A stretch of 64,000 nt of DNA from Nitrosospira sp. (GTDB lineage Bacteria > Pseudomonadota > Gammaproteobacteria > Burkholderiales > Nitrosomonadaceae): positions 1 to 64,000 of the forward strand of contig JACDGV010000002.1 of NCBI GenBank assembly GCA_013821425.1, read 5' to 3'. This document shows positions 1 through 64,000 of the stretch, in pieces. Position 1 is the stretch's first letter. Each line of letters starts with the position of its first letter. The translations under genes and the position numbers were made by a program. The notes beneath the pieces were generated by a model. It ran no database searches. It was given only the letters and a program-made list of their open reading frames with translations, and was not told the origin of the DNA.

Positions 1-56
1 GTTTCTCCTTCACGCAAAATCCCAATAACCTGCTCTTCGCTAAATCGCTTCTTCAT
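1..56 (-). CDS. IS3-family transposase OrfA, N-terminal fragment (cut by window edge)
   Basis: The first 18 codons read MKKRFSEEQVIGILREGE, the typical start of the helix-turn-helix OrfA subunit of IS3/IS407 transposases, which binds the element ends before the OrfAB fusion is made by frameshifting. A strong GGAGG lies 6 nt before the ATG at 56. The rest lies outside the window. Confidence 0.8.
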   Translation of the reverse strand, partial: MKKRFSEEQVIGILREGE

Positions 57-126
57 ATTCGCCTCCATGTCAAAAATTAACATGAAGACTCACTCAAGGG
101 GTGGCTACAAAATTCCTGGCAGGTCA
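1..126 (-). mobile_element. IS3-family (IS407-like) insertion sequence, left end only
   Basis: Read on the minus strand, the segment begins at 126 with TGACCTGCCAGG, which resembles the terminal inverted repeat of IS407-group IS3 elements. About 70 bp further in, a transposase OrfA start codon follows. The element runs out of the window at position 1, so its other end, second reading frame and target duplication cannot be seen. The exact outer boundary at 126 is inferred from the terminal-repeat similarity. Confidence 0.65.
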
Positions 127-624
127 GAGCCACTAACTCACATCCCAAAATCGCAAAAGAAAGAGTGGGCTGTTGCGAAGCTCGGCCGCAGTATTGAGAA
201 CGCTTTTTCCACAGGCGACAAGATAATGATTTTCACTTTCAGCTCTCCCAAGCTAAATGCCGAGTGTGCCTTAATGTACACCCCTGTCAGCTCTAGGCTG
301 CAGGAAATCACCTGTCGTCTTGGGGATTATTTGCATTTTTCTAATGGGAATTTCGATCCAGGATTAACTTGGTGGAATCATCTTCGAGATATTCTTGATG
401 AAGGATATGGAGAGCTTCTGCTCGCTAACTCAGGGGAACTCGTTGGGGTTCCCCTCCTTCATAGAACTACGGGACGAATAAACGTTCGGGCAGTAATTCC
501 GAAAGGAGACCCAAGAGAAAATTTCATTGCAGAACTTACTACTTCAGGAGAAGGTCATGTGATTAACGTCCAGTTTATCGAGCCCTCTACCAGCAAGAAA
601 ACCTTTGGTATCGAGGAAAATTAA
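67..624 (+). CDS. Unknown protein whose 5' end was replaced by IS sequence
   Basis: This is an open frame of 185 codons. If the IS boundary at 126 is right, the first 20 codons are IS-derived and the host part starts near residue 21. The frame also stays open upstream to position 1, there is no ribosome-binding site before 67, and another ATG lies at 82. The host part is a soluble mixed alpha/beta sequence with no signal peptide, no membrane segment and no motif I recognise. A middle section is rich in aromatic residues (GLTWWNHLRD near residue 99). It is most likely the 3' portion of a longer gene truncated by the insertion, so it may not be expressed. Function unknown. Confidence 0.4.
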   Translation: MSKINMKTHSRGGYKIPGRSEPLTHIPKSQKKEWAVAKLGRSIENAFSTGDKIMIFTFSSPKLNAECALMYTPVSSRLQEITCRLGDYLHFSNGNFDPGLTWWNHLRDILDEGYGELLLANSGELVGVPLLHRTTGRINVRAVIPKGDPRENFIAELTTSGEGHVINVQFIEPSTSKKTFGIEEN

Positions 625-763
625 TTATTAAGGGACGGAGCTAAAAAATGTTCAGAAATAGGGGAGACCATATTTATTTTCGCCCATCCTTCGAAATCAT
701 GCCTTCCTTGCTTTACAGGGCGAATCGATCGCATTACAGATCTGCTTGACCGGTCTGCTGCGG

Positions 764-2413
764 TCACTGTTTTCCAAGAAACCCGTCGGCCTGGACCAGT
801 CCAGGACGGTCGGTATCATGATCTGCCGCTACAGTCTGAAGCCGGGCGTACCAGTCGCGGGCTTCCTTTTGGTTGTTTGACGCTTCCGCGGCGCGAGCGG
901 CGCCATAAATGCTTCGGAAGCGGTTGGGATCGCGTTTCAGGGAACGCTCGAACTCAGCCAACGCCTGTGCCGGACGGTCGAGTTGAAGCAGCATCTCTCC
1001 CAGCAGCTCGCGGGAGGGAGCGACATTACCGGGAGTCACCGGGTGCTTGTCGCTTGCCTCCTCCGCTTCGGCAGCGGCGCGCATCAGGCGCACGGCCTCG
1101 TCGTTGCGATTCTCGGCCAGGGCAAGCCACGCACCGATTGTCTTGATCTGAAAGTCTGCCTGACCCGCCCAATAGTCCAGTTTGGCGGCGGTCATCGCTT
1201 CCTTTAGCGCCTGCAGTCGCTCGATATCCTTGCGCGCAGCCGTAATATTGCCGCTGCGCGCGGCGCCAAGGCCCCGGGCAAAGACGAGAATAGCTTCCGC
1301 CTGCGGAAACTTATCCCAGGCCAGGTCAGCGGGTGACAGCTTGAGTTCCGCCGCTCCTTCCCAATCCCCGCGTTCCAGCGCAAACCGGGCCGGAATAGCG
1401 GCAAAGGCATACGCAGCGGGGAAATTTTCCGCGTTGACCTTGCGGATGGACATGGCTTCGTCCACAAGGCGTTTGGCCGCCTTGTCCTGCGCTTGCTGGA
1501 GATGGGCGAAAACCATGTAGTCCATGGCGTGGAGCGCGTCATACGTCCCGACGCCAAGGGTCGCTTCCTTGAGTTCATTCCTGGATGCGAGATAGGAGGC
1601 GCGATTGTTCTCCACCATCTCGCGCCAAAGGCCAACCCGGGCAAAGATATGCGAGGGCATGTGCAGCGCATGCGGCACCAAGGGTGCGATTGCCGCGTAG
1701 GTCCTGGCGGCGGGGAGGCCCTTTTCAGCCAGCTCGGCATAATCATAAGTGTGGATCAGATAATGCGCGACCCCGGGATGATCCGGATATTTCTCGAATA
1801 GCGGTTCCAGGATATCCGCCGCCTTGAGCTGGTTTGCGAAGGTTTTGTCGGCGGCGAGCGCTGTAGCGTCGAGGGCGAGCGCATAGAGGATTTGAGCTTC
1901 GGTATCGCGCGGGTAGCGCGACGCTACGCCTTCCATCGCTTTTTCATACGCCAATGCCCTTGGCCGGTAATCGGTTGTCTCCCAATCGCTGAAGAGGACG
2001 GCCAGCGCGGCAATATAATCCTGTTCGCGCTCGCTCCCCCCGCCCACGCGCTGCGCAGCGGCCAGGGCTGATTTCCCCGCCTTCCATGCCTTGGGGCCGG
2101 GCGGCCAGGTGAAGGGGTTGCCGAGGGACATGAGGGCAATGCCCCAGTAGGCCATGCCGCATTCGGGGTCATGGTGCAGCACTCTGCCGAACGAATTGAT
2201 CGCCGGGTCGAACCAGAAGGAATGAGCTAACGCCGTGGCCCGGTTGAATTCCTTCTGGGCTGGAGCGTTACAGCTTATGGGGAAGTTCACCTCCCCAAGT
2301 TTTTCGGGTGGAATACCCACGGAGGATTCATGTTCTTCGTGTGCCCAGGCTCCGGCGCCCCCAATGCAGAGCATTACCGTAAGCATCCATGACGTTTTTT
2401 TTACCAGAGCCAT
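764..2413 (-). CDS. Exported TPR-repeat protein
   Basis: 549 residues. The N-terminus has a short positive stretch, a hydrophobic core and the end AGAWA-HEEH, which fits a signal peptidase I site near residue 24, so the mature protein should be periplasmic. The rest is almost entirely helical with Ala-rich TPR-like units; a clear one near the C-terminus includes RPAQALAEFERSLKRDPN. The family is common in proteobacteria as a 'tetratricopeptide repeat protein' of unknown role. Middle motifs such as HPGVAHYLIHTYD and HALHMPSHIFARVG are well-conserved signatures of this group. It stands alone between an intergenic region and the baeRF gene. Which partner it binds cannot be told from sequence. 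Confidence 0.75.
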   Translation of the reverse strand: MALVKKTSWMLTVMLCIGGAGAWAHEEHESSVGIPPEKLGEVNFPISCNAPAQKEFNRATALAHSFWFDPAINSFGRVLHHDPECGMAYWGIALMSLGNPFTWPPGPKAWKAGKSALAAAQRVGGGSEREQDYIAALAVLFSDWETTDYRPRALAYEKAMEGVASRYPRDTEAQILYALALDATALAADKTFANQLKAADILEPLFEKYPDHPGVAHYLIHTYDYAELAEKGLPAARTYAAIAPLVPHALHMPSHIFARVGLWREMVENNRASYLASRNELKEATLGVGTYDALHAMDYMVFAHLQQAQDKAAKRLVDEAMSIRKVNAENFPAAYAFAAIPARFALERGDWEGAAELKLSPADLAWDKFPQAEAILVFARGLGAARSGNITAARKDIERLQALKEAMTAAKLDYWAGQADFQIKTIGAWLALAENRNDEAVRLMRAAAEAEEASDKHPVTPGNVAPSRELLGEMLLQLDRPAQALAEFERSLKRDPNRFRSIYGAARAAEASNNQKEARDWYARLQTVAADHDTDRPGLVQADGFLGKQ

Positions 2414-2688
2414 GTTGCCTCCTTAAGTGGTGATTTAGAACACGCCTCAATCCATAACACTAGTTCAGGACGGGAGCCGCTGCCCGCAAATGCACTGCTC
2501 TTCGAAACCTCTGCTCCGGCACAATGCAGGTTCTTGCCTATCCAGGGAACGGGTGGAGTTTCCGTATTCGCCTTGCAATTCGCGAGGGCAGCGGGAGCGA
2601 CAGTAATCGCGGCATCACCAGCGATGAAGCCGCAGGTGGAGACGCCAGGGGTCAGGGATTAGGGATTAGGGGGGCAGGGCCCGCATTT

Positions 2689-3858
2689 CTAGTAGCGATA
2701 AATCGCGGCCGCCCCGGTGGTTGTGGGCATCCGCTCGGACGGAACGATAACGACCTCGCCATTCGCGCGGAGAGTCATTTCCGCAAGATCGTCAAGCACG
2801 TCATCCGTGTCTGGTTCCGCCAGATCACCAAATTGAATCTCGCCGGTTTCCGGCCGAATTCGGCCAGGCAACTCTCGGTTTGCTTCGACCAGTAGCGTGC
2901 CGACTCGTCCCGCCATCGCCGCCGCCGCCACTTGGAGCAAATCGTCCGATCCAAGCTGCCGGGCCTTCGCTACCGCATAGTCATTCACCAGCTTGGCAAG
3001 GCGCTCCAGATACAGCGGCTCGACCTTGCGCCACGCCTCGGCCCGTAACTGGTCGAGGTCCAAAGCATCCGGGTTTACGTCGAGTCCCTCGGCCATCAGG
3101 TATGGGTTATGACTGATCTGTCGAAATTCACCGTGATATTCGGCGAGCGCGGCGAGCATCAGCGGCAGGCCCGACGGGCGGGAGTGGTGTTCGAGGATAC
3201 CCCGGTCGATAACCCGGAAGAACCGCTCCGCGTCGATATCGACCTCGTCTTTTTTCCCTCCGTGCCCATGATGCATCGCCGGCTCGCCGTGGGGCACGCG
3301 GGGCCTACTGCCGGCACCTTTCCCATAGGAGGCAACAGTCTGGTGCGGCTCGGTCAGTTCTTCCCCCAGCGCTTCCGTGATGGTCGAGGGCATCTCCGTC
3401 AGTTCCACGGGATCGAGGACATCGCGGTTCCCCTCGTACAGCTTGGCCGTCTCCCGGCTGAGACACAGAATCTGGTAGCGGTCGGCGGACTGGGTGATCC
3501 GGAGCAGCGGCTTGAGGTGGAAGCTATCGGCAACGACGACCAGTTCCGGCACGGGCCGCTGGAGATCGAAGACCTGGAACCTGGTGCGCGTACTGAGGAT
3601 AGCCAGCCCGTCAGTGCGGCAGTTCCAGAACCTGTCGTCCGTGGCCAGCGGCTCAAATCTTTCTAGAAGGGCGCGAACATCCTGCGCCGGGTATGTCTTG
3701 CTCAGCGACGTTTCGATTTCCCGCAAAAGGTTGCGGTAGCGTATCGGGTCCTGCTGGTTGTCGGGATGATGCCGATGAGTGGGCTGGTAAAGCGACACGC
3801 AGGGCGCCTCTTGATCGGTTAGCAGCTCAATCAGCTGATTCACGGTAAATTGACGCAT
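2689..3858 (-). CDS. baeRF-family protein (bacterial homologue of archaeo-eukaryotic release factor), family 3-like
   Basis: About 389 residues from the ATG at 3858, chosen because GGAG lies 6 nt upstream; a longer frame from 3909 would overlap the preceding gene. The N-terminal part contains LYQPTHRHHPDNQQDPIRYR, a sequence typical of baeRF family 3. A His/Lys-rich loop (HHGHGGKKDEVD, about residues 200-215) precedes the block DIDAERFFRVIDRGI and a C-terminal eRF1 domain-3-like part. These proteins are thought, from comparative genomics, to act on ribosomes, perhaps in rescue or hibernation; biochemistry is sparse. The gene directly upstream on the same strand, 37 bp away, is a hibernation factor, which supports a ribosome-linked role. 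The family assignment is from sequence memory, not a search. Confidence 0.65.
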   Translation of the reverse strand: MRQFTVNQLIELLTDQEAPCVSLYQPTHRHHPDNQQDPIRYRNLLREIETSLSKTYPAQDVRALLERFEPLATDDRFWNCRTDGLAILSTRTRFQVFDLQRPVPELVVVADSFHLKPLLRITQSADRYQILCLSRETAKLYEGNRDVLDPVELTEMPSTITEALGEELTEPHQTVASYGKGAGSRPRVPHGEPAMHHGHGGKKDEVDIDAERFFRVIDRGILEHHSRPSGLPLMLAALAEYHGEFRQISHNPYLMAEGLDVNPDALDLDQLRAEAWRKVEPLYLERLAKLVNDYAVAKARQLGSDDLLQVAAAAMAGRVGTLLVEANRELPGRIRPETGEIQFGDLAEPDTDDVLDDLAEMTLRANGEVVIVPSERMPTTTGAAAIYRY

Positions 3859-3895
3859 GTGGAGCTCCAAATAATGATCCGGGTAATGTGCCCTT

Positions 3896-4246
3896 TCAGA
3901 CGGTTTCATCGCCCCTGTACGGGTTCCGCTTCACATTGCCGAGGCGGCCAAAAGCGCGCTCGAGGAGCCGTTCCAGCTTCTCGCTCGCCCCATTCACGGC
4001 CAAATCGACGGTCGCCGCGCTATGCGTCACTGCGACGGGAGGACGGCCCGCGGGGCGTGCTTCCATTGCGCACCTCTTATCGTTGGCGCCCCCCTTGTGG
4101 CTGTTCTCGTCGCTGAGATGAACTTCCACGCGGGTGATCTGATCGCCGAAGCGGGCCAACGACGCTTCGATCTCAGCCTGGACGTGAAGGGTCAACTCCT
4201 CGCCGCCCTCGATATTGTCGTCCGTGTTAACTTGAATAACCTGCAT
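3896..4246 (-). CDS. Short ribosome hibernation-promoting factor (HPF/RaiA family)
   Basis: 116 residues. The pattern MQVIQVNTDDNIEG, then a helix, then ITRVEVHLSDENSHKGG, then a basic C-terminal helix, matches the S30AE fold that binds in the decoding region of the 30S subunit and silences ribosomes in slow growth. It lacks the long C-terminal dimerisation domain, so it is a short form. The segment DKRCAMEARPAGRPPVAVTH is typical of the variants encoded next to stress genes rather than of the rpoN-linked hpf. AAGGAGA precedes the start. It probably forms an operon with the baeRF gene downstream. Confidence 0.8.
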   Translation of the reverse strand: MQVIQVNTDDNIEGGEELTLHVQAEIEASLARFGDQITRVEVHLSDENSHKGGANDKRCAMEARPAGRPPVAVTHSAATVDLAVNGASEKLERLLERAFGRLGNVKRNPYRGDETV

Positions 4247-4557
4247 ATTGTACGTCTCCTTATATCGAGGAATGCACTTCGATCGAGCGGCAGAAAAACA
4301 GGTGCCGTATGATTCAGGCTAGGTGTGAATTCGGGCGATGCGAAGCTGCCATCTTCACCGCCCATGCAAGGTCTAACAGCTATTCAAACCCTTACATAAG
4401 CAGTATCCACTGCGCAGCATTGCCATCCCATGCTGCCTCTTCGCCGGAGAATTGTCAACCCGAATAGCCGCCTATTCATCAGGACGGGTGTAGGGCACTC
4501 GCGGCGTGCCGGCGAGGCGCCCGCTCTGAAAGTATGCCCCGTATCGACAAATGTTCC
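4247..4557. other. Intergenic region without a recognised gene
   Basis: 311 bp between the HPF gene and the end of the DUF421 gene. It should hold the promoter of the HPF-baeRF unit and the 3' end of the DUF421 transcript. I saw no convincing ORF, RNA or strong terminator. Confidence 0.5.
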
Positions 4558-5115
4558 TCAGGCGCCCTTGCTGCTTTCCGGATGTCTTACGTCCGAAAGG
4601 GCAGACGCTCCGGCTCCGCTGCCTTGCGGCACTACGCTGAACGATCCGTCTGTTTCCAATACTACGGCTTCTACCGCTCCCAGGTCGCTCAACCCAGCGG
4701 AGCGGACGGCGGCGCTGACTTCGTCCACTGTCACGCGGGCGTGTTGCAGGGCCTCTGGAAGAAACTCTCCCTGGTAAAGCAGCATCCGGGGCTCTCCTGT
4801 AGCCAACCGTCGCACCCAGCGCGCCCTTACGCTAGACCAGGTGACAATGAATTGCATCCCGATCAGCAGGGCTAAGGCCAGAGCCCCCTCGGCCAGAGCA
4901 ACATCCTTGTTGAGCAGGATGGTTGCCAAAGTCGAGCCAAGGGCGACTGTCACCACCAAGTCGAAGGCGTTCATCTTCGACAAGGTGCGTTTCCCTGATA
5001 CCCGCAGGAAGGCGACCAGCACGACATAAGCCAGCACTCCAGCGATCAGCGTGCGGGCCAGCCCATTCCATCCAGTGAAGAAGACATGCTCCAACATTTC
5101 CTCCGACTGCAGCAT
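4558..5115 (-). CDS. DUF421 (YetF/YcaP-type) membrane protein
   Basis: 185 residues. Three N-terminal membrane helices (about 19-38, 53-70 and 75-92) with the conserved blocks RVSGKRTLSKMNAFDLVVTVALGS and ATILLNKDVALAEG are followed by a cytosolic domain (GEPRMLLYQGEFLPEALQHARVT, then VEAVVLETDGSFSVV). That is the whole DUF421/DUF3290 architecture. The role is poorly known; Bacillus relatives are linked to spore and envelope physiology. The C-terminal tail after residue 168 (GSGAGASALSDVRHPESSKGA) is longer than usual. A decayed copy of a related gene lies near 10110-10290. Confidence 0.8.
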   Translation of the reverse strand: MLQSEEMLEHVFFTGWNGLARTLIAGVLAYVVLVAFLRVSGKRTLSKMNAFDLVVTVALGSTLATILLNKDVALAEGALALALLIGMQFIVTWSSVRARWVRRLATGEPRMLLYQGEFLPEALQHARVTVDEVSAAVRSAGLSDLGAVEAVVLETDGSFSVVPQGSGAGASALSDVRHPESSKGA

Positions 5116-5475
5116 AGCGGTTAGTCGTGGGCTGAAAATCCACTTTTCGGAACCAATGTGTCGATTTTCGGGAGAGTTGTCAAGTCACCTGCCTGACATC
5201 CTGCAAGCGTAACTCCGGAGAATCAGTAGCGAAAGTGACGGTTCAGGTTTCGTGAAAAGGTCTTTTCAAAAAATAGCCATCAGAAGGCGATCACCAAAAA
5301 ACGAACAAGCATTGCCCTCGACCCAAAAAACTCTGCATAATCCAAGGCTGGGTTTCTGGAAATTCCAGACCGCAGGGAAGATGCAAAACCGTATTGCCAT
5401 CGATCAATCCGGGCGCACGCGAGTGCGGCCCAAGAATAGCCATAGATCAAATTGACCGAGTGACGCGCAGCCGCA
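5116..5475. other. Intergenic region, divergent promoter space
   Basis: 360 bp between two divergently oriented genes (DUF421 to the left, sensor kinase to the right). It must carry both promoters. Small frames here lack ribosome-binding sites and codon character. No RNA gene recognised. Confidence 0.5.
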
Positions 5476-6909
5476 ATGACCAGCAAGGATAAAATTTCGT
5501 CAATTTCCGTCGGTCCTGCGACCGAAGAGCATGCAAGCGCGGGACAGGTGTTGCGCGAGCGTCTCAAGGAGATCACTTGCCTTTATGAGATTCGCCGCGG
5601 CATGGGATTGGAATTATCGGGAGACGATGTCTGCCAGCACATTTTCACGCACCTTATACCTGCGATGCAATTCCCGGAAATAGCCACTGCCGTCATCGAG
5701 CTCGAGGGCAGGCAATTTACTTCCGGGAATCTTTGTTACGGTCTTACGCATGAGTTGCAGTCGAAAATCAGTCTCAACAATAAACCATGCGGGCAGTTGC
5801 GCGTCTTCTACCCGGCGGCCAAACCATTTCTGGTCCCCGAAGAGCAGAGGCTCATTGACGCAGTCGCAAGTGACCTTGAGATATGGCTTGAGCGAAAGCA
5901 GATCGATGAAGCACTGCGCGAGCGTCTCAAGGAAATTACCTGCCTTTATGAGATCCGCCGCGGCATGGGGCAGGAATTATCACTAGATAGCGCCTGCCAG
6001 CAGATTTTCGAGCATCTTATACCCGCGATGCAATTTCCCGAAATTGCTACTGCGGTTATCGAACTGGATGGCCGGCGATTCAGCTCTGAGAATCACGGTC
6101 AGGGGTGTATGCATGATCTTAAATCGGAGATCAGGGTCAACCACAAACCATGCGGACAGTTGCGCGTATTCTACCCGGCCGACAAGCCATTCCTTGTACC
6201 GGATGAGCAGAGACTCATCGATGCGGTGGCGACCGATCTGGAAAGGTGGCTGGAACGGAAGCTGTTGGAGCAGACACTGGTTTCGATAGCGGAAGAACAC
6301 CAGCGTTCGCTTGGGCAGGAGTTGCACGACAATCTTGGGCAGCAGATTGCGGCGATTAGCTATCAAGCCGCGGCTCTGGAGAAAAAAATATCCGCATGGG
6401 GGGACGTGGACGCTGCAACCGTTGCCGCATCCATAGCGGCACAAGCGCAGACTGCCGTGATGCAATGCAAGCAACTCGCGCAGGGTCTGCTTCCGTTTGA
6501 ACTGGAGACCAATGGCCTCGTGGCTGCACTGCAAGCGTTTGTATCCAGAATTGCGGCTACCTATAAGGTTACCTATGATTTCGAGTGTAAAAATGACGTC
6601 GTGATCAACGATAACAATATTGCGCTTAATCTTTACAGGATTGCCCAGGAGGCCGTCAACAATGCAATACGCCACGGCGGAGCGCAGCATCTGCACATCC
6701 CGCTGGCCTTCAACGATGGAACGCTCCGCGTATCGATATGCGACAACGGCCGAGGTTTTTCCGGCGTTGGCGCGAAGTCTGGGGCAAGTCCGGGGATGGG
6801 CATTAAGATTATGCAGTATCGAGCCAGGCAGCTCGGTGCGACGCTGCAATTCCTGAACCGTCCTGAAGGCGGCACGGAAGTGCGGCTGGAAATGCCAATG
6901 GATCGGTGA
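5476..6909 (+). CDS. Cytosolic NarX/UhpB-type sensor histidine kinase with duplicated sensor domain
   Basis: 477 residues, no membrane segment. Residues 27-147 and 148-262 are two near-identical GAF-like sensor units, each starting RERLKEITCLYEIRRGMG. A HisKA_3 dimerisation helix follows, with the phosphorylated His at 284 in ELHDNLGQQIAAI, then a HATPase domain with N box EAVNNAIRHGG and G boxes CDNGRGF and GMGI. It should autophosphorylate in response to an unknown cytosolic signal and pass phosphate to the NarL-type regulator encoded 236 bp downstream. The sensor units contain Cys residues (ITCLYE, KPCGQL) that could serve redox or metal sensing, but this is only a guess. Confidence 0.88.
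   Translation: MTSKDKISSISVGPATEEHASAGQVLRERLKEITCLYEIRRGMGLELSGDDVCQHIFTHLIPAMQFPEIATAVIELEGRQFTSGNLCYGLTHELQSKISLNNKPCGQLRVFYPAAKPFLVPEEQRLIDAVASDLEIWLERKQIDEALRERLKEITCLYEIRRGMGQELSLDSACQQIFEHLIPAMQFPEIATAVIELDGRRFSSENHGQGCMHDLKSEIRVNHKPCGQLRVFYPADKPFLVPDEQRLIDAVATDLERWLERKLLEQTLVSIAEEHQRSLGQELHDNLGQQIAAISYQAAALEKKISAWGDVDAATVAASIAAQAQTAVMQCKQLAQGLLPFELETNGLVAALQAFVSRIAATYKVTYDFECKNDVVINDNNIALNLYRIAQEAVNNAIRHGGAQHLHIPLAFNDGTLRVSICDNGRGFSGVGAKSGASPGMGIKIMQYRARQLGATLQFLNRPEGGTEVRLEMPMDR
5554..6264 (+). repeat. Tandem in-frame duplication of the kinase sensor domain (363-bp unit)
   Basis: The unit starting at 5554 recurs at 5917. Both DNA copies share long identical stretches, for example gcgcgagcgtctcaagga at the start and accatgcgg-cagttgcgcgt further in. 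The high DNA identity indicates a recent duplication or gene conversion. Confidence 0.9.
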
Positions 6910-7145
6910 ACCGCGAACAAAATATCATGTGGTGTCATGCCGGCACCACAGCGCTGGCGGGATCAGAAGCGTGAAGGCGCGGAGCCGTGCCTCGGAGCGT
7001 TTGGTGTAAAATCAATGCATATCATTACACGTTTTGGGGCAGCATAGAACTAAAGCGACGATTTGCGTGACCCCTCGTGGTCCAGTTTTCATCCCGATCT
7101 TACTCTGATGCGCTACGTGAAGGACTTGTTCAGGAGTTTGATTGT

Positions 7146-7802
7146 ATGTCAGCCTCGAAAACACAGGTGATGCTGGTGGACGACCATGCCATGTTGCGGC
7201 ATGGAATGGCGATGCTTATCAATCTCGAATCCGATATGGAGGTGGTTGCGGAGACTGGTGATGGTGTCGAAGCGCTGTCCAGACTCAAGGCAGGGCTTCA
7301 TCCTGATATCGTATTGATGGATGTGTCGCTCAAGACCCTCTCCGGCTTTGAGGTAATAAAAAGCTTGCATGCCCTGATTTCCGCATTGCCTGTGCTCGTT
7401 GTCTCCATGCATGACGAAGCCGTCTACGCCCAACGCGCTTTGAGGGCTGGCGCACGCGGCTATGTGATGAAGCAGGAGCCTGGTGAAGTGCTGGTAGCTG
7501 CTATCCGCGAGGTATTGGCGGGGAATATTTATCTGAGCAAGCAAATGCATGACAGGTTATTGAAACGGGTCGCCACTGGAAATGCGGAGCCTGAACCGCT
7601 GATCAACACCTTAACCCCGAGCGAGTTTGAAGTACTGAATTTGATCGGGTCCGGACATAGCAGCCAGGAAATTGCCACGTTGCTGAGCCGCAGTATCAAA
7701 ACTATCGAAACGCATCGTTTTAACATTCGTTCCAAATTGAATTTAAAGGACGGTGCCGATCTGATACGTTATGCGGCTCAGTGGACTTCGGAAGATCGTT
7801 AG
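7146..7802 (+). CDS. NarL/LuxR-family response regulator
   Basis: 218 residues from the ATG at 7146, preferred over the GTG at 7077 because AGGAG lies about 10 nt upstream and the receiver domain starts immediately (TQVMLVDDHAMLRHG). Asp59 in IVLMDVSLKT is the expected phosphorylation site; the switch Ser in VVSMHDE and the Lys in GYVMKQ are present. The C-terminal half is a LuxR-type helix-turn-helix (LTPSEFEVLNLIGSGHSSQEIA, then KTIETHRFNIRSKL). It is the obvious partner of the upstream kinase. The palindromes at 7885-7920 before the next gene are good candidates for its target. Confidence 0.9.
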   Translation: MSASKTQVMLVDDHAMLRHGMAMLINLESDMEVVAETGDGVEALSRLKAGLHPDIVLMDVSLKTLSGFEVIKSLHALISALPVLVVSMHDEAVYAQRALRAGARGYVMKQEPGEVLVAAIREVLAGNIYLSKQMHDRLLKRVATGNAEPEPLINTLTPSEFEVLNLIGSGHSSQEIATLLSRSIKTIETHRFNIRSKLNLKDGADLIRYAAQWTSEDR

Positions 7803-7884
7803 CAAGGCATCCTCAGGCCGTAAGAGCGTCTTCATGCCAGAAGGGAACGTCTTAAAATAACCACTTCTACCATAAAAAAGTGGA

Positions 7885-7920
7885 CTAAGGGTTTCCCTTA
7901 GCGTAAAACCAGGGTTTCCC
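7885..7920 (+). promoter_or_regulatory. Palindrome plus repeated AGGGTTTCCC boxes upstream of lipoprotein gene
   Basis: CTAAGGG-TTT-CCCTTAG (7885-7901) is a perfect 7-bp inverted repeat. AGGGTTTCCC occurs at 7888-7897 and again at 7911-7920, 23 bp apart, about two helical turns. The array lies 66-102 bp before the lipoprotein start and just after the response-regulator gene, which suggests an operator for that regulator. Function is inferred. Confidence 0.5.
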
Positions 7921-7986
7921 CAATATACTCATGATATTGACTACGATAGGATGACATCACTTCATTCTAATTAGGTCGTTACTATC

Positions 7987-8436
7987 ATGAAAACGAAACT
8001 GGGAAAATACATCGCGATCTTATCCATGCTTGGTCTCCTGGCTTCCTGCGCCCAAACGGGGGCTCTCGAGGCGGAGAATGCCTACATTCGCAAGGCTGCG
8101 GAGAGTGCCAGAACTCCCGCGGACCATTATAGTTTGGCACAGCAATATCAGAATACGAGCAGAGAATTGCAGGTAAAAGCGGAGGAGCAAAGGAAACTGC
8201 TTCAGCATTACGAGGAAAAAAGCTATCTCTATGGCAGGCAGGCACAGGACAACAAGTCGCATACCTCGGCTTTGCTGTCCAAATATGAGCGAGCCGTAGA
8301 GGATACCGTAAAGCAGGCTGCTTATCATCAGAACATGGCGGCGGAACTGACCAAGGGCAACTACGCCGTGCCCGCGGAAGGACCTGCCCGCCAGGAAAGC
8401 AAGGCGAAGATGGGAACGGACCCCTCCCACTTATAG
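7987..8436 (+). CDS. Small lipoprotein with coiled-coil character
   Basis: 149 residues. MKTKLGKYIAILSMLGLLASC is a lipoprotein signal with lipobox LASC, so the mature protein starts at Cys21 and is probably membrane-anchored in the periplasm. The mature part is helical and rich in Glu, Gln, Lys and Tyr (KAEEQRKLLQHYEEKSYLYG), consistent with a coiled coil or helical hairpin. No known domain recognised. Its last five codons (DPSHL) lie inside a perfect hairpin. The palindromes upstream suggest control by the neighbouring two-component system. Confidence 0.75.
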   Translation: MKTKLGKYIAILSMLGLLASCAQTGALEAENAYIRKAAESARTPADHYSLAQQYQNTSRELQVKAEEQRKLLQHYEEKSYLYGRQAQDNKSHTSALLSKYERAVEDTVKQAAYHQNMAAELTKGNYAVPAEGPARQESKAKMGTDPSHL

Positions 8437-8467
8437 GGTTCCGGCAGAACCCTATAAGTGGGAGGGG
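8421..8467 (+). terminator. Perfect 20-bp stem-loop spanning the stop codon
   Basis: The arm 8421-8440 is the exact reverse complement of 8448-8467, with a 7-nt loop. No T tract follows, so it is not a textbook intrinsic terminator. It may stop or stabilise the 3' end of the lipoprotein mRNA, or serve as a recombination or protein-binding site. Confidence 0.6.
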
Positions 8468-8800
8468 ATGTGTACGATCACCACGCTTTTCAAGCGGATA
8501 CCGCTCGTGGGTAGTGAAGTCATGTTGCGAGCGGTTAAACCTGTTTCCATACGCGAGTACTGAAAGGCGATTTCAGCGTATTGATAGTCCGGTCCTCATA
8601 CGGCATGCCCTGCCATATAATCCCCGCCATGCCTCGCCAGTCCTGCTGCCGCATGATTCACCCCAGCCCTTTCCCGTATGTTCGCATGGTTCAAACCAGG
8701 CGGAAGTGCACGGAAAATAAGGCAGCCACGCAACGCCCTGATACGAGAACCAGCCAGCTTTCGGCAGCGAAAACCTCGGTTGTTCCCGTTCAGCCCTCTT
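8468..8800. other. Intergenic region without a recognised gene
   Basis: About 330 bp between the long hairpin and the stop of the first small paralogue. The short frames here have no ribosome-binding site or familiar sequence. Nothing further seen. Confidence 0.5.
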
Positions 8801-9046
8801 TCATTTAGCCCGGGGAGGGGAAGTAACAGGTGCTATCCCAATGCTGGGTCCGGTTTGGCTCGCCCAGAATACCTTGGATTCCGGCCATCCGATGAGTGGC
8901 TCCTCGTGTGGATAGGGGACTAACGATTCATAGCACCAGAAAATCGGGTAATAACTTTTGCGTTCGATGGTGCCTGTTTCGCTTCGCATATACAGAATGT
9001 ATTCCGTCATCTCCTTCATTGTGTCGCGTACAGATTGCTTTTTCAT
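8801..9046 (-). CDS. Small unknown protein, paralogue A
   Basis: 81 residues from the ATG at 9046; starts at codon 9 or 12 are also possible and the ribosome-binding site is weak. It shares with the next gene the pattern Y..Y.R...G.IER, then P.PHEEPL.G.PES.V.WA...GP..GIAP. Predicted compact, soluble, rich in aromatic residues and Pro. Family not recognised. The conservation of both copies argues that it is translated. Confidence 0.55.
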   Translation of the reverse strand: MKKQSVRDTMKEMTEYILYMRSETGTIERKSYYPIFWCYESLVPYPHEEPLIGWPESKVFWASQTGPSIGIAPVTSPPRAK

Positions 9047-9136
9047 TATTCCCGGATGGAAATTGGCATCGATTTGCGCTTGCCTGGATTAGATTAAAAC
9101 CTTCAAGGAGTTCCCCTAAGAGCGGATATCGAATCT

Positions 9137-9394
9137 CTAGCCTTCCAGCAATCCGGCGAGCTTGTGCTTCCCGGATTCAGGGCGAGAGTTAAGCGGAGCT
9201 ATGCCTACGGTTGGTCCTTTACTGGCGGCCCAGAGCACGAGCGATTCCGGAAACCCTTCGAGCGGTTCTTCATGCATATAGGGAGCCAAGGCGCCGTAGG
9301 GGGCTTGTCGAACCAGCGGATAACCACATATGACATTCTTCATGCGTTCGATGTTACCCTCTTTGGTTCGTATGTAGACAGCATATCGCGACAT
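9137..9394 (-). CDS. Small unknown protein, paralogue B
   Basis: 85 residues. AGGAGG sits 6 nt before the ATG at 9394, a strong start. The core MHEEPLEGFPESLVLWAASK and GPTVGIAPLNSRPE aligns with paralogue A. The N-terminal SRYAVYIRTKEGNIERM suggests a beta hairpin. It lies upstream of paralogue A on the same strand, 90 bp apart, so the pair may be cotranscribed. Function unknown. Confidence 0.65.
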   Translation of the reverse strand: MSRYAVYIRTKEGNIERMKNVICGYPLVRQAPYGALAPYMHEEPLEGFPESLVLWAASKGPTVGIAPLNSRPESGKHKLAGLLEG

Positions 9395-9798
9395 TCAAGC
9401 CTCCTGTTGGATGTGACATTAGGTTTCCGAATTCTACCGAGGCTTTGTTGCAGGATGTTTACGCCCCTGAATTTGACTAGTTGGAGGGCCGCTTGACAAA
9501 GAAGAAAGGGATACACCTGTTGCCCCTGAATTACCGGATAATGCAGAGAATCCCGGTCAGCTCAAGCAGGACGTAACAGGACATCAAATCGCTTATCGGT
9601 ACGGTCGGCCTCTCTTTGCTGGAAGCTCTTCGTTTCACGGAATCAGGGGTTACGCGATCTTGTTTACGCGCTTTGCTGGCTGGCACAAGCTGCTCTCCTC
9701 GGAGACGTATAAGCAGTCTTGACCCTTCCACTTCTCTGTCCGCCGGCGAGGGGTTAGTCAGTCCACCTGTTTCCAGGTTTTTGCACGTTCTCAAGGTC

Positions 9799-9820
9799 TA
9801 GGGAAGCCCTGAACAAGTCC
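9799..9820 (-). repeat. Dispersed CTTGTTCAGGGCTTCCCTA-like motif, copy 1
   Basis: On the minus strand the bases read GGACTTGTTCAGGGCTTCCC followed by TA. Related copies occur at 21641, 26857 and 60353. No ORF or known element explains it. Confidence 0.6.
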
Positions 9821-10109
9821 CACGGGGGCGCGACGAGTCTTTGCGGGATGGGATGCGCGAAAGACGACAACGCGAATGGTTGCGACCGCGCAGGACGGAG
9901 CAGTATCTTCCGCAGGAAGATGCGACCCCGAAGCGGTGTGCAGGCGCCCCTCGCGGTCGGCATCCCCACCGCTGCCCGATCCCCACGTGGCGGGGCCCTC
10001 GGGCAACGCTTTGGGGCGCAACTGCGTTGCACTCCTTGGCATCGTAGTCCAAGCTACGACCTGTGTCGTGCGCCTTGTAATCATCCCGATTTTACCGCAA
10101 CGCGCTCCG

Positions 10110-10290
10110 CGGAGGACTTTCAGGGCTTCCCTAGGCACGCCGCCGCTCAGGAACACGCTGAACGAACCGTCGGCTTCCAGCACCACGCTTCCACCGTCCT
10201 TAAATCATCCCGGTGTGGTTTTCCTCGGTATCCAGGCAGGTGAACCGGATAGATTTCTTCCTTTTCATCAAGCAGTACCTTGAAGAAGAT
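10110..10290 (-). pseudogene. Remnant of a DUF421 gene (C-terminal piece)
   Basis: From 10186 leftwards the minus strand encodes VVLEADGSFSVFLSGGVPRE, which matches VVLETDGSFSVVPQGSG in the intact DUF421 protein at 4558-5115. The preceding Val-Glu-Ala codons (10187-10195) lie in another frame, so a 1-nt deletion separates them. No membrane part is visible nearby. Boundaries are approximate. Confidence 0.5.
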
Positions 10291-10538
10291 TTACACCGGA
10301 ACCCTATAAATATAAAGAGAGCCGGGCCCAGGCCCATTCCAGTGGCTGTGAATAGTCTGGTTTTTCCCGAATCGTACGCGTTGCGAGTATCGCTATTTTT
10401 CCGGCACGTGCCCCCACAGGGGATTGGGTACTCCTCAAGGTAAACGCCAATTCCATGCAGAGGAAGAGGGCAATGTTTTTCAGGAGGCAGGTGTTATAGG
10501 TTAATATTATCTTTAACCAAATCTCGATGGATTTATGA

Positions 10539-11930
10539 ATGAACTTTGACCAGAAAAAAAGACAAGTTTCCTGGAGACGCTTAATACCATTGGCGCTTGC
10601 CGTCAGCCTTGTTGCGTGTGGTGATGGGAACGGTCCTTCCTCGTCAGGCAGTAGCAGCAAGAGTAAGCCGGAAAAAGGCCCGACAACCGGAAAGTTGCTG
10701 GACGCGGCAGTTAGTGGCGTCGCGTACGCTGCCTCTTCCGGCGCGTCTGGTACCACGAATGAGAATGGGATCTTCAACTATAGCCATGGGGATACGGTAG
10801 AGTTCAAGCTGGGCAGCCTGGTACTCGGAAAAGTAGACGGTGCGCCAATCGTTACCCCTATGGAACTAGCTGGAGACAGCGGGAACAGGCTGCAAAACCT
10901 GCTTATCCTGTTGCAGTCGCTGGATGTGGATGGGAAGCCTGAAAACGGCATTTCCATTCCCGCAGACGCCGCGGCCGCGGTTAGCGCCTCGATGAACCTG
11001 GAAAGTGACCCTGACGCGTTCACGTCCTCACTGGAGTTGCAGAAGGCGAGGGAGGCAGGCGGGGTGGCTGGCCCGATTAAAACACCGGAAGAGGCGAATG
11101 ATCACTTTCTTTCGCAGGGAATCAACCTGCTCAGTACCAATATTTGGGTCAAGTACGATGACACGTCGGCTTCCGTTATCCGATCTTCAACGGCTGGCGG
11201 TGGTGAGTATCTGCAAGGAGAAGCTACGCCGGAAGATTCCTGCGATGCCGATCGCGTGTGCGGCGGCAACCTGGTCAGCAAGGCCGGCGTGGAATACGGG
11301 GCGGCTAGCGTAGCGGAATTCGATACCAGGGGTTTCAAGTTTGTTGGCGCGCCGGTAATCGATACCAATCTCAAGGCGGGGTTATCGCATCCCCGGCCTA
11401 CCTGGCGCATCCGTACTGATGGCTCCGAGTTGATTGCGTCGGATATTCTGACCGTGCAAAGGGAGAGGAAACAGGCGAGCCTCTTCGGCGAACTCTTCCA
11501 TATAGCGGGTACGCTGGAGATCAGCTCGGATACCGAACCTGTCCAGACCGAGGTCAAGGAAACCCGTTTTTCGAAGTTGCAAAACAATCCCCAGGGCATT
11601 CTCGGAGCCTGGGCGGTTGACAACACCAGTATCAAGACACAAACCTATGTATTCTTCCCCAACGGGAAATTCATGATGATCGATCCTATCGGAGATTTGG
11701 AGCGGCCCGGCCATGCAAGTTGTGGAGGGCCCGGGATCGAGTTCGCCTCGTATACCTACGACTCGGGCAGCAAATCGCTCAATGTTAAAAGTTTCACTTA
11801 CGACACAAACGGTTGCGCGGGCTTCTCGCATAACGACGCGGTTTCCTTCGACATCAGCGCGGATGGTAATACGGCTGCGGTGAGCACGCAGGATAAAAGC
11901 CCGCTAATCGTTCACCGCGTTTCGAAATAA
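10539..11930 (+). CDS. Large lipoprotein of unknown function
   Basis: 463 residues. A basic start and the lipobox SLVACG place the lipidated Cys near residue 27. It is followed by a Ser/Gly/Lys-rich spacer (GPSSSGSSSKSKPEKGP), then the block GKLLDAAVSGVAYAASSGAS with NENGIFNYSHGDTVEFKLGS, a beta-rich unit found in many proteobacterial surface lipoproteins. The C-terminal third (ILGAWAVDNTSIKTQTYVFFPNGKF) looks like a second beta domain with possible disulphides (ASCGG, TNGCAG). Probably outer-membrane or surface attached. No enzyme motif seen. Confidence 0.7.
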   Translation: MNFDQKKRQVSWRRLIPLALAVSLVACGDGNGPSSSGSSSKSKPEKGPTTGKLLDAAVSGVAYAASSGASGTTNENGIFNYSHGDTVEFKLGSLVLGKVDGAPIVTPMELAGDSGNRLQNLLILLQSLDVDGKPENGISIPADAAAAVSASMNLESDPDAFTSSLELQKAREAGGVAGPIKTPEEANDHFLSQGINLLSTNIWVKYDDTSASVIRSSTAGGGEYLQGEATPEDSCDADRVCGGNLVSKAGVEYGAASVAEFDTRGFKFVGAPVIDTNLKAGLSHPRPTWRIRTDGSELIASDILTVQRERKQASLFGELFHIAGTLEISSDTEPVQTEVKETRFSKLQNNPQGILGAWAVDNTSIKTQTYVFFPNGKFMMIDPIGDLERPGHASCGGPGIEFASYTYDSGSKSLNVKSFTYDTNGCAGFSHNDAVSFDISADGNTAAVSTQDKSPLIVHRVSK

Positions 11931-11949
11931 AGCAGGCCTGAGTAGAAAT

Positions 11950-12411
11950 TCAGTTCAGGTTGGGTTTATTCTTGGCTGCGTCGCGCAGCTGCCGCACGCG
12001 ATCATGGTTCCTCTTTGCACCCTCGTACTGAAGATCAAGAAGAGCGCGCACGTCGCCCGGCAATTCCTGCCTCAGCGCATTCTCGTATGCCATCACAGCG
12101 GCGGCTTCGCCGCGTTCGCATTCTTCCAGCACAGTCATATTATCCCGGTTCGTCATCGCTGTCCTGATGTCAACCCAGGCACGATGTAGTGTGCCTGTGA
12201 CCGTGCCGCTGGTATCCGGATCACCCCCATATCGCCTTACCTCTGCGCTTAGCTCGCGGACCGCTTGTTCGCAACTTTGCGCCCGGTTTTCGAAGTACAG
12301 CTTTAATCCCTCGTCAGTCGCATCCTGAGCGCAAGTCCTGAAGCCTTGGGCACCGTCCCGGGAGATTTCGATCAGGCCGTTTAACGTGCTGACAATTTGA
12401 TCATTGTCCAT
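11950..12411 (-). CDS. PA2169/DUF2383-type four-helix-bundle protein
   Basis: 153 residues beginning MDNDQIVSTLNGLIEISRDG, the signature start of the DUF2383 / PA2169 family, a ferritin-like four-helix fold. The helices contain the expected acidic and His positions (EECERGEAAAVMAYENAL, RNHDRVRQLRD). Relatives are stress-induced and of unknown chemistry; metal binding is suspected from the fold only. Convergent with the lipoprotein gene, 19 bp apart. Confidence 0.8.
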   Translation of the reverse strand: MDNDQIVSTLNGLIEISRDGAQGFRTCAQDATDEGLKLYFENRAQSCEQAVRELSAEVRRYGGDPDTSGTVTGTLHRAWVDIRTAMTNRDNMTVLEECERGEAAAVMAYENALRQELPGDVRALLDLQYEGAKRNHDRVRQLRDAAKNKPNLN

Positions 12412-12601
12412 TTAAATCTCCTGCAATGAAAGGCATGACGTGAGTGGTATATCGGTTAAAACGATCAGGAATGAAGATACTGAAACAAATCTTTAGCGTC
12501 TGTACGTTGAAGCACATTCAATGCGTGTTATCGAATGAGACTCGTTGTGCTGTTTCGCTGTCTTCCTACCGTTCGAGAATAAGCGAAGAGAAAAACGGCA
12601 G

Positions 12602-14951
12602 TTACATGGATTTGCGGGACGGCACCAGCCGCCATGTCACCCTTCCCACCTCTTCCCCTTCATAAACTTGCCGCGCAAAAAGCTCGAACTGATACTGACG
12701 CATTTCTTCCGGTATTTTCACCAGCAGCCGGAGCGGAATTCGCGCCTTCGCGGAGAAGACGACTTCAGGGAAACTCACGCGCCCGCAGGGCCTGATCATG
12801 AGATGCACGAGCCTGGAACGGTCTGGCTTGTCGTAGGGGGCGAATGGCATGGGCCGTGGACGCACGTGCAGGCGCTCCGCGAACTCGCGCGGTAATTCGA
12901 GCACGATTTCTGTGCCGGCGGGAAGCCGGGGCGTAATCTCAAGACGCATCCGCCGCGCTCTATCCGGCGGCCCCGCCGCCAGGAAGGGCAAGGCAACATA
13001 GCCCCGCGGCTCTGCACCCGGCGGCGGCACGTTGTTCACCACGTTGAAGTTGCGCCAGGTGACATTATTATTGTTGCGTATGAAGGTGGTGAAATTGTCC
13101 CAGTCCAGGAAGTCGGCTATTGCGGGCCCGGGGTCGCGCGGAGTGTTGAGGATGCCCACGAAGCAGTAATGGCCCGAGGCCGGAACCGCCGCCAATGGCC
13201 ACGTAATACCGCTCGAGACTGTCAGCAGATCGCCGGTCGGCACGTTCGGCAGTGTTGCCGTCCCCATCAGCGTCCAGAGGTTGGGGGTGAGCAGCGTCGA
13301 AGGCGGCGCCCAATAAACGGTCGCGGTAACGTTGTCCGCTGCCGAGCCGCCCCGATTGCGCACACGCACGTAAACAAAGTTGTTGCCCAGCCTCCGCCTC
13401 GTGGCCTAGCGTCATATCGTTTTCGGTACCGCTGCCTGCGCCGAAAGCGGCTGCGGGGTCTGCCACCGCCGTCTGCCGCAGTATAATGTCCGGGCTGGAC
13501 GAGATGGCGCCCAGGTGGGGGTCGCCGTTATCGCCCGGGAAGTCGCGCAGATAGACATCCGGCGACAGGTTGAGCACGGTACCATCGATGATCGCCCGCA
13601 GGTTGGGCATGGCCCCGATGCGGTCCGTTGCGGGGTTCTGTGACAGGGTCCCGTTTACGGGATCGGACAGGATCATGCGCAGTTGCCACGGGGCAAGACG
13701 GTCGCCGGTAGAAGCTTCCACCAAGCCCTGTAACGCGAGCGCGGCGCCTGTGACGATAGGCGAGGCGCTGGAGGTGCCGCCAAAGCTCGTTGTGTAGAGA
13801 TTGGTTGCTGTATTGGTGGAGTCGGAAGAAAGCGTGTCCACACTCTCGCCCCATCCGTAACAATCGATGCGGCTGCCGTGGCACGAAAAGCCGAGCCGCC
13901 CGTGCGGCGCCGTCGCGCTTGCCGCGCCTACCATGATCGCGCCCGAATCCATAAAATCCGCACTCGTCCGGTTGAAAATCTGCTGGCCGCCGGGATTCAC
14001 CACCGTATCCAGATCCACGCCGCCGTTGCCGGCCGCCTCGACCACCACGATGCCAAGCGACGTCGCGAGGCGGATCACATCGAACACCGCGGGTTCGATC
14101 TCGACGGGCACGAGGCTGTAGCCGAACAGATTGGTCTGCGCTTCCAGCAGCAGTACATCTCCGAATTCCATGACGGCAATTGCATCGAGTATGGGTTGCG
14201 CGGTGCTATAGCCACCCCCTGGCAGATGCTGGCCCACGCAGCGGACGGAAGCCAGCGCGGGCGTGATGCCCACGCACCCAAGGGCATTGTCCACCGCGGC
14301 GATTTCTCCTAGCACGGCGCTGCCATGAAAAAAATAGGAATGATTCAGGCCGGAGATGAGTGTGATTCCATGCGCGGCCAGATCTTCGTGATTGAAAGTC
14401 CAGCCCCATTCCATATCCACCAGCGCCTGTCCCGCGCCATCCCCTCCGGGAAAAGCCCACGCATACTCGGCGTCGATGCCGTCGGGTGCGGGGTCGAGGT
14501 AGCCCTGGTTGCCGCTACGCGGATCATCCGCGGCGTTGACAAAAGGCGGCTCGACGGGCGGGGGCTCGTAATAGACGATGGCTACGGATTCCCATTGCGA
14601 CAAGGCCTGCACCAGCTCATCCGCGTTGATTCCAGGCGGCAGATGGACGGCAAAATAGGCGTTCAGGTTGGTCGCGCGAAAGGAGGAATCCAGCGACCGT
14701 GCCTGTTCCGTCAGAGCGGCCAGCTGCTCGGGCTGGATAGAGAGGAGGGGCTCCAGGGTGATTCCCCCAAACCGCGCCACCAGCGCGTTCCAAGGACCGA
14801 TGCCGAGTGATTCCAGCGTCCGGGTGGCGTCATCACGGGGCAGCTCGACATGATCCTTGAATTTGACGATTACCCGACGGCGGAAGTTGGGACCCGGCTG
14901 CGCCTGTTCCCTCCCAGGCGTCGGATGATTATGGTTTTCATTGGTGGCCAT
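12602..14951 (-). pseudogene. Subtilisin-like S8 serine peptidase, split by a frameshift
   Basis: The frame from 14951 has AAGGAGG before its ATG and encodes a leaderless peptidase: an I9-like start (RRRVIVKFKDHVELP), catalytic Asp179 (ALVDMEWGW), His209 (YFFHGSAVLGE), oxyanion Asn309 (AAGNGG) and Ser394 (GGTSSASP). Around 13386-13388 a run of three G (minus strand) shifts the frame. Removing one G joins GHEAEAG to NNFVYVRVRNRGG and continues to 12602, adding a beta-sandwich of about 250 residues. The total would be about 780 residues. As read, the peptidase core is intact but the C-terminal domain is lost, replaced by a short out-of-frame tail. This is either a sequencing error or a real early pseudogene. 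No signal peptide seen. Confidence 0.8.
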
Positions 14952-15387
14952 GATGCCTCCTTGGACCCGACGGGAACACCGCCAGGTTGCGTTAATGTAA
15001 AGTCCTGGTTCATTTAAGGAATAGCACGTATTCCGTAAAATTCAAGATGGGCTTATTGAACGGCTGGGCCCCTTCTGCATGAGCTCGCCGAGAAAGACGT
15101 TCAAGATGCTTATTTGTGCCGGCTTGATAAGACTTAACCCGGGGAGCAGGTCCGCGGTAAAATGCGTGTTGAAGTAGCGTAGACAGGTCGTCGAAATGGG
15201 GGTGTACTGCCTCAACAACTCTGCGATACTCTGTTTAGTTATCCGGCAAGCCGCGCCTTGAGTTCTGCCTGCCTGAATTACCCGCTCCCTTTGAGTATAG
15301 CTGCCGATGCTGCCCAGGCGAATTGCAACTTGGCGCTGCGTCTGCTCATCTTGCGGAGTGGCCGATTCCTCCCTCTTAACCAACGCC
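14952..15387. other. Divergent intergenic region before the mrp operon
   Basis: About 430 bp holding the promoters of the peptidase and the mrp operon. A minus-strand frame covering 15042-15515 gives protein-like text (LRYFNTHFTADLLPGLSLI), which could be debris of a lost gene, but I cannot name it and it overlaps mrpA. Confidence 0.4.
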
Positions 15388-18354
15388 ATGTCGCTAGTCT
15401 GGATTGTCGCCCTGCCCTTTGCAGGAAGCGTCCTTGCCGCATTCCTGCCATCGCATGCCCGTAACGTCGCGGTCTGGCTTGCGGGCACGGTGGCGGGTAC
15501 CTGTGTTGCGCTCACGGTTCAACTTTACCCGCAAATAGCGCAAGGCGAGGTGGTGCGCGCCGTGTGGCCGTGGATACCGGCACTGGGGCTGAACCTGACC
15601 ATCCGCATGGACGGCTTCGCCTGGCTGTTTGCAATGCTGGTATCCGTAATGGGCGCGCTGGTCATACTGTATGCGCGGTACTACATGGCGCCGCAAGACC
15701 CGGTACCGCGTTTTTTTGCCTTCTTCCTGGCTTTCATGGGCGCGATGCTTGGCATTGTACTGTCGGGCAATCTCATTCAACTCGTGGTTTTCTGGGAATT
15801 GACCAGCCTGACGTCGTTCATGCTCATTGCTTACTGGTATCAGAGGGCCGACGCACGCCGGGGTGCTCGCATGGCCCTGACCATCACGGCCGCCGGCGGC
15901 TTGTGCCTGCTCGCGGGCATGGTGATACTGGGGCAAATAGTTGGCAGTTACGACCTGGATATTGTGCTCGCTTCAGGCGATTTGATCCGCGCGGATGTAT
16001 GGTATCTGCCTGCGCTCGTCCTGATCTCGCTGGGGGCGCTGACCAAAAGCGCGCAATTCCCCTTTCACTTCTGGCTGCCACACGCCATGGCGGCACCTAC
16101 GCCGGTATCCGTTTATCTGCATTCAGCGACAATGGTCAAGGCCGGGGTATTCCTGCTGGTGCGGTTCTGGCCCGTGCTTGCGGGCACCGAGGCCTGGTTC
16201 TGGATCATTGGCACGGCAGGCCTTGTCACGCTGGTGCTCGGCGCGTATGCGGCGATGTTTCAGCGGGACATGAAGGGCGTGCTGGCATATTCGACCATAA
16301 GTCATCTGGGGCTGATCACACTGCTGCTCGGACTTAACAGCTCGCTCGCGCTAATCGCGGCCATTTTTCATATCATGAACCACGCGACCTTCAAGGCATC
16401 GCTATTCATGGCGGCGGGCATGGTCGACCACGAGACCGGCACGCGCGACCTGACACGGCTAAGCGGTTTGTATCGCACGATGCCTATCACCACAGCATTG
16501 GCCATGGTTGCGGCGGCTTCAATGGCTGGCGTGCCACTGCTCAATGGTTTCCTTTCGAAGGAAATGTTTTTCGCCGAGACAGTGTTTGTGAGCGGTAATT
16601 TAATCACGCGCATCGGCTTGCCAATCCTGGCTGTAGTCTGGGGAATATTCAGCGTCGCGTATTCGCTCCGTTTTATCCTGCAAGTATTTTTTGGGCCGCA
16701 GGCGAAGGGATTGCCGAGAAAGCCGCATGAACCGCCGCTCTGGATGCTGCTGCCGAGTGCGTTGCTGGTGATGGCCTGTCTCGTGGTCGGCATTTTTCCG
16801 GCGCAAACAATGGGACCCTTCCTCAATATCGCGGCCCAATCCGTGCTAGGCGCATACATGCCTTCCTACAGCCTTGCCGTGTGGCATGGCTTGAATCTCC
16901 CGCTGGTCATGAGCCTGGCGGCAATGGTTGTCGGCACGGCGCTATATCTGGCGCTGGGAAAATACCGGCGGGGCGGGGCTGTGGTGCCATTGATCAGCCA
17001 TTTTGACGGCAAAAGAATTTTTGAATTCATGGTAGGGAGGCTTGAAGCATTGGCAGACTGGCTGATGCGGTGGTGTACGACAGAACGGCTGCAAACACAG
17101 TTGCTGCTTCTGATCTTTGCGGTGTTTCTGGTTGCCCTGGTACCTCTGCGCGGGGGATTGCCGCCGGGCAACATGGCCGGGTTGCCGCTGCATCCTGCAT
17201 TTGCACTGATGTGGCTGGTGGGTGGGGCGTGCGCGATCGGTGCTGCCAATCAGGCTAAATACCACCGTCTGGCCGCCCTAAGCCTGATGGGCGCCGCGGG
17301 GTTGGCGACCGCCATGACCTTCGTCTGGTTTTCGGCGCCCGATCTGGCGCTGACGCAACTCATCGTAGAGGTTGTGACACTTGTCCTGATCCTGCTTGGT
17401 TTACGCTGGCTTCCACCGCGTTATGCATGGATTGATGATGGGTTGCGTTCCTTTCGCACACGGGTGCGCGCACGCACCAGGCGGTTGCGCGACCTGGTGC
17501 TTGCAAGCATTGCGGGCGCAGGCCTGGCTGCTTTGAGCTATGCCGTATTGACGCGCCGGGCAGGGGAGGGTATCTCCTCGTTCTTCATCGAGAATTCGGT
17601 GCCGCTGGGCGGCGGTTCCAACGTGATCAATGTGATTCTGGTCGATTTTCGTGGCTTTGACACGCTGGGGGAGATTACGGTGCTGGGCATCGTGGCGCTG
17701 ACCGTGTTCGCTTTGCTGAGACGGTTTCGCCCTGCTCCCGAGAGCATGGAGTTGCCGCCCCAGCAGCGTGACCCGAATGTCCAGGCAGGCGGGGCGGCAA
17801 ACCCCGATGCGCCCCTGCCGGCAGGGGCGATGATGCTTCCGGCGGTTCTCGTTCAACTGCTATTGCCGGTCGCGGGCATGGTATCGGTTTTTTTTCTACT
17901 GAGGGGACACAACGAACCCGGCGGCGGCTTCGTAGGGGGGCTGGTCATGGCCACGGCAATTATCCTCCAATACCTCGTTGGCGGCACGGCCTGGGCAGAA
18001 TCACGCACCCGCATTTACCCTCAGTACTGGATTGGATTCGGACTGTTGTGCGCAGCAGGCGCGGGCTTGTCAGCATGGGTTGTGTCCCGTCCGTTTCTCT
18101 CTGCCCTGGCATGGCACGGAACCTTGCCTGTGATCGGCGAATTGCATCTTTCCACCGTGCTGCTGTTCGACCTTGGCGTCTATTTTCTGGTAATCGGAGC
18201 GACGGTGCTGATTCTGGTGGCGCTGGCGCATCAGTCTGTGCGCGCGCACCGCAAGGCCGCTGTTCAAACACGGCCTGGAGCCGCCGTGGAACGCGAGGCC
18301 GTGCTCGAAGGACGTGGGGCCGCGGTTGAAGGGCCGGGCGGGAAGGAGAGCTGA
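15388..18354 (+). CDS. mrpA: Mrp-type Na+/H+ antiporter subunit A fused to subunit B
   Basis: 988 residues from [14 protein letters not shown]; an earlier ATG at 15307 would add a non-hydrophobic, unfamiliar leader. It is a complex-I NuoL-like membrane protein: the proton-channel domain holds [29 protein letters not shown] and [21 protein letters not shown] with the conserved Lys and His. A DUF4040 part ([28 protein letters not shown]) follows, and from about residue 800 an MnhB domain ([20 protein letters not shown]). The antiporter exchanges cytosolic Na+ for external H+ and serves pH and salt homeostasis. First gene of a seven-function operon; it overlaps the next start by 1 nt. Confidence 0.92.
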
Positions 18355-18725
18355 TGGAGATTGTCTACGCTTTGGCCATTGGCGTGCTGACAGGTTCAGG
18401 TGTGTGGCTCCTGCTGCGTCCGCGCACCTTTCAGGTCATCATCGGACTCTCCCTGTTATCCTATGCCATTAATCTGTTCATTTTCGGCATGGGGCGTTTG
18501 ACTATCGGTGTTGCGCCCATTATCACCACGCTTGAACCTGACCCGTCTCTTTTTGACGATCCCGTTCCACAGGCGCTTGTCCTGACGGCAATCGTGATCG
18601 GCTTTGCCACGACGGCACTGTTTCTGGTCGTGCTGCTCGCTTCGCGCGGTTTGACCGGCACCGATCATGTCGACGGGAAAGACGAAGACGAAGACGAGGA
18701 CGAAGGCGAAGAGCCAAGGGCATGA
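18354..18725 (+). CDS. mrpC: Mrp antiporter subunit C
   Basis: 123 residues, three membrane helices, NuoK-like. GVWLLLRPRTFQVIIGLSLLSYAINLFIFGMG is the family signature, and DPVPQALVLTAIVIGFATTAL includes the helix with the conserved acidic/hydrophobic pattern. The C-terminal tail is highly acidic (KDEDEDEDEGEE), a low-complexity run of GAC/GAA codons. Start and stop codons overlap the neighbours (TGATG and ATGA), so translation is coupled. Confidence 0.92.
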   Translation: MEIVYALAIGVLTGSGVWLLLRPRTFQVIIGLSLLSYAINLFIFGMGRLTIGVAPIITTLEPDPSLFDDPVPQALVLTAIVIGFATTALFLVVLLASRGLTGTDHVDGKDEDEDEDEGEEPRA

Positions 18726-20377
18726 ACAGCTGGCTGGAGCATCTTCCGATATTGCCCGTCGTTATACCGCTTCTGGCAGGCGCGGGAATGTTGCTGTTCG
18801 CCGAACCCCGGCGCACCGCACGTACGTTTATCGCCCTCGGCGCCGCCCTGGCGAACCTTGCGGTGGCGGTTGCGCTGATTGTCGTGGCTGATGGCGGCAT
18901 ACCGGATATCTGGCCGGAGGGGGTCGCGGTTTACCTGCTGGGTGGCTGGCAGGCACCATTCGGCATTGTGCTGGTAGTGGATCGGCTATCGGCGGTGATG
19001 CTGTTGCTAACGGCGGTGCTGGCACTGGCATCACTCGTGTATTCGCTGGCGCGCTGGAAGCGAATGGGGCCGCATTTTCAATCGCTGTTTCAGTTCCTCA
19101 TCATGGGAGTAAACGGTGCGTTTCTGACTGGCGACCTCTTCAATCTGTTCGTATTTGTGGAGGTGTTGCTGGCTGCATCCTACGGTCTGATGCTGCACGG
19201 TTTGGGCACTCAACGAGTCAAGGCGGGCCTGCACTATATCGCCATCAATCTGGCAGGGTCGCTGGTCTTTCTTATCGGGGTTTCGTTGATCTACGGTGCA
19301 AGCGGAACGCTTAATATGGCGCATTTGGCCGCACGCGTTCCGGCACTGCCCGAGGGCGACCGCATTTTATTCGAAGCCGGCGCGGCGATCCTGGGTGTGG
19401 CATTTCTGGTCAAGGCGGCCGCATGGCCATTAAACTTCTGGCTCCCGTCTGCTTATGGTGCTGCGGCGCCGCCGATGGGGGCAGTATTTTCAATTCTTTC
19501 CAAGGTAGGGATTTACGCGCTGCTGCGCCTGGGAGCATTATTGTCTGGCTCATCCGCTACGGGCGCGCCAGTCCCGTTCAACGATGGGTGGCTGTTCGGC
19601 ATCGGCATGGTCACACTTGCGCTGGGCACAGCCGGCATGTTGGCCGCGCGGCAGCCGCAAGGGTTGGCGGGTTACTGCGTCATCATATCCTCGGGTACGT
19701 TGCTGGCCGCGCTTGGGCTGGGCGGGGATGGGATGAAAGGCGCGGCAGTGTTTTATCTGGGCAGTTCTGTTTTGGCTACCGGTGCTTTTTTTATGCTCAG
19801 CGAAATGATTGAGCGAACCCAGAGATTCGGCGACAATATCCCGGATGAAATGAACGACTCGGCTGGTCTTGATGAGCTGCCTGATCCAAGCCGGCCAGAT
19901 GAAGTCGTAGGCATTGTTCTTCCGGCGGCGATGGCATTCCTGGGCCTGAGTTTCGTATCGTGCGCACTGCTGGTAACGGGCTTGCCGCCATTATCGGGCT
20001 TCGTCGGCAAGTTCATGATTCTCTCGGCAGCGCTGGCAGTCCCCGAGGTCGAGACTGTGCCGCTATCGGTCTGGGCGCTATGGGCGGCAATACTGGGGTC
20101 GGGCCTGGTCGGGGTCATCGCCCTATCCAGAATGGGCATGCGCTTGTTCTGGAGGTCTGACGAGATTGTTACTCCACAATTGCACCTCACTGAAGCAGCG
20201 CCAGTCGCGGGATTGCTGCTGCTGAGCATCGCGTTGACGGCTGGTGCCGGCCCGGTAACGGATTATCTGGCACTTGCGGAGAAATCATTGGCTCTACCGC
20301 AAACATATATCGACGCGGTGCTGGCAACTGATCTTTTGTCGCCCACTGCAGGCCGAGTCAAGGGAACTGAGCGATGA
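18722..20377 (+). CDS. mrpD: Mrp antiporter subunit D
   Basis: 551 residues, NuoN/NuoM-like proton-translocating subunit with about 14 membrane helices. GDLFNLFVFVEVLLAASYGLM and FLVKAAAWPLNFWLPSAYGAAAPPMGA carry the key Glu and Lys residues of the channel. A soluble insertion (TQRFGDNIPDEMNDSAGLDELPDPSRPDE) sits between late helices and is typical of MnhD. It overlaps both neighbours by 4 nt. Confidence 0.92.
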   Translation: MNSWLEHLPILPVVIPLLAGAGMLLFAEPRRTARTFIALGAALANLAVAVALIVVADGGIPDIWPEGVAVYLLGGWQAPFGIVLVVDRLSAVMLLLTAVLALASLVYSLARWKRMGPHFQSLFQFLIMGVNGAFLTGDLFNLFVFVEVLLAASYGLMLHGLGTQRVKAGLHYIAINLAGSLVFLIGVSLIYGASGTLNMAHLAARVPALPEGDRILFEAGAAILGVAFLVKAAAWPLNFWLPSAYGAAAPPMGAVFSILSKVGIYALLRLGALLSGSSATGAPVPFNDGWLFGIGMVTLALGTAGMLAARQPQGLAGYCVIISSGTLLAALGLGGDGMKGAAVFYLGSSVLATGAFFMLSEMIERTQRFGDNIPDEMNDSAGLDELPDPSRPDEVVGIVLPAAMAFLGLSFVSCALLVTGLPPLSGFVGKFMILSAALAVPEVETVPLSVWALWAAILGSGLVGVIALSRMGMRLFWRSDEIVTPQLHLTEAAPVAGLLLLSIALTAGAGPVTDYLALAEKSLALPQTYIDAVLATDLLSPTAGRVKGTER

Positions 20378-20862
20378 AGCGCTGGCCATCCCTGTCGCTG
20401 TTCACGGTTGCCTTATTCGCCATCTGGCTGCTGCTTAACGATTCGCTGGCGCCGGGCCAGGTCCTGCTGGGCCTGGTAATGACCATAACGGTCTCACTGG
20501 CCACTGCTGCAATGTTGCGGTCACGTGCACGCCCCCACCATCTGCTGGTAGCGATAAGGCTCTTTTTCGTCGTATTTATTGATAGCGTCCGCTCGAACAT
20601 TGCCGTTGCGCGCATTATTCTCGGGCCGGCGAAAGGGCATTTCAACTCCGGCTTTATGAAAATTCCGATTGATATGCGGGATTCGTACGGCCTCACGGTG
20701 CTGGCGTGCATACTCACGGCGATACCGGGCACCGTCTGGGCCGGTCTATCTGCCGATGGTGAGCTCTTGACGATCCATGTGCTGGATCTGCACGATGAGG
20801 AAGCATGGATCCAGACGATCAAATACCGCTACGAACGTCCTTTGATGGAGATTTTTGAATGA
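20374..20862 (+). CDS. mrpE: Mrp antiporter subunit E
   Basis: 162 residues. Two N-terminal membrane helices, then FFVVFIDSVRSNIAVARIILGPA and the conserved cytosolic domain LTVLACILTAIPGTVWAGLSADGELLTIHVLDL of MnhE. It is required for assembly of the full Mrp complex. 4-nt overlaps on both sides. Confidence 0.92.
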   Translation: MKRWPSLSLFTVALFAIWLLLNDSLAPGQVLLGLVMTITVSLATAAMLRSRARPHHLLVAIRLFFVVFIDSVRSNIAVARIILGPAKGHFNSGFMKIPIDMRDSYGLTVLACILTAIPGTVWAGLSADGELLTIHVLDLHDEEAWIQTIKYRYERPLMEIFE

Positions 20863-21140
20863 ACTCGCTGCTACCCTGGGCGGTATCCTTTGCGTTGATT
20901 GCTTTTTCATTGGCGATGATTTGCGCCGGCATACGGCTTTTACGTGGACCCTCTGCGGAAGACCGCGTGCTGGCACTTGATACGCTTTATGTCAATTCGA
21001 TGTTGACGGTGCTGACGCTGGGCATACTGTTCGGTTCCAGGCTGTATTTCGATATCGCGCTGCTAATAGCCCTGTTTGGCTTTGTCGGCTCAGCTGCGAT
21101 GGCGAAGTTTCTGCTGCGTGGAGAGGTGATTGAATCATGA
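20859..21140 (+). CDS. mrpF: Mrp antiporter subunit F
   Basis: 93 residues, three membrane helices. RLLRGPSAEDRVLALDTLYVNSM is the hallmark of the MnhF/PhaF family. Overlaps mrpE and mrpG by 4 nt. Confidence 0.92.
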   Translation: MNSLLPWAVSFALIAFSLAMICAGIRLLRGPSAEDRVLALDTLYVNSMLTVLTLGILFGSRLYFDIALLIALFGFVGSAAMAKFLLRGEVIES

Positions 21141-21496
21141 TCCCGGTGGATCTTCCCTTGTGGGCGGATGTCCTGGCTTCCTTGCTGCTTGTATCAGGGG
21201 GCCTGCTGACGCTGATTGGTTCGCTCGGCTTGTTTAGGCTGCCTGATCTGTTTGCACGAATACATGCACCTACCCTTGGCAACACGCTGGGTCTCGCCTG
21301 TGTGCTGCTGGCATCGATATTGATAGCATCCATGCAGGCTCATCGACTGGTTTTCCAGGAACTGCTGATCTGGCTATTAGTAGTGGTGACATCACCCCTT
21401 ACCGCTATGCTGATCATCCGCGCGGGCATCTATAGGGATCGTAAAAGTGCCCGGAGGAAAGGCATGGATCGGCCGGATGAGGCAGTGGATCATTAA
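21137..21496 (+). CDS. mrpG: Mrp antiporter subunit G
   Basis: 119 residues, three membrane helices. GSLGLFRLPDLFARIHAPTLGNTLG is the MnhG/PhaG signature. Last gene of the operon; a hairpin formed by a dispersed repeat at 21631-21660 lies 135 bp downstream. Confidence 0.92.
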   Translation: MIPVDLPLWADVLASLLLVSGGLLTLIGSLGLFRLPDLFARIHAPTLGNTLGLACVLLASILIASMQAHRLVFQELLIWLLVVVTSPLTAMLIIRAGIYRDRKSARRKGMDRPDEAVDH

Positions 21497-21630
21497 ACGA
21501 CCAGAACGGGAACGAGCGGCAACGTTCATGTACGGCCATGCCGGATTTCCAGGAGCAAGGTTCGTCCCTCCGCACGGGTGATGTTATCTGCCGCCGCAGC
21601 GTCTTATTCAGCGCACCCGGGTCACCGCCT

Positions 21631-21660
21631 TAGGGAAGCCCTTGTTCAGGGCTTCCTTAG
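21631..21660 (+). repeat. Dispersed motif copy 2, within an inverted repeat
   Basis: GGAAGCCC (21634-21641) and GGGCTTCC (21649-21656) form an 8-bp stem. The right side reads CTTGTTCAGGGCTTCCTTAG. It lies between the convergent mrp operon and the next gene and contains that gene's stop codon, so it may act as a two-way terminator. Confidence 0.55.
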
Positions 21661-21960
21661 CCAGTAAGTCGCGCCATTAAAATCCATTGGGCTAAACTGT
21701 TCACTTCCCTTATCCGGTTCTTCCCGCGCCCTTTTATATTCTTCCAAATAGCTGTCGCGAACCAGATCCGAGCCCTGGTGATACGTCGAGACCGAGGCAG
21801 CTGCTTCAACATTTCCGGCAAATTCTTTCAGTGCTTTCAATTCTTCCGAGTATTCATCGGAGCAGCGATAATTCAATTGCTGCTCCAGCCATTTGATGCG
21901 GGCTAATAATTCCTTTGAATTGATTACATTCTGTGTGTTTGACAGCGGTCTGGAACCCAT
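21646..21960 (-). CDS. Phage/plasmid-style small protein of unknown function
   Basis: 104 residues. YSEELKALKEFAGNVEAA, then a charged segment DLVRDSYLEEYKRAREE and the end MDFNGATYWLRKP resemble a family of small proteins common on phages and plasmids, in which a 'LIRDSYFEDYA' box and a C-terminal 'DFDGVTYW' box recur. Role unknown. The last codons lie in the dispersed repeat. Possibly a leftover of a mobile element. Confidence 0.6.
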   Translation of the reverse strand: MGSRPLSNTQNVINSKELLARIKWLEQQLNYRCSDEYSEELKALKEFAGNVEAAASVSTYHQGSDLVRDSYLEEYKRAREEPDKGSEQFSPMDFNGATYWLRKP

Positions 21961-22265
21961 AATCTTCTCCTGATTTCTTTATTGCCGGCTCTTGTGCAGC
22001 AGCTATTCGCGAAGCGTCTTGCTCCATTTACTGTAGTCCGCCGAGAACAGGTCATGCATGCTCAGATAACGCAATCAAACTTGACTACCTATTACTGCTG
22101 GTCTAGTAGTTATAAGAGCGTCCTCATATTGCAATGGATCGGTATTTCATGCGTGCGAAATCACACCGGCCTTAATGCTTTGACCTCGAATGAATTATTT
22201 CCGTTACGCCAAATTCGAACACTGCGCTCAGCGAGCGTACACGTCAATCTTATCGGAGATCAGAA
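21961..22265. other. Divergent intergenic region
   Basis: 305 bp between the small gene and the deacetylase gene, which are transcribed apart. A plus-strand frame from 21982 has no ribosome-binding site and no recognisable content. Nothing further seen. Confidence 0.45.
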
Positions 22266-22862
22266 ATGCTGGGTGATGGAAAGTCAGTAGTGTTGTCGTT
22301 CGACGATGGCCCGGCACCGGTCAGCGCTCTTGAGAGTATCGTTAACACGCTGAAGGAGAACGAGGTCAAGGCGGAGTTTTATGTTCTCGGCCAGGAGGTC
22401 AGCCGATTTCCTGAAGCGGCAAGGATGATTGTCACGCGCGGGCATGACATTCAAAACCATTCGTGGAGCCATCCGAACTTGGCGACAGCGCCGGAGAGGG
22501 GTGTGCGGCGAGAGCTGGAACGGAGCCAGCGGATAATCGAGGAGACGACAGGAATGTTGCCGACGAAAATCCGCCCGCCGTATGGCGCTGGAGGCTTTCG
22601 CGGCCATATCGATCCGGAACTGGCCCGTGTCGCCCGGGCGCTATCGCTGACCATTGTGACGTGGGATATCGATACAGAGGACTGGAAAGCCCCGCAGGGA
22701 CTGGGACCAGAAAAGATAGCTTATATCGAGGAGCAATTTGCGCAGCAGCAGCGCCGGGTTTCATTCAACGTCCTCATGCACGTGCAAGCCGGCACCGCAA
22801 GAGATCTTCCATCTTTTATCTCCCAGTTGAGGCAATGGAGATTTGACATCGTAGAACCGTAA
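22266..22862 (+). CDS. Polysaccharide deacetylase (NodB-type, carbohydrate esterase 4)
   Basis: 198 residues; GGAG sits 7 nt before the ATG. All NodB motifs are visible: SFDDGP (catalytic and metal Asp), HDIQNHSWSHP (metal His pair), RPPYG, WDIDTEDW and LMHVQ. It should remove N- or O-acetyl groups from a polysaccharide in a metal-dependent way. No signal peptide is seen, so it acts in the cytosol unless exported another way. The last motif has Val-Gln where a His-Asp type pattern is usual. It overlaps the next gene by 1 nt (TAATG). Confidence 0.88.
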   Translation: MLGDGKSVVLSFDDGPAPVSALESIVNTLKENEVKAEFYVLGQEVSRFPEAARMIVTRGHDIQNHSWSHPNLATAPERGVRRELERSQRIIEETTGMLPTKIRPPYGAGGFRGHIDPELARVARALSLTIVTWDIDTEDWKAPQGLGPEKIAYIEEQFAQQQRRVSFNVLMHVQAGTARDLPSFISQLRQWRFDIVEP

Positions 22863-23359
22863 TGGACGGCAAAGAGCGCAAGCCGCGCTGGCACGTGACC
22901 TCGCCAGCCTGGACCCCGGTATTTACGTTGTTATTAGCTCCCGCGGCGGGGTTTTCGCACGAATACAAATACCGTGAATATGATTGCAGGCCGGATATCA
23001 AATATGAGTGTACGGCAGTACAGTGCGAAAAGATAAGCAGCGGTTTCCAGCATGCAGAGTCATTTACTTATAACACGAGAAACGGCGAGATCTCGGCATG
23101 CCTGTGGACAAATTGCTACGCAGCCAGCGCAACCGTATTCAAAGACGAAGCTGCAGGCACCCTTACGGCCATTGGTGAACTGATGCCCCACGCTCATCCC
23201 GGAAACAAGCCGATCATTGTTTCCCTGACCATAAAAACCGCTGAGCCCGCCGATATTGCCGACAAAAAGGACGGAAATTTTACCGCGGTCTGGGGCTACC
23301 GGAACGACGGGTTGACCTTTGATATGGGTAAGTGCGTCATTCGAACCTCGCAAAGGTAG
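22862..23359 (+). CDS. Secreted or membrane-anchored unknown protein
   Basis: 165 residues. A hydrophobic segment near residues 17-32 (PVFTLLLAPAAGFSHEYK) looks like a signal peptide. The mature part has five or six Cys residues (DCRPDIKYECTAVQCEK, CLWTNCYA, GKCVI), suggesting disulphides in the periplasm, and is beta-rich. The translational coupling to the deacetylase hints at a shared process, for example envelope glycan handling. No family recognised. Confidence 0.65.
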   Translation: MDGKERKPRWHVTSPAWTPVFTLLLAPAAGFSHEYKYREYDCRPDIKYECTAVQCEKISSGFQHAESFTYNTRNGEISACLWTNCYAASATVFKDEAAGTLTAIGELMPHAHPGNKPIIVSLTIKTAEPADIADKKDGNFTAVWGYRNDGLTFDMGKCVIRTSQR

Positions 23360-23468
23360 GCGTGGGCGCAGCGCGCTGGCGCCTTTATACGATAACAGAT
23401 GAGGAAAGCATAGAGATGAGGAAAGCATAGCAGAGCCCGTTACAAACGCGAAAAAAGGAGAGATTCTC

Positions 23469-24203
23469 ATGCTTGCTAGCTTCGGAACCAATCGCACGAC
23501 CCAGCGCAGGATCCCGCGCAAGGCACAGCGCCAGGCCATCTCGTTGCGGAACGCGGTGGCTTGCTTCCTGCTTGTTCTTGCATCACCCGTATTTTCCGGC
23601 ACGGTGGTGTCCCTAACCGGTAGCGCCACCCACACCCAAATTTCCGGCTTTGCCGGAACGCCGTTTACTCTCGGCAAGCCAGAGGGCGTGCACGCCGTTT
23701 ATGGCATCTGGTCCGTAGAGCGCAATGACAAGCCGTGCTATATCGGATCATTGACTGAAGATGTTAATAATTCCACCGATGACTCGGGTACCATTAAGAA
23801 CTTATGCGGTGCCAATCCGACCAGCAATGAAATGAAGGTGCAATTTGGCGAGATAAAATTCGCCGAACGCACTTTCGTACGCGCGCTCCGCGTGTGCATG
23901 AATAACGATAACACGCGAGTCAAGGGCCTTTAGATTCGGGGCCGCAAGATTGACGACAAGGGTAACGTGTCTGACTTGCCAGCCCGGTACCCGGACTCAT
24001 CCGGCTCATCCGGCCTTTCCCCACTGGTCGATCTCAATGCGCCGAGTGATCAACGCCCTAACTGCGGTGGCTGGAAGAAATGGGTGGAATGTCCTCAAGG
24101 TCAGATCGCTACTGCGATTACCGCTCATTTTAGCGCCGGACCGACTCCGCGCAGCGTGACGGGAATCGCCCTGCAATGCCGCATGGTTAGCAAGGGCGGG
24201 TGA
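23469..24203 (+). pseudogene. Exported unknown protein interrupted by an in-frame amber codon
   Basis: The frame from 23469 has a signal peptide (VACFLLVLASPVFSGT) and runs to TAG at 23931. The same frame continues without any stop to 24203: after KGL-amber comes IRGRKIDDKGNVSDLPARYP. A single CAG to TAG change would explain it. The restored product has 244 residues and Cys pairs (CMNN, NCGG, VECPQG, LQCRM). The tail keeps protein-like composition, including ITAHFSAGPTPRSVTGIALQ. Either a nonsense mutation, a sequencing error or readthrough. A hairpin terminator follows at 24211. Confidence 0.7.
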
Positions 24204-24210
24204 ACAGATT

Positions 24211-24229
24211 AAGGATTCTCAATCCTTTT
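24211..24229 (+). terminator. Short intrinsic terminator
   Basis: AAGGATT-CTC-AATCCTT with a TT tail lies between two convergent genes, 8 bp after the exported protein's stop. The stem is short, so strength is uncertain. Confidence 0.55.
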
Positions 24230-24251
24230 CAAACTGATCAATAGAGCACGT

Positions 24252-25462
24252 TTACCGCTCGCCTGCCGCTTTCTTGCCGAGATAGGCAGCCTGGCCCAGT
24301 CCAAATATGGAAAGCAGCGTTGCATCCACATCGGGCATGGTGACCACGCGGCGAAATTCGATTTGTTCCATGAACTCGACTGCGGATATCGCGTAAATGA
24401 TAACCGCCAGGATTGTTATTGCCACCATCTGGAAGTCTCCCAGTCTGTGCGATCAGAATCGTCGGTTATGAGGTTTCGGACCCGGGGGGCTTCGGCCGGG
24501 GCTTTCAGCTCGGTTGTGCCTTCAGTGCCTGCTCTCTCCATCTTTCCCACCGTGATAGCCTTGGCCGCCGTAAACGTGAGTACGCTAATACCCGAAAGGA
24601 TGAGCAGATTTTGCGGAATATCCACTCCACCCACGTAGCTCCAACCCGCCGCTGCAATGCGGTGAGCTACGATGGCGAGGTAGGCGCTGATGACGAGACT
24701 GAACCAAAGGAGGGTCTGGAATTTGGAGCTGCTGTAGCGGTTGTCCGTGCCGAGAAATAGCTCTGCGGGGCGGCCTTTGGTGAAGATGTAGGCGAGAACG
24801 AAAAGGGTTACTGCTGCGCTGATCAGGGAGGCCCAGCGCGCGCCAAGGCCGATGTGCTTGTTCTGCCATTCCAGGGATTTCACGTGGTTAATGCCATCCA
24901 CCGAGTCAAGGCCTCCGTCCCTGATGTACGTTGCTTCTATTCCATCGCCCATGCGCATCGCGGAAACAAGCGCCTGGAACTGGACGTTCACCTGGAGCGG
25001 CACATTCACCTCGTTCTCCCGCTTGTCCGGCTGCCGGGTTCTGACAATGAGCCATGACAGATCGGCGGCAATTTCCTTGATGGTGCCGATAATGGTCGTA
25101 CCGGTAACCTTGATTTCCTTAACGAGGCTATTGCCCCCGGGCCCCGGCTCATAGCTTAACGAGACAAGATCGCCGCGTCTGGGCAGGATGGCTGACGGAT
25201 TCGAATCCGCCACGGTAAACTGCCGCACCTGTCCGCTCACCGACTTCACCTCCAGAGGGCGTGCCTGAATGACAATGCCCTCAAAGTTCGCGGAGGCGGC
25301 GGGGAAGGGTGTTCGCTCATCCGGTGGTTCCGCCCGGGGTTTCTCGCCAACCCTGGCATCAACGCCCGCTGACGGAGGTGCGTCCCGAGGGGGTTCCTGC
25401 CCGTGAACCGACGCCGCGAGCAGAAGGAACGTAAGGGTAAAAAAGAAATTGAGGTTATACAT
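24252..25462 (-). pseudogene. Exported four-helix membrane protein, frameshifted near its C-terminus
   Basis: The best start is the ATG at 25462 (MYNLNFFFTLTFLLLAASVHG, a signal peptide with AGGAA upstream). A beta-rich periplasmic domain of about 190 residues (IVIQARPLEVKSVSGQVRQF) follows, then membrane helices ASLISAAVTLFVLAYIF, TLLWFSLVISAYLAIVA and LLILSGISVLTFTAAKA. As read, the frame ends at 24416 (SRWWQ). Adding one G in the run at 24439-24441 restores DWGDFQMVAITILAVIIYA, a fourth helix, and the frame then runs to TAA at 24252. About 400 residues if intact. Unknown family; the helical part may form a pore or anchor. Confidence 0.7.
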
Positions 25463-25578
25463 ATCGGTCAGTTCCTGACAAGTTTGTTTAACGGCGCTGA
25501 CCCTAGTAAGAGCAAGATAAGCGCTACTGCCAAGTTGATCCCAGGCCGGCCGGGCCGATTGAATCGCGGTCAATGCTG

Positions 25579-25859
25579 CTATTGGAGTTTCATCTCATCC
25601 TTGATGGCTTTGACGTCAGGCTCTGCGTGGAATTTCGACTGCCTTTTTCCATGACGATGATGGAGCCACCGGTTTTGAAAGAGTCCTGCCACAAACGCGA
25701 CTGCACCAGACCCTCTTTCAGGAACATGATATTTGGCCTCTTCTTGTCGATTGGCCGGACGATTTCAGCGAAATCCCTTCGTAGAAAAGAAAACCCCTTG
25801 TCATCGCCACCAATGCGACGACCGCGGAAGTCTGGTTTATCGTCGTGTTGTTCCGCCAT
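25579..25859 (-). pseudogene. Small unknown protein, frameshifted
   Basis: From the ATG at 25859 (AGGA 9 nt upstream) the frame gives MAEQHDDKPDFRGRRIGGDD, then DFAEIVRPIDKKRPNIMFLKEG and SFKTGGSIIVMEK. The stretch after the five-T run at 25644-25648 is frameshifted: one extra base would continue as RQSKFHAEPDVKAIKDEMK and stop at 25579. That end is more protein-like than the frame actually read, which continues to 25590. About 94 residues if restored. It precedes the membrane protein gene on the same strand. Function unknown. Confidence 0.5.
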
Positions 25860-26225
25860 GTCACGAGTCCTTTTCCGCCGCGGTTGGTGGGGACACTCGG
25901 CCCGAACGTAGGACAAGAGAGATCAGGATTTCTTGTCTTTTTTATTTTTTAGACTATAAATGCAATAAGGGCAAACGAGATTTAACCTTTGCCCAAAATT
26001 CAGGAAAAAGATCGCATTGCGGAAGCCTGTGCCAAGGGATAGCCTACCAGGCTGGTCCGTTGCATCATCATCACGGCCTTGGGCGTTCGAATGGCTGAGT
26101 CGGCCCCCAAGCCAGGGTATCCGCTGATGCTCCCGGCAAGGACAAAGCGGCAAATGCGTGGCGGCGCCATAACCGCAAACATTAATCTCGTATAGTAAAA
26201 CGAGCGTAACCACCGGGATAACAAT
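25860..26225. other. Intergenic region without a recognised gene
   Basis: About 365 bp between divergent genes. It probably holds both promoters. The long minus-strand frame that crosses it runs through the VOC gene in antisense and is rejected. Confidence 0.5.
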
Positions 26226-26672
26226 ATGGACGAGAAAACGAAACCGCACATGGTCGGCGTCAACCACATCGCCCTTGAGGTAGGAGATATCGAAGAGGCG
26301 TTGTCCTTCTATGCCCGTATCTTTACATTCAAATTGCGGGGCCGCGGCAAAGGCGCTGCCTTCATCGACATGGGGGATCAATTCATCGCACTGATGGAAG
26401 GGCGATCCCAGGGTCCGGATGACCACAGGCATTTCGGCCTGGTCGTGGATGACCGTTCGCGCGTGCGAGAGCTCGCCAAAGCAGCGGGAGCCACAGTGCT
26501 GGAAGGCTCCAGTCTCGACTTCCTTGATCCGTGGGGCAACCGCATACAGGTGGTGGAATATCGCGATATTCAGTTTACGAAGACGCGCGCCGTGCTGAAA
26601 TCGATGGGATTGGCGCTGGACAAGAGTGAGGAGGCAAAAGCGGAGCTGCGTCAAAAGGGGGTCGAGCCATAG
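26226..26672 (+). CDS. VOC-family protein (glyoxalase/bleomycin-resistance fold)
   Basis: 148 residues. VGVNHIALEVGDIEEALSFYARIF is the classic first beta-alpha-beta unit with the metal His, and HRHFGLVVDD and GNRIQVVEYRD give the second unit with His and Glu. One VOC domain of about 120 residues plus a helical tail (SEEAKAELRQKGVEP). Metal-dependent lyase, isomerase or dioxygenase chemistry is possible; the substrate cannot be told. Confidence 0.82.
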   Translation: MDEKTKPHMVGVNHIALEVGDIEEALSFYARIFTFKLRGRGKGAAFIDMGDQFIALMEGRSQGPDDHRHFGLVVDDRSRVRELAKAAGATVLEGSSLDFLDPWGNRIQVVEYRDIQFTKTRAVLKSMGLALDKSEEAKAELRQKGVEP

Positions 26673-26984
26673 GCCGTGGATCGAGGCGTGAGCGGCAAGA
26701 GCAAAATCACGATGTACGCCGGCCTGGCGAGATCCAAAGTGGCCAGTCGGAAGGAGAGAGAAGGAGAGGATCCTGTCCCGACAGTTCTGCGGCAATGACG
26801 CGGTGGGGTCAGGAATATCCAATTTGAAGTGGTAATTCGCCCGCATCCGCGTGCGGCTTGTTCAGGACTTTCCTAAGTGCAATCACAAGCACCCCGCGGC
26901 TTGTGTAGGAAGGGCGCAGATGCGGGAACTGAAATTGCTGAACTACGTTGTCAAAAATCAACCATCGGCTAAAGGAGAGAAAAA
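26673..26984. other. Intergenic region with one repeat copy
   Basis: 312 bp. It holds dispersed motif copy 3 and, at its right end, the strong AAGGAGAG ribosome-binding site of the next gene. No ORF of quality seen. Confidence 0.5.
26857..26876 (+). repeat. Dispersed motif copy 3 (diverged)
   Basis: CTTGTTCAGGACTTTCCTAA matches the motif at most positions. It lies about 110 bp before the I78-type gene. Confidence 0.45.
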
Positions 26985-27464
26985 ATGACAAATATATGGG
27001 TATGCAAACCTGACGGCACCATCCAGTGCGATGAAGATTCGAAGGAAATTACACTGGAAAAAATGCGCGATGAACTTGCCTCTATCATTGGCGAAGACAA
27101 CATCGTCAGCATGAAAAAGACTTCAAGACCAATGATTCAACTGTGCGGCATGCCTACTGGCAGTATGAATGCCTACGAAATCACCGAGAGAGGAGCATTC
27201 ATCCTGGAGAGAGGGATCGTAGGACGCCAGGGTTTTAATCCGTGTTCGCCCGAAAAGTACGCGCAATCACTCTCTTCCGAGGTCAACATTGGTCAGGTTA
27301 TCGGCTCATTAACCAGCTGTAACCCGACCACGGTGAAAGAACTGACAGGCCATCCCTTGAGGGTATATAAAACAGGGGATTTTCTAACAAGGGACTGGCG
27401 GCCGGATCGGGTCAATATTGAGGTGAATAATGAAGGTATTATCGTTGATATCTGGTTCGGGTAA
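26985..27464 (+). CDS. Protein with C-terminal I78-type peptidase-inhibitor domain
   Basis: 159 residues; GGAGAG 6-7 nt before the ATG. The C-terminal part (about 105-159), with VKELTGHPLRVYKTGDFLTR then DWRPDRVNIEVNNEGIIVDI, matches the I78 inhibitor fold: the Arg-Val turn, the DxRPxRxN box and the closing Gly. The N-terminal part (1-100) begins WVCKPDGTIQCDEDSKEITL and resembles no domain I know. No signal peptide, so the target protease is probably cytosolic unless exported otherwise. The subtilase gene at 12602-14951 is a possible but unproven partner. Confidence 0.7.
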   Translation: MTNIWVCKPDGTIQCDEDSKEITLEKMRDELASIIGEDNIVSMKKTSRPMIQLCGMPTGSMNAYEITERGAFILERGIVGRQGFNPCSPEKYAQSLSSEVNIGQVIGSLTSCNPTTVKELTGHPLRVYKTGDFLTRDWRPDRVNIEVNNEGIIVDIWFG

Positions 27465-27679
27465 TTCAAGCATTGCCAATATCGCGGCTCATCATTGAGC
27501 AACCTGCCTCTCATGCAGCGGGTGCAGCATTCGGACAACAGCGCGATCTGATATCCCCGGGCATCCTGGGCAGCAAGACCGAAACCGAGGCTGATCCGGA
27601 TGCCGGATGCGCTGGTTGATTTCAAACACAACAAGGTCTTTCACAATGCCATTTCTATCATCCTGGCTCTGTCAAAGTA

Positions 27680-27721
27680 GTACTTAAGTACAATAGGCAA
27701 CACCCCCGGAATGGGTAAGAT
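27680..27721 (+). promoter_or_regulatory. Palindromic operator and -10 box of small RNA unit 1
   Basis: GTACTTAAGTAC (27680-27691) is a perfect palindrome, flanked by CAATAG. TAAGAT (27716-27721) is a plausible -10. The palindrome centre would lie near -42, the class II activator position. The same layout occurs at 62556-62597. Confidence 0.5.
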
Positions 27722-27727
27722 GTCATC

Positions 27728-27819
27728 GGGGGAGCAAGATGGAGCAGGCAGCCTTCCCCATTGGAAGCAGAAGCAAACGCCACGGCCCGGTTGCAGCGAT
27801 CCTGCTCCGGGCCTTTTTC
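27728..27819 (+). ncRNA. Putative small RNA, member 1 of a two-copy family
   Basis: Expected transcript of about 90 nt, start estimated from the -10 box. A 5' hairpin pairs GGGGGAG (27729-27735) with CTTCCCC about 20-30 nt later, and the unit ends at the terminator 27784-27819. No start codon with a long frame is present. Architecture matches the unit at 62604-62682. The existence of a transcript is inferred. Confidence 0.45.
27784..27819 (+). terminator. Strong intrinsic terminator
   Basis: GGCCCGG (27784-27790) pairs with CCGGGCC (27806-27812), followed by TTTTTCTTG. The tail is identical to that of the terminator at 62648. Confidence 0.85.
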
Positions 27820-27996
27820 TTGGGGCAACCGGGCAGCGTAGGTGGGAGTCAACGCCGACAGTATTGCGCCCATGTAGGCAACCGCTCTCCCAAGCGTCAT
27901 GCCGGGCTTGAGGTGCTGTAACCGGGATTGCGCGCGGTCTGCAAAACACGCACAATAGGCATTTTCCGGCAATGTTGGCAAAAGAAGGAGGACAGG

Positions 27997-29307
27997 CTAA
28001 GCCAGCGGAGTAGAATCCGCGGCGATTGGAATTTTTGCCGTAGCCAGCACTTTGTCGATGCGCTTTCCGTCCATATCCATTACTTCGAACGTCCATCCTC
28101 CCCACTCACACGTGTCTGCTGCCTGGGGCAGCCTTCCCACGAGCAGCATGACCATGCCGCTGAGGGTGTTATAGCGTCCCTTTTCTTCTTCTGGCACTTC
28201 TTTGAGGCCAAGCCGGTCCTTTAACTCGGGGATGGGAATAAATCCGTCCAGTAGCCAGCTGCCATCTTCCCGCCGCACCGCCCCCGAATCTTCGGGCCGG
28301 TTCGGTTTGAATTCTCCGGTAATCGCCTCCATTACGTCCTGCAGGGTGACAATGCCCAGCACTTCACTGTATTCATCTATGACAAAAGCGAGGTGTGTGT
28401 CCGAATTCTTGAAGTTTTCCAATAGCTCGATCCCGGTCAGGGATTCGGGTACAAATACCGCGGGTTGCAGATTTTCCGTCAGGTTTGGTTTTTCGCCGTG
28501 CAATGTCTGGGTGAGGAATTGCCGCGCACTCGCCACGCCCAATACTTCTCCCCAGCCTCCCCTGAGGACAGGGAAACGCGAATGTTCGCTGGATTCGATG
28601 CGTTTAATATTTTCGTCCAGCGGTTCCTCGACATCCAGGTAGATCGCATCGCTTCGCGGCACCATGAGCGATGCGATCTGGCGGTCATCCAGACGGAAAA
28701 CATTCCGGACCATCTGATGTTCTTCATGCTCTATCACGCCGGCATGAGACCCCTCAGCAAGCATCAGATGGATCTCCTCCTGCGTCACAGTTGACCCTGT
28801 CCTCTCTTTAATCCCAAGGATGCGCAGGATTAGCTGGGTCGAGCCGGACAACAACTTCACGAAAGGTTTCGAGGCAATCGCCAGCCAGAGCATCGGGCGC
28901 GCAACCAGGCGGGCAACGGACTCGGGATTGATCTGCCCCAGCCGTTTGGGAACCAGTTCGCCCAGCACGATGGTGAAATAGGTGATGCTGACAACGACCA
29001 GTCCCGTAGCCAGATATTCCGAAAGGGGATTTTGTACTCCCAGGCTTTGGATCCAGGCGCCAAAGGGGCGCGCCAGTGCGGCTTCCCCGATGATCCCGTT
29101 CATAATGCCGATAAACGTAATCCCGATTTGTATGGTAGAGAGAAAGCGGTTGGGATCTTCACCCAACTGAATCGCCGCCACAGCGCTGCTGTCACCTGCC
29201 TGAGCCAAATTCTGAAGCTGGGCCCTGCGGGCCGTAATAAGGGCGATTTCGGACATGGCGAAAACGCCGTTGAGAAGGATGAGGGCGAACAGTATCAAGA
29301 TTTCCAT
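27997..29307 (-). CDS. CorC/HlyC-type (CNNM plus CBS) transporter-related protein
   Basis: 436 residues. A CNNM/DUF21 membrane part (1-190; GVFAMSEIALITARRAQLQNLA and VSITYFTIVLGELVPKRLGQ), two CBS domains (about 205-325; ASLMVPRSDAIYLDVEEPL and LAFVIDEYSEVLGIVTLQDV), and a CorC_HlyC FAD-like C-terminal domain (SWLLDGFIPIPELKDRLGL to the end). The family is often annotated 'hemolysin' but is linked to Mg2+/Co2+ efflux or Na+/Mg2+ exchange. No operon partner visible. Confidence 0.88.
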   Translation of the reverse strand: MEILILFALILLNGVFAMSEIALITARRAQLQNLAQAGDSSAVAAIQLGEDPNRFLSTIQIGITFIGIMNGIIGEAALARPFGAWIQSLGVQNPLSEYLATGLVVVSITYFTIVLGELVPKRLGQINPESVARLVARPMLWLAIASKPFVKLLSGSTQLILRILGIKERTGSTVTQEEIHLMLAEGSHAGVIEHEEHQMVRNVFRLDDRQIASLMVPRSDAIYLDVEEPLDENIKRIESSEHSRFPVLRGGWGEVLGVASARQFLTQTLHGEKPNLTENLQPAVFVPESLTGIELLENFKNSDTHLAFVIDEYSEVLGIVTLQDVMEAITGEFKPNRPEDSGAVRREDGSWLLDGFIPIPELKDRLGLKEVPEEEKGRYNTLSGMVMLLVGRLPQAADTCEWGGWTFEVMDMDGKRIDKVLATAKIPIAADSTPLA

Positions 29308-29464
29308 GGTTTATGTGCGCCGGGATCCCGGACCAATGTTTAAAATAAAATGAGCAATGGTTGAATTGGGCGAGCAGGCTCAGCGCTGGTTTGCTTGCCG
29401 CTCTGGCACTCATCCTCTTTTAAAGGATGAATGAGAGTTTGGCAAAGCGGTGGTTGCCAAAAAT

Positions 29465-30604
29465 TCAAGAGTCAGCTGCAGACTGATGATCTCCCAGGAT
29501 ATCTTCTATATAGACCATCTTGATCATTACCATGGCGGCCGCTGTCAAAGGGGTGGCCAGGATAATGCCAAGACCCCCGACCAGAACTCCCAGAAATATC
29601 TGCATGCTTATGATAAGGGCAGGCGGTAAATCAACCATGTGCTGCTGTAGCAATGGCGTGAGTACATAGCTCTCAAGCGCCTGGATTCCCATATAGAGCG
29701 AAACCACGTAAATTAACTTATCTGGACCATGCACCAGTGCCAGCAGGGCTGCGGGAATCAAGGCGAGAATAGGGCCGATGTTGGGAATGAACGTAAGAAG
29801 CGCGGCAAGGATGCCCAGCAGCAGTGCAAGCTCGATGCCGATAACCGATAGTCCAACCGTTGTAAGTGCCCCAACGGCAAACATTGCCGTTATCTTTGCG
29901 AGAAGCCAGGACTCAAGGGCTGATCCTACCTCATGTAATACTTCGCGCGCGCGTGGACGGCTGGGTTGTGGAACGAGCCGCACCAAGCCATTGATATATG
30001 GCCGGGGGTTTATGGCCAAAAAGATGCCAATTACCAGGAAAATCAGGAAATTCGCGAATGCGCCGAATGTTGAAGTAAAGATTTCGGCGGTAGTACTCGC
30101 GATATTGGAGCCATCCGGGACTATTTTTTCAAGCTGGTCTTTTTGCTCAAAGAGCTTTCTCATCCATTCATATTTTAGAACCTGCTGCTGGGCCTGATCC
30201 ACCGCCTTGGGAATACGTTCCGTCAGCCGATCAATCTGCTCGGATACCTCGGGTGCGATATACCAGATGCCGGATGCAATAACCAGTACAAGCGCTAATA
30301 AAACCGCTGCCAATGACCATTTTTCCGGAAGACGTGTCTTTTGGTTGATCCATCTGCCCAGGGCATGAAGAAAAATGGCCAGCAGGATCCCGGCGAATAT
30401 AAGAAGAAAAACTTCTGCGGCTTTCCACAGCAATACGGCGAAGATCGCGACCAGCACGAAAGCACCAGCGTAGATGAGCGCTTTCCTGCCCTGGGTCTTT
30501 CCTTCTTTTTCACCGGTTTCGTTTTTGCTTATCGAGGCCAATTGTCTCTCGGCGTAGTGTTCACTGGGATGACCGGGCCGTAGAGGCCCGGAACGGCATT
30601 GCAC
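29465..30604 (-). CDS. AI-2E/PerM-family transporter
   Basis: 379 residues with 7-8 membrane helices: LIYAGAFVLVAIFAVLLW, FLLIFAGILLAIFLHALG and LAAVLLALVLVIASGIWY at the N-terminus, a soluble segment (about 130-190), then FANFLIFLVIGIFLAINPRPYI and the family signature LTFIPNIGPILALIPAALLALVHG. Relatives export small molecules, AI-2 or Na+/H+; the substrate here is unknown. The first 25-30 codons are polar and uncertain; the true start may be an internal TTG near codon 22. Confidence 0.82.
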   Translation of the reverse strand: MQCRSGPLRPGHPSEHYAERQLASISKNETGEKEGKTQGRKALIYAGAFVLVAIFAVLLWKAAEVFLLIFAGILLAIFLHALGRWINQKTRLPEKWSLAAVLLALVLVIASGIWYIAPEVSEQIDRLTERIPKAVDQAQQQVLKYEWMRKLFEQKDQLEKIVPDGSNIASTTAEIFTSTFGAFANFLIFLVIGIFLAINPRPYINGLVRLVPQPSRPRAREVLHEVGSALESWLLAKITAMFAVGALTTVGLSVIGIELALLLGILAALLTFIPNIGPILALIPAALLALVHGPDKLIYVVSLYMGIQALESYVLTPLLQQHMVDLPPALIISMQIFLGVLVGGLGIILATPLTAAAMVMIKMVYIEDILGDHQSAADS

Positions 30605-31173
30605 CTGGCTTTATATCGCCTGATGCTTCAAATCTCTACCCAGCCTGTTCCCAGAATTCCCAAGGCAGCGTGCAGCATGACAATTGGACCATTCAGAAGG
30701 CCAGCTATCCCTGGGCGCGCCTTGATAATATATAGAGATAAGAGGAAGCTACATGAGCTACATGATTTTCCTCTTTAACGCTCGCATGGGTGCGCTAGAC
30801 CGCATAGAGGCGAGACGGGTTCCTCAATCCGCAAAAGGCCGGTGCTGCCAGGATACAAGTTGAAGTCGCTTGGCTGGTGCGAGGCGAGAATCGAGGGCCG
30901 AACAGCCAAGACTGACCAGCCGCTGTCTCGGCAAGACAAGGCAATCAAGGCAATGCAGTGTGTGTGGGGTCCCGCAGTCTTCCGGTCGCTGCCTGAAAGA
31001 TACATCCGAAGGTTTGAGCTTCCTTAAGGGTGGGTGGGGTTATTATAACACGCCGTTTCGGGCGTCAGGCTAAGGGGTAAAGAGCAAAGCGGCAAACGAA
31101 TATAGCCAAGTAGGGGCTCTGCGCAGGGTATTTCGATAGCAAAGCAAAAATCACATTCCATCTGAAGTGCGTC
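30605..31173. other. Intergenic region without a recognised gene
   Basis: About 570 bp between divergent genes. Frames of 60-76 codons on both strands lack ribosome-binding sites and family features. No RNA gene, repeat or element recognised beyond short direct repeats. Confidence 0.5.
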
Positions 31174-31660
31174 ATGGTTCGCGTAGGTCTCATATCCGAC
31201 ACTCACGGGCTTCTCCGGCATGAAGCGCAGGCGCTTTTGCAGGGGAGCGACCACATTATCCACGGCGGGGACGTTGGCGGCGCGCGTATTCTCGTAGAAC
31301 TGGAAGCGATTGCCCCGGTAACCGCAGTGCGCGGCAATAACGATAAAGGTTTGTGGGCGGACGCCTTTGCCGGAGACGGCCTTGCTCCGGGTCGCCGGCG
31401 TCCTGATCCATGTGGTCCATGACATCGGGCAAATGGGCATTGCGCCCGCTTCCGCGGGAGTCCGCGTGGTTGTGTTCGAGCATTCCCACAAACCGTCGGT
31501 GGCTGAGCGGGAAGGCGTTCCTTACGTCAATCCTGGCAGCGCGGGGCCGCGCCGATTCAAATTGCCTGTCAGCATTGCGGAGCTGTTTGTCGATGGAGAT
31601 TCGGTTGCAGCCAACATCATCGAGATCGACCTTCTGCCGAAGATGAGTAACGGGCGATAA
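31174..31660 (+). pseudogene. YfcE/MJ0936-type metallophosphoesterase, frameshifted
   Basis: The first frame has the metal-binding motifs GLISDTHG, IIHGGDVGG and RGNNDKG, then loses its frame near the TTT at 31365-31367. Dropping one T continues as LPETALLRVAGVLIHVVHDI and FEHSHKPSVAEREGVPYVNP to 31660. The usual GHSH motif reads EHSH here, a Gly to Glu change next to a metal His. The joined product would be about 162 residues, normal for the family, which cleaves phosphodiesters with Mn2+ or Ni2+. Confidence 0.8.
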
Positions 31661-31692
31661 CCCGTCAGCCAATAGGCTTAACCTGTTCTTCG

Positions 31693-32055
31693 TCAAGCGG
31701 AGCCTAGCCGATCCAAACGGTGCTGCTCAGATACCTCTTCCGGCAAAAATCCGTATTCGACTGGGAATTTGACATAGAACAGGTCGATCTTTTCTTTCTT
31801 CAACAGCGACAGGAAATGCACCGCCTCTTCCTCGCTTAGAACAAAACTGACTTCCACTGGCAGATCAGAAGCCAGTTCGAGGAAAGTTTCTTTCTGCAAT
31901 ATGCCATGTCGTCCGAAACCAGCCATTGCGCGAATTGCCGTGCCGCCGTCGAAACCGCATTTTTTTGCGTTTTCAAGCAGCCATTCGAACAGAAGAATAC
32001 CGTTGTGTTCCCGGTATTCGCCTACGTAAAATTTAAGATAGATGCCCTGCATCAT
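31693..32055 (-). CDS. DUF190 protein, CrcB-linked
   Basis: 120 residues. YLKFYVGEYREHNGILLFEWLLENAKKCGFDGGTAIRAMAGFG matches DUF190, a PII-like ferredoxin-fold protein often encoded with CrcB. It may regulate or assist fluoride channels, but this is only suggested by context. It follows crcB by 40 bp on the same strand. Confidence 0.85.
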   Translation of the reverse strand: MMQGIYLKFYVGEYREHNGILLFEWLLENAKKCGFDGGTAIRAMAGFGRHGILQKETFLELASDLPVEVSFVLSEEEAVHFLSLLKKEKIDLFYVKFPVEYGFLPEEVSEQHRLDRLGSA

Positions 32056-32095
32056 GCCTCGGTATTATAGTACGCAACGTTATAGGAAACGACAC

Positions 32096-32482
32096 CTAAT
32101 GCTGCGCCAGCCATTTGATTGTCACAATTCCCAGCACTGTCATTGCCAGGGAACCCGCCAGATGCGAAAAAATGATGACGCAAGCCCAGCCATACTGTTC
32201 GCGCAACAGCAGCGTAACCGTTTCCATGGAAAAAGTTGAGAAGGTAGTAAGGCCGCCATGAAAGCCGGTGATGATAAACAGCCGGGCTTCCGGCGGCAGC
32301 AATGTATTGTGATGAAAATACTCGACCGTGACGCCGACGAGGTAGCCGCCGGTCAGGTTTGCCGCGAGAGTGCCGAACGGAAGGGTGGGAAATACCGGAT
32401 TTAACACGATGCCAAACCACCAGCGCAGCCATGCGCCCAGGGCGGCACCTACGCCAACGGCTATTAGCGCATACGCGCCCAT
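32096..32482 (-). CDS. crcB: CrcB/Fluc fluoride channel
   Basis: 128 residues with four membrane helices. Conserved pieces: LGAWLRWWFG, FGTLAANLTGGYLVG and GFHGGLTTFSTFSMET, the last holding the Phe-box and the Na+-binding turn. The family's GxLGGxTTFST has His in place of Leu here. It exports toxic fluoride as a dimer. No fluoride riboswitch is seen upstream; the gene begins only 3 bp after the HU gene, so it probably depends on that promoter. Confidence 0.88.
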   Translation of the reverse strand: MGAYALIAVGVGAALGAWLRWWFGIVLNPVFPTLPFGTLAANLTGGYLVGVTVEYFHHNTLLPPEARLFIITGFHGGLTTFSTFSMETVTLLLREQYGWACVIIFSHLAGSLAMTVLGIVTIKWLAQH

Positions 32483-32485
32483 TTT

Positions 32486-32794
32486 CTACGTTTGCCGAGA
32501 CAACTTATTACTTGATTCACCATCGTTGACAGCCGCTTTAAGCGATGCGCCTGCTCTGAACGCAGGAATCCTGGAGGCGGCAATCTCGAGTTCTTCCCCC
32601 GTTCGCGGGTTGCGGCCCTTATACGCGGGACGCGCCCGTACTTCGAAAGACCCAAACCCAGGCAAGGATAGGGAATCACCCTTTTTTAGCGTCTCGGAAA
32701 TAATTTCAATTAAAGCGGTGACGGCGCGCTCTGAATCTGCCTTGCTGGAGCCGGTTTTAGTGGCCATAGCAACGATAAGTTCTTTTTTCTTCAT
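32486..32794 (-). CDS. HU/IHF-family nucleoid protein
   Basis: 102 residues. MKKKELIVAMATKTGSSKAD and the loop LPGFGSFEVRARPAYKGRNPRTGEELEI are typical of HU, including the DNA-minor-groove arm with the conserved RNPRTG and its Pro. It compacts and bends DNA. The C-terminal extension (DGESSNKLSRQT) is longer than in E. coli HU. First of a probable HU-crcB-DUF190 unit. Confidence 0.92.
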   Translation of the reverse strand: MKKKELIVAMATKTGSSKADSERAVTALIEIISETLKKGDSLSLPGFGSFEVRARPAYKGRNPRTGEELEIAASRIPAFRAGASLKAAVNDGESSNKLSRQT

Positions 32795-33066
32795 GTTTGA
32801 AACTCCATTTTTTCAATTAAGACCTTTTATCCGCTTGCGTGCTGAATGAGTGAGAGCAACCGGTAGACGGTCCTTCATGTCCGAGGAAAAGGGTCTTTTC
32901 CTCCGTCTCGGTATAGGCGAGGATTTTCCGGTTCGGGCAGCGAGAATAGCAATGTATTGCCTCCCTGTCTCCTGTTCGAGATATCCGGTTCTTTCCTGTT
33001 TTCTTGCAGATGCCTCTCGCATCATGTGCTTTGGCACGCTGGAAATTCGACCATTAGCGCTAGCTC

Positions 33067-34104
33067 CTAGCTGTTTTCCATGACCCGGCTATATATCCCT
33101 TCACGCGCTAGTCCGTTCAGCTGGCAGCGCTTGAAGAACGTCCGCTGTGCTGCGGCCACGTTGTGTTCCTGGCCCTTCCACGTTGCGAGAACCGGGGCTT
33201 GTAGCGCCCGGCCATAGGAAAAACTGAGTTGCCACGGATGCTCTCCCATTGCGTTCACGACGTTCATGGCGTTCATGGCGTTCAGGTTTTGGGTTGCATC
33301 TTCGGCGCTTTGGCCCCCGGAGAGAAACACGATCCCTGGCAGCGCGGCGGGCACATGGCGTCTCAGGCAACGAAGAGTGGCTTCCGCAATTTGTTCCGGG
33401 CTTGCCTGGTGCGGACACTTCATTCCTGGTATCACCATGTTCGGCTTGAGCAAGGCGCCCTCAATGAGCACGCCATGAGCGTCCAGTTCGTCGAACACGC
33501 TCTCAAGCATGCGGGAGGTGACGTTTTCGCACCGCTCCATGTCATGGGCCCCGTCCATGAGTATCTCCGGCTCCACGATGGGCACAATGCCGGCTTCCTG
33601 GCACAGGGCGGCATACCGTGCAAGAGCATGGGCGTTTGCACGGATGGCGTATGGAGACGGCACATCGTACTCATTAATTTCCATTACTGCCCGCCACTTG
33701 GCAAATTTCGCGCCGAGTTGCTTATATTCCGCCAGCTGGTCGCGCAAGCCGTCAAGTCCTTCCGTGACTTTATTGCCTGGATGCAGCGCCAGGGCCTTGG
33801 AGCCTTTATCAACCTTGATGCCGGGCATGATCCCCCGGTCCCACAGCAACTTCGCGAAGGGCGTGCCATCGCTGGCGCTCTGGCGCAAGGTTTCATCGTA
33901 GAGAATGACGCCGCTGATATAGCGTTCGATGCCATCGGTGGTAAAGAGTATTTCGCGGTATCGCCGGCGATTTTCCTCGGTCGACTCGACTGCGATGGAA
34001 TCGAAGCGTTTCCTGATTGTCGGGTTGCTCTCATCCGCGGCCAGAATACCCTTTTGCGCGGAGACGATATATTCGGCCACCCGCTGGAGTTCATCGATTT
34101 TCAT
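33067..34104 (-). CDS. Class I fructose-bisphosphate aldolase
   Basis: 345 residues. GILAADESNPTIRKRF is the N-terminal class I signature, FAKWRAVMEI carries an active-site Lys, and the Schiff-base Lys is in EGALLKPNMV. PGIVFLSGGQSAEDA is the substrate-phosphate loop. It converts fructose-1,6-bisphosphate to two triose phosphates (or the reverse in gluconeogenesis). The Ala-Met-Asn-rich piece LNAMNAMNVVNAMGEHPW contains a short in-frame repeat (see findings). Stand-alone gene. Confidence 0.92.
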   Translation of the reverse strand: MKIDELQRVAEYIVSAQKGILAADESNPTIRKRFDSIAVESTEENRRRYREILFTTDGIERYISGVILYDETLRQSASDGTPFAKLLWDRGIMPGIKVDKGSKALALHPGNKVTEGLDGLRDQLAEYKQLGAKFAKWRAVMEINEYDVPSPYAIRANAHALARYAALCQEAGIVPIVEPEILMDGAHDMERCENVTSRMLESVFDELDAHGVLIEGALLKPNMVIPGMKCPHQASPEQIAEATLRCLRRHVPAALPGIVFLSGGQSAEDATQNLNAMNAMNVVNAMGEHPWQLSFSYGRALQAPVLATWKGQEHNVAAAQRTFFKRCQLNGLAREGIYSRVMENS

Positions 34105-34192
34105 GGGGTTGTGTTCTCCTGTAAATGCGCAAAATCAATTGAAATGCAAACTTCAGCGGTCCCCCCGGTTTCTTGCAGCCAGGTTCTTGCAG

Positions 34193-36355
34193 CTACCAGG
34201 CTGAGACGGCGCTGGACAGGCTCATATACAGCCATGCACCGACCAGGGCAAAAACAACCCCCGCAAGCAGCAAATAAAATGGCCAAGCTGTTTTTTTGTC
34301 CGCATAGGGGTCGGTCAGAGAACGCTGCGAGCCTTCCGGGAGGCGGGCAAGCATGGTCAAAGTGGTGCCAAACGAAATATTGATGCGTGCGCGTGCGTTG
34401 ATGGCCCAGCCGTTTGCGTCCAGCACTGGCCCTAGATTGCGCTTTTTCAGCTTGAGCCAGGCGACGGCCATGGACGGGCCGGAAATCAGCAGCACGAGGC
34501 CGATTATAGCCAGCGGTATTTGCCAAGATTCCAATCCCAGTATCCCTCCGACAAGTGTGGCGAGAATGCCGCCGATTGCACCGAAAGCCAGCCCGATTGC
34601 GGCGAAAACCCCCGCGAACTTGGCGATATCGAAAGGTTTGGGCGGCGGGGGAAGTGCCTCGGCCGGCGCCGGAGTGGCGATTGTTGCGCCGCTTTCCCCT
34701 ACTGCCTTGATCAGTTTTTCCTGCGCCGCAGCATCCTTCGATGCTGCGATCTTCTCCAGTTGTTCATTGATAAACCTGATCAGTTTTTTGTAGGGAGCCC
34801 AGAATGCCTGGCGGATGCTGATAGGGTGATCCACGATGCGCACAATGGTGGCATCCCACTCATTGCCTCTACGATCATACAAAATTCCGTTACGGCCTAC
34901 CACCAGAAAATCGGAGTCCCCCGCGGTAAAAGCAGCGGCGACGCTCATTTGTTCTGCACCCCCGTTACGAACGCATTCGCAGTACGCAAGATACAGGCCG
35001 CTCGTGTTAGCGAACTCCGCGTGTTTGGTGATATCCTCGACCCGAACGCACAGGTCGCAGCTGCGCCCATCCAGGTAAAGCGTCCCGAGCTGGAATATAG
35101 CTTTCTCCCTTCCAATGTAAAAGCTGCGAAACGATACGAAATTATTCACCAGATTGTACAAATCGCGCGTAAAGCGCAGCAATTTTTCCACCGAGCGAAT
35201 TTCTTTTACCTCGGTTTCCACCGCTTTATCCTGGGCAATCAGACCATCGATTGCTTCCTTGTGTGCGCTGGTGGCAATCTCACGCAAGCGCGCCACGCCC
35301 AGTTGCTCGGCACAGCAGACCGGTTTTTTGGCTTGCCATGCTTCAAACGGGGCTAATTTCGCACATAGGGCCGACCATTCCGAAGCGGGCAGATTTTCCT
35401 TTTCTCCTAATAGCGGGACGATTACGCGCTCGCGCAGCGCATCTATCTGTTTTTGCCAGGCGGGGTTAACGCCTGAAACCAGCGGCAGGGGCTTGTCTGG
35501 CTCCACTGTCGCCAGCGGAAAACTCGCGACAGCGGCATTTTGCGCTGACAGGGTTTGCGCGGCGATTTCCTGATAATCTTCAGTGGACCGGCTTAATGGA
35601 GCCGCTGCGCGAGCGTCGTAAGCAGCCATCTGGCAACGCGTGAAGTAGTCGCCGATTTTTTCCTTGACCGCGTGGAAGGCATCGCCGGCGGCTTGTGTCT
35701 CTTCACCAAGGAATTGAATTTCGGGGTTGCCATCGGCCTGGGCTTGCCAATCCATATAAGCGGCTACTTCCGCAAAGAAGATATCGCTGGCTTCCTGGTT
35801 GATGCCTGCTTCCCCGCTCCTATCCACCACGGCGCCGCGGCACCTGATGATATCTTCCGCCGTTGCGCGCACGCTCATGTCGCTAATGAGCCGTGCGGAA
35901 ATTACTCCGTCGCCGTTGAACTCCAGCCCTGCAACAAATTTTTCGATATCCGCCATATCCGCGAGGGAAATCCTGGTTGCCCTTGGTTTACCCAGGTTTT
36001 TCAGGATATACCGCGCCGAAGCCAGCACCTGCCTTCCCTCGTCGCTGCTGTCGTCTATCTCTGCGAGAGCCACGCTATCCGGACTCTGGACCAGCAGATC
36101 GGCGTTTCTTAGCCGGTCTGTTGCCCAGGCTATGGCTCCCAGTACCTCATTCGCATGCACGCGGCCGTCGTCATCGGCATCAATCAAGTCGAGCGTTCTG
36201 GTATCGAATTCTATCCCGCGCGTGGGACAGCTCAGCGCAACCCATAACTTCTGATCCAGTTCCTTTAATGCCAGTAAATCCGCGCCATTATCGATTTGCA
36301 CCTGATCGAAGCCACCTGCGCGGAAGAATTTCCATCGGTGCGACGGGGAAATCAT
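34193..36355 (-). CDS. Large membrane protein with EF-hand-like motif, unknown function
   Basis: 720 residues. DLIDADDDGRVHANEVLGAI (about 56-75) fits an EF-hand loop, suggesting Ca2+ binding, and LEFNGDGVISARLI near residue 147 is a possible second. A long helical soluble region follows. Three or four hydrophobic segments near 578-640 and 690-712 (FAGVFAAIGLAFGAIGGIL, IPLAIIGLVLLISGPS, FYLLLAGVVFALVGAWLYM) anchor the C-terminal end. The start MISPSHRWKFFRAGGFDQV is well defined. I recognise no family beyond the Ca2+-like loop. It lies 88 bp upstream of the aldolase gene on the same strand. Confidence 0.7.
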   Translation of the reverse strand: MISPSHRWKFFRAGGFDQVQIDNGADLLALKELDQKLWVALSCPTRGIEFDTRTLDLIDADDDGRVHANEVLGAIAWATDRLRNADLLVQSPDSVALAEIDDSSDEGRQVLASARYILKNLGKPRATRISLADMADIEKFVAGLEFNGDGVISARLISDMSVRATAEDIIRCRGAVVDRSGEAGINQEASDIFFAEVAAYMDWQAQADGNPEIQFLGEETQAAGDAFHAVKEKIGDYFTRCQMAAYDARAAAPLSRSTEDYQEIAAQTLSAQNAAVASFPLATVEPDKPLPLVSGVNPAWQKQIDALRERVIVPLLGEKENLPASEWSALCAKLAPFEAWQAKKPVCCAEQLGVARLREIATSAHKEAIDGLIAQDKAVETEVKEIRSVEKLLRFTRDLYNLVNNFVSFRSFYIGREKAIFQLGTLYLDGRSCDLCVRVEDITKHAEFANTSGLYLAYCECVRNGGAEQMSVAAAFTAGDSDFLVVGRNGILYDRRGNEWDATIVRIVDHPISIRQAFWAPYKKLIRFINEQLEKIAASKDAAAQEKLIKAVGESGATIATPAPAEALPPPPKPFDIAKFAGVFAAIGLAFGAIGGILATLVGGILGLESWQIPLAIIGLVLLISGPSMAVAWLKLKKRNLGPVLDANGWAINARARINISFGTTLTMLARLPEGSQRSLTDPYADKKTAWPFYLLLAGVVFALVGAWLYMSLSSAVSAW

Positions 36356-36515
36356 GAGTTATCCTTTTAAATTGTTGCTGATGGCAATGGAAATCCCGCC
36401 CCGACTAAACCGGCTGTTTTATTCGAATTGAACTTACCGTGTTATAGATGTAACGTCTGAGCATTGCAAGCATAAGGCAGGCGCCAAAACTTCCCTGAGG
36501 CGAAAAGGAATGGGG

Positions 36516-38693
36516 TTATCTCACTCCGGGTCCGGTAACGCCTTTGAATCCCAGTCTGATTAAGGTCTTCCGTTCGGCCTCGGTCTGCACCCCCCCGGCA
36601 ATCGCAAGGATGCCTTTGCTTTGAGTGAGCCCGCATAAACCTCTCAGGAACTTCTGGTTACTCGTATTCTGATTGATGCCGTGCACAAAGCTGGCGTCTA
36701 CCTTGAGATAGTGGAGACCAAGCCCATCAAGCTTCTGAAGCTCGGGATAGTGGCGGCCAAAGTGCTCGATGCCCGTGCGGCATCCAAGTTCCTTGAAGGT
36801 AGCGCAAAAGTCCCGGAAGGCTTCGAATTCGAGAAATGCCCCATATTCCGGCACTTCAACCCAAAGCCGCCGGCATAATTCCGGATGCGGGCGCAGCAAG
36901 TCCACCAGCTTGTTGCGATAATTCCAATCGGAGATAGTTTCAATGGACAGGTTGATGGCGAGGGCACCCGTGATTGCGCGCAAGGTTTCGAGCGCGAGGC
37001 GTGCGACGGCAAGATCGAGAGGGCCGGTGAGATTGAGGCGACCGGCGACGGTGATGAAATCACCTGCCTCGAGCCAGCCGCCGTCTTGCCGGGCTTGCAT
37101 GCGCACTACCGCTTCCTGATGTAAAGGAAGGCGACTGGGGCCAATTACGGGAAAAAGGATCAGTTTAAACCTGTTCTCCGCGAGCGCTGCGCCGAAGATG
37201 TCCCGCCAGTCGCCGATATTTGCGGCCGGCTCCAGAGGGTGGGAGCGCGGCGCAATGACATGCCAGGCGTTAATGCCCGCTCTCTCGGCGGTAGCGAGGG
37301 CGGTGTCGGCGCCGGCAAGCAGTTCCGCCAGCTTGTCGCCGCGCCGGTATTGAACAGCGCCGATGTGGCAGAGGTTGTCAATCTCTGCCCCGCTTGTCGA
37401 TGACAGGGCGACGAGTTGCCTCGTCAACTGATCCGCAAATTGGCGGGCCTCTTCGATACCGGGCATGACAAGCACGAGATCCGATCCATTGAGGCGGGCA
37501 GCCAGATGATCGGTAGCATCGCCGGAAGACTCGATGGAAGATTCATCAGCCGTGTTGTCAGCTTTGCCGCAAGCGATATTGCCGATGAGGGAACCTGCTC
37601 GACGGAGCAGTTCGTCTGTCCCGCTACGGCCGAGTTTCCGGTTGATGTTTTCCAGGTCGTTAAAACGGATAAGGAAAAGAAATCCTCCTCGCTCGTCATC
37701 CAGCCCTCCTTTGTTGTCCGGCATGGTTTTGCCTGCTTCTCTTGCCGCGGGGGTGGCGACTCCGTTCCCCGCCTCTTCATCCTTTGCCGGGGCTGTGTTT
37801 TTACCCTCCGCGGAAGCAGCGTCATCTCCATTGGCGCCGGTTTCGGAGTCCCCTCCATCCTCCTTGTACTCCTTGTACGCGCCGCTGCGTTCATCTTCCC
37901 CGCCTGGCCGCGCCTCTTGTACTTCCAGAACTTCGCCAATCAGGCTCATGAAGTATTCGCGATGGGCGAGACCGGTGATGGGGTCGTGATTGATTCGCTG
38001 ATGCAGGGCCTCCAGTCGCGACGCTTCCTCAAGTGTCCGGTTATGCAAGCGTCTCACCAGGTCATTTATGGCGCGTGCGATGCTGCTGAGCTCGGATATG
38101 CGAGGTTCTGAAATAGTGAGAAAACGCCGTTCCGTAATAGCTTCAGCCTGGTCCACCATTGCAGCCAGCGGCTTATTGATCCGTTGCAGGATCAGCATGC
38201 CCAGGAGGGCGCAGAAGATGCCGGCAGCCAGAAACCAGATAATCAGTGCCTCGGTCTCTTTCCACAGAGACTCATAAGCGAGGCTGACGTTAGCCATGAC
38301 CTTGATAACGCCGAAATGCATCCAGCTATCCAGGATCTGCGCACTTCCTGCCTTGGTACTGATAGGGAAGAGGTCCACAAACCATGCCGGGACAGCGGGT
38401 TTTATCCCGGCGCCCACACGTTCGGCGATTACGTTGCCTTCCGGAGAAGTAATCGAGATCGTCTCGTATTGCCCGCTATTGAAGAACGCTTCGATCTGCA
38501 TACCGATCGTTGCGGGATCCTTGCTGAGCTGGGAAATGGAATGGGCGAGGAAATTGGCGCTGTCGAGATTCTTTCGTTGCAGCTGCTGTTCAAGATGGCT
38601 TTGCATGCCGAGCATGCTTATGACGAAGCCGCCCGTAAAACTAGTCAGCGTAACCAGTATGACGGTCAGCCAGAGTTGACGAAAGAGGGACAT
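36516..38693 (-). CDS. LapD-like c-di-GMP receptor candidate with degenerate GGDEF and EAL domains
   Basis: 725 residues. Two membrane helices (about 8-30 and 147-170) flank a periplasmic LapD/MoxY-like domain. A HAMP linker, a GGDEF-like domain with no GGDEF signature (LNGSDLVLVMPG), and an EAL-like domain (from about 510) follow. The EAL motif reads HQEAVV, IEHFGRH replaces the usual DDFGTG, and LKVDASFV is kept. Such proteins usually do not make or break c-di-GMP but bind it and signal to the periplasm. An acidic, low-complexity insert of about 75 residues (GGDSETGANGDDAASAEG and on) splits the GGDEF part. No LapG partner is visible in the window. Confidence 0.75.
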   Translation of the reverse strand: MSLFRQLWLTVILVTLTSFTGGFVISMLGMQSHLEQQLQRKNLDSANFLAHSISQLSKDPATIGMQIEAFFNSGQYETISITSPEGNVIAERVGAGIKPAVPAWFVDLFPISTKAGSAQILDSWMHFGVIKVMANVSLAYESLWKETEALIIWFLAAGIFCALLGMLILQRINKPLAAMVDQAEAITERRFLTISEPRISELSSIARAINDLVRRLHNRTLEEASRLEALHQRINHDPITGLAHREYFMSLIGEVLEVQEARPGGEDERSGAYKEYKEDGGDSETGANGDDAASAEGKNTAPAKDEEAGNGVATPAAREAGKTMPDNKGGLDDERGGFLFLIRFNDLENINRKLGRSGTDELLRRAGSLIGNIACGKADNTADESSIESSGDATDHLAARLNGSDLVLVMPGIEEARQFADQLTRQLVALSSTSGAEIDNLCHIGAVQYRRGDKLAELLAGADTALATAERAGINAWHVIAPRSHPLEPAANIGDWRDIFGAALAENRFKLILFPVIGPSRLPLHQEAVVRMQARQDGGWLEAGDFITVAGRLNLTGPLDLAVARLALETLRAITGALAINLSIETISDWNYRNKLVDLLRPHPELCRRLWVEVPEYGAFLEFEAFRDFCATFKELGCRTGIEHFGRHYPELQKLDGLGLHYLKVDASFVHGINQNTSNQKFLRGLCGLTQSKGILAIAGGVQTEAERKTLIRLGFKGVTGPGVR

Positions 38694-38821
38694 TAAGGGC
38701 CTGGGTTTTTTATGAGATTATCACGTACTGGACGGTGATTCAATTTCAGGGGAAGATCAATGCAACACAACACGATCCTTGTGAAACAACGCTTTCAACA
38801 AAGAGAAACGGAAAATTAACC

Positions 38822-39754
38822 ATGCCGACTGCCTTCATCTCGCACCCCGACTGCCTGTTGCATGACGCGGGCTCATATCATCCAGAATGCCCGGCGCGGC
38901 TTCAGGCGATCGAGGATGAGCTGGCCAACCGCGGGGTGATGGATAAACTGCAACCCTATCTCGCCCCACAGGCCACATACGAACAGCTGAAACGGATACA
39001 CACGCCGGATTATATCGCCTCTCTGGAAGCCATGGTGTCCCGCGCGGAGGCGGTGGGCATGGTGTATCTCGATCCGGACACGGGAATGAACCGGCATAGC
39101 CTGAAGGCGGCGTATCGCGCGGCGGGAGCGGTCATATTGGCGACGGATCTCGTGACCGCCGGGACCGTGGACAATGCTTTTTGCAGCGTTCGCCCGCCGG
39201 GCCATCATGCGGAACAGGACCGCGGGATGGGCTTCTGCCTGTTCAATAACGTTGCGGCAGGAGTGGCTTATGCTATTGCCGCGTACGCCCTGGAGCGTAT
39301 TGCAGTGGTGGATTTCGACGTGCATCACGGCAACGGCACGGAGAATATTTTCGCGAACGATCCGCGAGTCATGATGGTCTCCATATTCCAGCACCCTTTC
39401 TATCCATACAGCGGCATTGGTGGGCGCTCGGATCGAATGATCAATATCCCGCTGGCGGCGGACAGTGACGGAGAGATATTCCGCACGGCGGGGAGCGAAT
39501 TCTGGCTGCCTGCGCTCGACAGATTCAAGCCCCAGATGTTATTCATCTCCGCCGGTTTTGATGCCCATCGCGACGATACCCTGGGTTCGTTGAATCTGGT
39601 GGAAGATGATTATGCGTGGGTAACCGGAAGGATCAGGGAAGTCGCGGGCGAACATGCGGGCAACCGGATCGTATCGGTTCTGGAAGGAGGATATGATCTG
39701 TATGCGTTGGGAAGGAGCGTTGCCGCCCATGTGGAAGTTCTCGCAGGTCCTTGA
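38822..39754 (+). CDS. Histone-deacetylase-family (class II/acetoin-utilisation-like) hydrolase
   Basis: 310 residues from the ATG at 38822, chosen because MPTAFISHPDCLLHDAGSYHPE is the family start. Key pieces: RPPGHHAEQDRGMGFCLFNN (charge-relay His pair), VVDFDVHHGNGTENIF (metal Asp and His), GFDAHRDD (metal Asp) and EGGYDLYALG. It should remove acetyl or other acyl groups from an amine, with Zn2+. Bacterial relatives often act on acetylated polyamines or unknown amides. Stand-alone. Confidence 0.88.
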   Translation: MPTAFISHPDCLLHDAGSYHPECPARLQAIEDELANRGVMDKLQPYLAPQATYEQLKRIHTPDYIASLEAMVSRAEAVGMVYLDPDTGMNRHSLKAAYRAAGAVILATDLVTAGTVDNAFCSVRPPGHHAEQDRGMGFCLFNNVAAGVAYAIAAYALERIAVVDFDVHHGNGTENIFANDPRVMMVSIFQHPFYPYSGIGGRSDRMINIPLAADSDGEIFRTAGSEFWLPALDRFKPQMLFISAGFDAHRDDTLGSLNLVEDDYAWVTGRIREVAGEHAGNRIVSVLEGGYDLYALGRSVAAHVEVLAGP

Positions 39755-39947
39755 CGCTATTCTTTTTTAAGCTGTTGGCTCAAGAGGGGATAACGGGACA
39801 AGGCGCCGTCTGCTGATTTATTACCGGATTGGTTACGAAACTCGGCTAATGTGTCTATGATAAGGACTGGACTGAGCGGATGATGAGCTGTTGAGCCTGA
39901 ATTCCTGAATTCGGAGAAATACAGCGAGAAATACAGGAAAACAACCG

Positions 39948-41204
39948 ATGCTGACCAGGCATAAATTTAGCGTTTCTCTTGTTCTGCTGACCTTCCTGCT
40001 GATTGCTTTTTTGATATGGCAATATCACTCGGGCACAAAGCCGAGTATCAGGGTTGGCGTGCTGCACTCGCTGTCGGGTCCGATGGCCTCCAGCGAGAAG
40101 CCGATGGTGGATGCAATTCAGCTGGCCATCGAGGAGGCCAACGTGGCGGGCGGCATCAAAGGCCAGAAAATAGAAGCCATAGTAGTGGATTGCGGGTCCG
40201 ATGCGGCCTACTGTGCCGAGCAGGCCGAGCGTCTGATCACCCAGGAATACGTCCATGCACTGTTTGGGTGCTGGACTTCTGTTTGCCGGGGAGCAGTGAG
40301 GCCAGTAGTGGAAAAGCATGACCACCTGCTCTTCTACGCATTGCGGTATGAGGGTATGGAACAGTCTCCCAATATCATTTACGGCGGTGCGGTTCCCAAC
40401 CAGTTAGTCATGCCGGCGGTGCATTGGGCGCTGGAGAATCTCGGTAAGCCGGCCGAGAGCGAAAAGCGGAAAATGCGGGTTTACCTTGCGGGATCGGATT
40501 ATATTTTCTCGCGCGTGTTGAATATGCTTATCAAGGACCTGTTGGCTGCGCAGGGCGCCAGCGTGGCGGGTGAGCGCTACCTGCACATGGGTTCCGCAAT
40601 GGATGAACTTGCGGCCGATATTGCCCGCAAGCAACCTGACATCGTACTGAACACGATTGGCGGGACGGACAATGCCGCCTTCTTTCGGGCGCTCCGGAAA
40701 AGCGGGATTGCCGGCAAGATACCGGTGCTCTCGTTCGGCGTGACAGAGGTGGCGCTGACTCCGGAGGATGCGGCCGCGATGGCTGGTCACTATGCCGCGC
40801 GAAATTATTTCCAGACGATCCGGTCCTCCGAGAACCAGGCTTTCGTGGAACGTTTCCGCGAGCGCTTCGGGCAGAACGCCGTGATCGACAGTCCTGCGGA
40901 AGCTTCCTACGTCAATATGCGTATGTGGATCCAGGCGGCGCTTGAAGCCGGTTCGGCCGACCTGGGTAAGGTCCAGCGCACGATCTTGCGCCAGAGCCTG
41001 TCCGCCCCTGAAGGGATTGTCTCGCTCGATCCAGTCACCCGTCACGTATGGAAAATCGCGCGCATTGGCAAAGCGCGCGAAGACGGCCAGTTCGATGTTG
41101 TCTGGGAATCGGCGCAGCCGCTTGAGCCCGCGCCTTTTCCCACCTATCGATCAAGCGAAGAATGGGTCCGGCTGCTTGGGACGCTCCCGGGGGTTGAGCC
41201 ATGA
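39948..41204 (+). CDS. Periplasmic ligand-binding protein of the UrtA/AmiC type, kinase-linked
   Basis: 418 residues. An N-terminal hydrophobic stretch (SLVLLTFLLIAFLIW) acts as a signal or anchor. The mature part is a type I binding fold: IRVGVLHSLSGPMASSEKPM, DAIQLAIEEANVAGG and GQKIEAIVVDCGSD match urea, short-chain amide or branched-chain amino acid binders. There is no ABC permease gene nearby; instead the stop overlaps the next kinase start by 4 nt, so it probably senses a ligand for that kinase rather than transports it. The ligand is a guess (urea or amide), plausible for a ureolytic ammonia oxidiser. Confidence 0.8.
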   Translation: MLTRHKFSVSLVLLTFLLIAFLIWQYHSGTKPSIRVGVLHSLSGPMASSEKPMVDAIQLAIEEANVAGGIKGQKIEAIVVDCGSDAAYCAEQAERLITQEYVHALFGCWTSVCRGAVRPVVEKHDHLLFYALRYEGMEQSPNIIYGGAVPNQLVMPAVHWALENLGKPAESEKRKMRVYLAGSDYIFSRVLNMLIKDLLAAQGASVAGERYLHMGSAMDELAADIARKQPDIVLNTIGGTDNAAFFRALRKSGIAGKIPVLSFGVTEVALTPEDAAAMAGHYAARNYFQTIRSSENQAFVERFRERFGQNAVIDSPAEASYVNMRMWIQAALEAGSADLGKVQRTILRQSLSAPEGIVSLDPVTRHVWKIARIGKAREDGQFDVVWESAQPLEPAPFPTYRSSEEWVRLLGTLPGVEP

Positions 41205-44200
41205 TCAGGTTTACCTCCCTGACGCAGCGTTTCGCCGTCTGGTTTGCGGCAGTGTCGCTTGTGCCTATCCTGATCATCAGTTACAGCCTGTTGCATACGT
41301 TCGAAACCGAGATGGAAAAAACGGCAATCCAGCAAGTCTCCGCCATCGCGGACATGAAGGCGGAACAGATCGACAGCTATCTGCGCGAGCGGCTCCTCGA
41401 CGCCAGGGTGATACAGACCGCCGTTACCACACGGTTGGCCATGCGGGAGCTTGCCCGGGCTTATAAAAAGCATGGGGTGGAATCGGATGCCTATCTTCAA
41501 GCGGATGCCCGCTACCGGGAACATTTCAAGCGTTTTGTCGAGGATGCCGGGTATTACGACCTTTTTCTTATTTCTACCGAAGGCGAAATGATCTATAGCC
41601 AGGCTCATGAAGATGATTTCGCCACAAACCTGATCACCGGGAAATATCGGAACACCGGCCTTGGCCGCGTCACGCGCACAGCGCTGAATACCTTGCAGGA
41701 CAGTGTGTCTGATTTTGAGCGATACTCTCCCTCGCGCGGCGCCATAGCGGCTTTCATGGCATTTCCAATCGTGGTTCGTGGGGAACTGCAGGGCGTGCTG
41801 GCGCTGCAGATATACAGCGAACGCGTTTTCGAAGTGGTAACGGACAATGTAGGGTTGGGGGCGAGCGGTGAAACCGTGGTCACACGGCTTCTCAATGAGC
41901 GTACCGCCCTGGTGATAGCGCCGTTGAAACATGCGCCCGATGCGGCGTTGGAGCTCAAGATTCCGCTTAATAACCCACCGTTTTCGGTAGCGATCCAGAG
42001 CGGACTGCACGGCGAGCGGGGAGGCGGGCTGAAAACGGATTACCGCGGCAAGGACATAGTCGCGGCCTGGCGGTACCTGCCCCGGATGAACTGGGGCATC
42101 GAGGTCAAGATGGATGCGGACGAGGTGTTCGCCTTTATGCAGCGTGTACGGGCTTTCGGCGTACTGATTCTTGGCTTGACGCTCCTTGCCGCGATACTGG
42201 GCGCTGTCCTGTTTAGCCGGCGTGTTGTGACTACCTTGAAAAACCTCAGCCATAGCGCCCAGGATATCGCTGCGGGAAATTGGCAACAGCGGGTGCCGGT
42301 GGAAGGATGGGATGAGATAGGGCAACTCGCCGGTACCTTCAATACCATGACTGAGCGCCTGAACGCGAGCAACCGTGAACGGGACGTTGCGGAGAACGAT
42401 CTGCGGCAACTTAACCAGGATCTGGAAGACAGGGTTGCGAGGCGCACCGCTGACCTGGAGCGTGCCAATGCGGTGCTGGTGAGCAAGGAAGAAGAAATGC
42501 GCTCCATCGTCGAACACATGGTGGATTGCATTATTACCATCGACGATAAAAGCATCATCCGTTCGGTCAATCCCGTGATAGAAAAACTCTTTGGCTATAC
42601 CCGCGAGGAGGTGATCGGGCAGAATATTTCCATGCTCATGCCGGAACCCCACCGCAGTGGACACGAAGGGTACATCGACAGGTATTACCGTACAGGGCGT
42701 GGGCGCTGTGAATTCGATCACATTCTCGCTCTTGAGGTCGAAGGCGTTCATAACATCGGCATGGGGCGCGAAGTCGAAGGGCGGCACAAGAATGGCGAGA
42801 TCATTGATCTATATGTCGCGGTCAGCGAATACTTCGTCGGAGGCAAGCGCTATTTCACCGGCATTCTGCGCGACATTCGCGAACGTAAACAAGTGGAACA
42901 GGCTTTGCGCGGCAGCGAACAGCGCCTCCGCGCTATCGTCGATAACCTGGCCGCCTTTGTCGGGGAAATGACACCCAACGGGGTGCTGGTCGAGATTAAT
43001 CGTACCGCGCTGGAAGTGGGCGGACTGCAGGGCCAGGATGTCATCGGCAGGCAGCTCGATGAGACGGCCTGGTTTTCCTATAAACCGGAGGTGCAGACGC
43101 AAATCCGCGAGGACATCAAACGGGCGTTGGGCGGAGAGATCGTTCGTCATGACCTTGATATACGTATCGCGGGCGGCGGTTTCATGACTATTGATTTCAT
43201 GCTTGTGCCGGTTCGCGACGCCAGGGAGCGTATTGTCAAGCTGATACCGTCGGGCATCGACGTCAGCGAGAGAATGCGCATCCTGAACGACCTGCAGCAG
43301 GCCCGGAGTGATGCCGAGCAGGCCAACCAGGCAAAGTCCATTTTTCTCGCGGCTATGAGTCATGAAATACGCACGCCCATGAACGGCGTGATTGGCATGG
43401 CGGATGTTCTACAGCAAACCAGTCTCAGCGGATACCAGATGGAGATGGTCGATCTCATCCGGGAATCGGCTTTTGCCCTGTTGGAAATCATCGATGATAT
43501 CCTGGATTTTTCGAAGATCGAGGCGGGCCGACTGGAAATTGAACAGGCGCCCATGTCGGTTTCCAGCGTAGTTGAAAAAGCTTGCGCGATGCTTGAAAGC
43601 CTGGCGGTGAGAAAAGGGGTTGAACTGACCTTGTTTCTCGATCCGGCGATTCCTGAAGAACTCATGGGTGACGCCCTGCGCCTGCGCCAGGTGCTGGTAA
43701 ATCTTGCCAACAACGCAATTAAATTTTCCAGCGGCCGTCAAGTGCCCGGTCACGTATCAGTACGAGCGGTGCTTGCGGAGCAGAGTCCGGATCAGATGAC
43801 TGTGGAGTTTCAGATAGCCGATAATGGCATCGGCATGAGCGAGGAGACCCAGGCGCGGCTTTTTACTTCCTTTACCCAAGGCGACACTTCCACCACCCGT
43901 CAATATGGCGGCACTGGCTTGGGGTTGGCTATCTCCCATCATCTGGTGCAGTTGATGGGAGGCTCAATCGCAGTGCAAAGCGAACCGGAAAAAGGTTCCG
44001 TCTTTACCGTGCGCCTCTCGTTCAAGTCGCCGCCCGCCCCGCCGGCTGCCAGCAAGGTTGTGGATCTTGGCGGGATTTCGTGCCTGGTAGTGGGAGAGCC
44101 ACAGGGATTGGCGGGTGATCTGGCGGTGTATCTAAGATACAGCGGGGCGACTGCGGAGTGCGTGCCCGATCTGGCGGCGGCGCGTGACCGGATCAGGACG

Positions 44201-45331
44201 CTTTCGCCGGGTCTGTGGCTTTTTATCATCGATGCCGGCCACGATGCTCCTCCGCTCGAAGCGCTACGTGCCGCGTTTCGTCCTCGTCCCGATGTGGATC
44301 CTCATTTCGTGGTTCTGGAGCACGGGCATCATCAACCCGATATCGAGCCGCGCTTTGTTGTTATCAGGCGTGGACGCCGCCGGCACGAGCGCTCCGAAAC
44401 AGTTGACACAGTTACGCTCGATGGTGACGTCATGCATCGCGACGCGTTCCTGCGAGCAGTGGCGCTTGCCGCGGGGCGCCTGGACGAGGTGACTGAAGCC
44501 CGGCAGGCGGAAACGCCGGAGCCGGCGGCCGCCCCCTCGCGCGAGGAGGCGTTAAGTGAAGGCAGGCTCATCCTGGTGGCGGAAGACAATGAAATCAATC
44601 AGAAAGTGATACGGCAACAGCTTACGCTACTGGGCTATGCGGCGGATATTTCGAGTAACGGACGTGAAGCGCTGAAGCGCTGGCATAGCGGCAACTACGC
44701 GCTGTTGCTCACCGACCTGCACATGCCGGAAATGGACGGTTACCAGTTGACAGCGGCTATCCGGCAGGCTGAACAAGGCAAGACGCGGGCACCGATTATC
44801 GCCTTCACCGCCAATGCGCTCAAGGGCGAAGCGGAGCATTGCCGCGCGGTCGGCATGGATGATTATCTGAGCAAGCCGGTCCAGCTTGCTCACTTGAAGG
44901 CCATATTACAGAAATGGCTGCCATCCGGTGCCAGCACTCAGTTACTGGCTCTTGCTACCCCTGCCGCAGTGCCGGTAGATGCGGTGGAAGCGGTGGAGGA
45001 GAAACCCGTCGATGTGAAGGTTCTCGAAGAACTTGTGGGAGACGACCCTGTAGTGATCAGCGAATTTTTGCGGGATTTCCGCATCAGTGCACGCGGGATA
45101 GCAGATGACTTGCGCACAGCGTGCCGGGCAGGGCAAATGGAAACTGCTGCAGCCGCGGCCCACAAGCTCAAGTCGTCGGCCCGAGCGGTAGGCGCCCTGG
45201 CACTCGGCGAACTATGCGCCAAGATGGAACAGGCGGGAAAGGCAGGCGACGCCCAGGCCTTGAACGCCCTATTGCCGCGTTTCGAGTCCGAATTGGCTGC
45301 TGTGGATAAACACATCGATTCATTGGCATAA
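41201..45331 (+). CDS. Multi-domain hybrid sensor histidine kinase
   Basis: 1376 residues. TM1 (about 12-30), a dCache-like periplasmic domain (about 35-305), TM2 (FGVLILGLTLLAAILGAVLF), HAMP, coiled coil (about 395-435), a FixL-type PAS (about 436-560), a second PAS (about 575-690), HisKA with His721 in AAMSHEIRTPMNGVIGM, HATPase (VNLANNAIKF, ADNGIGM, GTGLGL), a degenerate receiver (about 950-1090, without the usual Asp pocket), a true receiver with Asp1172 (LLTDLHMPEMDGYQ), and an HPt domain with His1321 (AAHKLKSSARAVG). It can run a full phosphorelay by itself and then pass phosphate on, most likely to the REC-EAL protein downstream. The binding protein upstream probably provides the periplasmic signal. 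Confidence 0.92.
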   Translation: MIRFTSLTQRFAVWFAAVSLVPILIISYSLLHTFETEMEKTAIQQVSAIADMKAEQIDSYLRERLLDARVIQTAVTTRLAMRELARAYKKHGVESDAYLQADARYREHFKRFVEDAGYYDLFLISTEGEMIYSQAHEDDFATNLITGKYRNTGLGRVTRTALNTLQDSVSDFERYSPSRGAIAAFMAFPIVVRGELQGVLALQIYSERVFEVVTDNVGLGASGETVVTRLLNERTALVIAPLKHAPDAALELKIPLNNPPFSVAIQSGLHGERGGGLKTDYRGKDIVAAWRYLPRMNWGIEVKMDADEVFAFMQRVRAFGVLILGLTLLAAILGAVLFSRRVVTTLKNLSHSAQDIAAGNWQQRVPVEGWDEIGQLAGTFNTMTERLNASNRERDVAENDLRQLNQDLEDRVARRTADLERANAVLVSKEEEMRSIVEHMVDCIITIDDKSIIRSVNPVIEKLFGYTREEVIGQNISMLMPEPHRSGHEGYIDRYYRTGRGRCEFDHILALEVEGVHNIGMGREVEGRHKNGEIIDLYVAVSEYFVGGKRYFTGILRDIRERKQVEQALRGSEQRLRAIVDNLAAFVGEMTPNGVLVEINRTALEVGGLQGQDVIGRQLDETAWFSYKPEVQTQIREDIKRALGGEIVRHDLDIRIAGGGFMTIDFMLVPVRDARERIVKLIPSGIDVSERMRILNDLQQARSDAEQANQAKSIFLAAMSHEIRTPMNGVIGMADVLQQTSLSGYQMEMVDLIRESAFALLEIIDDILDFSKIEAGRLEIEQAPMSVSSVVEKACAMLESLAVRKGVELTLFLDPAIPEELMGDALRLRQVLVNLANNAIKFSSGRQVPGHVSVRAVLAEQSPDQMTVEFQIADNGIGMSEETQARLFTSFTQGDTSTTRQYGGTGLGLAISHHLVQLMGGSIAVQSEPEKGSVFTVRLSFKSPPAPPAASKVVDLGGISCLVVGEPQGLAGDLAVYLRYSGATAECVPDLAAARDRIRTLSPGLWLFIIDAGHDAPPLEALRAAFRPRPDVDPHFVVLEHGHHQPDIEPRFVVIRRGRRRHERSETVDTVTLDGDVMHRDAFLRAVALAAGRLDEVTEARQAETPEPAAAPSREEALSEGRLILVAEDNEINQKVIRQQLTLLGYAADISSNGREALKRWHSGNYALLLTDLHMPEMDGYQLTAAIRQAEQGKTRAPIIAFTANALKGEAEHCRAVGMDDYLSKPVQLAHLKAILQKWLPSGASTQLLALATPAAVPVDAVEAVEEKPVDVKVLEELVGDDPVVISEFLRDFRISARGIADDLRTACRAGQMETAAAAAHKLKSSARAVGALALGELCAKMEQAGKAGDAQALNALLPRFESELAAVDKHIDSLA

Positions 45332-45439
45332 TAGCGGCTCACGCTGGTATATTGCGGTTCCAGGAATTGCCCGGGGCGTATCCGGCCTGTTTTTTTTCAC
45401 GTCAACCTTACGTCAACCAATAAACAAAAGACAAAGACA

Positions 45440-46657
45440 ATGATTGAAAGGTCCGCAGTCCATATCATGGTGCTTGACGATGAACCCTTCATGCTCAAGC
45501 TGCTGAGCCGCATTCTTTTAAAACTAGGGTTTACCTCGGTAATGCTTTGCGAAAACGGACGTGCCGCACTGGAACGAATAGCGGACACGGACACACGGCC
45601 CAACGTTATTCTGCTGGATCTCAACATGCCGGGAATGGATGGGATAGAGTTCGTGCGACACCTCGTCGACCAGCACTACGAGGGCAGTCTCATTCTAGTG
45701 AGCGGCGAAGACGAGCGCATGTTGAAAACCGCCGAAAAATTGGTGCAGGCGCATAAGATTTCCATACTTGGGTACCTGCACAAGCCCGTCAAGCCTGCCG
45801 CATTATCTGCACTGCTCGAGAAGTGGGCCCCCATCTCATCCGGCGTTGCAAGGCTGGCGAAGAGCGTCTACAAGGCCGAGGAATTACGGGCTGCCATCGA
45901 GAACGGCGAATTGGTCAATTACTATCAGCCAAAGGTGGCGGTTGCGAGTGGGGAAGTCGTGGGCGTGGAGACGCTGGTGCGCTGGCGGCATCCTACAGGG
46001 GGGGTCGTTTTTCCGGATGAATTTATTGGTCTCGCCGAAGCCGCCGGCCTGATCGATGCCCTGACCCGGGTCGTATTCGCCGAGGCGGTGACCCAGGCAA
46101 GGGCGTGGCAGGAAGCGCAAATGCGTTTGCGGGTTGCCATCAATGTGTCGATGGATAATCTTGCGTCCCTGGATTTTCTCGATTTTGTTACCGAGCTCAC
46201 GACCAGGACGGGCATAGCACCGCAGAACGTGGTGCTGGAGGTAACAGAAACACGGCTGATGCAGGATACACGTGCCCCGCTTGAGATCCTGACCCGGCTG
46301 CGTTTGAAGCGTTTTCGCCTTTCCATAGACGATTTCGGCACGGGGCACTCTTCGCTTGCCCAGTTGCGCGATATTCCCTTTGACGAACTCAAGATCGACC
46401 AGGGTTTCGTTCACCGCGCCTGGGCAGACGAAACGTTACGGGCGATGTACGACGCCAGCCTGTCCCTGGCGAGGCAATTAGGCATGGAGGTCGTGGCCGA
46501 AGGCGTCGAGGACCGGAACGATTGGGATCTCCTGCGCCGCACGGGATGCGACCTCGCCCAGGGAACGTTCATTTCGCAACCCATGCTGGCCGCGGACCTG
46601 CCTGGCTGGATGGAGGGTTGGCGCGAGCGGGTGCGTACCGAACTTTCCATGGCGTGA
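45440..46657 (+). CDS. Response regulator with EAL phosphodiesterase domain
   Basis: 405 residues. REC domain (1-130): Asp60 in VILLDLNMPGMDG, acidic pocket VLDDEPF, Ser in LVSGEDE and Lys in YLHKPVKP. EAL domain (about 150-400): GVETLVRWRHP, NVSMDNL, EVTETRLM, SIDDFGTGHSSL, LKIDQGFV and VVAEGVED all keep the catalytic acids and the base Lys, so it should cleave c-di-GMP to pGpG. QGTFISQPM is the usual end. It lies 108 bp after the hybrid kinase and is the likely output of that phosphorelay. Confidence 0.9.
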   Translation: MIERSAVHIMVLDDEPFMLKLLSRILLKLGFTSVMLCENGRAALERIADTDTRPNVILLDLNMPGMDGIEFVRHLVDQHYEGSLILVSGEDERMLKTAEKLVQAHKISILGYLHKPVKPAALSALLEKWAPISSGVARLAKSVYKAEELRAAIENGELVNYYQPKVAVASGEVVGVETLVRWRHPTGGVVFPDEFIGLAEAAGLIDALTRVVFAEAVTQARAWQEAQMRLRVAINVSMDNLASLDFLDFVTELTTRTGIAPQNVVLEVTETRLMQDTRAPLEILTRLRLKRFRLSIDDFGTGHSSLAQLRDIPFDELKIDQGFVHRAWADETLRAMYDASLSLARQLGMEVVAEGVEDRNDWDLLRRTGCDLAQGTFISQPMLAADLPGWMEGWRERVRTELSMA

Positions 46658-46686
46658 TCCAGCCGCAGACCCCTGGTTTCCGAAGC

Positions 46687-47055
46687 TTATATAAGCAGCA
46701 CAGCCGCCACCTGCCGTCCTTCCGCTGTCAGTATGTTATATGTGCGGCAGGCCGCGGCCGTGTCCATCACCTCAATACCAATGCCTGACCGGGTGAGCTT
46801 CCTGGTAAGTTCAGGATGAGGAAAGCGCAGGACCGCGCCAGTTCCCAACAATACCATTTCAGATTCCAATGACAGCACGAAATCGAAGTGCTCCATGGTG
46901 AGGTGATCGAATGTCTTTGCCTCCCAGTTTTCAATGATGCGATCGGGCAATACGATCAGGCTTTGCTCGTAGCGCGTCTGGTTGACGGCGACATACCCGG
47001 CTCCATAGCCGGTGAACATGTTTTGCCCGGAAAATCCGGAAAGATGCAGCTTCAT
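46687..47055 (-). CDS. Mth938-domain (DUF498/NDUFAF3-like) protein
   Basis: 122 residues from the ATG at 47055, where GGAGG sits 6 nt upstream; a frame from 47160 would add an unlike leader. ENWEAKTFDHLTMEHFDFVL and VLLGTGAVLRFPHPELTRKL then GIGIEVMDTAAACRTYNIL match the Mth938 fold; the eukaryotic relative helps assemble complex I. Bacterial role unknown. It is divergent from alaA. Confidence 0.85.
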   Translation of the reverse strand: MKLHLSGFSGQNMFTGYGAGYVAVNQTRYEQSLIVLPDRIIENWEAKTFDHLTMEHFDFVLSLESEMVLLGTGAVLRFPHPELTRKLTRSGIGIEVMDTAAACRTYNILTAEGRQVAAVLLI

Positions 47056-47283
47056 GCAAGCCTCCATTTGCGACGGGTTGGCGGGTCGGGTAACATTACA
47101 ACTTTTTCGTGCCGCAATAAAGTTTTTGTCTCCAGTAAAGCGGAAACAGAGGCAGGACAATGCTTGTTTTCCGGGGCCTCGCGGATCAACCCCAGAGGTT
47201 CCCCGAACTCACTCAGATACTGTCGCGCGCGATCTATTACTGGCCGTTTTAGCGGCACACTTCGCGGATCACGCTTTCCATTC

Positions 47284-48510
47284 ATGCGGCCCATACTGAA
47301 ATCGAGCAAGCTGGCAAATGTCTGTTATGACATCCGTGGGCCTGTGCTCGACCGCGCGCGGCAGATGGAAGAGGAAGGGCAACGCATCATCAAGCTCAAT
47401 ATCGGTAATCCTGCCTCGTTTGGTTTTGATGCACCCGAGGAAATTCTGCAGGATGTAATCCATAATCTTTCCGCTGCGTCCGGCTATTGCGATTCGAAGG
47501 GCCTGTTCGCGGCGCGCAAGGCGATCATGCATTACACCCAGGAAAAGTGCATCCAGGACGTGAGGATGGAGGATATTTACATCGGCAACGGTGTCTCCGA
47601 ACTGATAGTGATGGCCATGCAGGCGCTGCTGAACTCCGGTGACGAGGTGCTGATTCCCTCACCCGATTATCCGCTCTGGACAGCGGCGGTTGTGCTGGCG
47701 GGAGGTACGGCACGGCATTATGTGTGCGATGAACAGTCTGCCTGGTTGCCCGATCTCGATGATATTCGCGCCAAGATCAGCACCGATACCCGTGCCATAG
47801 TTGTCATTAATCCCAATAATCCCACGGGGGCGCTCTATCCTGACGAGGTATTGCGTGAAATCATCGAGATTGCCCGGCAGCATCAGCTCATCATATATGC
47901 CGACGAAATTTACGATAAGGTGTTGTACGATGATGCTACGCACACCTCAATTGCCTCGCTGGCGGACGATGTGCTGTTTGTCACTCTGAACGGTCTGTCG
48001 AAGAATTATCGGGCTGCGGGATTTCGATCGGGCTGGGCAGTGGTTTCCGGAACCAAACAGTATGCCCGCGATTATATTGCAGGCCTCACGATGCTGGCTT
48101 CAATGCGCCTGTGCGCGAATGTTCCTTCGCAATTTGGCATTCAGACCGCGCTGGGCGGGTATCAGAGCATCAAGGACCTGGTTATGCCGACCGGTCGCCT
48201 TATGCGCCAGCGCGATATCGCCTGGGAATTACTCACGAATATTCCTGGCGTGAGTTGCGTCAAGCCGAAGGCCGCTATGTATTTATTCCCGCGCCTCGAT
48301 CCGAAAATGTACCCTATCGAGAACGACGAGCAGTTTGTGCTGGATTTACTACTGGAGGAGAAGGTGCTGCTGGTTCAGGGAAGCGGTTTCAACTGGCCAC
48401 AGCCGGATCACCTCCGCGTTGTCTTTTTGCCCAACAGCGACGACCTTCGAGAGGCGATAAGCCGCATCGCCGATTTTCTCGGACGATATCGCAAGCGCTA
48501 TCGGTCCTGA
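47284..48510 (+). CDS. alaA: Alanine aminotransferase-like class I/II PLP enzyme
   Basis: 408 residues from the ATG at 47284. IIKLNIGNPASFGFDAPEEI, then EVLIPSPDYPLWTAAVVLAG, VVINPNNPTGALYPDEVL, IYADEIYDKVLYD and the PLP Lys in GLSKNYRAAGFRSGW match the AlaA/YfbQ group, which makes alanine from pyruvate and glutamate. An N-terminal extension up to 46888 is open but not needed. First of an alaA-hom-thrC run. Confidence 0.88.
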   Translation: MRPILKSSKLANVCYDIRGPVLDRARQMEEEGQRIIKLNIGNPASFGFDAPEEILQDVIHNLSAASGYCDSKGLFAARKAIMHYTQEKCIQDVRMEDIYIGNGVSELIVMAMQALLNSGDEVLIPSPDYPLWTAAVVLAGGTARHYVCDEQSAWLPDLDDIRAKISTDTRAIVVINPNNPTGALYPDEVLREIIEIARQHQLIIYADEIYDKVLYDDATHTSIASLADDVLFVTLNGLSKNYRAAGFRSGWAVVSGTKQYARDYIAGLTMLASMRLCANVPSQFGIQTALGGYQSIKDLVMPTGRLMRQRDIAWELLTNIPGVSCVKPKAAMYLFPRLDPKMYPIENDEQFVLDLLLEEKVLLVQGSGFNWPQPDHLRVVFLPNSDDLREAISRIADFLGRYRKRYRS

Positions 48511-48600
48511 GAGCAGAGAAAAACACATAGCAGAGCAGAGAAATGCGGCCTCGGGCCGACATGAACCGATTTATCTGTCACATTTATTAATGCGCCATAT

Positions 48601-49917
48601 ATGAAACCCATCCGTGTAGGCTTGTTAGGCGTAGGCACCGTCGGTGGCGGTACCTTCGCGGTACTCAAACGTAATCAGGAAGAGATCACTCGCCGAGCTG
48701 GACGCGGCATCGTCATCCAGATGATTGCCGATCGAGATTTGGAGAAGGCGCGCCATATCGGCGGTGACGGCGTCATCGTGACCTCGGACGCAAACGAGAT
48801 TGTGACGAGCCCCGATATTGATATCGTGGTCGAGCTGATCGGCGGTTATACCGTTGCGAAGGAGTTGATACTCAAGGCCATCGATAACGGCAAGCACGTC
48901 ATCACCGCCAACAAGGCATTGCTGGCTTCGCATGGGACCGAAATCTTTGCCGCCGCGCAGAAAAAAGGCGTGATGGTGGCATTCGAAGCGGCGGTGGCGG
49001 GCGGGATACCCATAATCAAGGCACTGCGCGAGGGTTTGACCGCTAACCGTATCGAGTGGATTGCCGGGATCATCAACGGGACGAGCAATTTCATTTTGTC
49101 GGAAATGCGCGACAAGGGGCTCACCTTTGATACCGTGCTGAAGCAGGCGCAAAAGCTGGGGTATGCCGAGGCTGATCCTACTTTTGATATCGAGGGCATC
49201 GACGCCGCCCACAAACTGACCATCATGGCGTCCATAGCGTTCGGGATCCCCATGCAGTTTGACAAGGCATACACCGAAGGCATTGCCAAACTGACGCGGG
49301 AAGATATCCGTTACGCCGAGGAACTGGGTTATCGCATCAAGCTGCTGGGTATTACCAGGCGCACGCCGAGGGGAATCGAACTGCGCGTTCACCCCACGCT
49401 CATCCCCGCGCGTCGATTGATCGCCAACGTAGAAGGCGTCATGAACGCGGTCGTGGTGAAAGGCGACGCGGTAGGGGCTACCCTTTATTATGGCGCCGGC
49501 GCGGGGGCGGAACCCACGGGCAGTTCGGTGGTGGCCGATCTCGTGGATGTGACGCGCATGCATACCGCCGACCCCAAGCACCGTGTTCCTTATCTTGCCT
49601 TCCAGCCCGACCTGTTATCCGATACGCCCATCCTGCCCATGGAGGAGGTGGAGACTTCGTATTACTTGAGGTTGCGCGTGATCGATAAACCGGGGGCGCT
49701 GGCGGATATCGCCCGCGTACTTGCCGATCTGGGTATTTCAATTGAAGCCATGGTGCAGAAAGAGCCGAGCGAGGGCGAGGAACAGGTGGATATCATCATG
49801 CTGACCCACCTGGCAGTGGAGAAAAACGTGAATGCGGCGATTGCCAGAATCAAAAAACTGCCTCTGTTGACGGGAAAAGTGACGCGCATCCGGCTGGAAC
49901 AGTTGAATAGCAAGTAA
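48601..49917 (+). CDS. hom: Homoserine dehydrogenase
   Basis: 438 residues. NAD(P)-binding start MKPIRVGLLGVGTVGGGTFA, the catalytic middle with GGIPIIKALREGLTANRI, INGTSNFIL and GYAEADPTFDIEGIDAAHKL, and a C-terminal ACT domain (about 350-438; YYLRLRVIDKPGALADIARV). It reduces aspartate semialdehyde to homoserine for threonine and methionine. The ACT domain suggests feedback control by threonine. 108 bp before thrC. Confidence 0.96.
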   Translation: MKPIRVGLLGVGTVGGGTFAVLKRNQEEITRRAGRGIVIQMIADRDLEKARHIGGDGVIVTSDANEIVTSPDIDIVVELIGGYTVAKELILKAIDNGKHVITANKALLASHGTEIFAAAQKKGVMVAFEAAVAGGIPIIKALREGLTANRIEWIAGIINGTSNFILSEMRDKGLTFDTVLKQAQKLGYAEADPTFDIEGIDAAHKLTIMASIAFGIPMQFDKAYTEGIAKLTREDIRYAEELGYRIKLLGITRRTPRGIELRVHPTLIPARRLIANVEGVMNAVVVKGDAVGATLYYGAGAGAEPTGSSVVADLVDVTRMHTADPKHRVPYLAFQPDLLSDTPILPMEEVETSYYLRLRVIDKPGALADIARVLADLGISIEAMVQKEPSEGEEQVDIIMLTHLAVEKNVNAAIARIKKLPLLTGKVTRIRLEQLNSK

Positions 49918-50025
49918 TTCCCCCAATAATCACCTTCGACGGCTGCGATTGCTGTGAAATTGCCAGCAGCAACACGCCACCTGGTTTTAGATAACGTTCT
50001 TTCTGTATATTTCCCTGGTGAATAA

Positions 50026-51432
50026 ATGCGCTATATTTCAACACGCGGCGGCATGCCGCCAAAAAGGTTTTCCAAAATTTTGCTGGGTGGACTCGCGTCC
50101 GACGGAGGACTGGCGATGCCCGAAACCTACCCGTCGATTGATGCGGCGGGACTGGAAAAATTGCGCGGGCTGGGTTACCGGGACCTCGCGTTTGAGATCT
50201 TTTCCTATTTTGCCGATGATATTCCCGCTGCGGACTTGCATGGCATCATTGAACGGACTTATACCGCCGGAGCGTTTCAAAACGAGGAGATCACACCGCT
50301 CAAGACTCTGGAGCGGGGATTGCACATCCTAGAATTGTCGAATGGGCCAACGCTGGCGTTCAAGGACATCGCCCTGCAATTACTGGGCAACCTGTTCGAG
50401 TATGTCCTGACGAAGACAGGAGATCATCTCAACATCCTGGGTGCAACTTCCGGCGATACCGGCCCAAGCGCGGAATACGCCATGCGCGGCAAGCACGGCA
50501 TCCGCGTATTCATGCTCTCCCCGCAGGGAAAGATGAGCCCGTTTCAAACTGCGCAAATGTTTTCGCTACAAGATCCCAATATTCTCAACATCGCCATTCG
50601 CGGGGTGTTCGATGATTGCCAGGATATTGTCAAGGCCGTCAGCAATGATTGCGCATTCAAGCAAAGATACCGCATCGGCACGGTCAATTCAATAAATTGG
50701 GCACGCATAGCCGCGCAAATTGTTTACTATTTCAAAGGCTATTTTGCGGCTACCCGCTCCAATACCGAACAGGTCTCCTTTTCGGTACCATCAGGAAATT
50801 TCGGCAATATCTGTGCGGGCCATGTTGCTCGCATGATGGGTTTGCCGATCAGGAACCTGATACTTGCCACTAACGAAAACGATGTGCTGGACGAGTTCTT
50901 CAGGACGGGACGCTACCGGCCTCGCGCTACCAGCGAAACGATGCACACCAGCAGCCCCTCAATGGATATTTCCAAGGCGTCGAACTTCGAGCGTTTCATT
51001 TTTGACGTGACGGGACGGGATGCGGCAAGGGTGAAGGAATTATGGCGAGTGGTGGAAGAGGGCGGAGCTTTCGATCTTGTCGGCACCCCTCTATGGGAGA
51101 AAGTGAAGGACTACGGCATAGTGTCGGGAACGAGCGGCCATGCGGCGCGCATTGACACCATACGCAAAATCCACGAACAGTACGGCGTGCTGATAGACCC
51201 CCATACGGCAGACGGGTTGAAAGTCGGACTGGAACACCGCGAGCCCGGCGTGCCGATGATCTGCCTTGCAACCGCACTGCCAGTCAAATTTTCGGAGAGC
51301 ATTGTCGAGGCCATCGGCCAAGAGCCTCCGCGCCCCGCCGGGTATGAAAATGTCGAACGAATGCCGCAGCGATATGTAGTCATGAATCCCGATGCGGATG
51401 CGGTCAAGGCGTTTATCGCCGAGCAGGGTTAG
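50026..51432 (+). CDS. thrC: Threonine synthase
   Basis: 468 residues. MRYISTRGGMPPKRFSKILL GGLASDGGLAMP is the long-form start; the PLP Lys is in LAFKDIALQLLGNLFEYVL, and NILGATSGDTGPSAEYAMRG and VPSGNFGNI are the phosphate and PLP loops. It turns O-phosphohomoserine into threonine. Convergent with the next gene, only 6 bp apart. Confidence 0.96.
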   Translation: MRYISTRGGMPPKRFSKILLGGLASDGGLAMPETYPSIDAAGLEKLRGLGYRDLAFEIFSYFADDIPAADLHGIIERTYTAGAFQNEEITPLKTLERGLHILELSNGPTLAFKDIALQLLGNLFEYVLTKTGDHLNILGATSGDTGPSAEYAMRGKHGIRVFMLSPQGKMSPFQTAQMFSLQDPNILNIAIRGVFDDCQDIVKAVSNDCAFKQRYRIGTVNSINWARIAAQIVYYFKGYFAATRSNTEQVSFSVPSGNFGNICAGHVARMMGLPIRNLILATNENDVLDEFFRTGRYRPRATSETMHTSSPSMDISKASNFERFIFDVTGRDAARVKELWRVVEEGGAFDLVGTPLWEKVKDYGIVSGTSGHAARIDTIRKIHEQYGVLIDPHTADGLKVGLEHREPGVPMICLATALPVKFSESIVEAIGQEPPRPAGYENVERMPQRYVVMNPDADAVKAFIAEQG

Positions 51433-51438
51433 AACCGG

Positions 51439-52215
51439 CTATTCGCGCTGTTTATCAGCGGCGTCAAGGAAATCGTCCAGAATGGGCCCTGAGTCGAGCA
51501 GTTCGCTTCCAAGTCCGTGGAATTCGGGATGCCACTGGAACCCGGCCACGTAGCAATGGCCGCGCATACGTATGGCTTCGATGATGCCGTCCGTCTCGGA
51601 AATGGCTTCGACTATCGAGTCCCGCCCCAGTTGCTTGATCGCCTGGTGGTGAATGCTGTTGACAAGATGGTGGCGGGTGTCTCCGTACAGCTTTGCCAGC
51701 CGCGAGCCCTCCTCGATCAGGAGGGCATGCCGGTGCTGGTCGTACAGGATTGGCTCCACATGCGGGATGGCATCGGGAAAATCGGTGACAATGTCCTGAT
51801 AGAGGCTTCCACCCAGTGCCACGTTGATGAGCTGCAGCCCGCGGCAAATTCCTAGCACGGGTTTCCCCTGCACGACACATTCCCAGAAGAGCTCCATCTC
51901 GTAAAGATCACGCACCCGGTCGCCTGACCATTCGGGCCGTAAGGGTTCTTTGCCGTAGGAAAGCGGGCTCACGTCCGCGCCACCTTGCAGCACCAGGCCA
52001 TCTATTTCCTTGACATAATCGCTCACGCGCACGTGCGAACGTTCGATACCGCCGCTTTCGAGGGCGGGGAGCATGAAGACCAGCGCATGACGGCGCATGA
52101 TCCAGTGAGCGACGGTCTGTTCGAGATATTGCAGGGTCTTGTTGCGAAAACCCAGTTCCGCCGGGGGGTGGTGCAAGATGCGCGGCGAGAGGCCAATACG
52201 TAGCGGACGCGACAT
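51439..52215 (-). CDS. Class I glutamine amidotransferase-like gamma-glutamyl hydrolase (PuuD type)
   Basis: 258 residues. Catalytic Cys in KPVLGICRGLQLINVALGG, the His-Glu pair in YVAGFQWHPEFHG, and the oxyanion region GLVLQGGADVSPLSYG. It should hydrolyse gamma-glutamyl amides such as gamma-glutamyl-GABA. It lies directly downstream of the glutamate-cysteine ligase-like gene (19 bp), so the two may handle gamma-glutamyl compounds together. Confidence 0.85.
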   Translation of the reverse strand: MSRPLRIGLSPRILHHPPAELGFRNKTLQYLEQTVAHWIMRRHALVFMLPALESGGIERSHVRVSDYVKEIDGLVLQGGADVSPLSYGKEPLRPEWSGDRVRDLYEMELFWECVVQGKPVLGICRGLQLINVALGGSLYQDIVTDFPDAIPHVEPILYDQHRHALLIEEGSRLAKLYGDTRHHLVNSIHHQAIKQLGRDSIVEAISETDGIIEAIRMRGHCYVAGFQWHPEFHGLGSELLDSGPILDDFLDAADKQRE

Positions 52216-52234
52216 CTGGGGTGACAGCTATGCC

Positions 52235-53350
52235 TCAATTTCCCATCCACAACTCGGCCTGCAGCTGCATAACATCGCCGAGATTGTGTTCACGCGCATA
52301 AGTTCTGCGCAGCCAGCTTGTGCCGTTGCCCGTAATGAGGATTTCGCGGATCCGTTCCAATGCCTCCACTGCTTGCAGCTCGCGCGCATGGTCAGCGACA
52401 CGTGCAAGCATGTCGTTTATATCGTCGCGAATGGTCCGCTGCACATGGGTTCGCGGGTCGATGAACACGCCATCAAGCCCGAAACGGCAGGCCTGGAAAC
52501 GGTTGAATGTGTAAACCAGGTAGTCGTCCTCTTCGGGGGGGGTGCGCTGCTCAACCATAATATACCGGGACATCGACTGGATATAACACGCGATGGCGGC
52601 GGCGATTTCCACCGTTAGAGGCGTATCGCACACCCTGACCTCAATCGTGCCAAATTCCGGTTTAGGCCGTATATCCCAGTAGAAATCCTTCATGGACTCG
52701 ATCACGCCGGTCGTGGTCATTTTACCGAAGTAGCGTTCGAAATCATCCCAACGCAATACGAATGGTGCGCGTCCGCTCAACGGGAAGGAAAAGACTGAAT
52801 TGAGGCGTGCCGAGGAAAAGCCCGTATCATGGCCTTGCACGTACGGAGAACTGGCAGATAGGGCTATAAAGTGGGGGATATAGCGCGAAAGCATGTGCAT
52901 CAGGTGCAGCGCTTCGTCCGGGCCAGGGCAACCGATGTGGACATGCTGGCCGAATATGGTGAACTGTTTGGCCAGGTAGCCGTAGAGCTCCGACAGGTAG
53001 TTGAAGCGCGGCGCGTCGAAGATTTTCTGTTCGCTCCAGTGCTGAAACGGATGCGTGCCGCCGCCAGCGATCGCGACGTTGAGAAACCGTCCCGCAGCTG
53101 AAACGACGTCACGCAACGCGCGCAATTCCTCCACCAGTTCGGCGTATTCGTGCCGGACCGATGTGTTGATTTCGATCATGCTGCGGGTCATTTCCGGCTT
53201 TATTTCCCCGGGATGAGCACTTTTCGCGACCTGGCGCAGAATGTCGGGGGCGGACGAAACCAGGTTGTAATCGTGGCAACTGAGCAGTTGCAACTCAAGT
53301 TCCACTCCCATGCTCAACGGCCGGGATGACGCAAACGGCATCAGGCTCAT
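52235..53350 (-). CDS. YbdK-type carboxylate-amine ligase (GCS2 family)
   Basis: 371 residues. PLSMGVELELQLLSCHDYNL, IKPEMTRSMIEINTSVRH, FNVAIAGGGTHPFQHW-like text and FGQHVHIGCPGPDEALHLMH match the GCS2 fold with its ATP-grasp-like metal residues. These enzymes join glutamate to an amine or cysteine; physiological products are often unknown. It overlaps the antiporter gene by 4 nt and precedes the PuuD-type gene: a likely three-gene unit. Confidence 0.88.
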   Translation of the reverse strand: MSLMPFASSRPLSMGVELELQLLSCHDYNLVSSAPDILRQVAKSAHPGEIKPEMTRSMIEINTSVRHEYAELVEELRALRDVVSAAGRFLNVAIAGGGTHPFQHWSEQKIFDAPRFNYLSELYGYLAKQFTIFGQHVHIGCPGPDEALHLMHMLSRYIPHFIALSASSPYVQGHDTGFSSARLNSVFSFPLSGRAPFVLRWDDFERYFGKMTTTGVIESMKDFYWDIRPKPEFGTIEVRVCDTPLTVEIAAAIACYIQSMSRYIMVEQRTPPEEDDYLVYTFNRFQACRFGLDGVFIDPRTHVQRTIRDDINDMLARVADHARELQAVEALERIREILITGNGTSWLRRTYAREHNLGDVMQLQAELWMGN

Positions 53351-54558
53351 GTTCTTTTTACCTCGGGCGTTTCTCCTGCTTTGTGGAGGGCCCCCTGCAC
53401 CAGAAAGGGGCCCGCAAGTTCAAGAATCACGATGCAGCTCATCAGCATCAGTCCCAATCCGGAAGCAAAGCCCGGAAAAAAGGTCCCCGTATCCAGAGTC
53501 AGCAGAAGCGCCACGCTTGACATGGGCATGAGTCCCACCCCGAGCGCGAGAGCCTGACGAACGCCGATGCCGCTGTAATTTGCCAGGGCCAGCACCGCCA
53601 GGATTTTGGCTATGCCGCGAACCGTGATGACCAGCAATACCAGCAGGAAACTGTCGCGCAGTCCGGCAAGGTCGGCCGCGAGGCCGTTGGCGATAAACAT
53701 CAATACTACAAGGACAGCGCCGGCGGAACCAAAATGCGGGGGAAAGGTTGGCGCACGGCGCCGCCTGAATCGCGTGATGAGGCCGGCGGCGAGCAGTACG
53801 AGCACCGGACTGAGCTTGAGCGTCGCGGCCATGATGGTCGCGAATGCAATCATGCCAAACAGGACAAAAGAAAAAGTTTCCTCGTGTTGCCCCAGGTGGT
53901 GATGGATGCGCTCGAAAGTGATACCGAACAGCCATGCCAACAGCGCGGAGCCGCCAAGGAGATAGAGCGGTGGCAATACGGTATGGATAAATCCGGCGCC
54001 CGTTTCGCCATGCATGCCGGCAACGGCCAGCTTGTGGAAGGTAACGGCATAGATACAATTGAGCGCGGTCATGAGCAAAAGCCGGTCGGTGACCTGACCC
54101 TGAGCGCGCGACTCGGTTACCATGCGTACGATAATCGCGGGAGATGTGGCAATTGTGATGGTGGCGGTAACCGCGGCGGCGACGCCCGGAACGTCAAACC
54201 ACGTCAATAGCGAAAAAACAGCGGCGAAAGTTGCAAGTGCCTCCAGCAGGCTTGTCCCCGCGATCCACGGGTTTGCTTTAAGCCAGCGCAGGTTTACTCT
54301 GCTTCCCAATTCGAACAAAAGGATACCGAGCGCCAGGTCCACCACCAGCCGCCATTCCGCCGCAGGGACATGGGGAATCAGGCTTAATCCGCCGGGACCC
54401 AGCAATAGCCCGATACCAATATAGCCGACAATTCGCGGTAACCTGAGGTACCGCACCATTGTCTCGCTTACCAGCACCGCGATCACAAGCGTGAGCGCTA
54501 GCCAGAGAGCCGGGCTGACCACGAATGGCCAAAAGGGAAGATAGTCGGACCAGGTCAT
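53347..54558 (-). CDS. CPA2-family cation:proton antiporter
   Basis: 403 residues from the ATG at 54558; an upstream extension in frame to 54828 is polar and unlike the family. About 12 membrane helices. LRLPRIVGYIGIGLLLGPGG, LGILLFELGSRVNLRWLKAN, ATITIATSPAIIVRMVTESR and LVLLAAGLITRF are KefB/NhaP-like. The usual acidic ion site pair is not clear, so the ion is uncertain. First gene of the operon with the YbdK-type ligase; pairing of glutathione-related ligases and K+ efflux proteins is known in other bacteria. Confidence 0.82.
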   Translation of the reverse strand: MTWSDYLPFWPFVVSPALWLALTLVIAVLVSETMVRYLRLPRIVGYIGIGLLLGPGGLSLIPHVPAAEWRLVVDLALGILLFELGSRVNLRWLKANPWIAGTSLLEALATFAAVFSLLTWFDVPGVAAAVTATITIATSPAIIVRMVTESRAQGQVTDRLLLMTALNCIYAVTFHKLAVAGMHGETGAGFIHTVLPPLYLLGGSALLAWLFGITFERIHHHLGQHEETFSFVLFGMIAFATIMAATLKLSPVLVLLAAGLITRFRRRRAPTFPPHFGSAGAVLVVLMFIANGLAADLAGLRDSFLLVLLVITVRGIAKILAVLALANYSGIGVRQALALGVGLMPMSSVALLLTLDTGTFFPGFASGLGLMLMSCIVILELAGPFLVQGALHKAGETPEVKRT

Positions 54559-54776
54559 GGGGTATTGCTGCGGGACAGCTGAAAAGCCGCTATTCCGGTA
54601 ATTGCAAGTGTCATTGTCAGTTGCATCCGGCCTCCTTCGAAATAATGCCGTAATACGGATATTCGGGCCACCGGAAACTGAGCAGCCCAAAGCTGGACTC
54701 CAGAACCGCCGTGGTAATAGAGCGAGGCCAACGCGGTGGTTTTGATTAATATTGGAAGGAAGACGAATTATAGACC

Positions 54777-55033
54777 ATGAGCGAGAGGAGAAAAGACTCA
54801 ACAAAGGAAATAAAACGCGAAGAAGCACAGCTGGAGTTGCGGTCTATCCACGGGCGCATCCGTTGCTACAGAAACGAAAACTCGAAGCGGCGCTTGCCAG
54901 AATCGACGCCGGAACGTTTGGTTCCTGCTGCGAGTGCTCGACAAAGATCGGTCAGGGTCCTCTTTATGCCGACCCCGGCGCCGTTTTCTGCTCAGGGTGC
55001 GCGGGAGCGCGATACAAAACGTGGATGCCGTGA
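54777..55033 (+). pseudogene. DksA/TraR-type zinc-finger protein, frameshifted
   Basis: The start MSERRKDSTKEIKREEAQLE is in one frame; the C-terminal part LEAALARIDAGTFGSCCECS then IGQGPLYADPGAVFCSGC is in another. A missing T in the run at 54863-54864 (cgttg for cgtttg) joins them as GRIRLLQKRKLEAALARI. The zinc site (two CxxC pairs) is intact. About 86 residues if restored. Such short TraR-like proteins bind RNA polymerase's secondary channel. As read, the gene yields no zinc finger from its own start. Confidence 0.7.
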
Positions 55034-55081
55034 AGAGCGGGGTTAAACTGCCGGCCATGCTGGCAGTGAAGCAGGCGAGGG

Positions 55082-55996
55082 TCAAGGAGCTGTTTTTGCC
55101 TGCAATACCCGCAACGGCAGCGCTGGTGCCTTACCCTGCTTGTCCTCCCCGGCGTATACGGTAACGTGGGGAAACGGAATCTCAATGCCACGTGCGTCGA
55201 ACACATGCTTCAGGCGGCGTAGATATTCACGCCGCACCCCCCACTGCTCAAGCGGCTTGACCTTGAAACGACACCGGATGATTACCGCCGAGTCAGCCCA
55301 GCTGTCGACACCCGCCATTTCGAGCTCGTCGAGTATGAGCAATGAATATGCCGGATCGTTCCGCATTTCGCGGCCCACCTCGCGCATTACCTCCATGACC
55401 TCATCGGTATTTTCGCGGTACGCCACCCCAACATCAATCACCGCCTGCGCAAAGCCCCGCGCCAGGTTGACCACCGTGCTGATCTGACTGTTGGGCACGT
55501 AATGCACATTGCCATCGTAGTCGCGCAATTGAACGTAGCGCAACGTAACTACCTCGACCAGGCCGGCATGCTCACCCAGCTTGACGACGTCGCCCTCGCG
55601 AATCTGGTTCTCCAGCAGGATGAACAAGCCGGTGAAATAGTCCTTTACCAGGCTTTGCGCGCCGAAGCCCACAGCCAGCCCCACCACGCCGGCAGCACCC
55701 AGAATCGGCGCCACCGAGATTCCGAGTTCGCCCAATACCAGCATGCCGGCGATAACCGACACTACGACCAGGACCAGATAGCGGAACACCCGGCCCAGCG
55801 TTTCGGCCCGCTTGACCGCCTCGCTGTCATCAAAGCGAGTGGCGACCTGCCGGCTGAAGGTGCGAATTGCCCGCTGCAAAACAATAACCAGGCCCCACGC
55901 CAGTACGACAATCAGCGCGATGCGCAGCGTAGCCGTCACGAGCCCGCCGATTTGTGCCCATAGTAATACCGCTGTATTCACGAATTCTTTATTCAT
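55082..55996 (-). CDS. MscS-family mechanosensitive channel
   Basis: 304 residues with three N-terminal membrane helices. The pore helix APILGAAGVVGLAVGFGAQSLVKDYFTGLFIL has the Gly/Ala packing of MscS, followed by the beta domain (IREGDVVKLGEHAGLVEVVTLRYVQLRDYDG) and the C-terminal domain with IPFPHVTVYAG. It opens on membrane tension to protect against osmotic downshock. Ends 49 bp from the DksA-like gene. Confidence 0.92.
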   Translation of the reverse strand: MNKEFVNTAVLLWAQIGGLVTATLRIALIVVLAWGLVIVLQRAIRTFSRQVATRFDDSEAVKRAETLGRVFRYLVLVVVSVIAGMLVLGELGISVAPILGAAGVVGLAVGFGAQSLVKDYFTGLFILLENQIREGDVVKLGEHAGLVEVVTLRYVQLRDYDGNVHYVPNSQISTVVNLARGFAQAVIDVGVAYRENTDEVMEVMREVGREMRNDPAYSLLILDELEMAGVDSWADSAVIIRCRFKVKPLEQWGVRREYLRRLKHVFDARGIEIPFPHVTVYAGEDKQGKAPALPLRVLQAKTAP

Positions 55997-56396
55997 GGCT
56001 GTTCTCCATCAGGTCCTCAGAATTTGTTCTCGACCTCTCTCGATTCCAGTATTTTTCACAATTTCTTTTCCTGGTTCGCGGGACTTTTCGAGGCTTGTCT
56101 TCTTGTTTTCATTCCCGCCTGCATGTGTCGGTCTCTCTCATTGATGCCTTCGGGCAACGGCAATACGTCGCCGGATGGGTCCACAAGGATGGAGGGAGAG
56201 GGAACAGCGGGGAAGTGAAGCAGAGCGATAACGCCTGTCCATGAGCTTCATTTTGACAAGGCGCTTGTGCGGGGCGAAACAGGTCCAACCCGAAACGGCC
56301 CAACTCAAGTATCTCAGTTTTTGCCGCGCTGCACCAGTGCAAGGCACAGGCTGCAAGGCATAGGCGCAGGCGCGGCGGTTGGTTTTGCCAGATAAG
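55997..56396. other. Intergenic region without a recognised gene
   Basis: 400 bp between mscS-type and nadC genes, both on the minus strand. It should hold the promoter of the channel gene. Frames of 64-110 codons show no ribosome-binding site or family content. Confidence 0.5.
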
Positions 56397-57266
56397 CTAG
56401 CGAAGCCCCTGCGAGATGAAGCGCATCGACAGATCTACTGCCGTAATATCCTTGGTGAGGCTACCGACGGAAATTCGATCCACACCGGTTTCTGCTACCG
56501 CGCGAACGTTCTCCAGCGTCACCCCTCCGGAGGCCTCCAGTGCCGCGGCCCGGTTTGTCAACCGCGCGTTCACTATCACTGCGTCAGCCAAATCATCGAG
56601 ATCGAAATTGTCCAGCAGAACCAGTTTCGCCCCCGCGTCCAGCGCGCGGCGCAAATCATCCAGTGATTCCACTTCTATTTGAACAGACACCCCTGGCGGT
56701 GAAATCTTTTTCGCCGCGCGCAGAGCGGGCGCGATGCCGCCCGCAGCGATGATATGGTTCTCCTTGATGAGGATGCCATCGTATAAGCCCAAGCGATGGT
56801 TGGTGCCGCCACCGCATCTGACTGCATACTTTTGCGCCAGCCTTAAACCCGGTATTGTCTTACGCGTATCCACAATTGCGGCGCCTGTTCCCGCGACCTC
56901 CTCCATGTAGAGCCGGGTTCGTGCCGCCACTGCCGACAGCAATTGCAGAAAGTTGAGCGCCGTACGCTCCCCGGTGAGGAGCGCACGGGCATTACCCTTT
57001 ATTTCGCAGAGTGTCTGTCCGCCGGTGATCGGATCTCCATCCTGTGCGAACCAATGCACTGCGGCTTGCGGGGAAAGTAGGCGAAAACAGGTCTGGAACC
57101 ACTCGGCACCGCATAAAACTGCGTCTTCGCGGCTGATAACGGCGGCTACCGCAGTTTCGCCGGCTGGAATGAGATTTGCGGTAAGGTCACCCGTGCCGGT
57201 ATCCTCCGCCAGGGCCTGGCTGACGTTTTTCTCGATTTCCGTTAATACATCCATGTGGCGGCTCAT
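56397..57266 (-). CDS. nadC: Nicotinate-nucleotide pyrophosphorylase (quinolinate phosphoribosyltransferase)
   Basis: 289 residues. ALAEDTGTGDLTANLIPAGE, GERTALNFLQLLSAVAARTR, DTRKTIPGLRLAQKYAVRCGGGTNHRLGLYD and VEVESLDDLRRALDAGAKLVLLDNF are unmistakable, with the Arg/Lys/His residues that bind quinolinate and PRPP. It makes nicotinate mononucleotide in NAD synthesis. The start could be MSRHMD or MDVL. Confidence 0.96.
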   Translation of the reverse strand: MSRHMDVLTEIEKNVSQALAEDTGTGDLTANLIPAGETAVAAVISREDAVLCGAEWFQTCFRLLSPQAAVHWFAQDGDPITGGQTLCEIKGNARALLTGERTALNFLQLLSAVAARTRLYMEEVAGTGAAIVDTRKTIPGLRLAQKYAVRCGGGTNHRLGLYDGILIKENHIIAAGGIAPALRAAKKISPPGVSVQIEVESLDDLRRALDAGAKLVLLDNFDLDDLADAVIVNARLTNRAAALEASGGVTLENVRAVAETGVDRISVGSLTKDITAVDLSMRFISQGLR

Positions 57267-57682
57267 AGCTAAATCTACCTGATCAGGGAAAAGATGCCAT
57301 CAACTACTTACGTCATTCCACGGCGCAACCCGAAATTCAGCCCCCAGCCGGCAAGCTCAGACCAACGGCAAATGATATGCTCTGAATCATCGAAGCGAGT
57401 TTTCACAATATGATATTGAGTATTCCCTGACGACTTCAATAACGGTGGGGATTGCGGATATTCTAGCTGAAGATGCAATGCGGAGGGATTACAAGCCCGC
57501 AGTCCGGTTTCTCATGCGTCTCAAGAAGAAGACCTGGCACCGTGCCGTAACGGCATAGACCGCGGCAGCATCCTACTTCGTCAGGCGGTACGGGGGTAGC
57601 GTTGCTTTGATGTTCCCATGGTCTTGAAATTCGCCACCGTCCCCACATATACAACCCATCCTTAACCAGCAGAGGTATTTCC
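57267..57682. other. Divergent intergenic region with heat-shock promoter
   Basis: 416 bp between nadC and clpB. The left part shows nothing clear; the right part holds the sigma-32-type promoter listed separately and the AGAGGT ribosome-binding site of clpB. Confidence 0.6.
57623..57648 (+). promoter_or_regulatory. Sigma-32 (RpoH) type promoter of clpB
   Basis: CTTGAAA at 57623-57629, an 11-nt spacer, and CCCCACAT at 57641-57648 fit the RpoH consensus (CTTGAAA, then CCCCATNT). The site lies 34 bp before the clpB start, as expected for a heat-shock gene. Confidence 0.8.
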
Positions 57683-60289
57683 ATGCGTTTCGACAAGTTA
57701 ACCACCAAATTCCAGCAGGCGCTAGCTGACGCCCAAAGCATAGCCGTGGGCCAGGACAACCCCTATATCGAACCGCAGCATTTATTGCTCGCACTTTTGC
57801 AACAGGAGGGCGGCGGCATGCTCTCGTTGTTGCAGCGTGCCGGGGCCAATGTCCCGCCACTGCGTGACGCATTAAAAAAAACCATGGAACGCTTGCCCAA
57901 GGTGGAGGGCACCGGCGGTGAAATCAACGTATCCCGAGAGCTGAACAACTTACTCAATCTCGCCGACAAGGAGGCGCAAAAACGGGGCGACCAGTTTATC
58001 GCGTCCGAAATGTTCTTGCTGGCCGCGGTCCAGGATAAAGGCGAAACCGGCACGCTTTTACGGCAGCATGGCGCCAATCTCCCAGCGCTCGAGCAGGCGA
58101 TTAGCGCAGTGCGTGGAGGAGAGAATGTGGGAAGCGCGGAAGCGGAGGGCAGCCGCGAAGCCCTGAAAAAATATACGCTTGATCTTACCGAGCGTGCGCG
58201 CATCGGTAAGCTCGACCCGGTCATTGGGCGGGATGATGAAATCCGCCGAACCATCCAGGTATTGCAGCGGCGCACCAAGAATAATCCGGTTCTGATTGGG
58301 GAGCCCGGCGTAGGCAAGACCGCGATCGTCGAAGGCCTGGCTCAGCGAATCGTAAACAGCGAAGTGCCGGAAACGTTGAAGGACAAGCGGGTGCTTTCGC
58401 TCGATATGGCCGCTCTGCTGGCGGGGGCAAAATACCGCGGGGAATTCGAGGAACGGCTGAAATCGGTATTGAAAGAGATCGCCCAGAGCGAAGGCAGCAT
58501 TATTGTTTTTATCGACGAGCTTCATACCATGGTGGGCGCCGGCAAGGCCGAAGGCGCGATTGACGCGGGCAACATGCTCAAGCCCGCGCTTGCGCGCGGA
58601 GAACTGCACTGCGTGGGCGCAACCACCCTGAACGAATACCGCAAGTACATCGAGAAGGATGCCGCTCTGGAAAGGCGTTTCCAGAAGGTGCTGGTGGATG
58701 AACCGACGGTGGAAGCGACCATCGCCATCCTGCGCGGCTTGCAGGAAAGATACGAAGTGCATCATGGCGTAGACATTACGGACCCGGCCATCGTGGCTGC
58801 TGCCGAGCTGTCTCACCGTTATGTAACCGACCGCTTCCTGCCCGATAAGGCCATCGATCTTATTGATGAAGCGGCGGCGCGGATTCGGATGGAAATCGAC
58901 TCCAAACCGGAGGTAATGGATAAGCTCGACCGGCGGCTGATCCAGCTCAAGATTGAACGCGAAGCCATGAAGAAGGAGAAAGACGAGGCCTCGCAGAAGC
59001 GCCTGGGCCTGCTGGAAGATGAAATCGCCAAACTGGAGCGCGAGTACGCCGATCTCGAAGAAATCTGGAAAGCGGAGAAATCCCAGGTGCAGGGCGTCCA
59101 GCACATCAAGGAAGAAATGGAGAAGGTCAAGCTGGAAATGGAAGCCGCCCGGCGCATGGGAGACTGGCAGAAGGTTTCGGAATTGCAGTATGGACGGATT
59201 CCGCAGCTGGAAGCGCAATTGCAGGCGCATCCCGGCGAGGAGGACCGGGGGACCGAAACTGCGGGACAAGCGGCGGAGAAGAAGCCGAAGCTTCTGCGCA
59301 CCCAGGTTGGGGCGGAGGAAATTGCCGAGGTGGTTTCGCGCGCAACCGGCATACCCGTCTCCAAAATGATGCAGGGCGAGCGCGAAAAACTCCTGCATAT
59401 GGAGGAGAAGCTGCACGAGCGGGTAATCGGACAGAACGAAGCGGTGCGGCTGGTGTCAGACGCCATACGCCGGTCGCGCGCCGGATTGGCTGATCCAAAC
59501 CGCCCTTACGGTTCTTTTTTATTTCTGGGGCCGACCGGCGTGGGGAAGACGGAGTTATGCAAGACCCTGGCCGGGTTTCTGTTTGATTCAGAGGAGCATC
59601 TCATCCGCATCGATATGTCGGAGTTCATGGAGAAACACTCGGTTGCGCGCCTGATCGGGGCGCCTCCGGGCTATGTGGGCTACGAGGAAGGCGGCTACCT
59701 CACGGAGGCGGTGCGCAGGAAGCCTTATTCGGTGATTCTGCTGGATGAGGTCGAAAAGGCGCACCCCGACGTATTCAATGTGCTGCTGCAGGTGCTGGAC
59801 GACGGACGCATGACGGATGGGCAGGGACGCACTGTGGATTTCAAGAATACCGTAGTGGTCATGACTTCCAATTTGGGGTCGCAGATGATCCAGCAAATGG
59901 CGGGCGATGACTACCAGGTTATCAAGCTCGCGGTGATGGGGGAGGTGAAAGCTTATTTCCGGCCCGAATTCATTAATCGCATCGATGAGGTGGTCGTGTT
60001 CCATGCGCTGGATGAGAAGCATATCCAGTCCATTGCGCGGATTCAGTTGCAGTACCTGGAAACGAGGCTGGCAAAACTCCAGATGAACTTGGAAGTGACC
60101 GACGCGGCGCTGGCGGAACTCGCTCAGGCGGGTTTCGATCCGGTATTTGGCGCGCGCCCGCTGAAGCGCGCAATCCAGGCGCAGATCGAGAACCCTCTGG
60201 CAAAGGAAATCCTGGAGGGGCGTTTCGGGGCGAAGGACACCATAAAGGTCGATCTCCGGAATGGTGCGATCGTGTTTTCAAAAACATGA
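57683..60289 (+). CDS. clpB: ClpB disaggregase
   Basis: 868 residues. N-terminal domain (1-150; [20 protein letters not shown]), AAA1 with Walker A GEPGVGKT and FIDELHT, a coiled-coil middle domain (about 400-530; [20 protein letters not shown]), AAA2 with [19 protein letters not shown] and sensor residues, and the end [14 protein letters not shown]. It rescues aggregated proteins with DnaK. Length is normal. The middle domain has an Ala/Gly-rich insertion ([20 protein letters not shown]) after residue 515. Confidence 0.97.
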
Positions 60290-60352
60290 ACCGCCTAAAG
60301 GTTGACTGTGGCGGGCATGGGCAGGGACGGCGTGAGAAGACTCGGGTGGAGG

Positions 60353-60374
60353 GACTTGTTCAGCGCTTCCCTAA
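60353..60374 (+). repeat. Dispersed motif copy 4
   Basis: GACTTGTTCAGCGCTTCCCTAA, close to the consensus of the other three copies. It lies between clpB and dapA, 64 bp after the clpB stop. Confidence 0.55.
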
Positions 60375-60436
60375 TGGGGTAGGGCGGCGAATATTCTTGG
60401 CAGGGCGAGATTCAGGTAAAATAGTCGTTTTCCCGG

Positions 60437-61354
60437 ATGAATTCCATGGATAGTGTCGCAATAAAAGGCAGCCTTGTCGCTATCGTCACGCCCATGCATG
60501 ACAATGGCGAACTGGATCTGGAGCGTTTTGATGCACTGATCGACTATCACGTGTCCGAGGGGTCGGATGGCATCGTAGTGGTCGGGACAACGGGCGAGTC
60601 GCCGACCGTAGACTTTGATGAGCATCATCTGCTGATCAGGGCCGCGGTCGAGAGAGCAGCGGGTCGCGTGCCGGTTATCGCGGGTACCGGCGCCAATTCC
60701 ACACGTGAGGCTGTCGATCTGTCCATCTTTGCCAAGAACGCGGGAGCGCAGGCAAGCCTGTCGGTGGTTCCCTATTACAATAAACCCACGCAGGAAGGCT
60801 TGTACCAGCACTTCAGGGCAGTCGCAGAGGCGGTGGATATTCCGCAGATTCTGTACAACGTGCCCGGCAGGACGGTGGCCGACATAGCGAATGATACCGT
60901 ACTGCGATTGGCGGAAATCCCCAATATCATCGGGATCAAGGATGCGACTGGCGACATGGGGCGCGGTTTTGAACTGCTATGCCGGGCTCCGGAAGGCTTT
61001 GCGGTGTATAGTGGAGACGATGCGAGCGGACTGGCCCTGCTGCTGCTGGGCGGGCACGGCGTGATTTCGGTTACCGCCAACGTCGCGCCGAGACTGATGC
61101 ATGAAATGTGCATTGCGGCTTTCGCCGGGGATCTTGCCGCAGCTCGCGCGGTCAACGGCAAGCTGTTGCGCCTGCACACCGATTTGTTCGTGGAGGCCAA
61201 CCCTATTCCCGTGAAGTGGGCGGTTTCTCAAATGGGGCTGATAGGCGCTGGTCTGCGCCTGCCCTTGACGCCGCTATCGGATAAATGCCACCAGGTTGTC
61301 CTGGAGGCGATGCGCGAGGCTGATATAACCCATATTAACAGTTGGCCAATTTAA
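60437..61354 (+). CDS. dapA: 4-hydroxy-tetrahydrodipicolinate synthase
   Basis: 305 residues. [72 protein letters not shown] (Tyr) and the Schiff-base Lys in [11 protein letters not shown] identify DapA. It condenses pyruvate with aspartate semialdehyde for lysine and cell-wall diaminopimelate. The start may be codon 1 or 4 (MNS-MDS). Followed 40 bp later by bamC, the usual order in this group. Confidence 0.96.
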
Positions 61355-61394
61355 TGGTGTTAAAGATCGGATACGAAAAGGTTAAGCATTGCAC

Positions 61395-62504
61395 ATGAAA
61401 TGGCGGATAGTGGTTGCGCTATGCTTGGCTGTGATGGCGACGGGATGTAACCTGCTGCCGGAAGGCAAAAAAATAAATTACAAATCCGCGGGCAAACTGC
61501 CGCCGCTCGAAATCCCGCCCGACCTGACGGCTCCCGGTTCGGATGACCGTTATCTTGTTCCGGACATCAGCCCATCGGGCAGCGCCACATTTTCGGCCTA
61601 CAGCCAGGAGCGCAACAAGAACCCCACGAGCAGTGGGGCTACGGTTTTGCCCACGCTGGATGAGGCCGGCGTGCGCATGGAGCGTTCCGGCACGCAGCGC
61701 TGGCTGGTGGTGAAAGGCGAGCCGGATGAGGTATGGCCGGTGGTTAAGGAGTTCTGGCATGAATTGGGTTTCCTAATCAAGATAGAAATGCCGGAAGCGG
61801 GGGTAATGGAGACCGACTGGGCGGAAAACCGGGCCAAGATTCCGGAGGATATCATCCGCAACACCCTCTCGAAAATTCTGGACAGCTTATATTCAACCGC
61901 CGAGCGCGATAAGTTTCGTACGCGCTTGGAACGCGGCGAAGACGGTACCACCGAAATTTACATTAGCCACCGGGGCATGGATGAAGTGTTCGAGGGCGGC
62001 AATGTGCGAACCGTATGGCAGCCAAGACCTCCTGATCCGGATCTTGAAGCAGAGATGCTTTCCCGTCTGATGATGCGTTTTGGCGTAGCGGAAGAACGCG
62101 CCCGATCGGCGGTGGCCAGTACAGGTCCTATAGAGGAGCGCGCGCGTCTCAGCCGTGATAAGGGCGACGTCCTCACTGTGAATGAAGCCTTCGATCGCTC
62201 TTGGCGCCGTGTCGGATTGGCACTGGACCGTATCGGCTTCACGGTCGAGGATCGTAATCGCTCCCAGGGGATTTACTATGTGCGTTATATCGACCCGGAT
62301 GTAGACAGTGGGGTGGGGGGAGGTTTCCTGTCGAAACTTGCCTTCTGGCGTGACGAAACCTCTGAAAAGCCAGGTCAATACCGTATTTTGCTAAGTGAGA
62401 CGGAAGCCGGTACCGAAGTGAAAGTGCTGAACCCGGGCGGCGAGCCAGAAAAATCCAACAATGCAAACCGCATATTGAGGCTGCTCTATGAACAGTTGAA
62501 GTAA
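61395..62504 (+). CDS. bamC: Outer-membrane assembly lipoprotein BamC
   Basis: 369 residues from the ATG at 61395 (the TTG two codons earlier is less likely). MKWRIVVALCLAVMATGC is a lipoprotein signal with Cys18. LPPLEIPPDLTAPGSDDRYL is the conserved unstructured BamD-binding segment; two helix-grip domains follow (MERSGTQRWLVVKGEPDEVW and then VNEAFDRSWRRVGLALDRIG). BamC is an accessory part of the BAM complex that folds beta-barrels. C-terminus ends YEQLK. Confidence 0.93.
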   Translation: MKWRIVVALCLAVMATGCNLLPEGKKINYKSAGKLPPLEIPPDLTAPGSDDRYLVPDISPSGSATFSAYSQERNKNPTSSGATVLPTLDEAGVRMERSGTQRWLVVKGEPDEVWPVVKEFWHELGFLIKIEMPEAGVMETDWAENRAKIPEDIIRNTLSKILDSLYSTAERDKFRTRLERGEDGTTEIYISHRGMDEVFEGGNVRTVWQPRPPDPDLEAEMLSRLMMRFGVAEERARSAVASTGPIEERARLSRDKGDVLTVNEAFDRSWRRVGLALDRIGFTVEDRNRSQGIYYVRYIDPDVDSGVGGGFLSKLAFWRDETSEKPGQYRILLSETEAGTEVKVLNPGGEPEKSNNANRILRLLYEQLK

Positions 62505-62555
62505 CGGCAGGTGGAAGTTAACCGCGTCGCTGGCGTGGCAAAAGTGCCGCAAGTT

Positions 62556-62597
62556 GTACTTCAGTCCAATAGACGAGAGTTTAGAAGCGTGTAAGAT
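62556..62597 (+). promoter_or_regulatory. Palindromic operator and -10 box of small RNA unit 2
   Basis: GTACTTCAGTCC (62556-62567) followed by AATAG matches the site at 27680 in 10 of 12 positions, and TAAGAT (62592-62597) again lies 30.5 nt from its centre. Confidence 0.5.
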
Positions 62598-62603
62598 TTG
62601 TAA

Positions 62604-62682
62604 CCGGGGAAATAATTATTGTTTCTCCAATATAGCGGGTGCCTTATAGCCCGGCGCAGTCATCCTGTGCCGGGCTTTTTCT
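62604..62682 (+). ncRNA. Putative small RNA, member 2 of a two-copy family
   Basis: Expected transcript of about 80 nt. A 5' hairpin pairs GGGGAAA (62606-62612) with TTTCTCC (about 62622-62628), followed by a linker and the terminator 62648-62682. Matches the layout of the unit at 27728-27819. It begins about 100 bp after bamC and may be transcribed on its own. Inferred. Confidence 0.45.
62648..62682 (+). terminator. Strong intrinsic terminator
   Basis: AGCCCGGCGCA (62648-62658) pairs with TGTGCCGGGCT (62666-62676), one G-U pair, followed by TTTTCTTG. A group IIC intron end abuts it. Confidence 0.9.
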
Positions 62683-62683
62683 T

Positions 62684-63355
62684 GTGCGCCCAGCATGGGT
62701 GCACTCTTGCGGGTGGAAGTCCCGCCGTAAGTTGATCACAGCGAACGCAACAACTGAAGACTGAGTGGCCCAATATCCGCGAGCAGCTGCTGGCAGGGAC
62801 ATACCGGCCCAGTCCGGTACGCCGGGTAACGATCCCGAAGCCGGAGGGTGGCGAGCGCGAGCTTGGCATTCCGACGGCGACGGATCGACTGATCCAGCAG
62901 GCACTGCTACAGGTGCTGCAGCCGATTCTGGACCGCACATTTAGCGAGCACAGCTACGGCTTTCGGCCGGAACGGCGTGTACACGACGCGGTGTTAGCCG
63001 CGCAGTTGTACGTACAGTCTGGCCGGCGGGTTGTGGTGGACGTGGACCTGGAGAAATTCTTCGATCGGGTCAACCACGACATTCTGATCGACCGCCTACA
63101 CAAGCGTATCGGGGACGCCGGAGTGGTCCGGCTGATTCGGGCGTATTTGGCCCATGCCCCTGCCATGTCGCGCAGCGGGCGGCTACGAACTCGCGATGCT
63201 GGTGGCGAAACAGCAATGGTGACATCAAACGGGTACTCACCGTCGCGCACTTTGATCGCCTTGGCGTACCCCGTCTCTCATGACCTCAACTTCTCGAATC
63301 GCCCGGTGCGGACCCAATGCCGGGTGGTGTGGCAGGGGCCAGGTAGGACGCCCCC
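62684..63355 (+). mobile_element. Group IIC intron remnant (internally deleted)
   Basis: The 5' end GTGCGCCCAGCATGGGTGCA, followed by GGGTGGAAGTCCC, matches the start of group IIC intron RNA. Most of domain I is missing. A piece of the reverse transcriptase follows (62760-63160), then another deletion. The 3' end has domain V at about 63296-63330: GAATCGCCCGG ... CCGGGTGG, with the CGC catalytic triad typical of class C. A domain VI-like hairpin (AGGGGC ... GCCCCCT) ends near 63355. It lies right behind a terminator, the known target preference of class C introns. About 670 nt instead of nearly 2 kb. Confidence 0.8.
62760..63160 (+). pseudogene. Reverse transcriptase fragment of the group IIC intron
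   Basis: The frame reads EWPNIREQLLAGTYRPSPVR, then IPKPEGGERELGIPTATDRL, SEHSYGFRPERRVHDAV, VVVDVDLEKFFDRVNHDILI and LIRAYL: the fingers and early palm of group II intron reverse transcriptases, including the first catalytic Asp. The YADD catalytic loop, maturase X domain and endonuclease end are gone. Non-functional. Confidence 0.85.
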
Positions 63356-63789
63356 TAGTTCGGGGGTTCCAGCCGGGCATTCATGGTAATTTTTGCCTTT
63401 AGAACCTTCGATACGGGGCAGCCCTCTTTCGCCTTGTTCGTAATTTCCTCAAACTTGGCTTTATCCGCGCCGGGAATCCTGGCTACTACGTCAAGGTGGC
63501 TCGTGGTAATCTCAAATCCGTCACCTATTTTTTCGAGGGTGATATCCACATGGGTTTCGATTCGCTCCGGCGTGAGGCCGGATTCTTCCAGCATTAAGGA
63601 AAGGGCCATCGAAAAACAGCCGGCGTGGGCGGCTCCTATCAATTCCTCCGGGTTGGTGCCTTTGCCATTTTCAAACCGTGAGTTGAAACCGTAAGGGGCT
63701 TCGCTAAGCACTCCCGTTTCGGTGGAAATCGTGCCGCCGCCATCCTTGATGCCGCCCTTCCAGACTGCCCATGCTTTCTTTGTGCTCAT
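63355..63789 (-). CDS. OsmC-type organic hydroperoxide reductase
   Basis: 144 residues; AAGGAG sits 5 nt before the ATG. Both catalytic Cys residues are present: AAHAGCFSMALSLMLE and KEGCPVSKVLKA. The start KKAWAVWKGGIKDGGGTIST matches OsmC rather than Ohr. It reduces organic peroxides, protecting under osmotic or oxidative stress. The intron's 3' end touches its stop codon. Confidence 0.93.
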   Translation of the reverse strand: MSTKKAWAVWKGGIKDGGGTISTETGVLSEAPYGFNSRFENGKGTNPEELIGAAHAGCFSMALSLMLEESGLTPERIETHVDITLEKIGDGFEITTSHLDVVARIPGADKAKFEEITNKAKEGCPVSKVLKAKITMNARLEPPN

Positions 63790-63907
63790 GATTGCTCCTT
63801 GTTTAAAAACTGTTGCTCCAGTTTTTTCGTAAAAAGCTGATCAATGCCGCAGCACCGGAGCGAAAAGCAAGTCCGCCATCTGGAGGACTTACGCAAAATT
63901 TCTGCAA

Positions 63908-64000
63908 TCAATAGATATACAGGCTGTCTGACTGTTCCCCGAACATGGAGGTCGTTATGTCGTGATCATCCATGCGATCAATTGCCCTCGATAAAGCATC
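63908..64000 (-). CDS. C-terminal fragment of an unknown protein (cut by window edge)
   Basis: The minus strand is open from the window edge to a TGA at 63908, giving 30 residues that end ITTSMFGEQSDSLYIY. The acidic, protein-like composition suggests a real C-terminus, but it is too short to name. Confidence 0.35.
   Translation of the reverse strand, partial: DALSRAIDRMDDHDITTSMFGEQSDSLYIY

Follow-up and report, generated by a model that had tools for sequence, protein, structure and literature searches.

Introduction

What is the DNA that lies between a Rho-independent terminator and an osmC-like gene in this stretch of a Nitrosospira genome, and is it still capable of anything? In the window, by which we mean the whole stretch of 64,000 nt that was analysed, the locus lies between a bamC-like gene upstream (61389-62504, an NlpB/DapX lipoprotein) and, on the opposite strand downstream, the osmC-like gene (63355-63789, − strand; OsmC Pfam E 1.2e-20). 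A sequence-only reading of the window had proposed that 62684-63355 is a decayed group IIC intron lodged behind the terminator. Passages of PMC4424553 describe IIC introns as inserting at intrinsic terminators and most bacterial copies as truncated or inactivated; parts of PMC8919778 show that bacterial-C introns favour terminators in a large number of genomes, and sections of PMC3522654 likewise describe class C introns in this position. The decay of class C introns is documented in parts of PMC4424553 and of PMC3522654, the latter describing fragments of So.gl.I1 and a cycle of extinction and recolonisation. In the literature on group II introns and Nitrosospira, we found no paper on the subject, as judged by title.

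The proposal was borne out by the relatives of the element, a covariance model, the class of its reverse transcriptase (RT) and the hairpins in the flanks of its family. The stretch 62684-63357 (+ strand) is almost certainly left over from a class C (group IIC) intron of about 1855 nt, of which it retains 674 nt; the proposed start was correct and the proposed end was not, since recognisable intron sequence runs on to 63357. The remnant is a broken, ordinary genomic fossil of a well-known kind, in the usual landing place behind a terminator.

Relatives, 5′ end and class of the intron

A distant blastn search of plasmid records yielded 379 with a match, in nine of which 80% or more of the query matched at a single place. 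Among the plasmid matches listed, the top bit score belonged to plasmid p1 of Cupriavidus pinatubonensis (NZ_CP080768.1; locus L132, 1501-3355). A scan of genome contigs with the RT piece of the window confirmed at least 292 relatives, and 80 of these loci, together with five plasmid loci from the 379 records, make up the 85 that were examined. Searched by nhmmer with the two ends of L132, most of the 85 contained both ends. Full-length references of 1756-1884 nt were provided by 63 of them, with a match starting at position 1 or 2 of the 5′ end; their 5′ ends are alike, and the 63 are not all independent, L014 and L132 being the same element and several others coming from one genome.

L132 resembles the window copy in its 5′ end, RT segments, RT C-terminus and domain V, sits behind a hairpin and T tract, and is 83% identical where the two align. 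Unlike the window copy of only 674 nt, it is 1855 nt long and encodes an annotated RT/maturase of 455 aa. A second copy in the same genome (L088, C24:229382-230992) also lies behind a hairpin and is 95% identical to the window copy at the 5′ end and 90% in the 3′ part, but it retains the greater part of the ribozyme and has a better domain V, while its RT is broken by stops, frameshifts and a gap.

The 5′ end of the intron, GTGCGCCCAGCATGGG, begins at 62684. This start of domain I (62684-62744, + strand) is 95% identical over 64 nt both to the second copy and to L132 (intron positions 1-64), and is recognisable, as the sequence-only reading had claimed. Group II introns begin with the consensus GUGYG, and the GTGCG at 62684 is an end of this type that is common to the full-length relatives. 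The RT fragment recognised in the same reading is equally real: at 62765-63149 (+ strand), corresponding to L132 intron positions 664-1048, lies the part of an RT that precedes the YADD box, with RVT_1 and TIGR04416 matches (Pfam RVT_1, E 5.4e-10; NCBIfam group II RT/maturase, E 8.1e-27).

The assignment to class C is supported by the RT scores, by the CGC triad of domain V and by the terminator targeting of the family. Among solved structures, the RT of L132 came nearest to the GsI-IIC RT (433.7 bits), with which its 455 aa align through the last residue, the part in which an endonuclease domain would be sought not being kept in the window; 7uim, 5hhj and 5hhl, which we take to be group IIC, scored 268-323 bits, 6me0, presumably group IIB, 140.4 bits, and LtrA, presumably group IIA, 136.7 bits. 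The 80-aa RT piece of the window showed a similar picture, with 92 bits for GsI-IIC, 65.5-66.6 for 7uim, 5hhj and 5hhl, 27.7 for LtrA and 22.1 for 6me0.

Internal deletions

According to the sequence-only reading, two internal deletions had taken the YADD box and most of domain I. Both are present, and a third loss, affecting domain VI and the 3′ end, had been overlooked. To map the joints, we used a jump alignment, each jump being charged a fixed cost, against 64 references made up of the 63 full-length loci and the second copy L088; this placed the joints at 62739-62763 and 63140-63187. Pairwise alignment with almost free gap extension was dropped, as it left the deletions scattered.

Of the 66 jump positions at joint 1, 37 fall at 62750. 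The joint zone (62745-62764, + strand) marks the loss of about 582 nt (583 nt when measured against L132), which took the RT N-terminus and the bulk of domains I-IV; the stretches of L132 that match Rfam domain I-IV fall within this loss. Part of the 20 nt in the zone is unassignable, these bases fitting several references, and a possible microhomology was seen there with L132.

Joint 2 required two jumps instead of one in many references. In its zone (63145-63166, + strand) about 586 nt are missing (586 nt against L132), equivalent to RT residues ~218-416 including YADD, and the reading frame shifts across it. The RT pieces correspond to family residues up to 217 and, in a different frame, to residues 417-454, and therefore YADD and most of the thumb have been lost. 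The C-terminal end of the RT follows at 63164-63283 (+ strand), with residues 417-454 at 63164-63277 and a TGA stop at 63281-63283. A 5′-truncated insertion was also considered and rejected, because the element has kept its 5′ end as well as domains V-VI, the large losses being internal.

Domains V and VI and the 3′ end

An Rfam search of the window gave no match at the gathering level, and the one sub-threshold match to D1D4-4 (17 bits, E 0.41) is not evidence. Because Rfam was silent at gathering and gave only weak matches at E up to 5, we built a covariance model of the family (R1) from an alignment of 31 of the 59 distinct 3′ ends of relatives. In the 64-kb window, R1 identified domains V and VI at 63292-63364 (40.1 bits, E 1.5e-7), a match that covers the interval 63296-63330 in which a class C domain V had been predicted; the next-best match reached 8.6 bits (E 3.6). 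Run on the whole genome with a limit of E 1, the model found two places, namely the window and the second copy (C24:230913-230992, 83.4 bits).

Domain V itself, as located by the R1 match, folds and alignment, occupies 63298-63328 (+ strand). Its CGC triad at 63300-63302, which had been noticed from the sequence, pairs with GTG at 63324-63326 (numbered on the fold), and these CGC/GUG pairs are invariant in 31 of 31 aligned relatives. Passages of PMC4424553 mention a CGC triad in some introns. For 11 of the 28 base pairs predicted in domains V and VI, the alignment of 31 relatives contains one or more two-sided changes. The upper helix in the window copy is damaged: compared with the common form, its domain V is one base short and deviates at two further positions; its fold has a loop of 11 nt, whereas the domain V of L132 forms the upper helix too. 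In the window copy, neither domain V nor the stretch of V and VI folds clearly better than shuffled sequences (z −1.05 for domain V; z 0.66 for V and VI).

Domain VI survives as a shortened remnant at 63334-63357 (+ strand), with nine jump positions at 63337-63339. Recognisable intron stops in CCCCCTA at 63357, and the 3′ end of the relatives (mostly GCCGAT or CCCGAT, and TGCCGAT in most) is absent after this point. With the boundary itself lost, the 3′ joint can be placed only approximately. Group II introns end in a sequence of the AY type; the missing end is a matter of decay, and counts against activity, not against descent.

Terminator targeting

The terminator that forms the 5′ exon and insertion target (62648-62683, + strand) consists of a 12-bp hairpin, with a hairpin score of 32, followed by the remainder of TTTTTCTT; folded over 62640-62683, the stem-loop has an energy of −24.6 kcal/mol (z −5.5). 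Its T5 run ends at 62680 and is followed by CTT before the intron starts at 62684, so that the insertion lies 3 nt past the run and not 2 nt, as had been thought. The terminator at 27784-27819 carries the same TTTTTCTTG tail and no intron, just as the sequence-only reading had stated.

The preference of class C introns for the 3′ side of terminators, which that reading had invoked, is plain in the family as a whole: of 70 family flanks, 62 had a strong hairpin, compared with 1.9% of the 1807 controls. The flanks were distinct 60-nt sequences directly upstream of those of the 85 loci that had an unambiguous 5′ end preceded by 60 or more bases (71, less one duplicate), the mark being a hairpin score of at least 22 at the right distance; controls were taken further upstream in the same loci. 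Two of the 70 flanks (L045:5045 and L069:3166) partly show another intron end and not host sequence. In the host family, the same mark was passed by 17 of 20 copies, the window included; these are 20 of the 21 copies with a 5′-end match, and two pairs, being apparently shared old insertions, are not independent. Eight of the 70 family flanks and three of the 20 host-family copies fell below the mark. At L045, the introns at 3189 and 5045 appear to stand in tandem, the second 5′ end directly following the 3′ end of the first intron.

The empty site and osmC

Searching 22 other genomes of the genus, we inspected 10 loci around osmC. One genome, G022, provides an empty orthologous site: its similarity to the upstream unit extends through 62687 of the window and its similarity to osmC resumes at 63367, and in G022 the two matching stretches are separated by 11 nt, without an intron. 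In G022, the bases past the insertion point happen to start GTGC, and the 5′ boundary in the window is therefore placed by the relatives and not by the empty site alone. The upstream unit was present in eight of the 10 loci, none of which had the window intron directly behind it; in three (G018, G012 and G013) other sequence lies between the unit and osmC, and in G016 and G009 no upstream unit was found near osmC. The unit (62554-62683), a putative small RNA in the sequence-only reading, combines the terminator with a GTAAGAT-like box and a conserved GTACTTCAGTCCAATAGG-like motif, and is also seen at L112, L122-L127 and L129. A DNA search of the window's own genome found a single copy of it at a convincing E-value.

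The stop codon of osmC (TAG, 63357-63355) is the reverse complement of the last CTA of the remnant and thus lies within the intron-derived CCCCCTA. OsmC here ends E-P-P-N, while eight orthologues, read by eye in eight of the 10 loci fetched (G022, G018, G020, G021, G017, G001, G016 and G009), stop either at the same E or one residue beyond it. The last deletion probably took the former stop of osmC with it. At the joint of intron and osmC, 63346-63370 (CCCCCTAGTTCGGGGG) is a small inverted repeat (fold z −2.8) without a T tract.

Discussion

The history that we infer for this locus would begin with a mobile class C intron that retro-inserted 3′ of the Rho-independent terminator between the bamC-like gene and osmC, presumably by reverse splicing followed by reverse transcription. 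After insertion, the element would have died through the deletion of about 582 nt of ribozyme core and RT N-terminus and of about 586 nt of the catalytic and thumb regions of the RT. A small further deletion would have truncated domain VI and cost the element its 3′ splice end, and osmC probably its original stop. Judged on its sequence, the remnant should be incapable of splicing or moving, and is most likely without any function.

Could it instead be a short, ORF-less intron that is still active, splicing or moving by means of an RT supplied in trans from another copy? The retained 5′ end and the domain V with its triad would suit such an element, but the YADD region is deleted, the frame is changed and domain I is mostly gone, the Rfam domain I-IV model giving 108 bits in L132 and nothing at gathering in the window. 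Furthermore, the upper helix of domain V is damaged, the TGCCGAT end is lost and no intact RT of the same family was found in the window's own genome, which leaves this explanation next to no probability. That the intron belongs to another class and lies behind a terminator by chance is extremely unlikely. The class of the window copy does rest partly on its relatives; those relatives, however, have invariant triad pairs in 31 of 31 cases and strong hairpins in 62 of 70 flanks, and the RT is nearest to IIC RTs among solved structures.

A third alternative is that selection has kept the dead intron, for example as the source of the osmC stop codon or as a hairpin behind osmC. The osmC TAG does lie inside the remnant, and 63346-63370 is able to form a hairpin. 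Against this, no T tract follows that hairpin on the osmC strand, the eight OsmC orthologues end at the matching E or one residue later with no remnant to help them, and no intron match was seen at the site in the other genus genomes inspected; we regard retention by selection as very unlikely. As a decayed class C intron, the locus extends the record of terminator-targeting introns by one fossil that is well mapped and can be compared with full-length relatives, a further broken copy and an empty site; it raises no new question.

A published parallel is provided by the So.gl.I1 fragments of Sodalis glossinidius, which, in the relevant sections of PMC3522654, are likewise inactivated pieces, in a bacterial chromosome, of a class C intron that targets terminators; they concern another host and another intron, and are likened here by description, not by sequence. 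The window's intron lineage looks extinct in the sampled genomes of the host family, because no match of at least 60% identity spans more than 244 of the 455 RT residues in any of the 61 genomes and the copies are incomplete, although copies may be missing or collapsed in draft assemblies. No intact RT of this intron family was found in these 61 genomes, and in the window's own genome the RVT_1 matches are three pieces, all within the two broken copies. A match of 36% identity with a long open frame in G041 belongs to another RT. By blastn coverage, the most complete of the 20 host-family copies is L088, with 1604 of 1855 positions (596 in the window), some of the 20 stopping at contig ends. 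This apparent extinction agrees with the picture of extinction and recolonisation drawn in the sections of PMC3522654 cited above.

Across the 61 host-family genomes, the intron 5′ end was matched 21 times and the 3′ end 10 times (queries of 110 and 112 bases), a difference that may be bias, as the two queries differ in conservation. The idea that terminator-side 5′ stubs are preferentially kept in the host family, favoured beside terminators and not decaying neutrally, has very little probability in our estimation. Among these copies, the intron stubs L116 and L118 (in G001 and G020) and L120 and L121 (in G021 and G017) stand behind nearly identical flanks, which suggests that they are old, inherited fragments; by eye, these flanks resemble the ends of 5S rRNA and tRNA genes.
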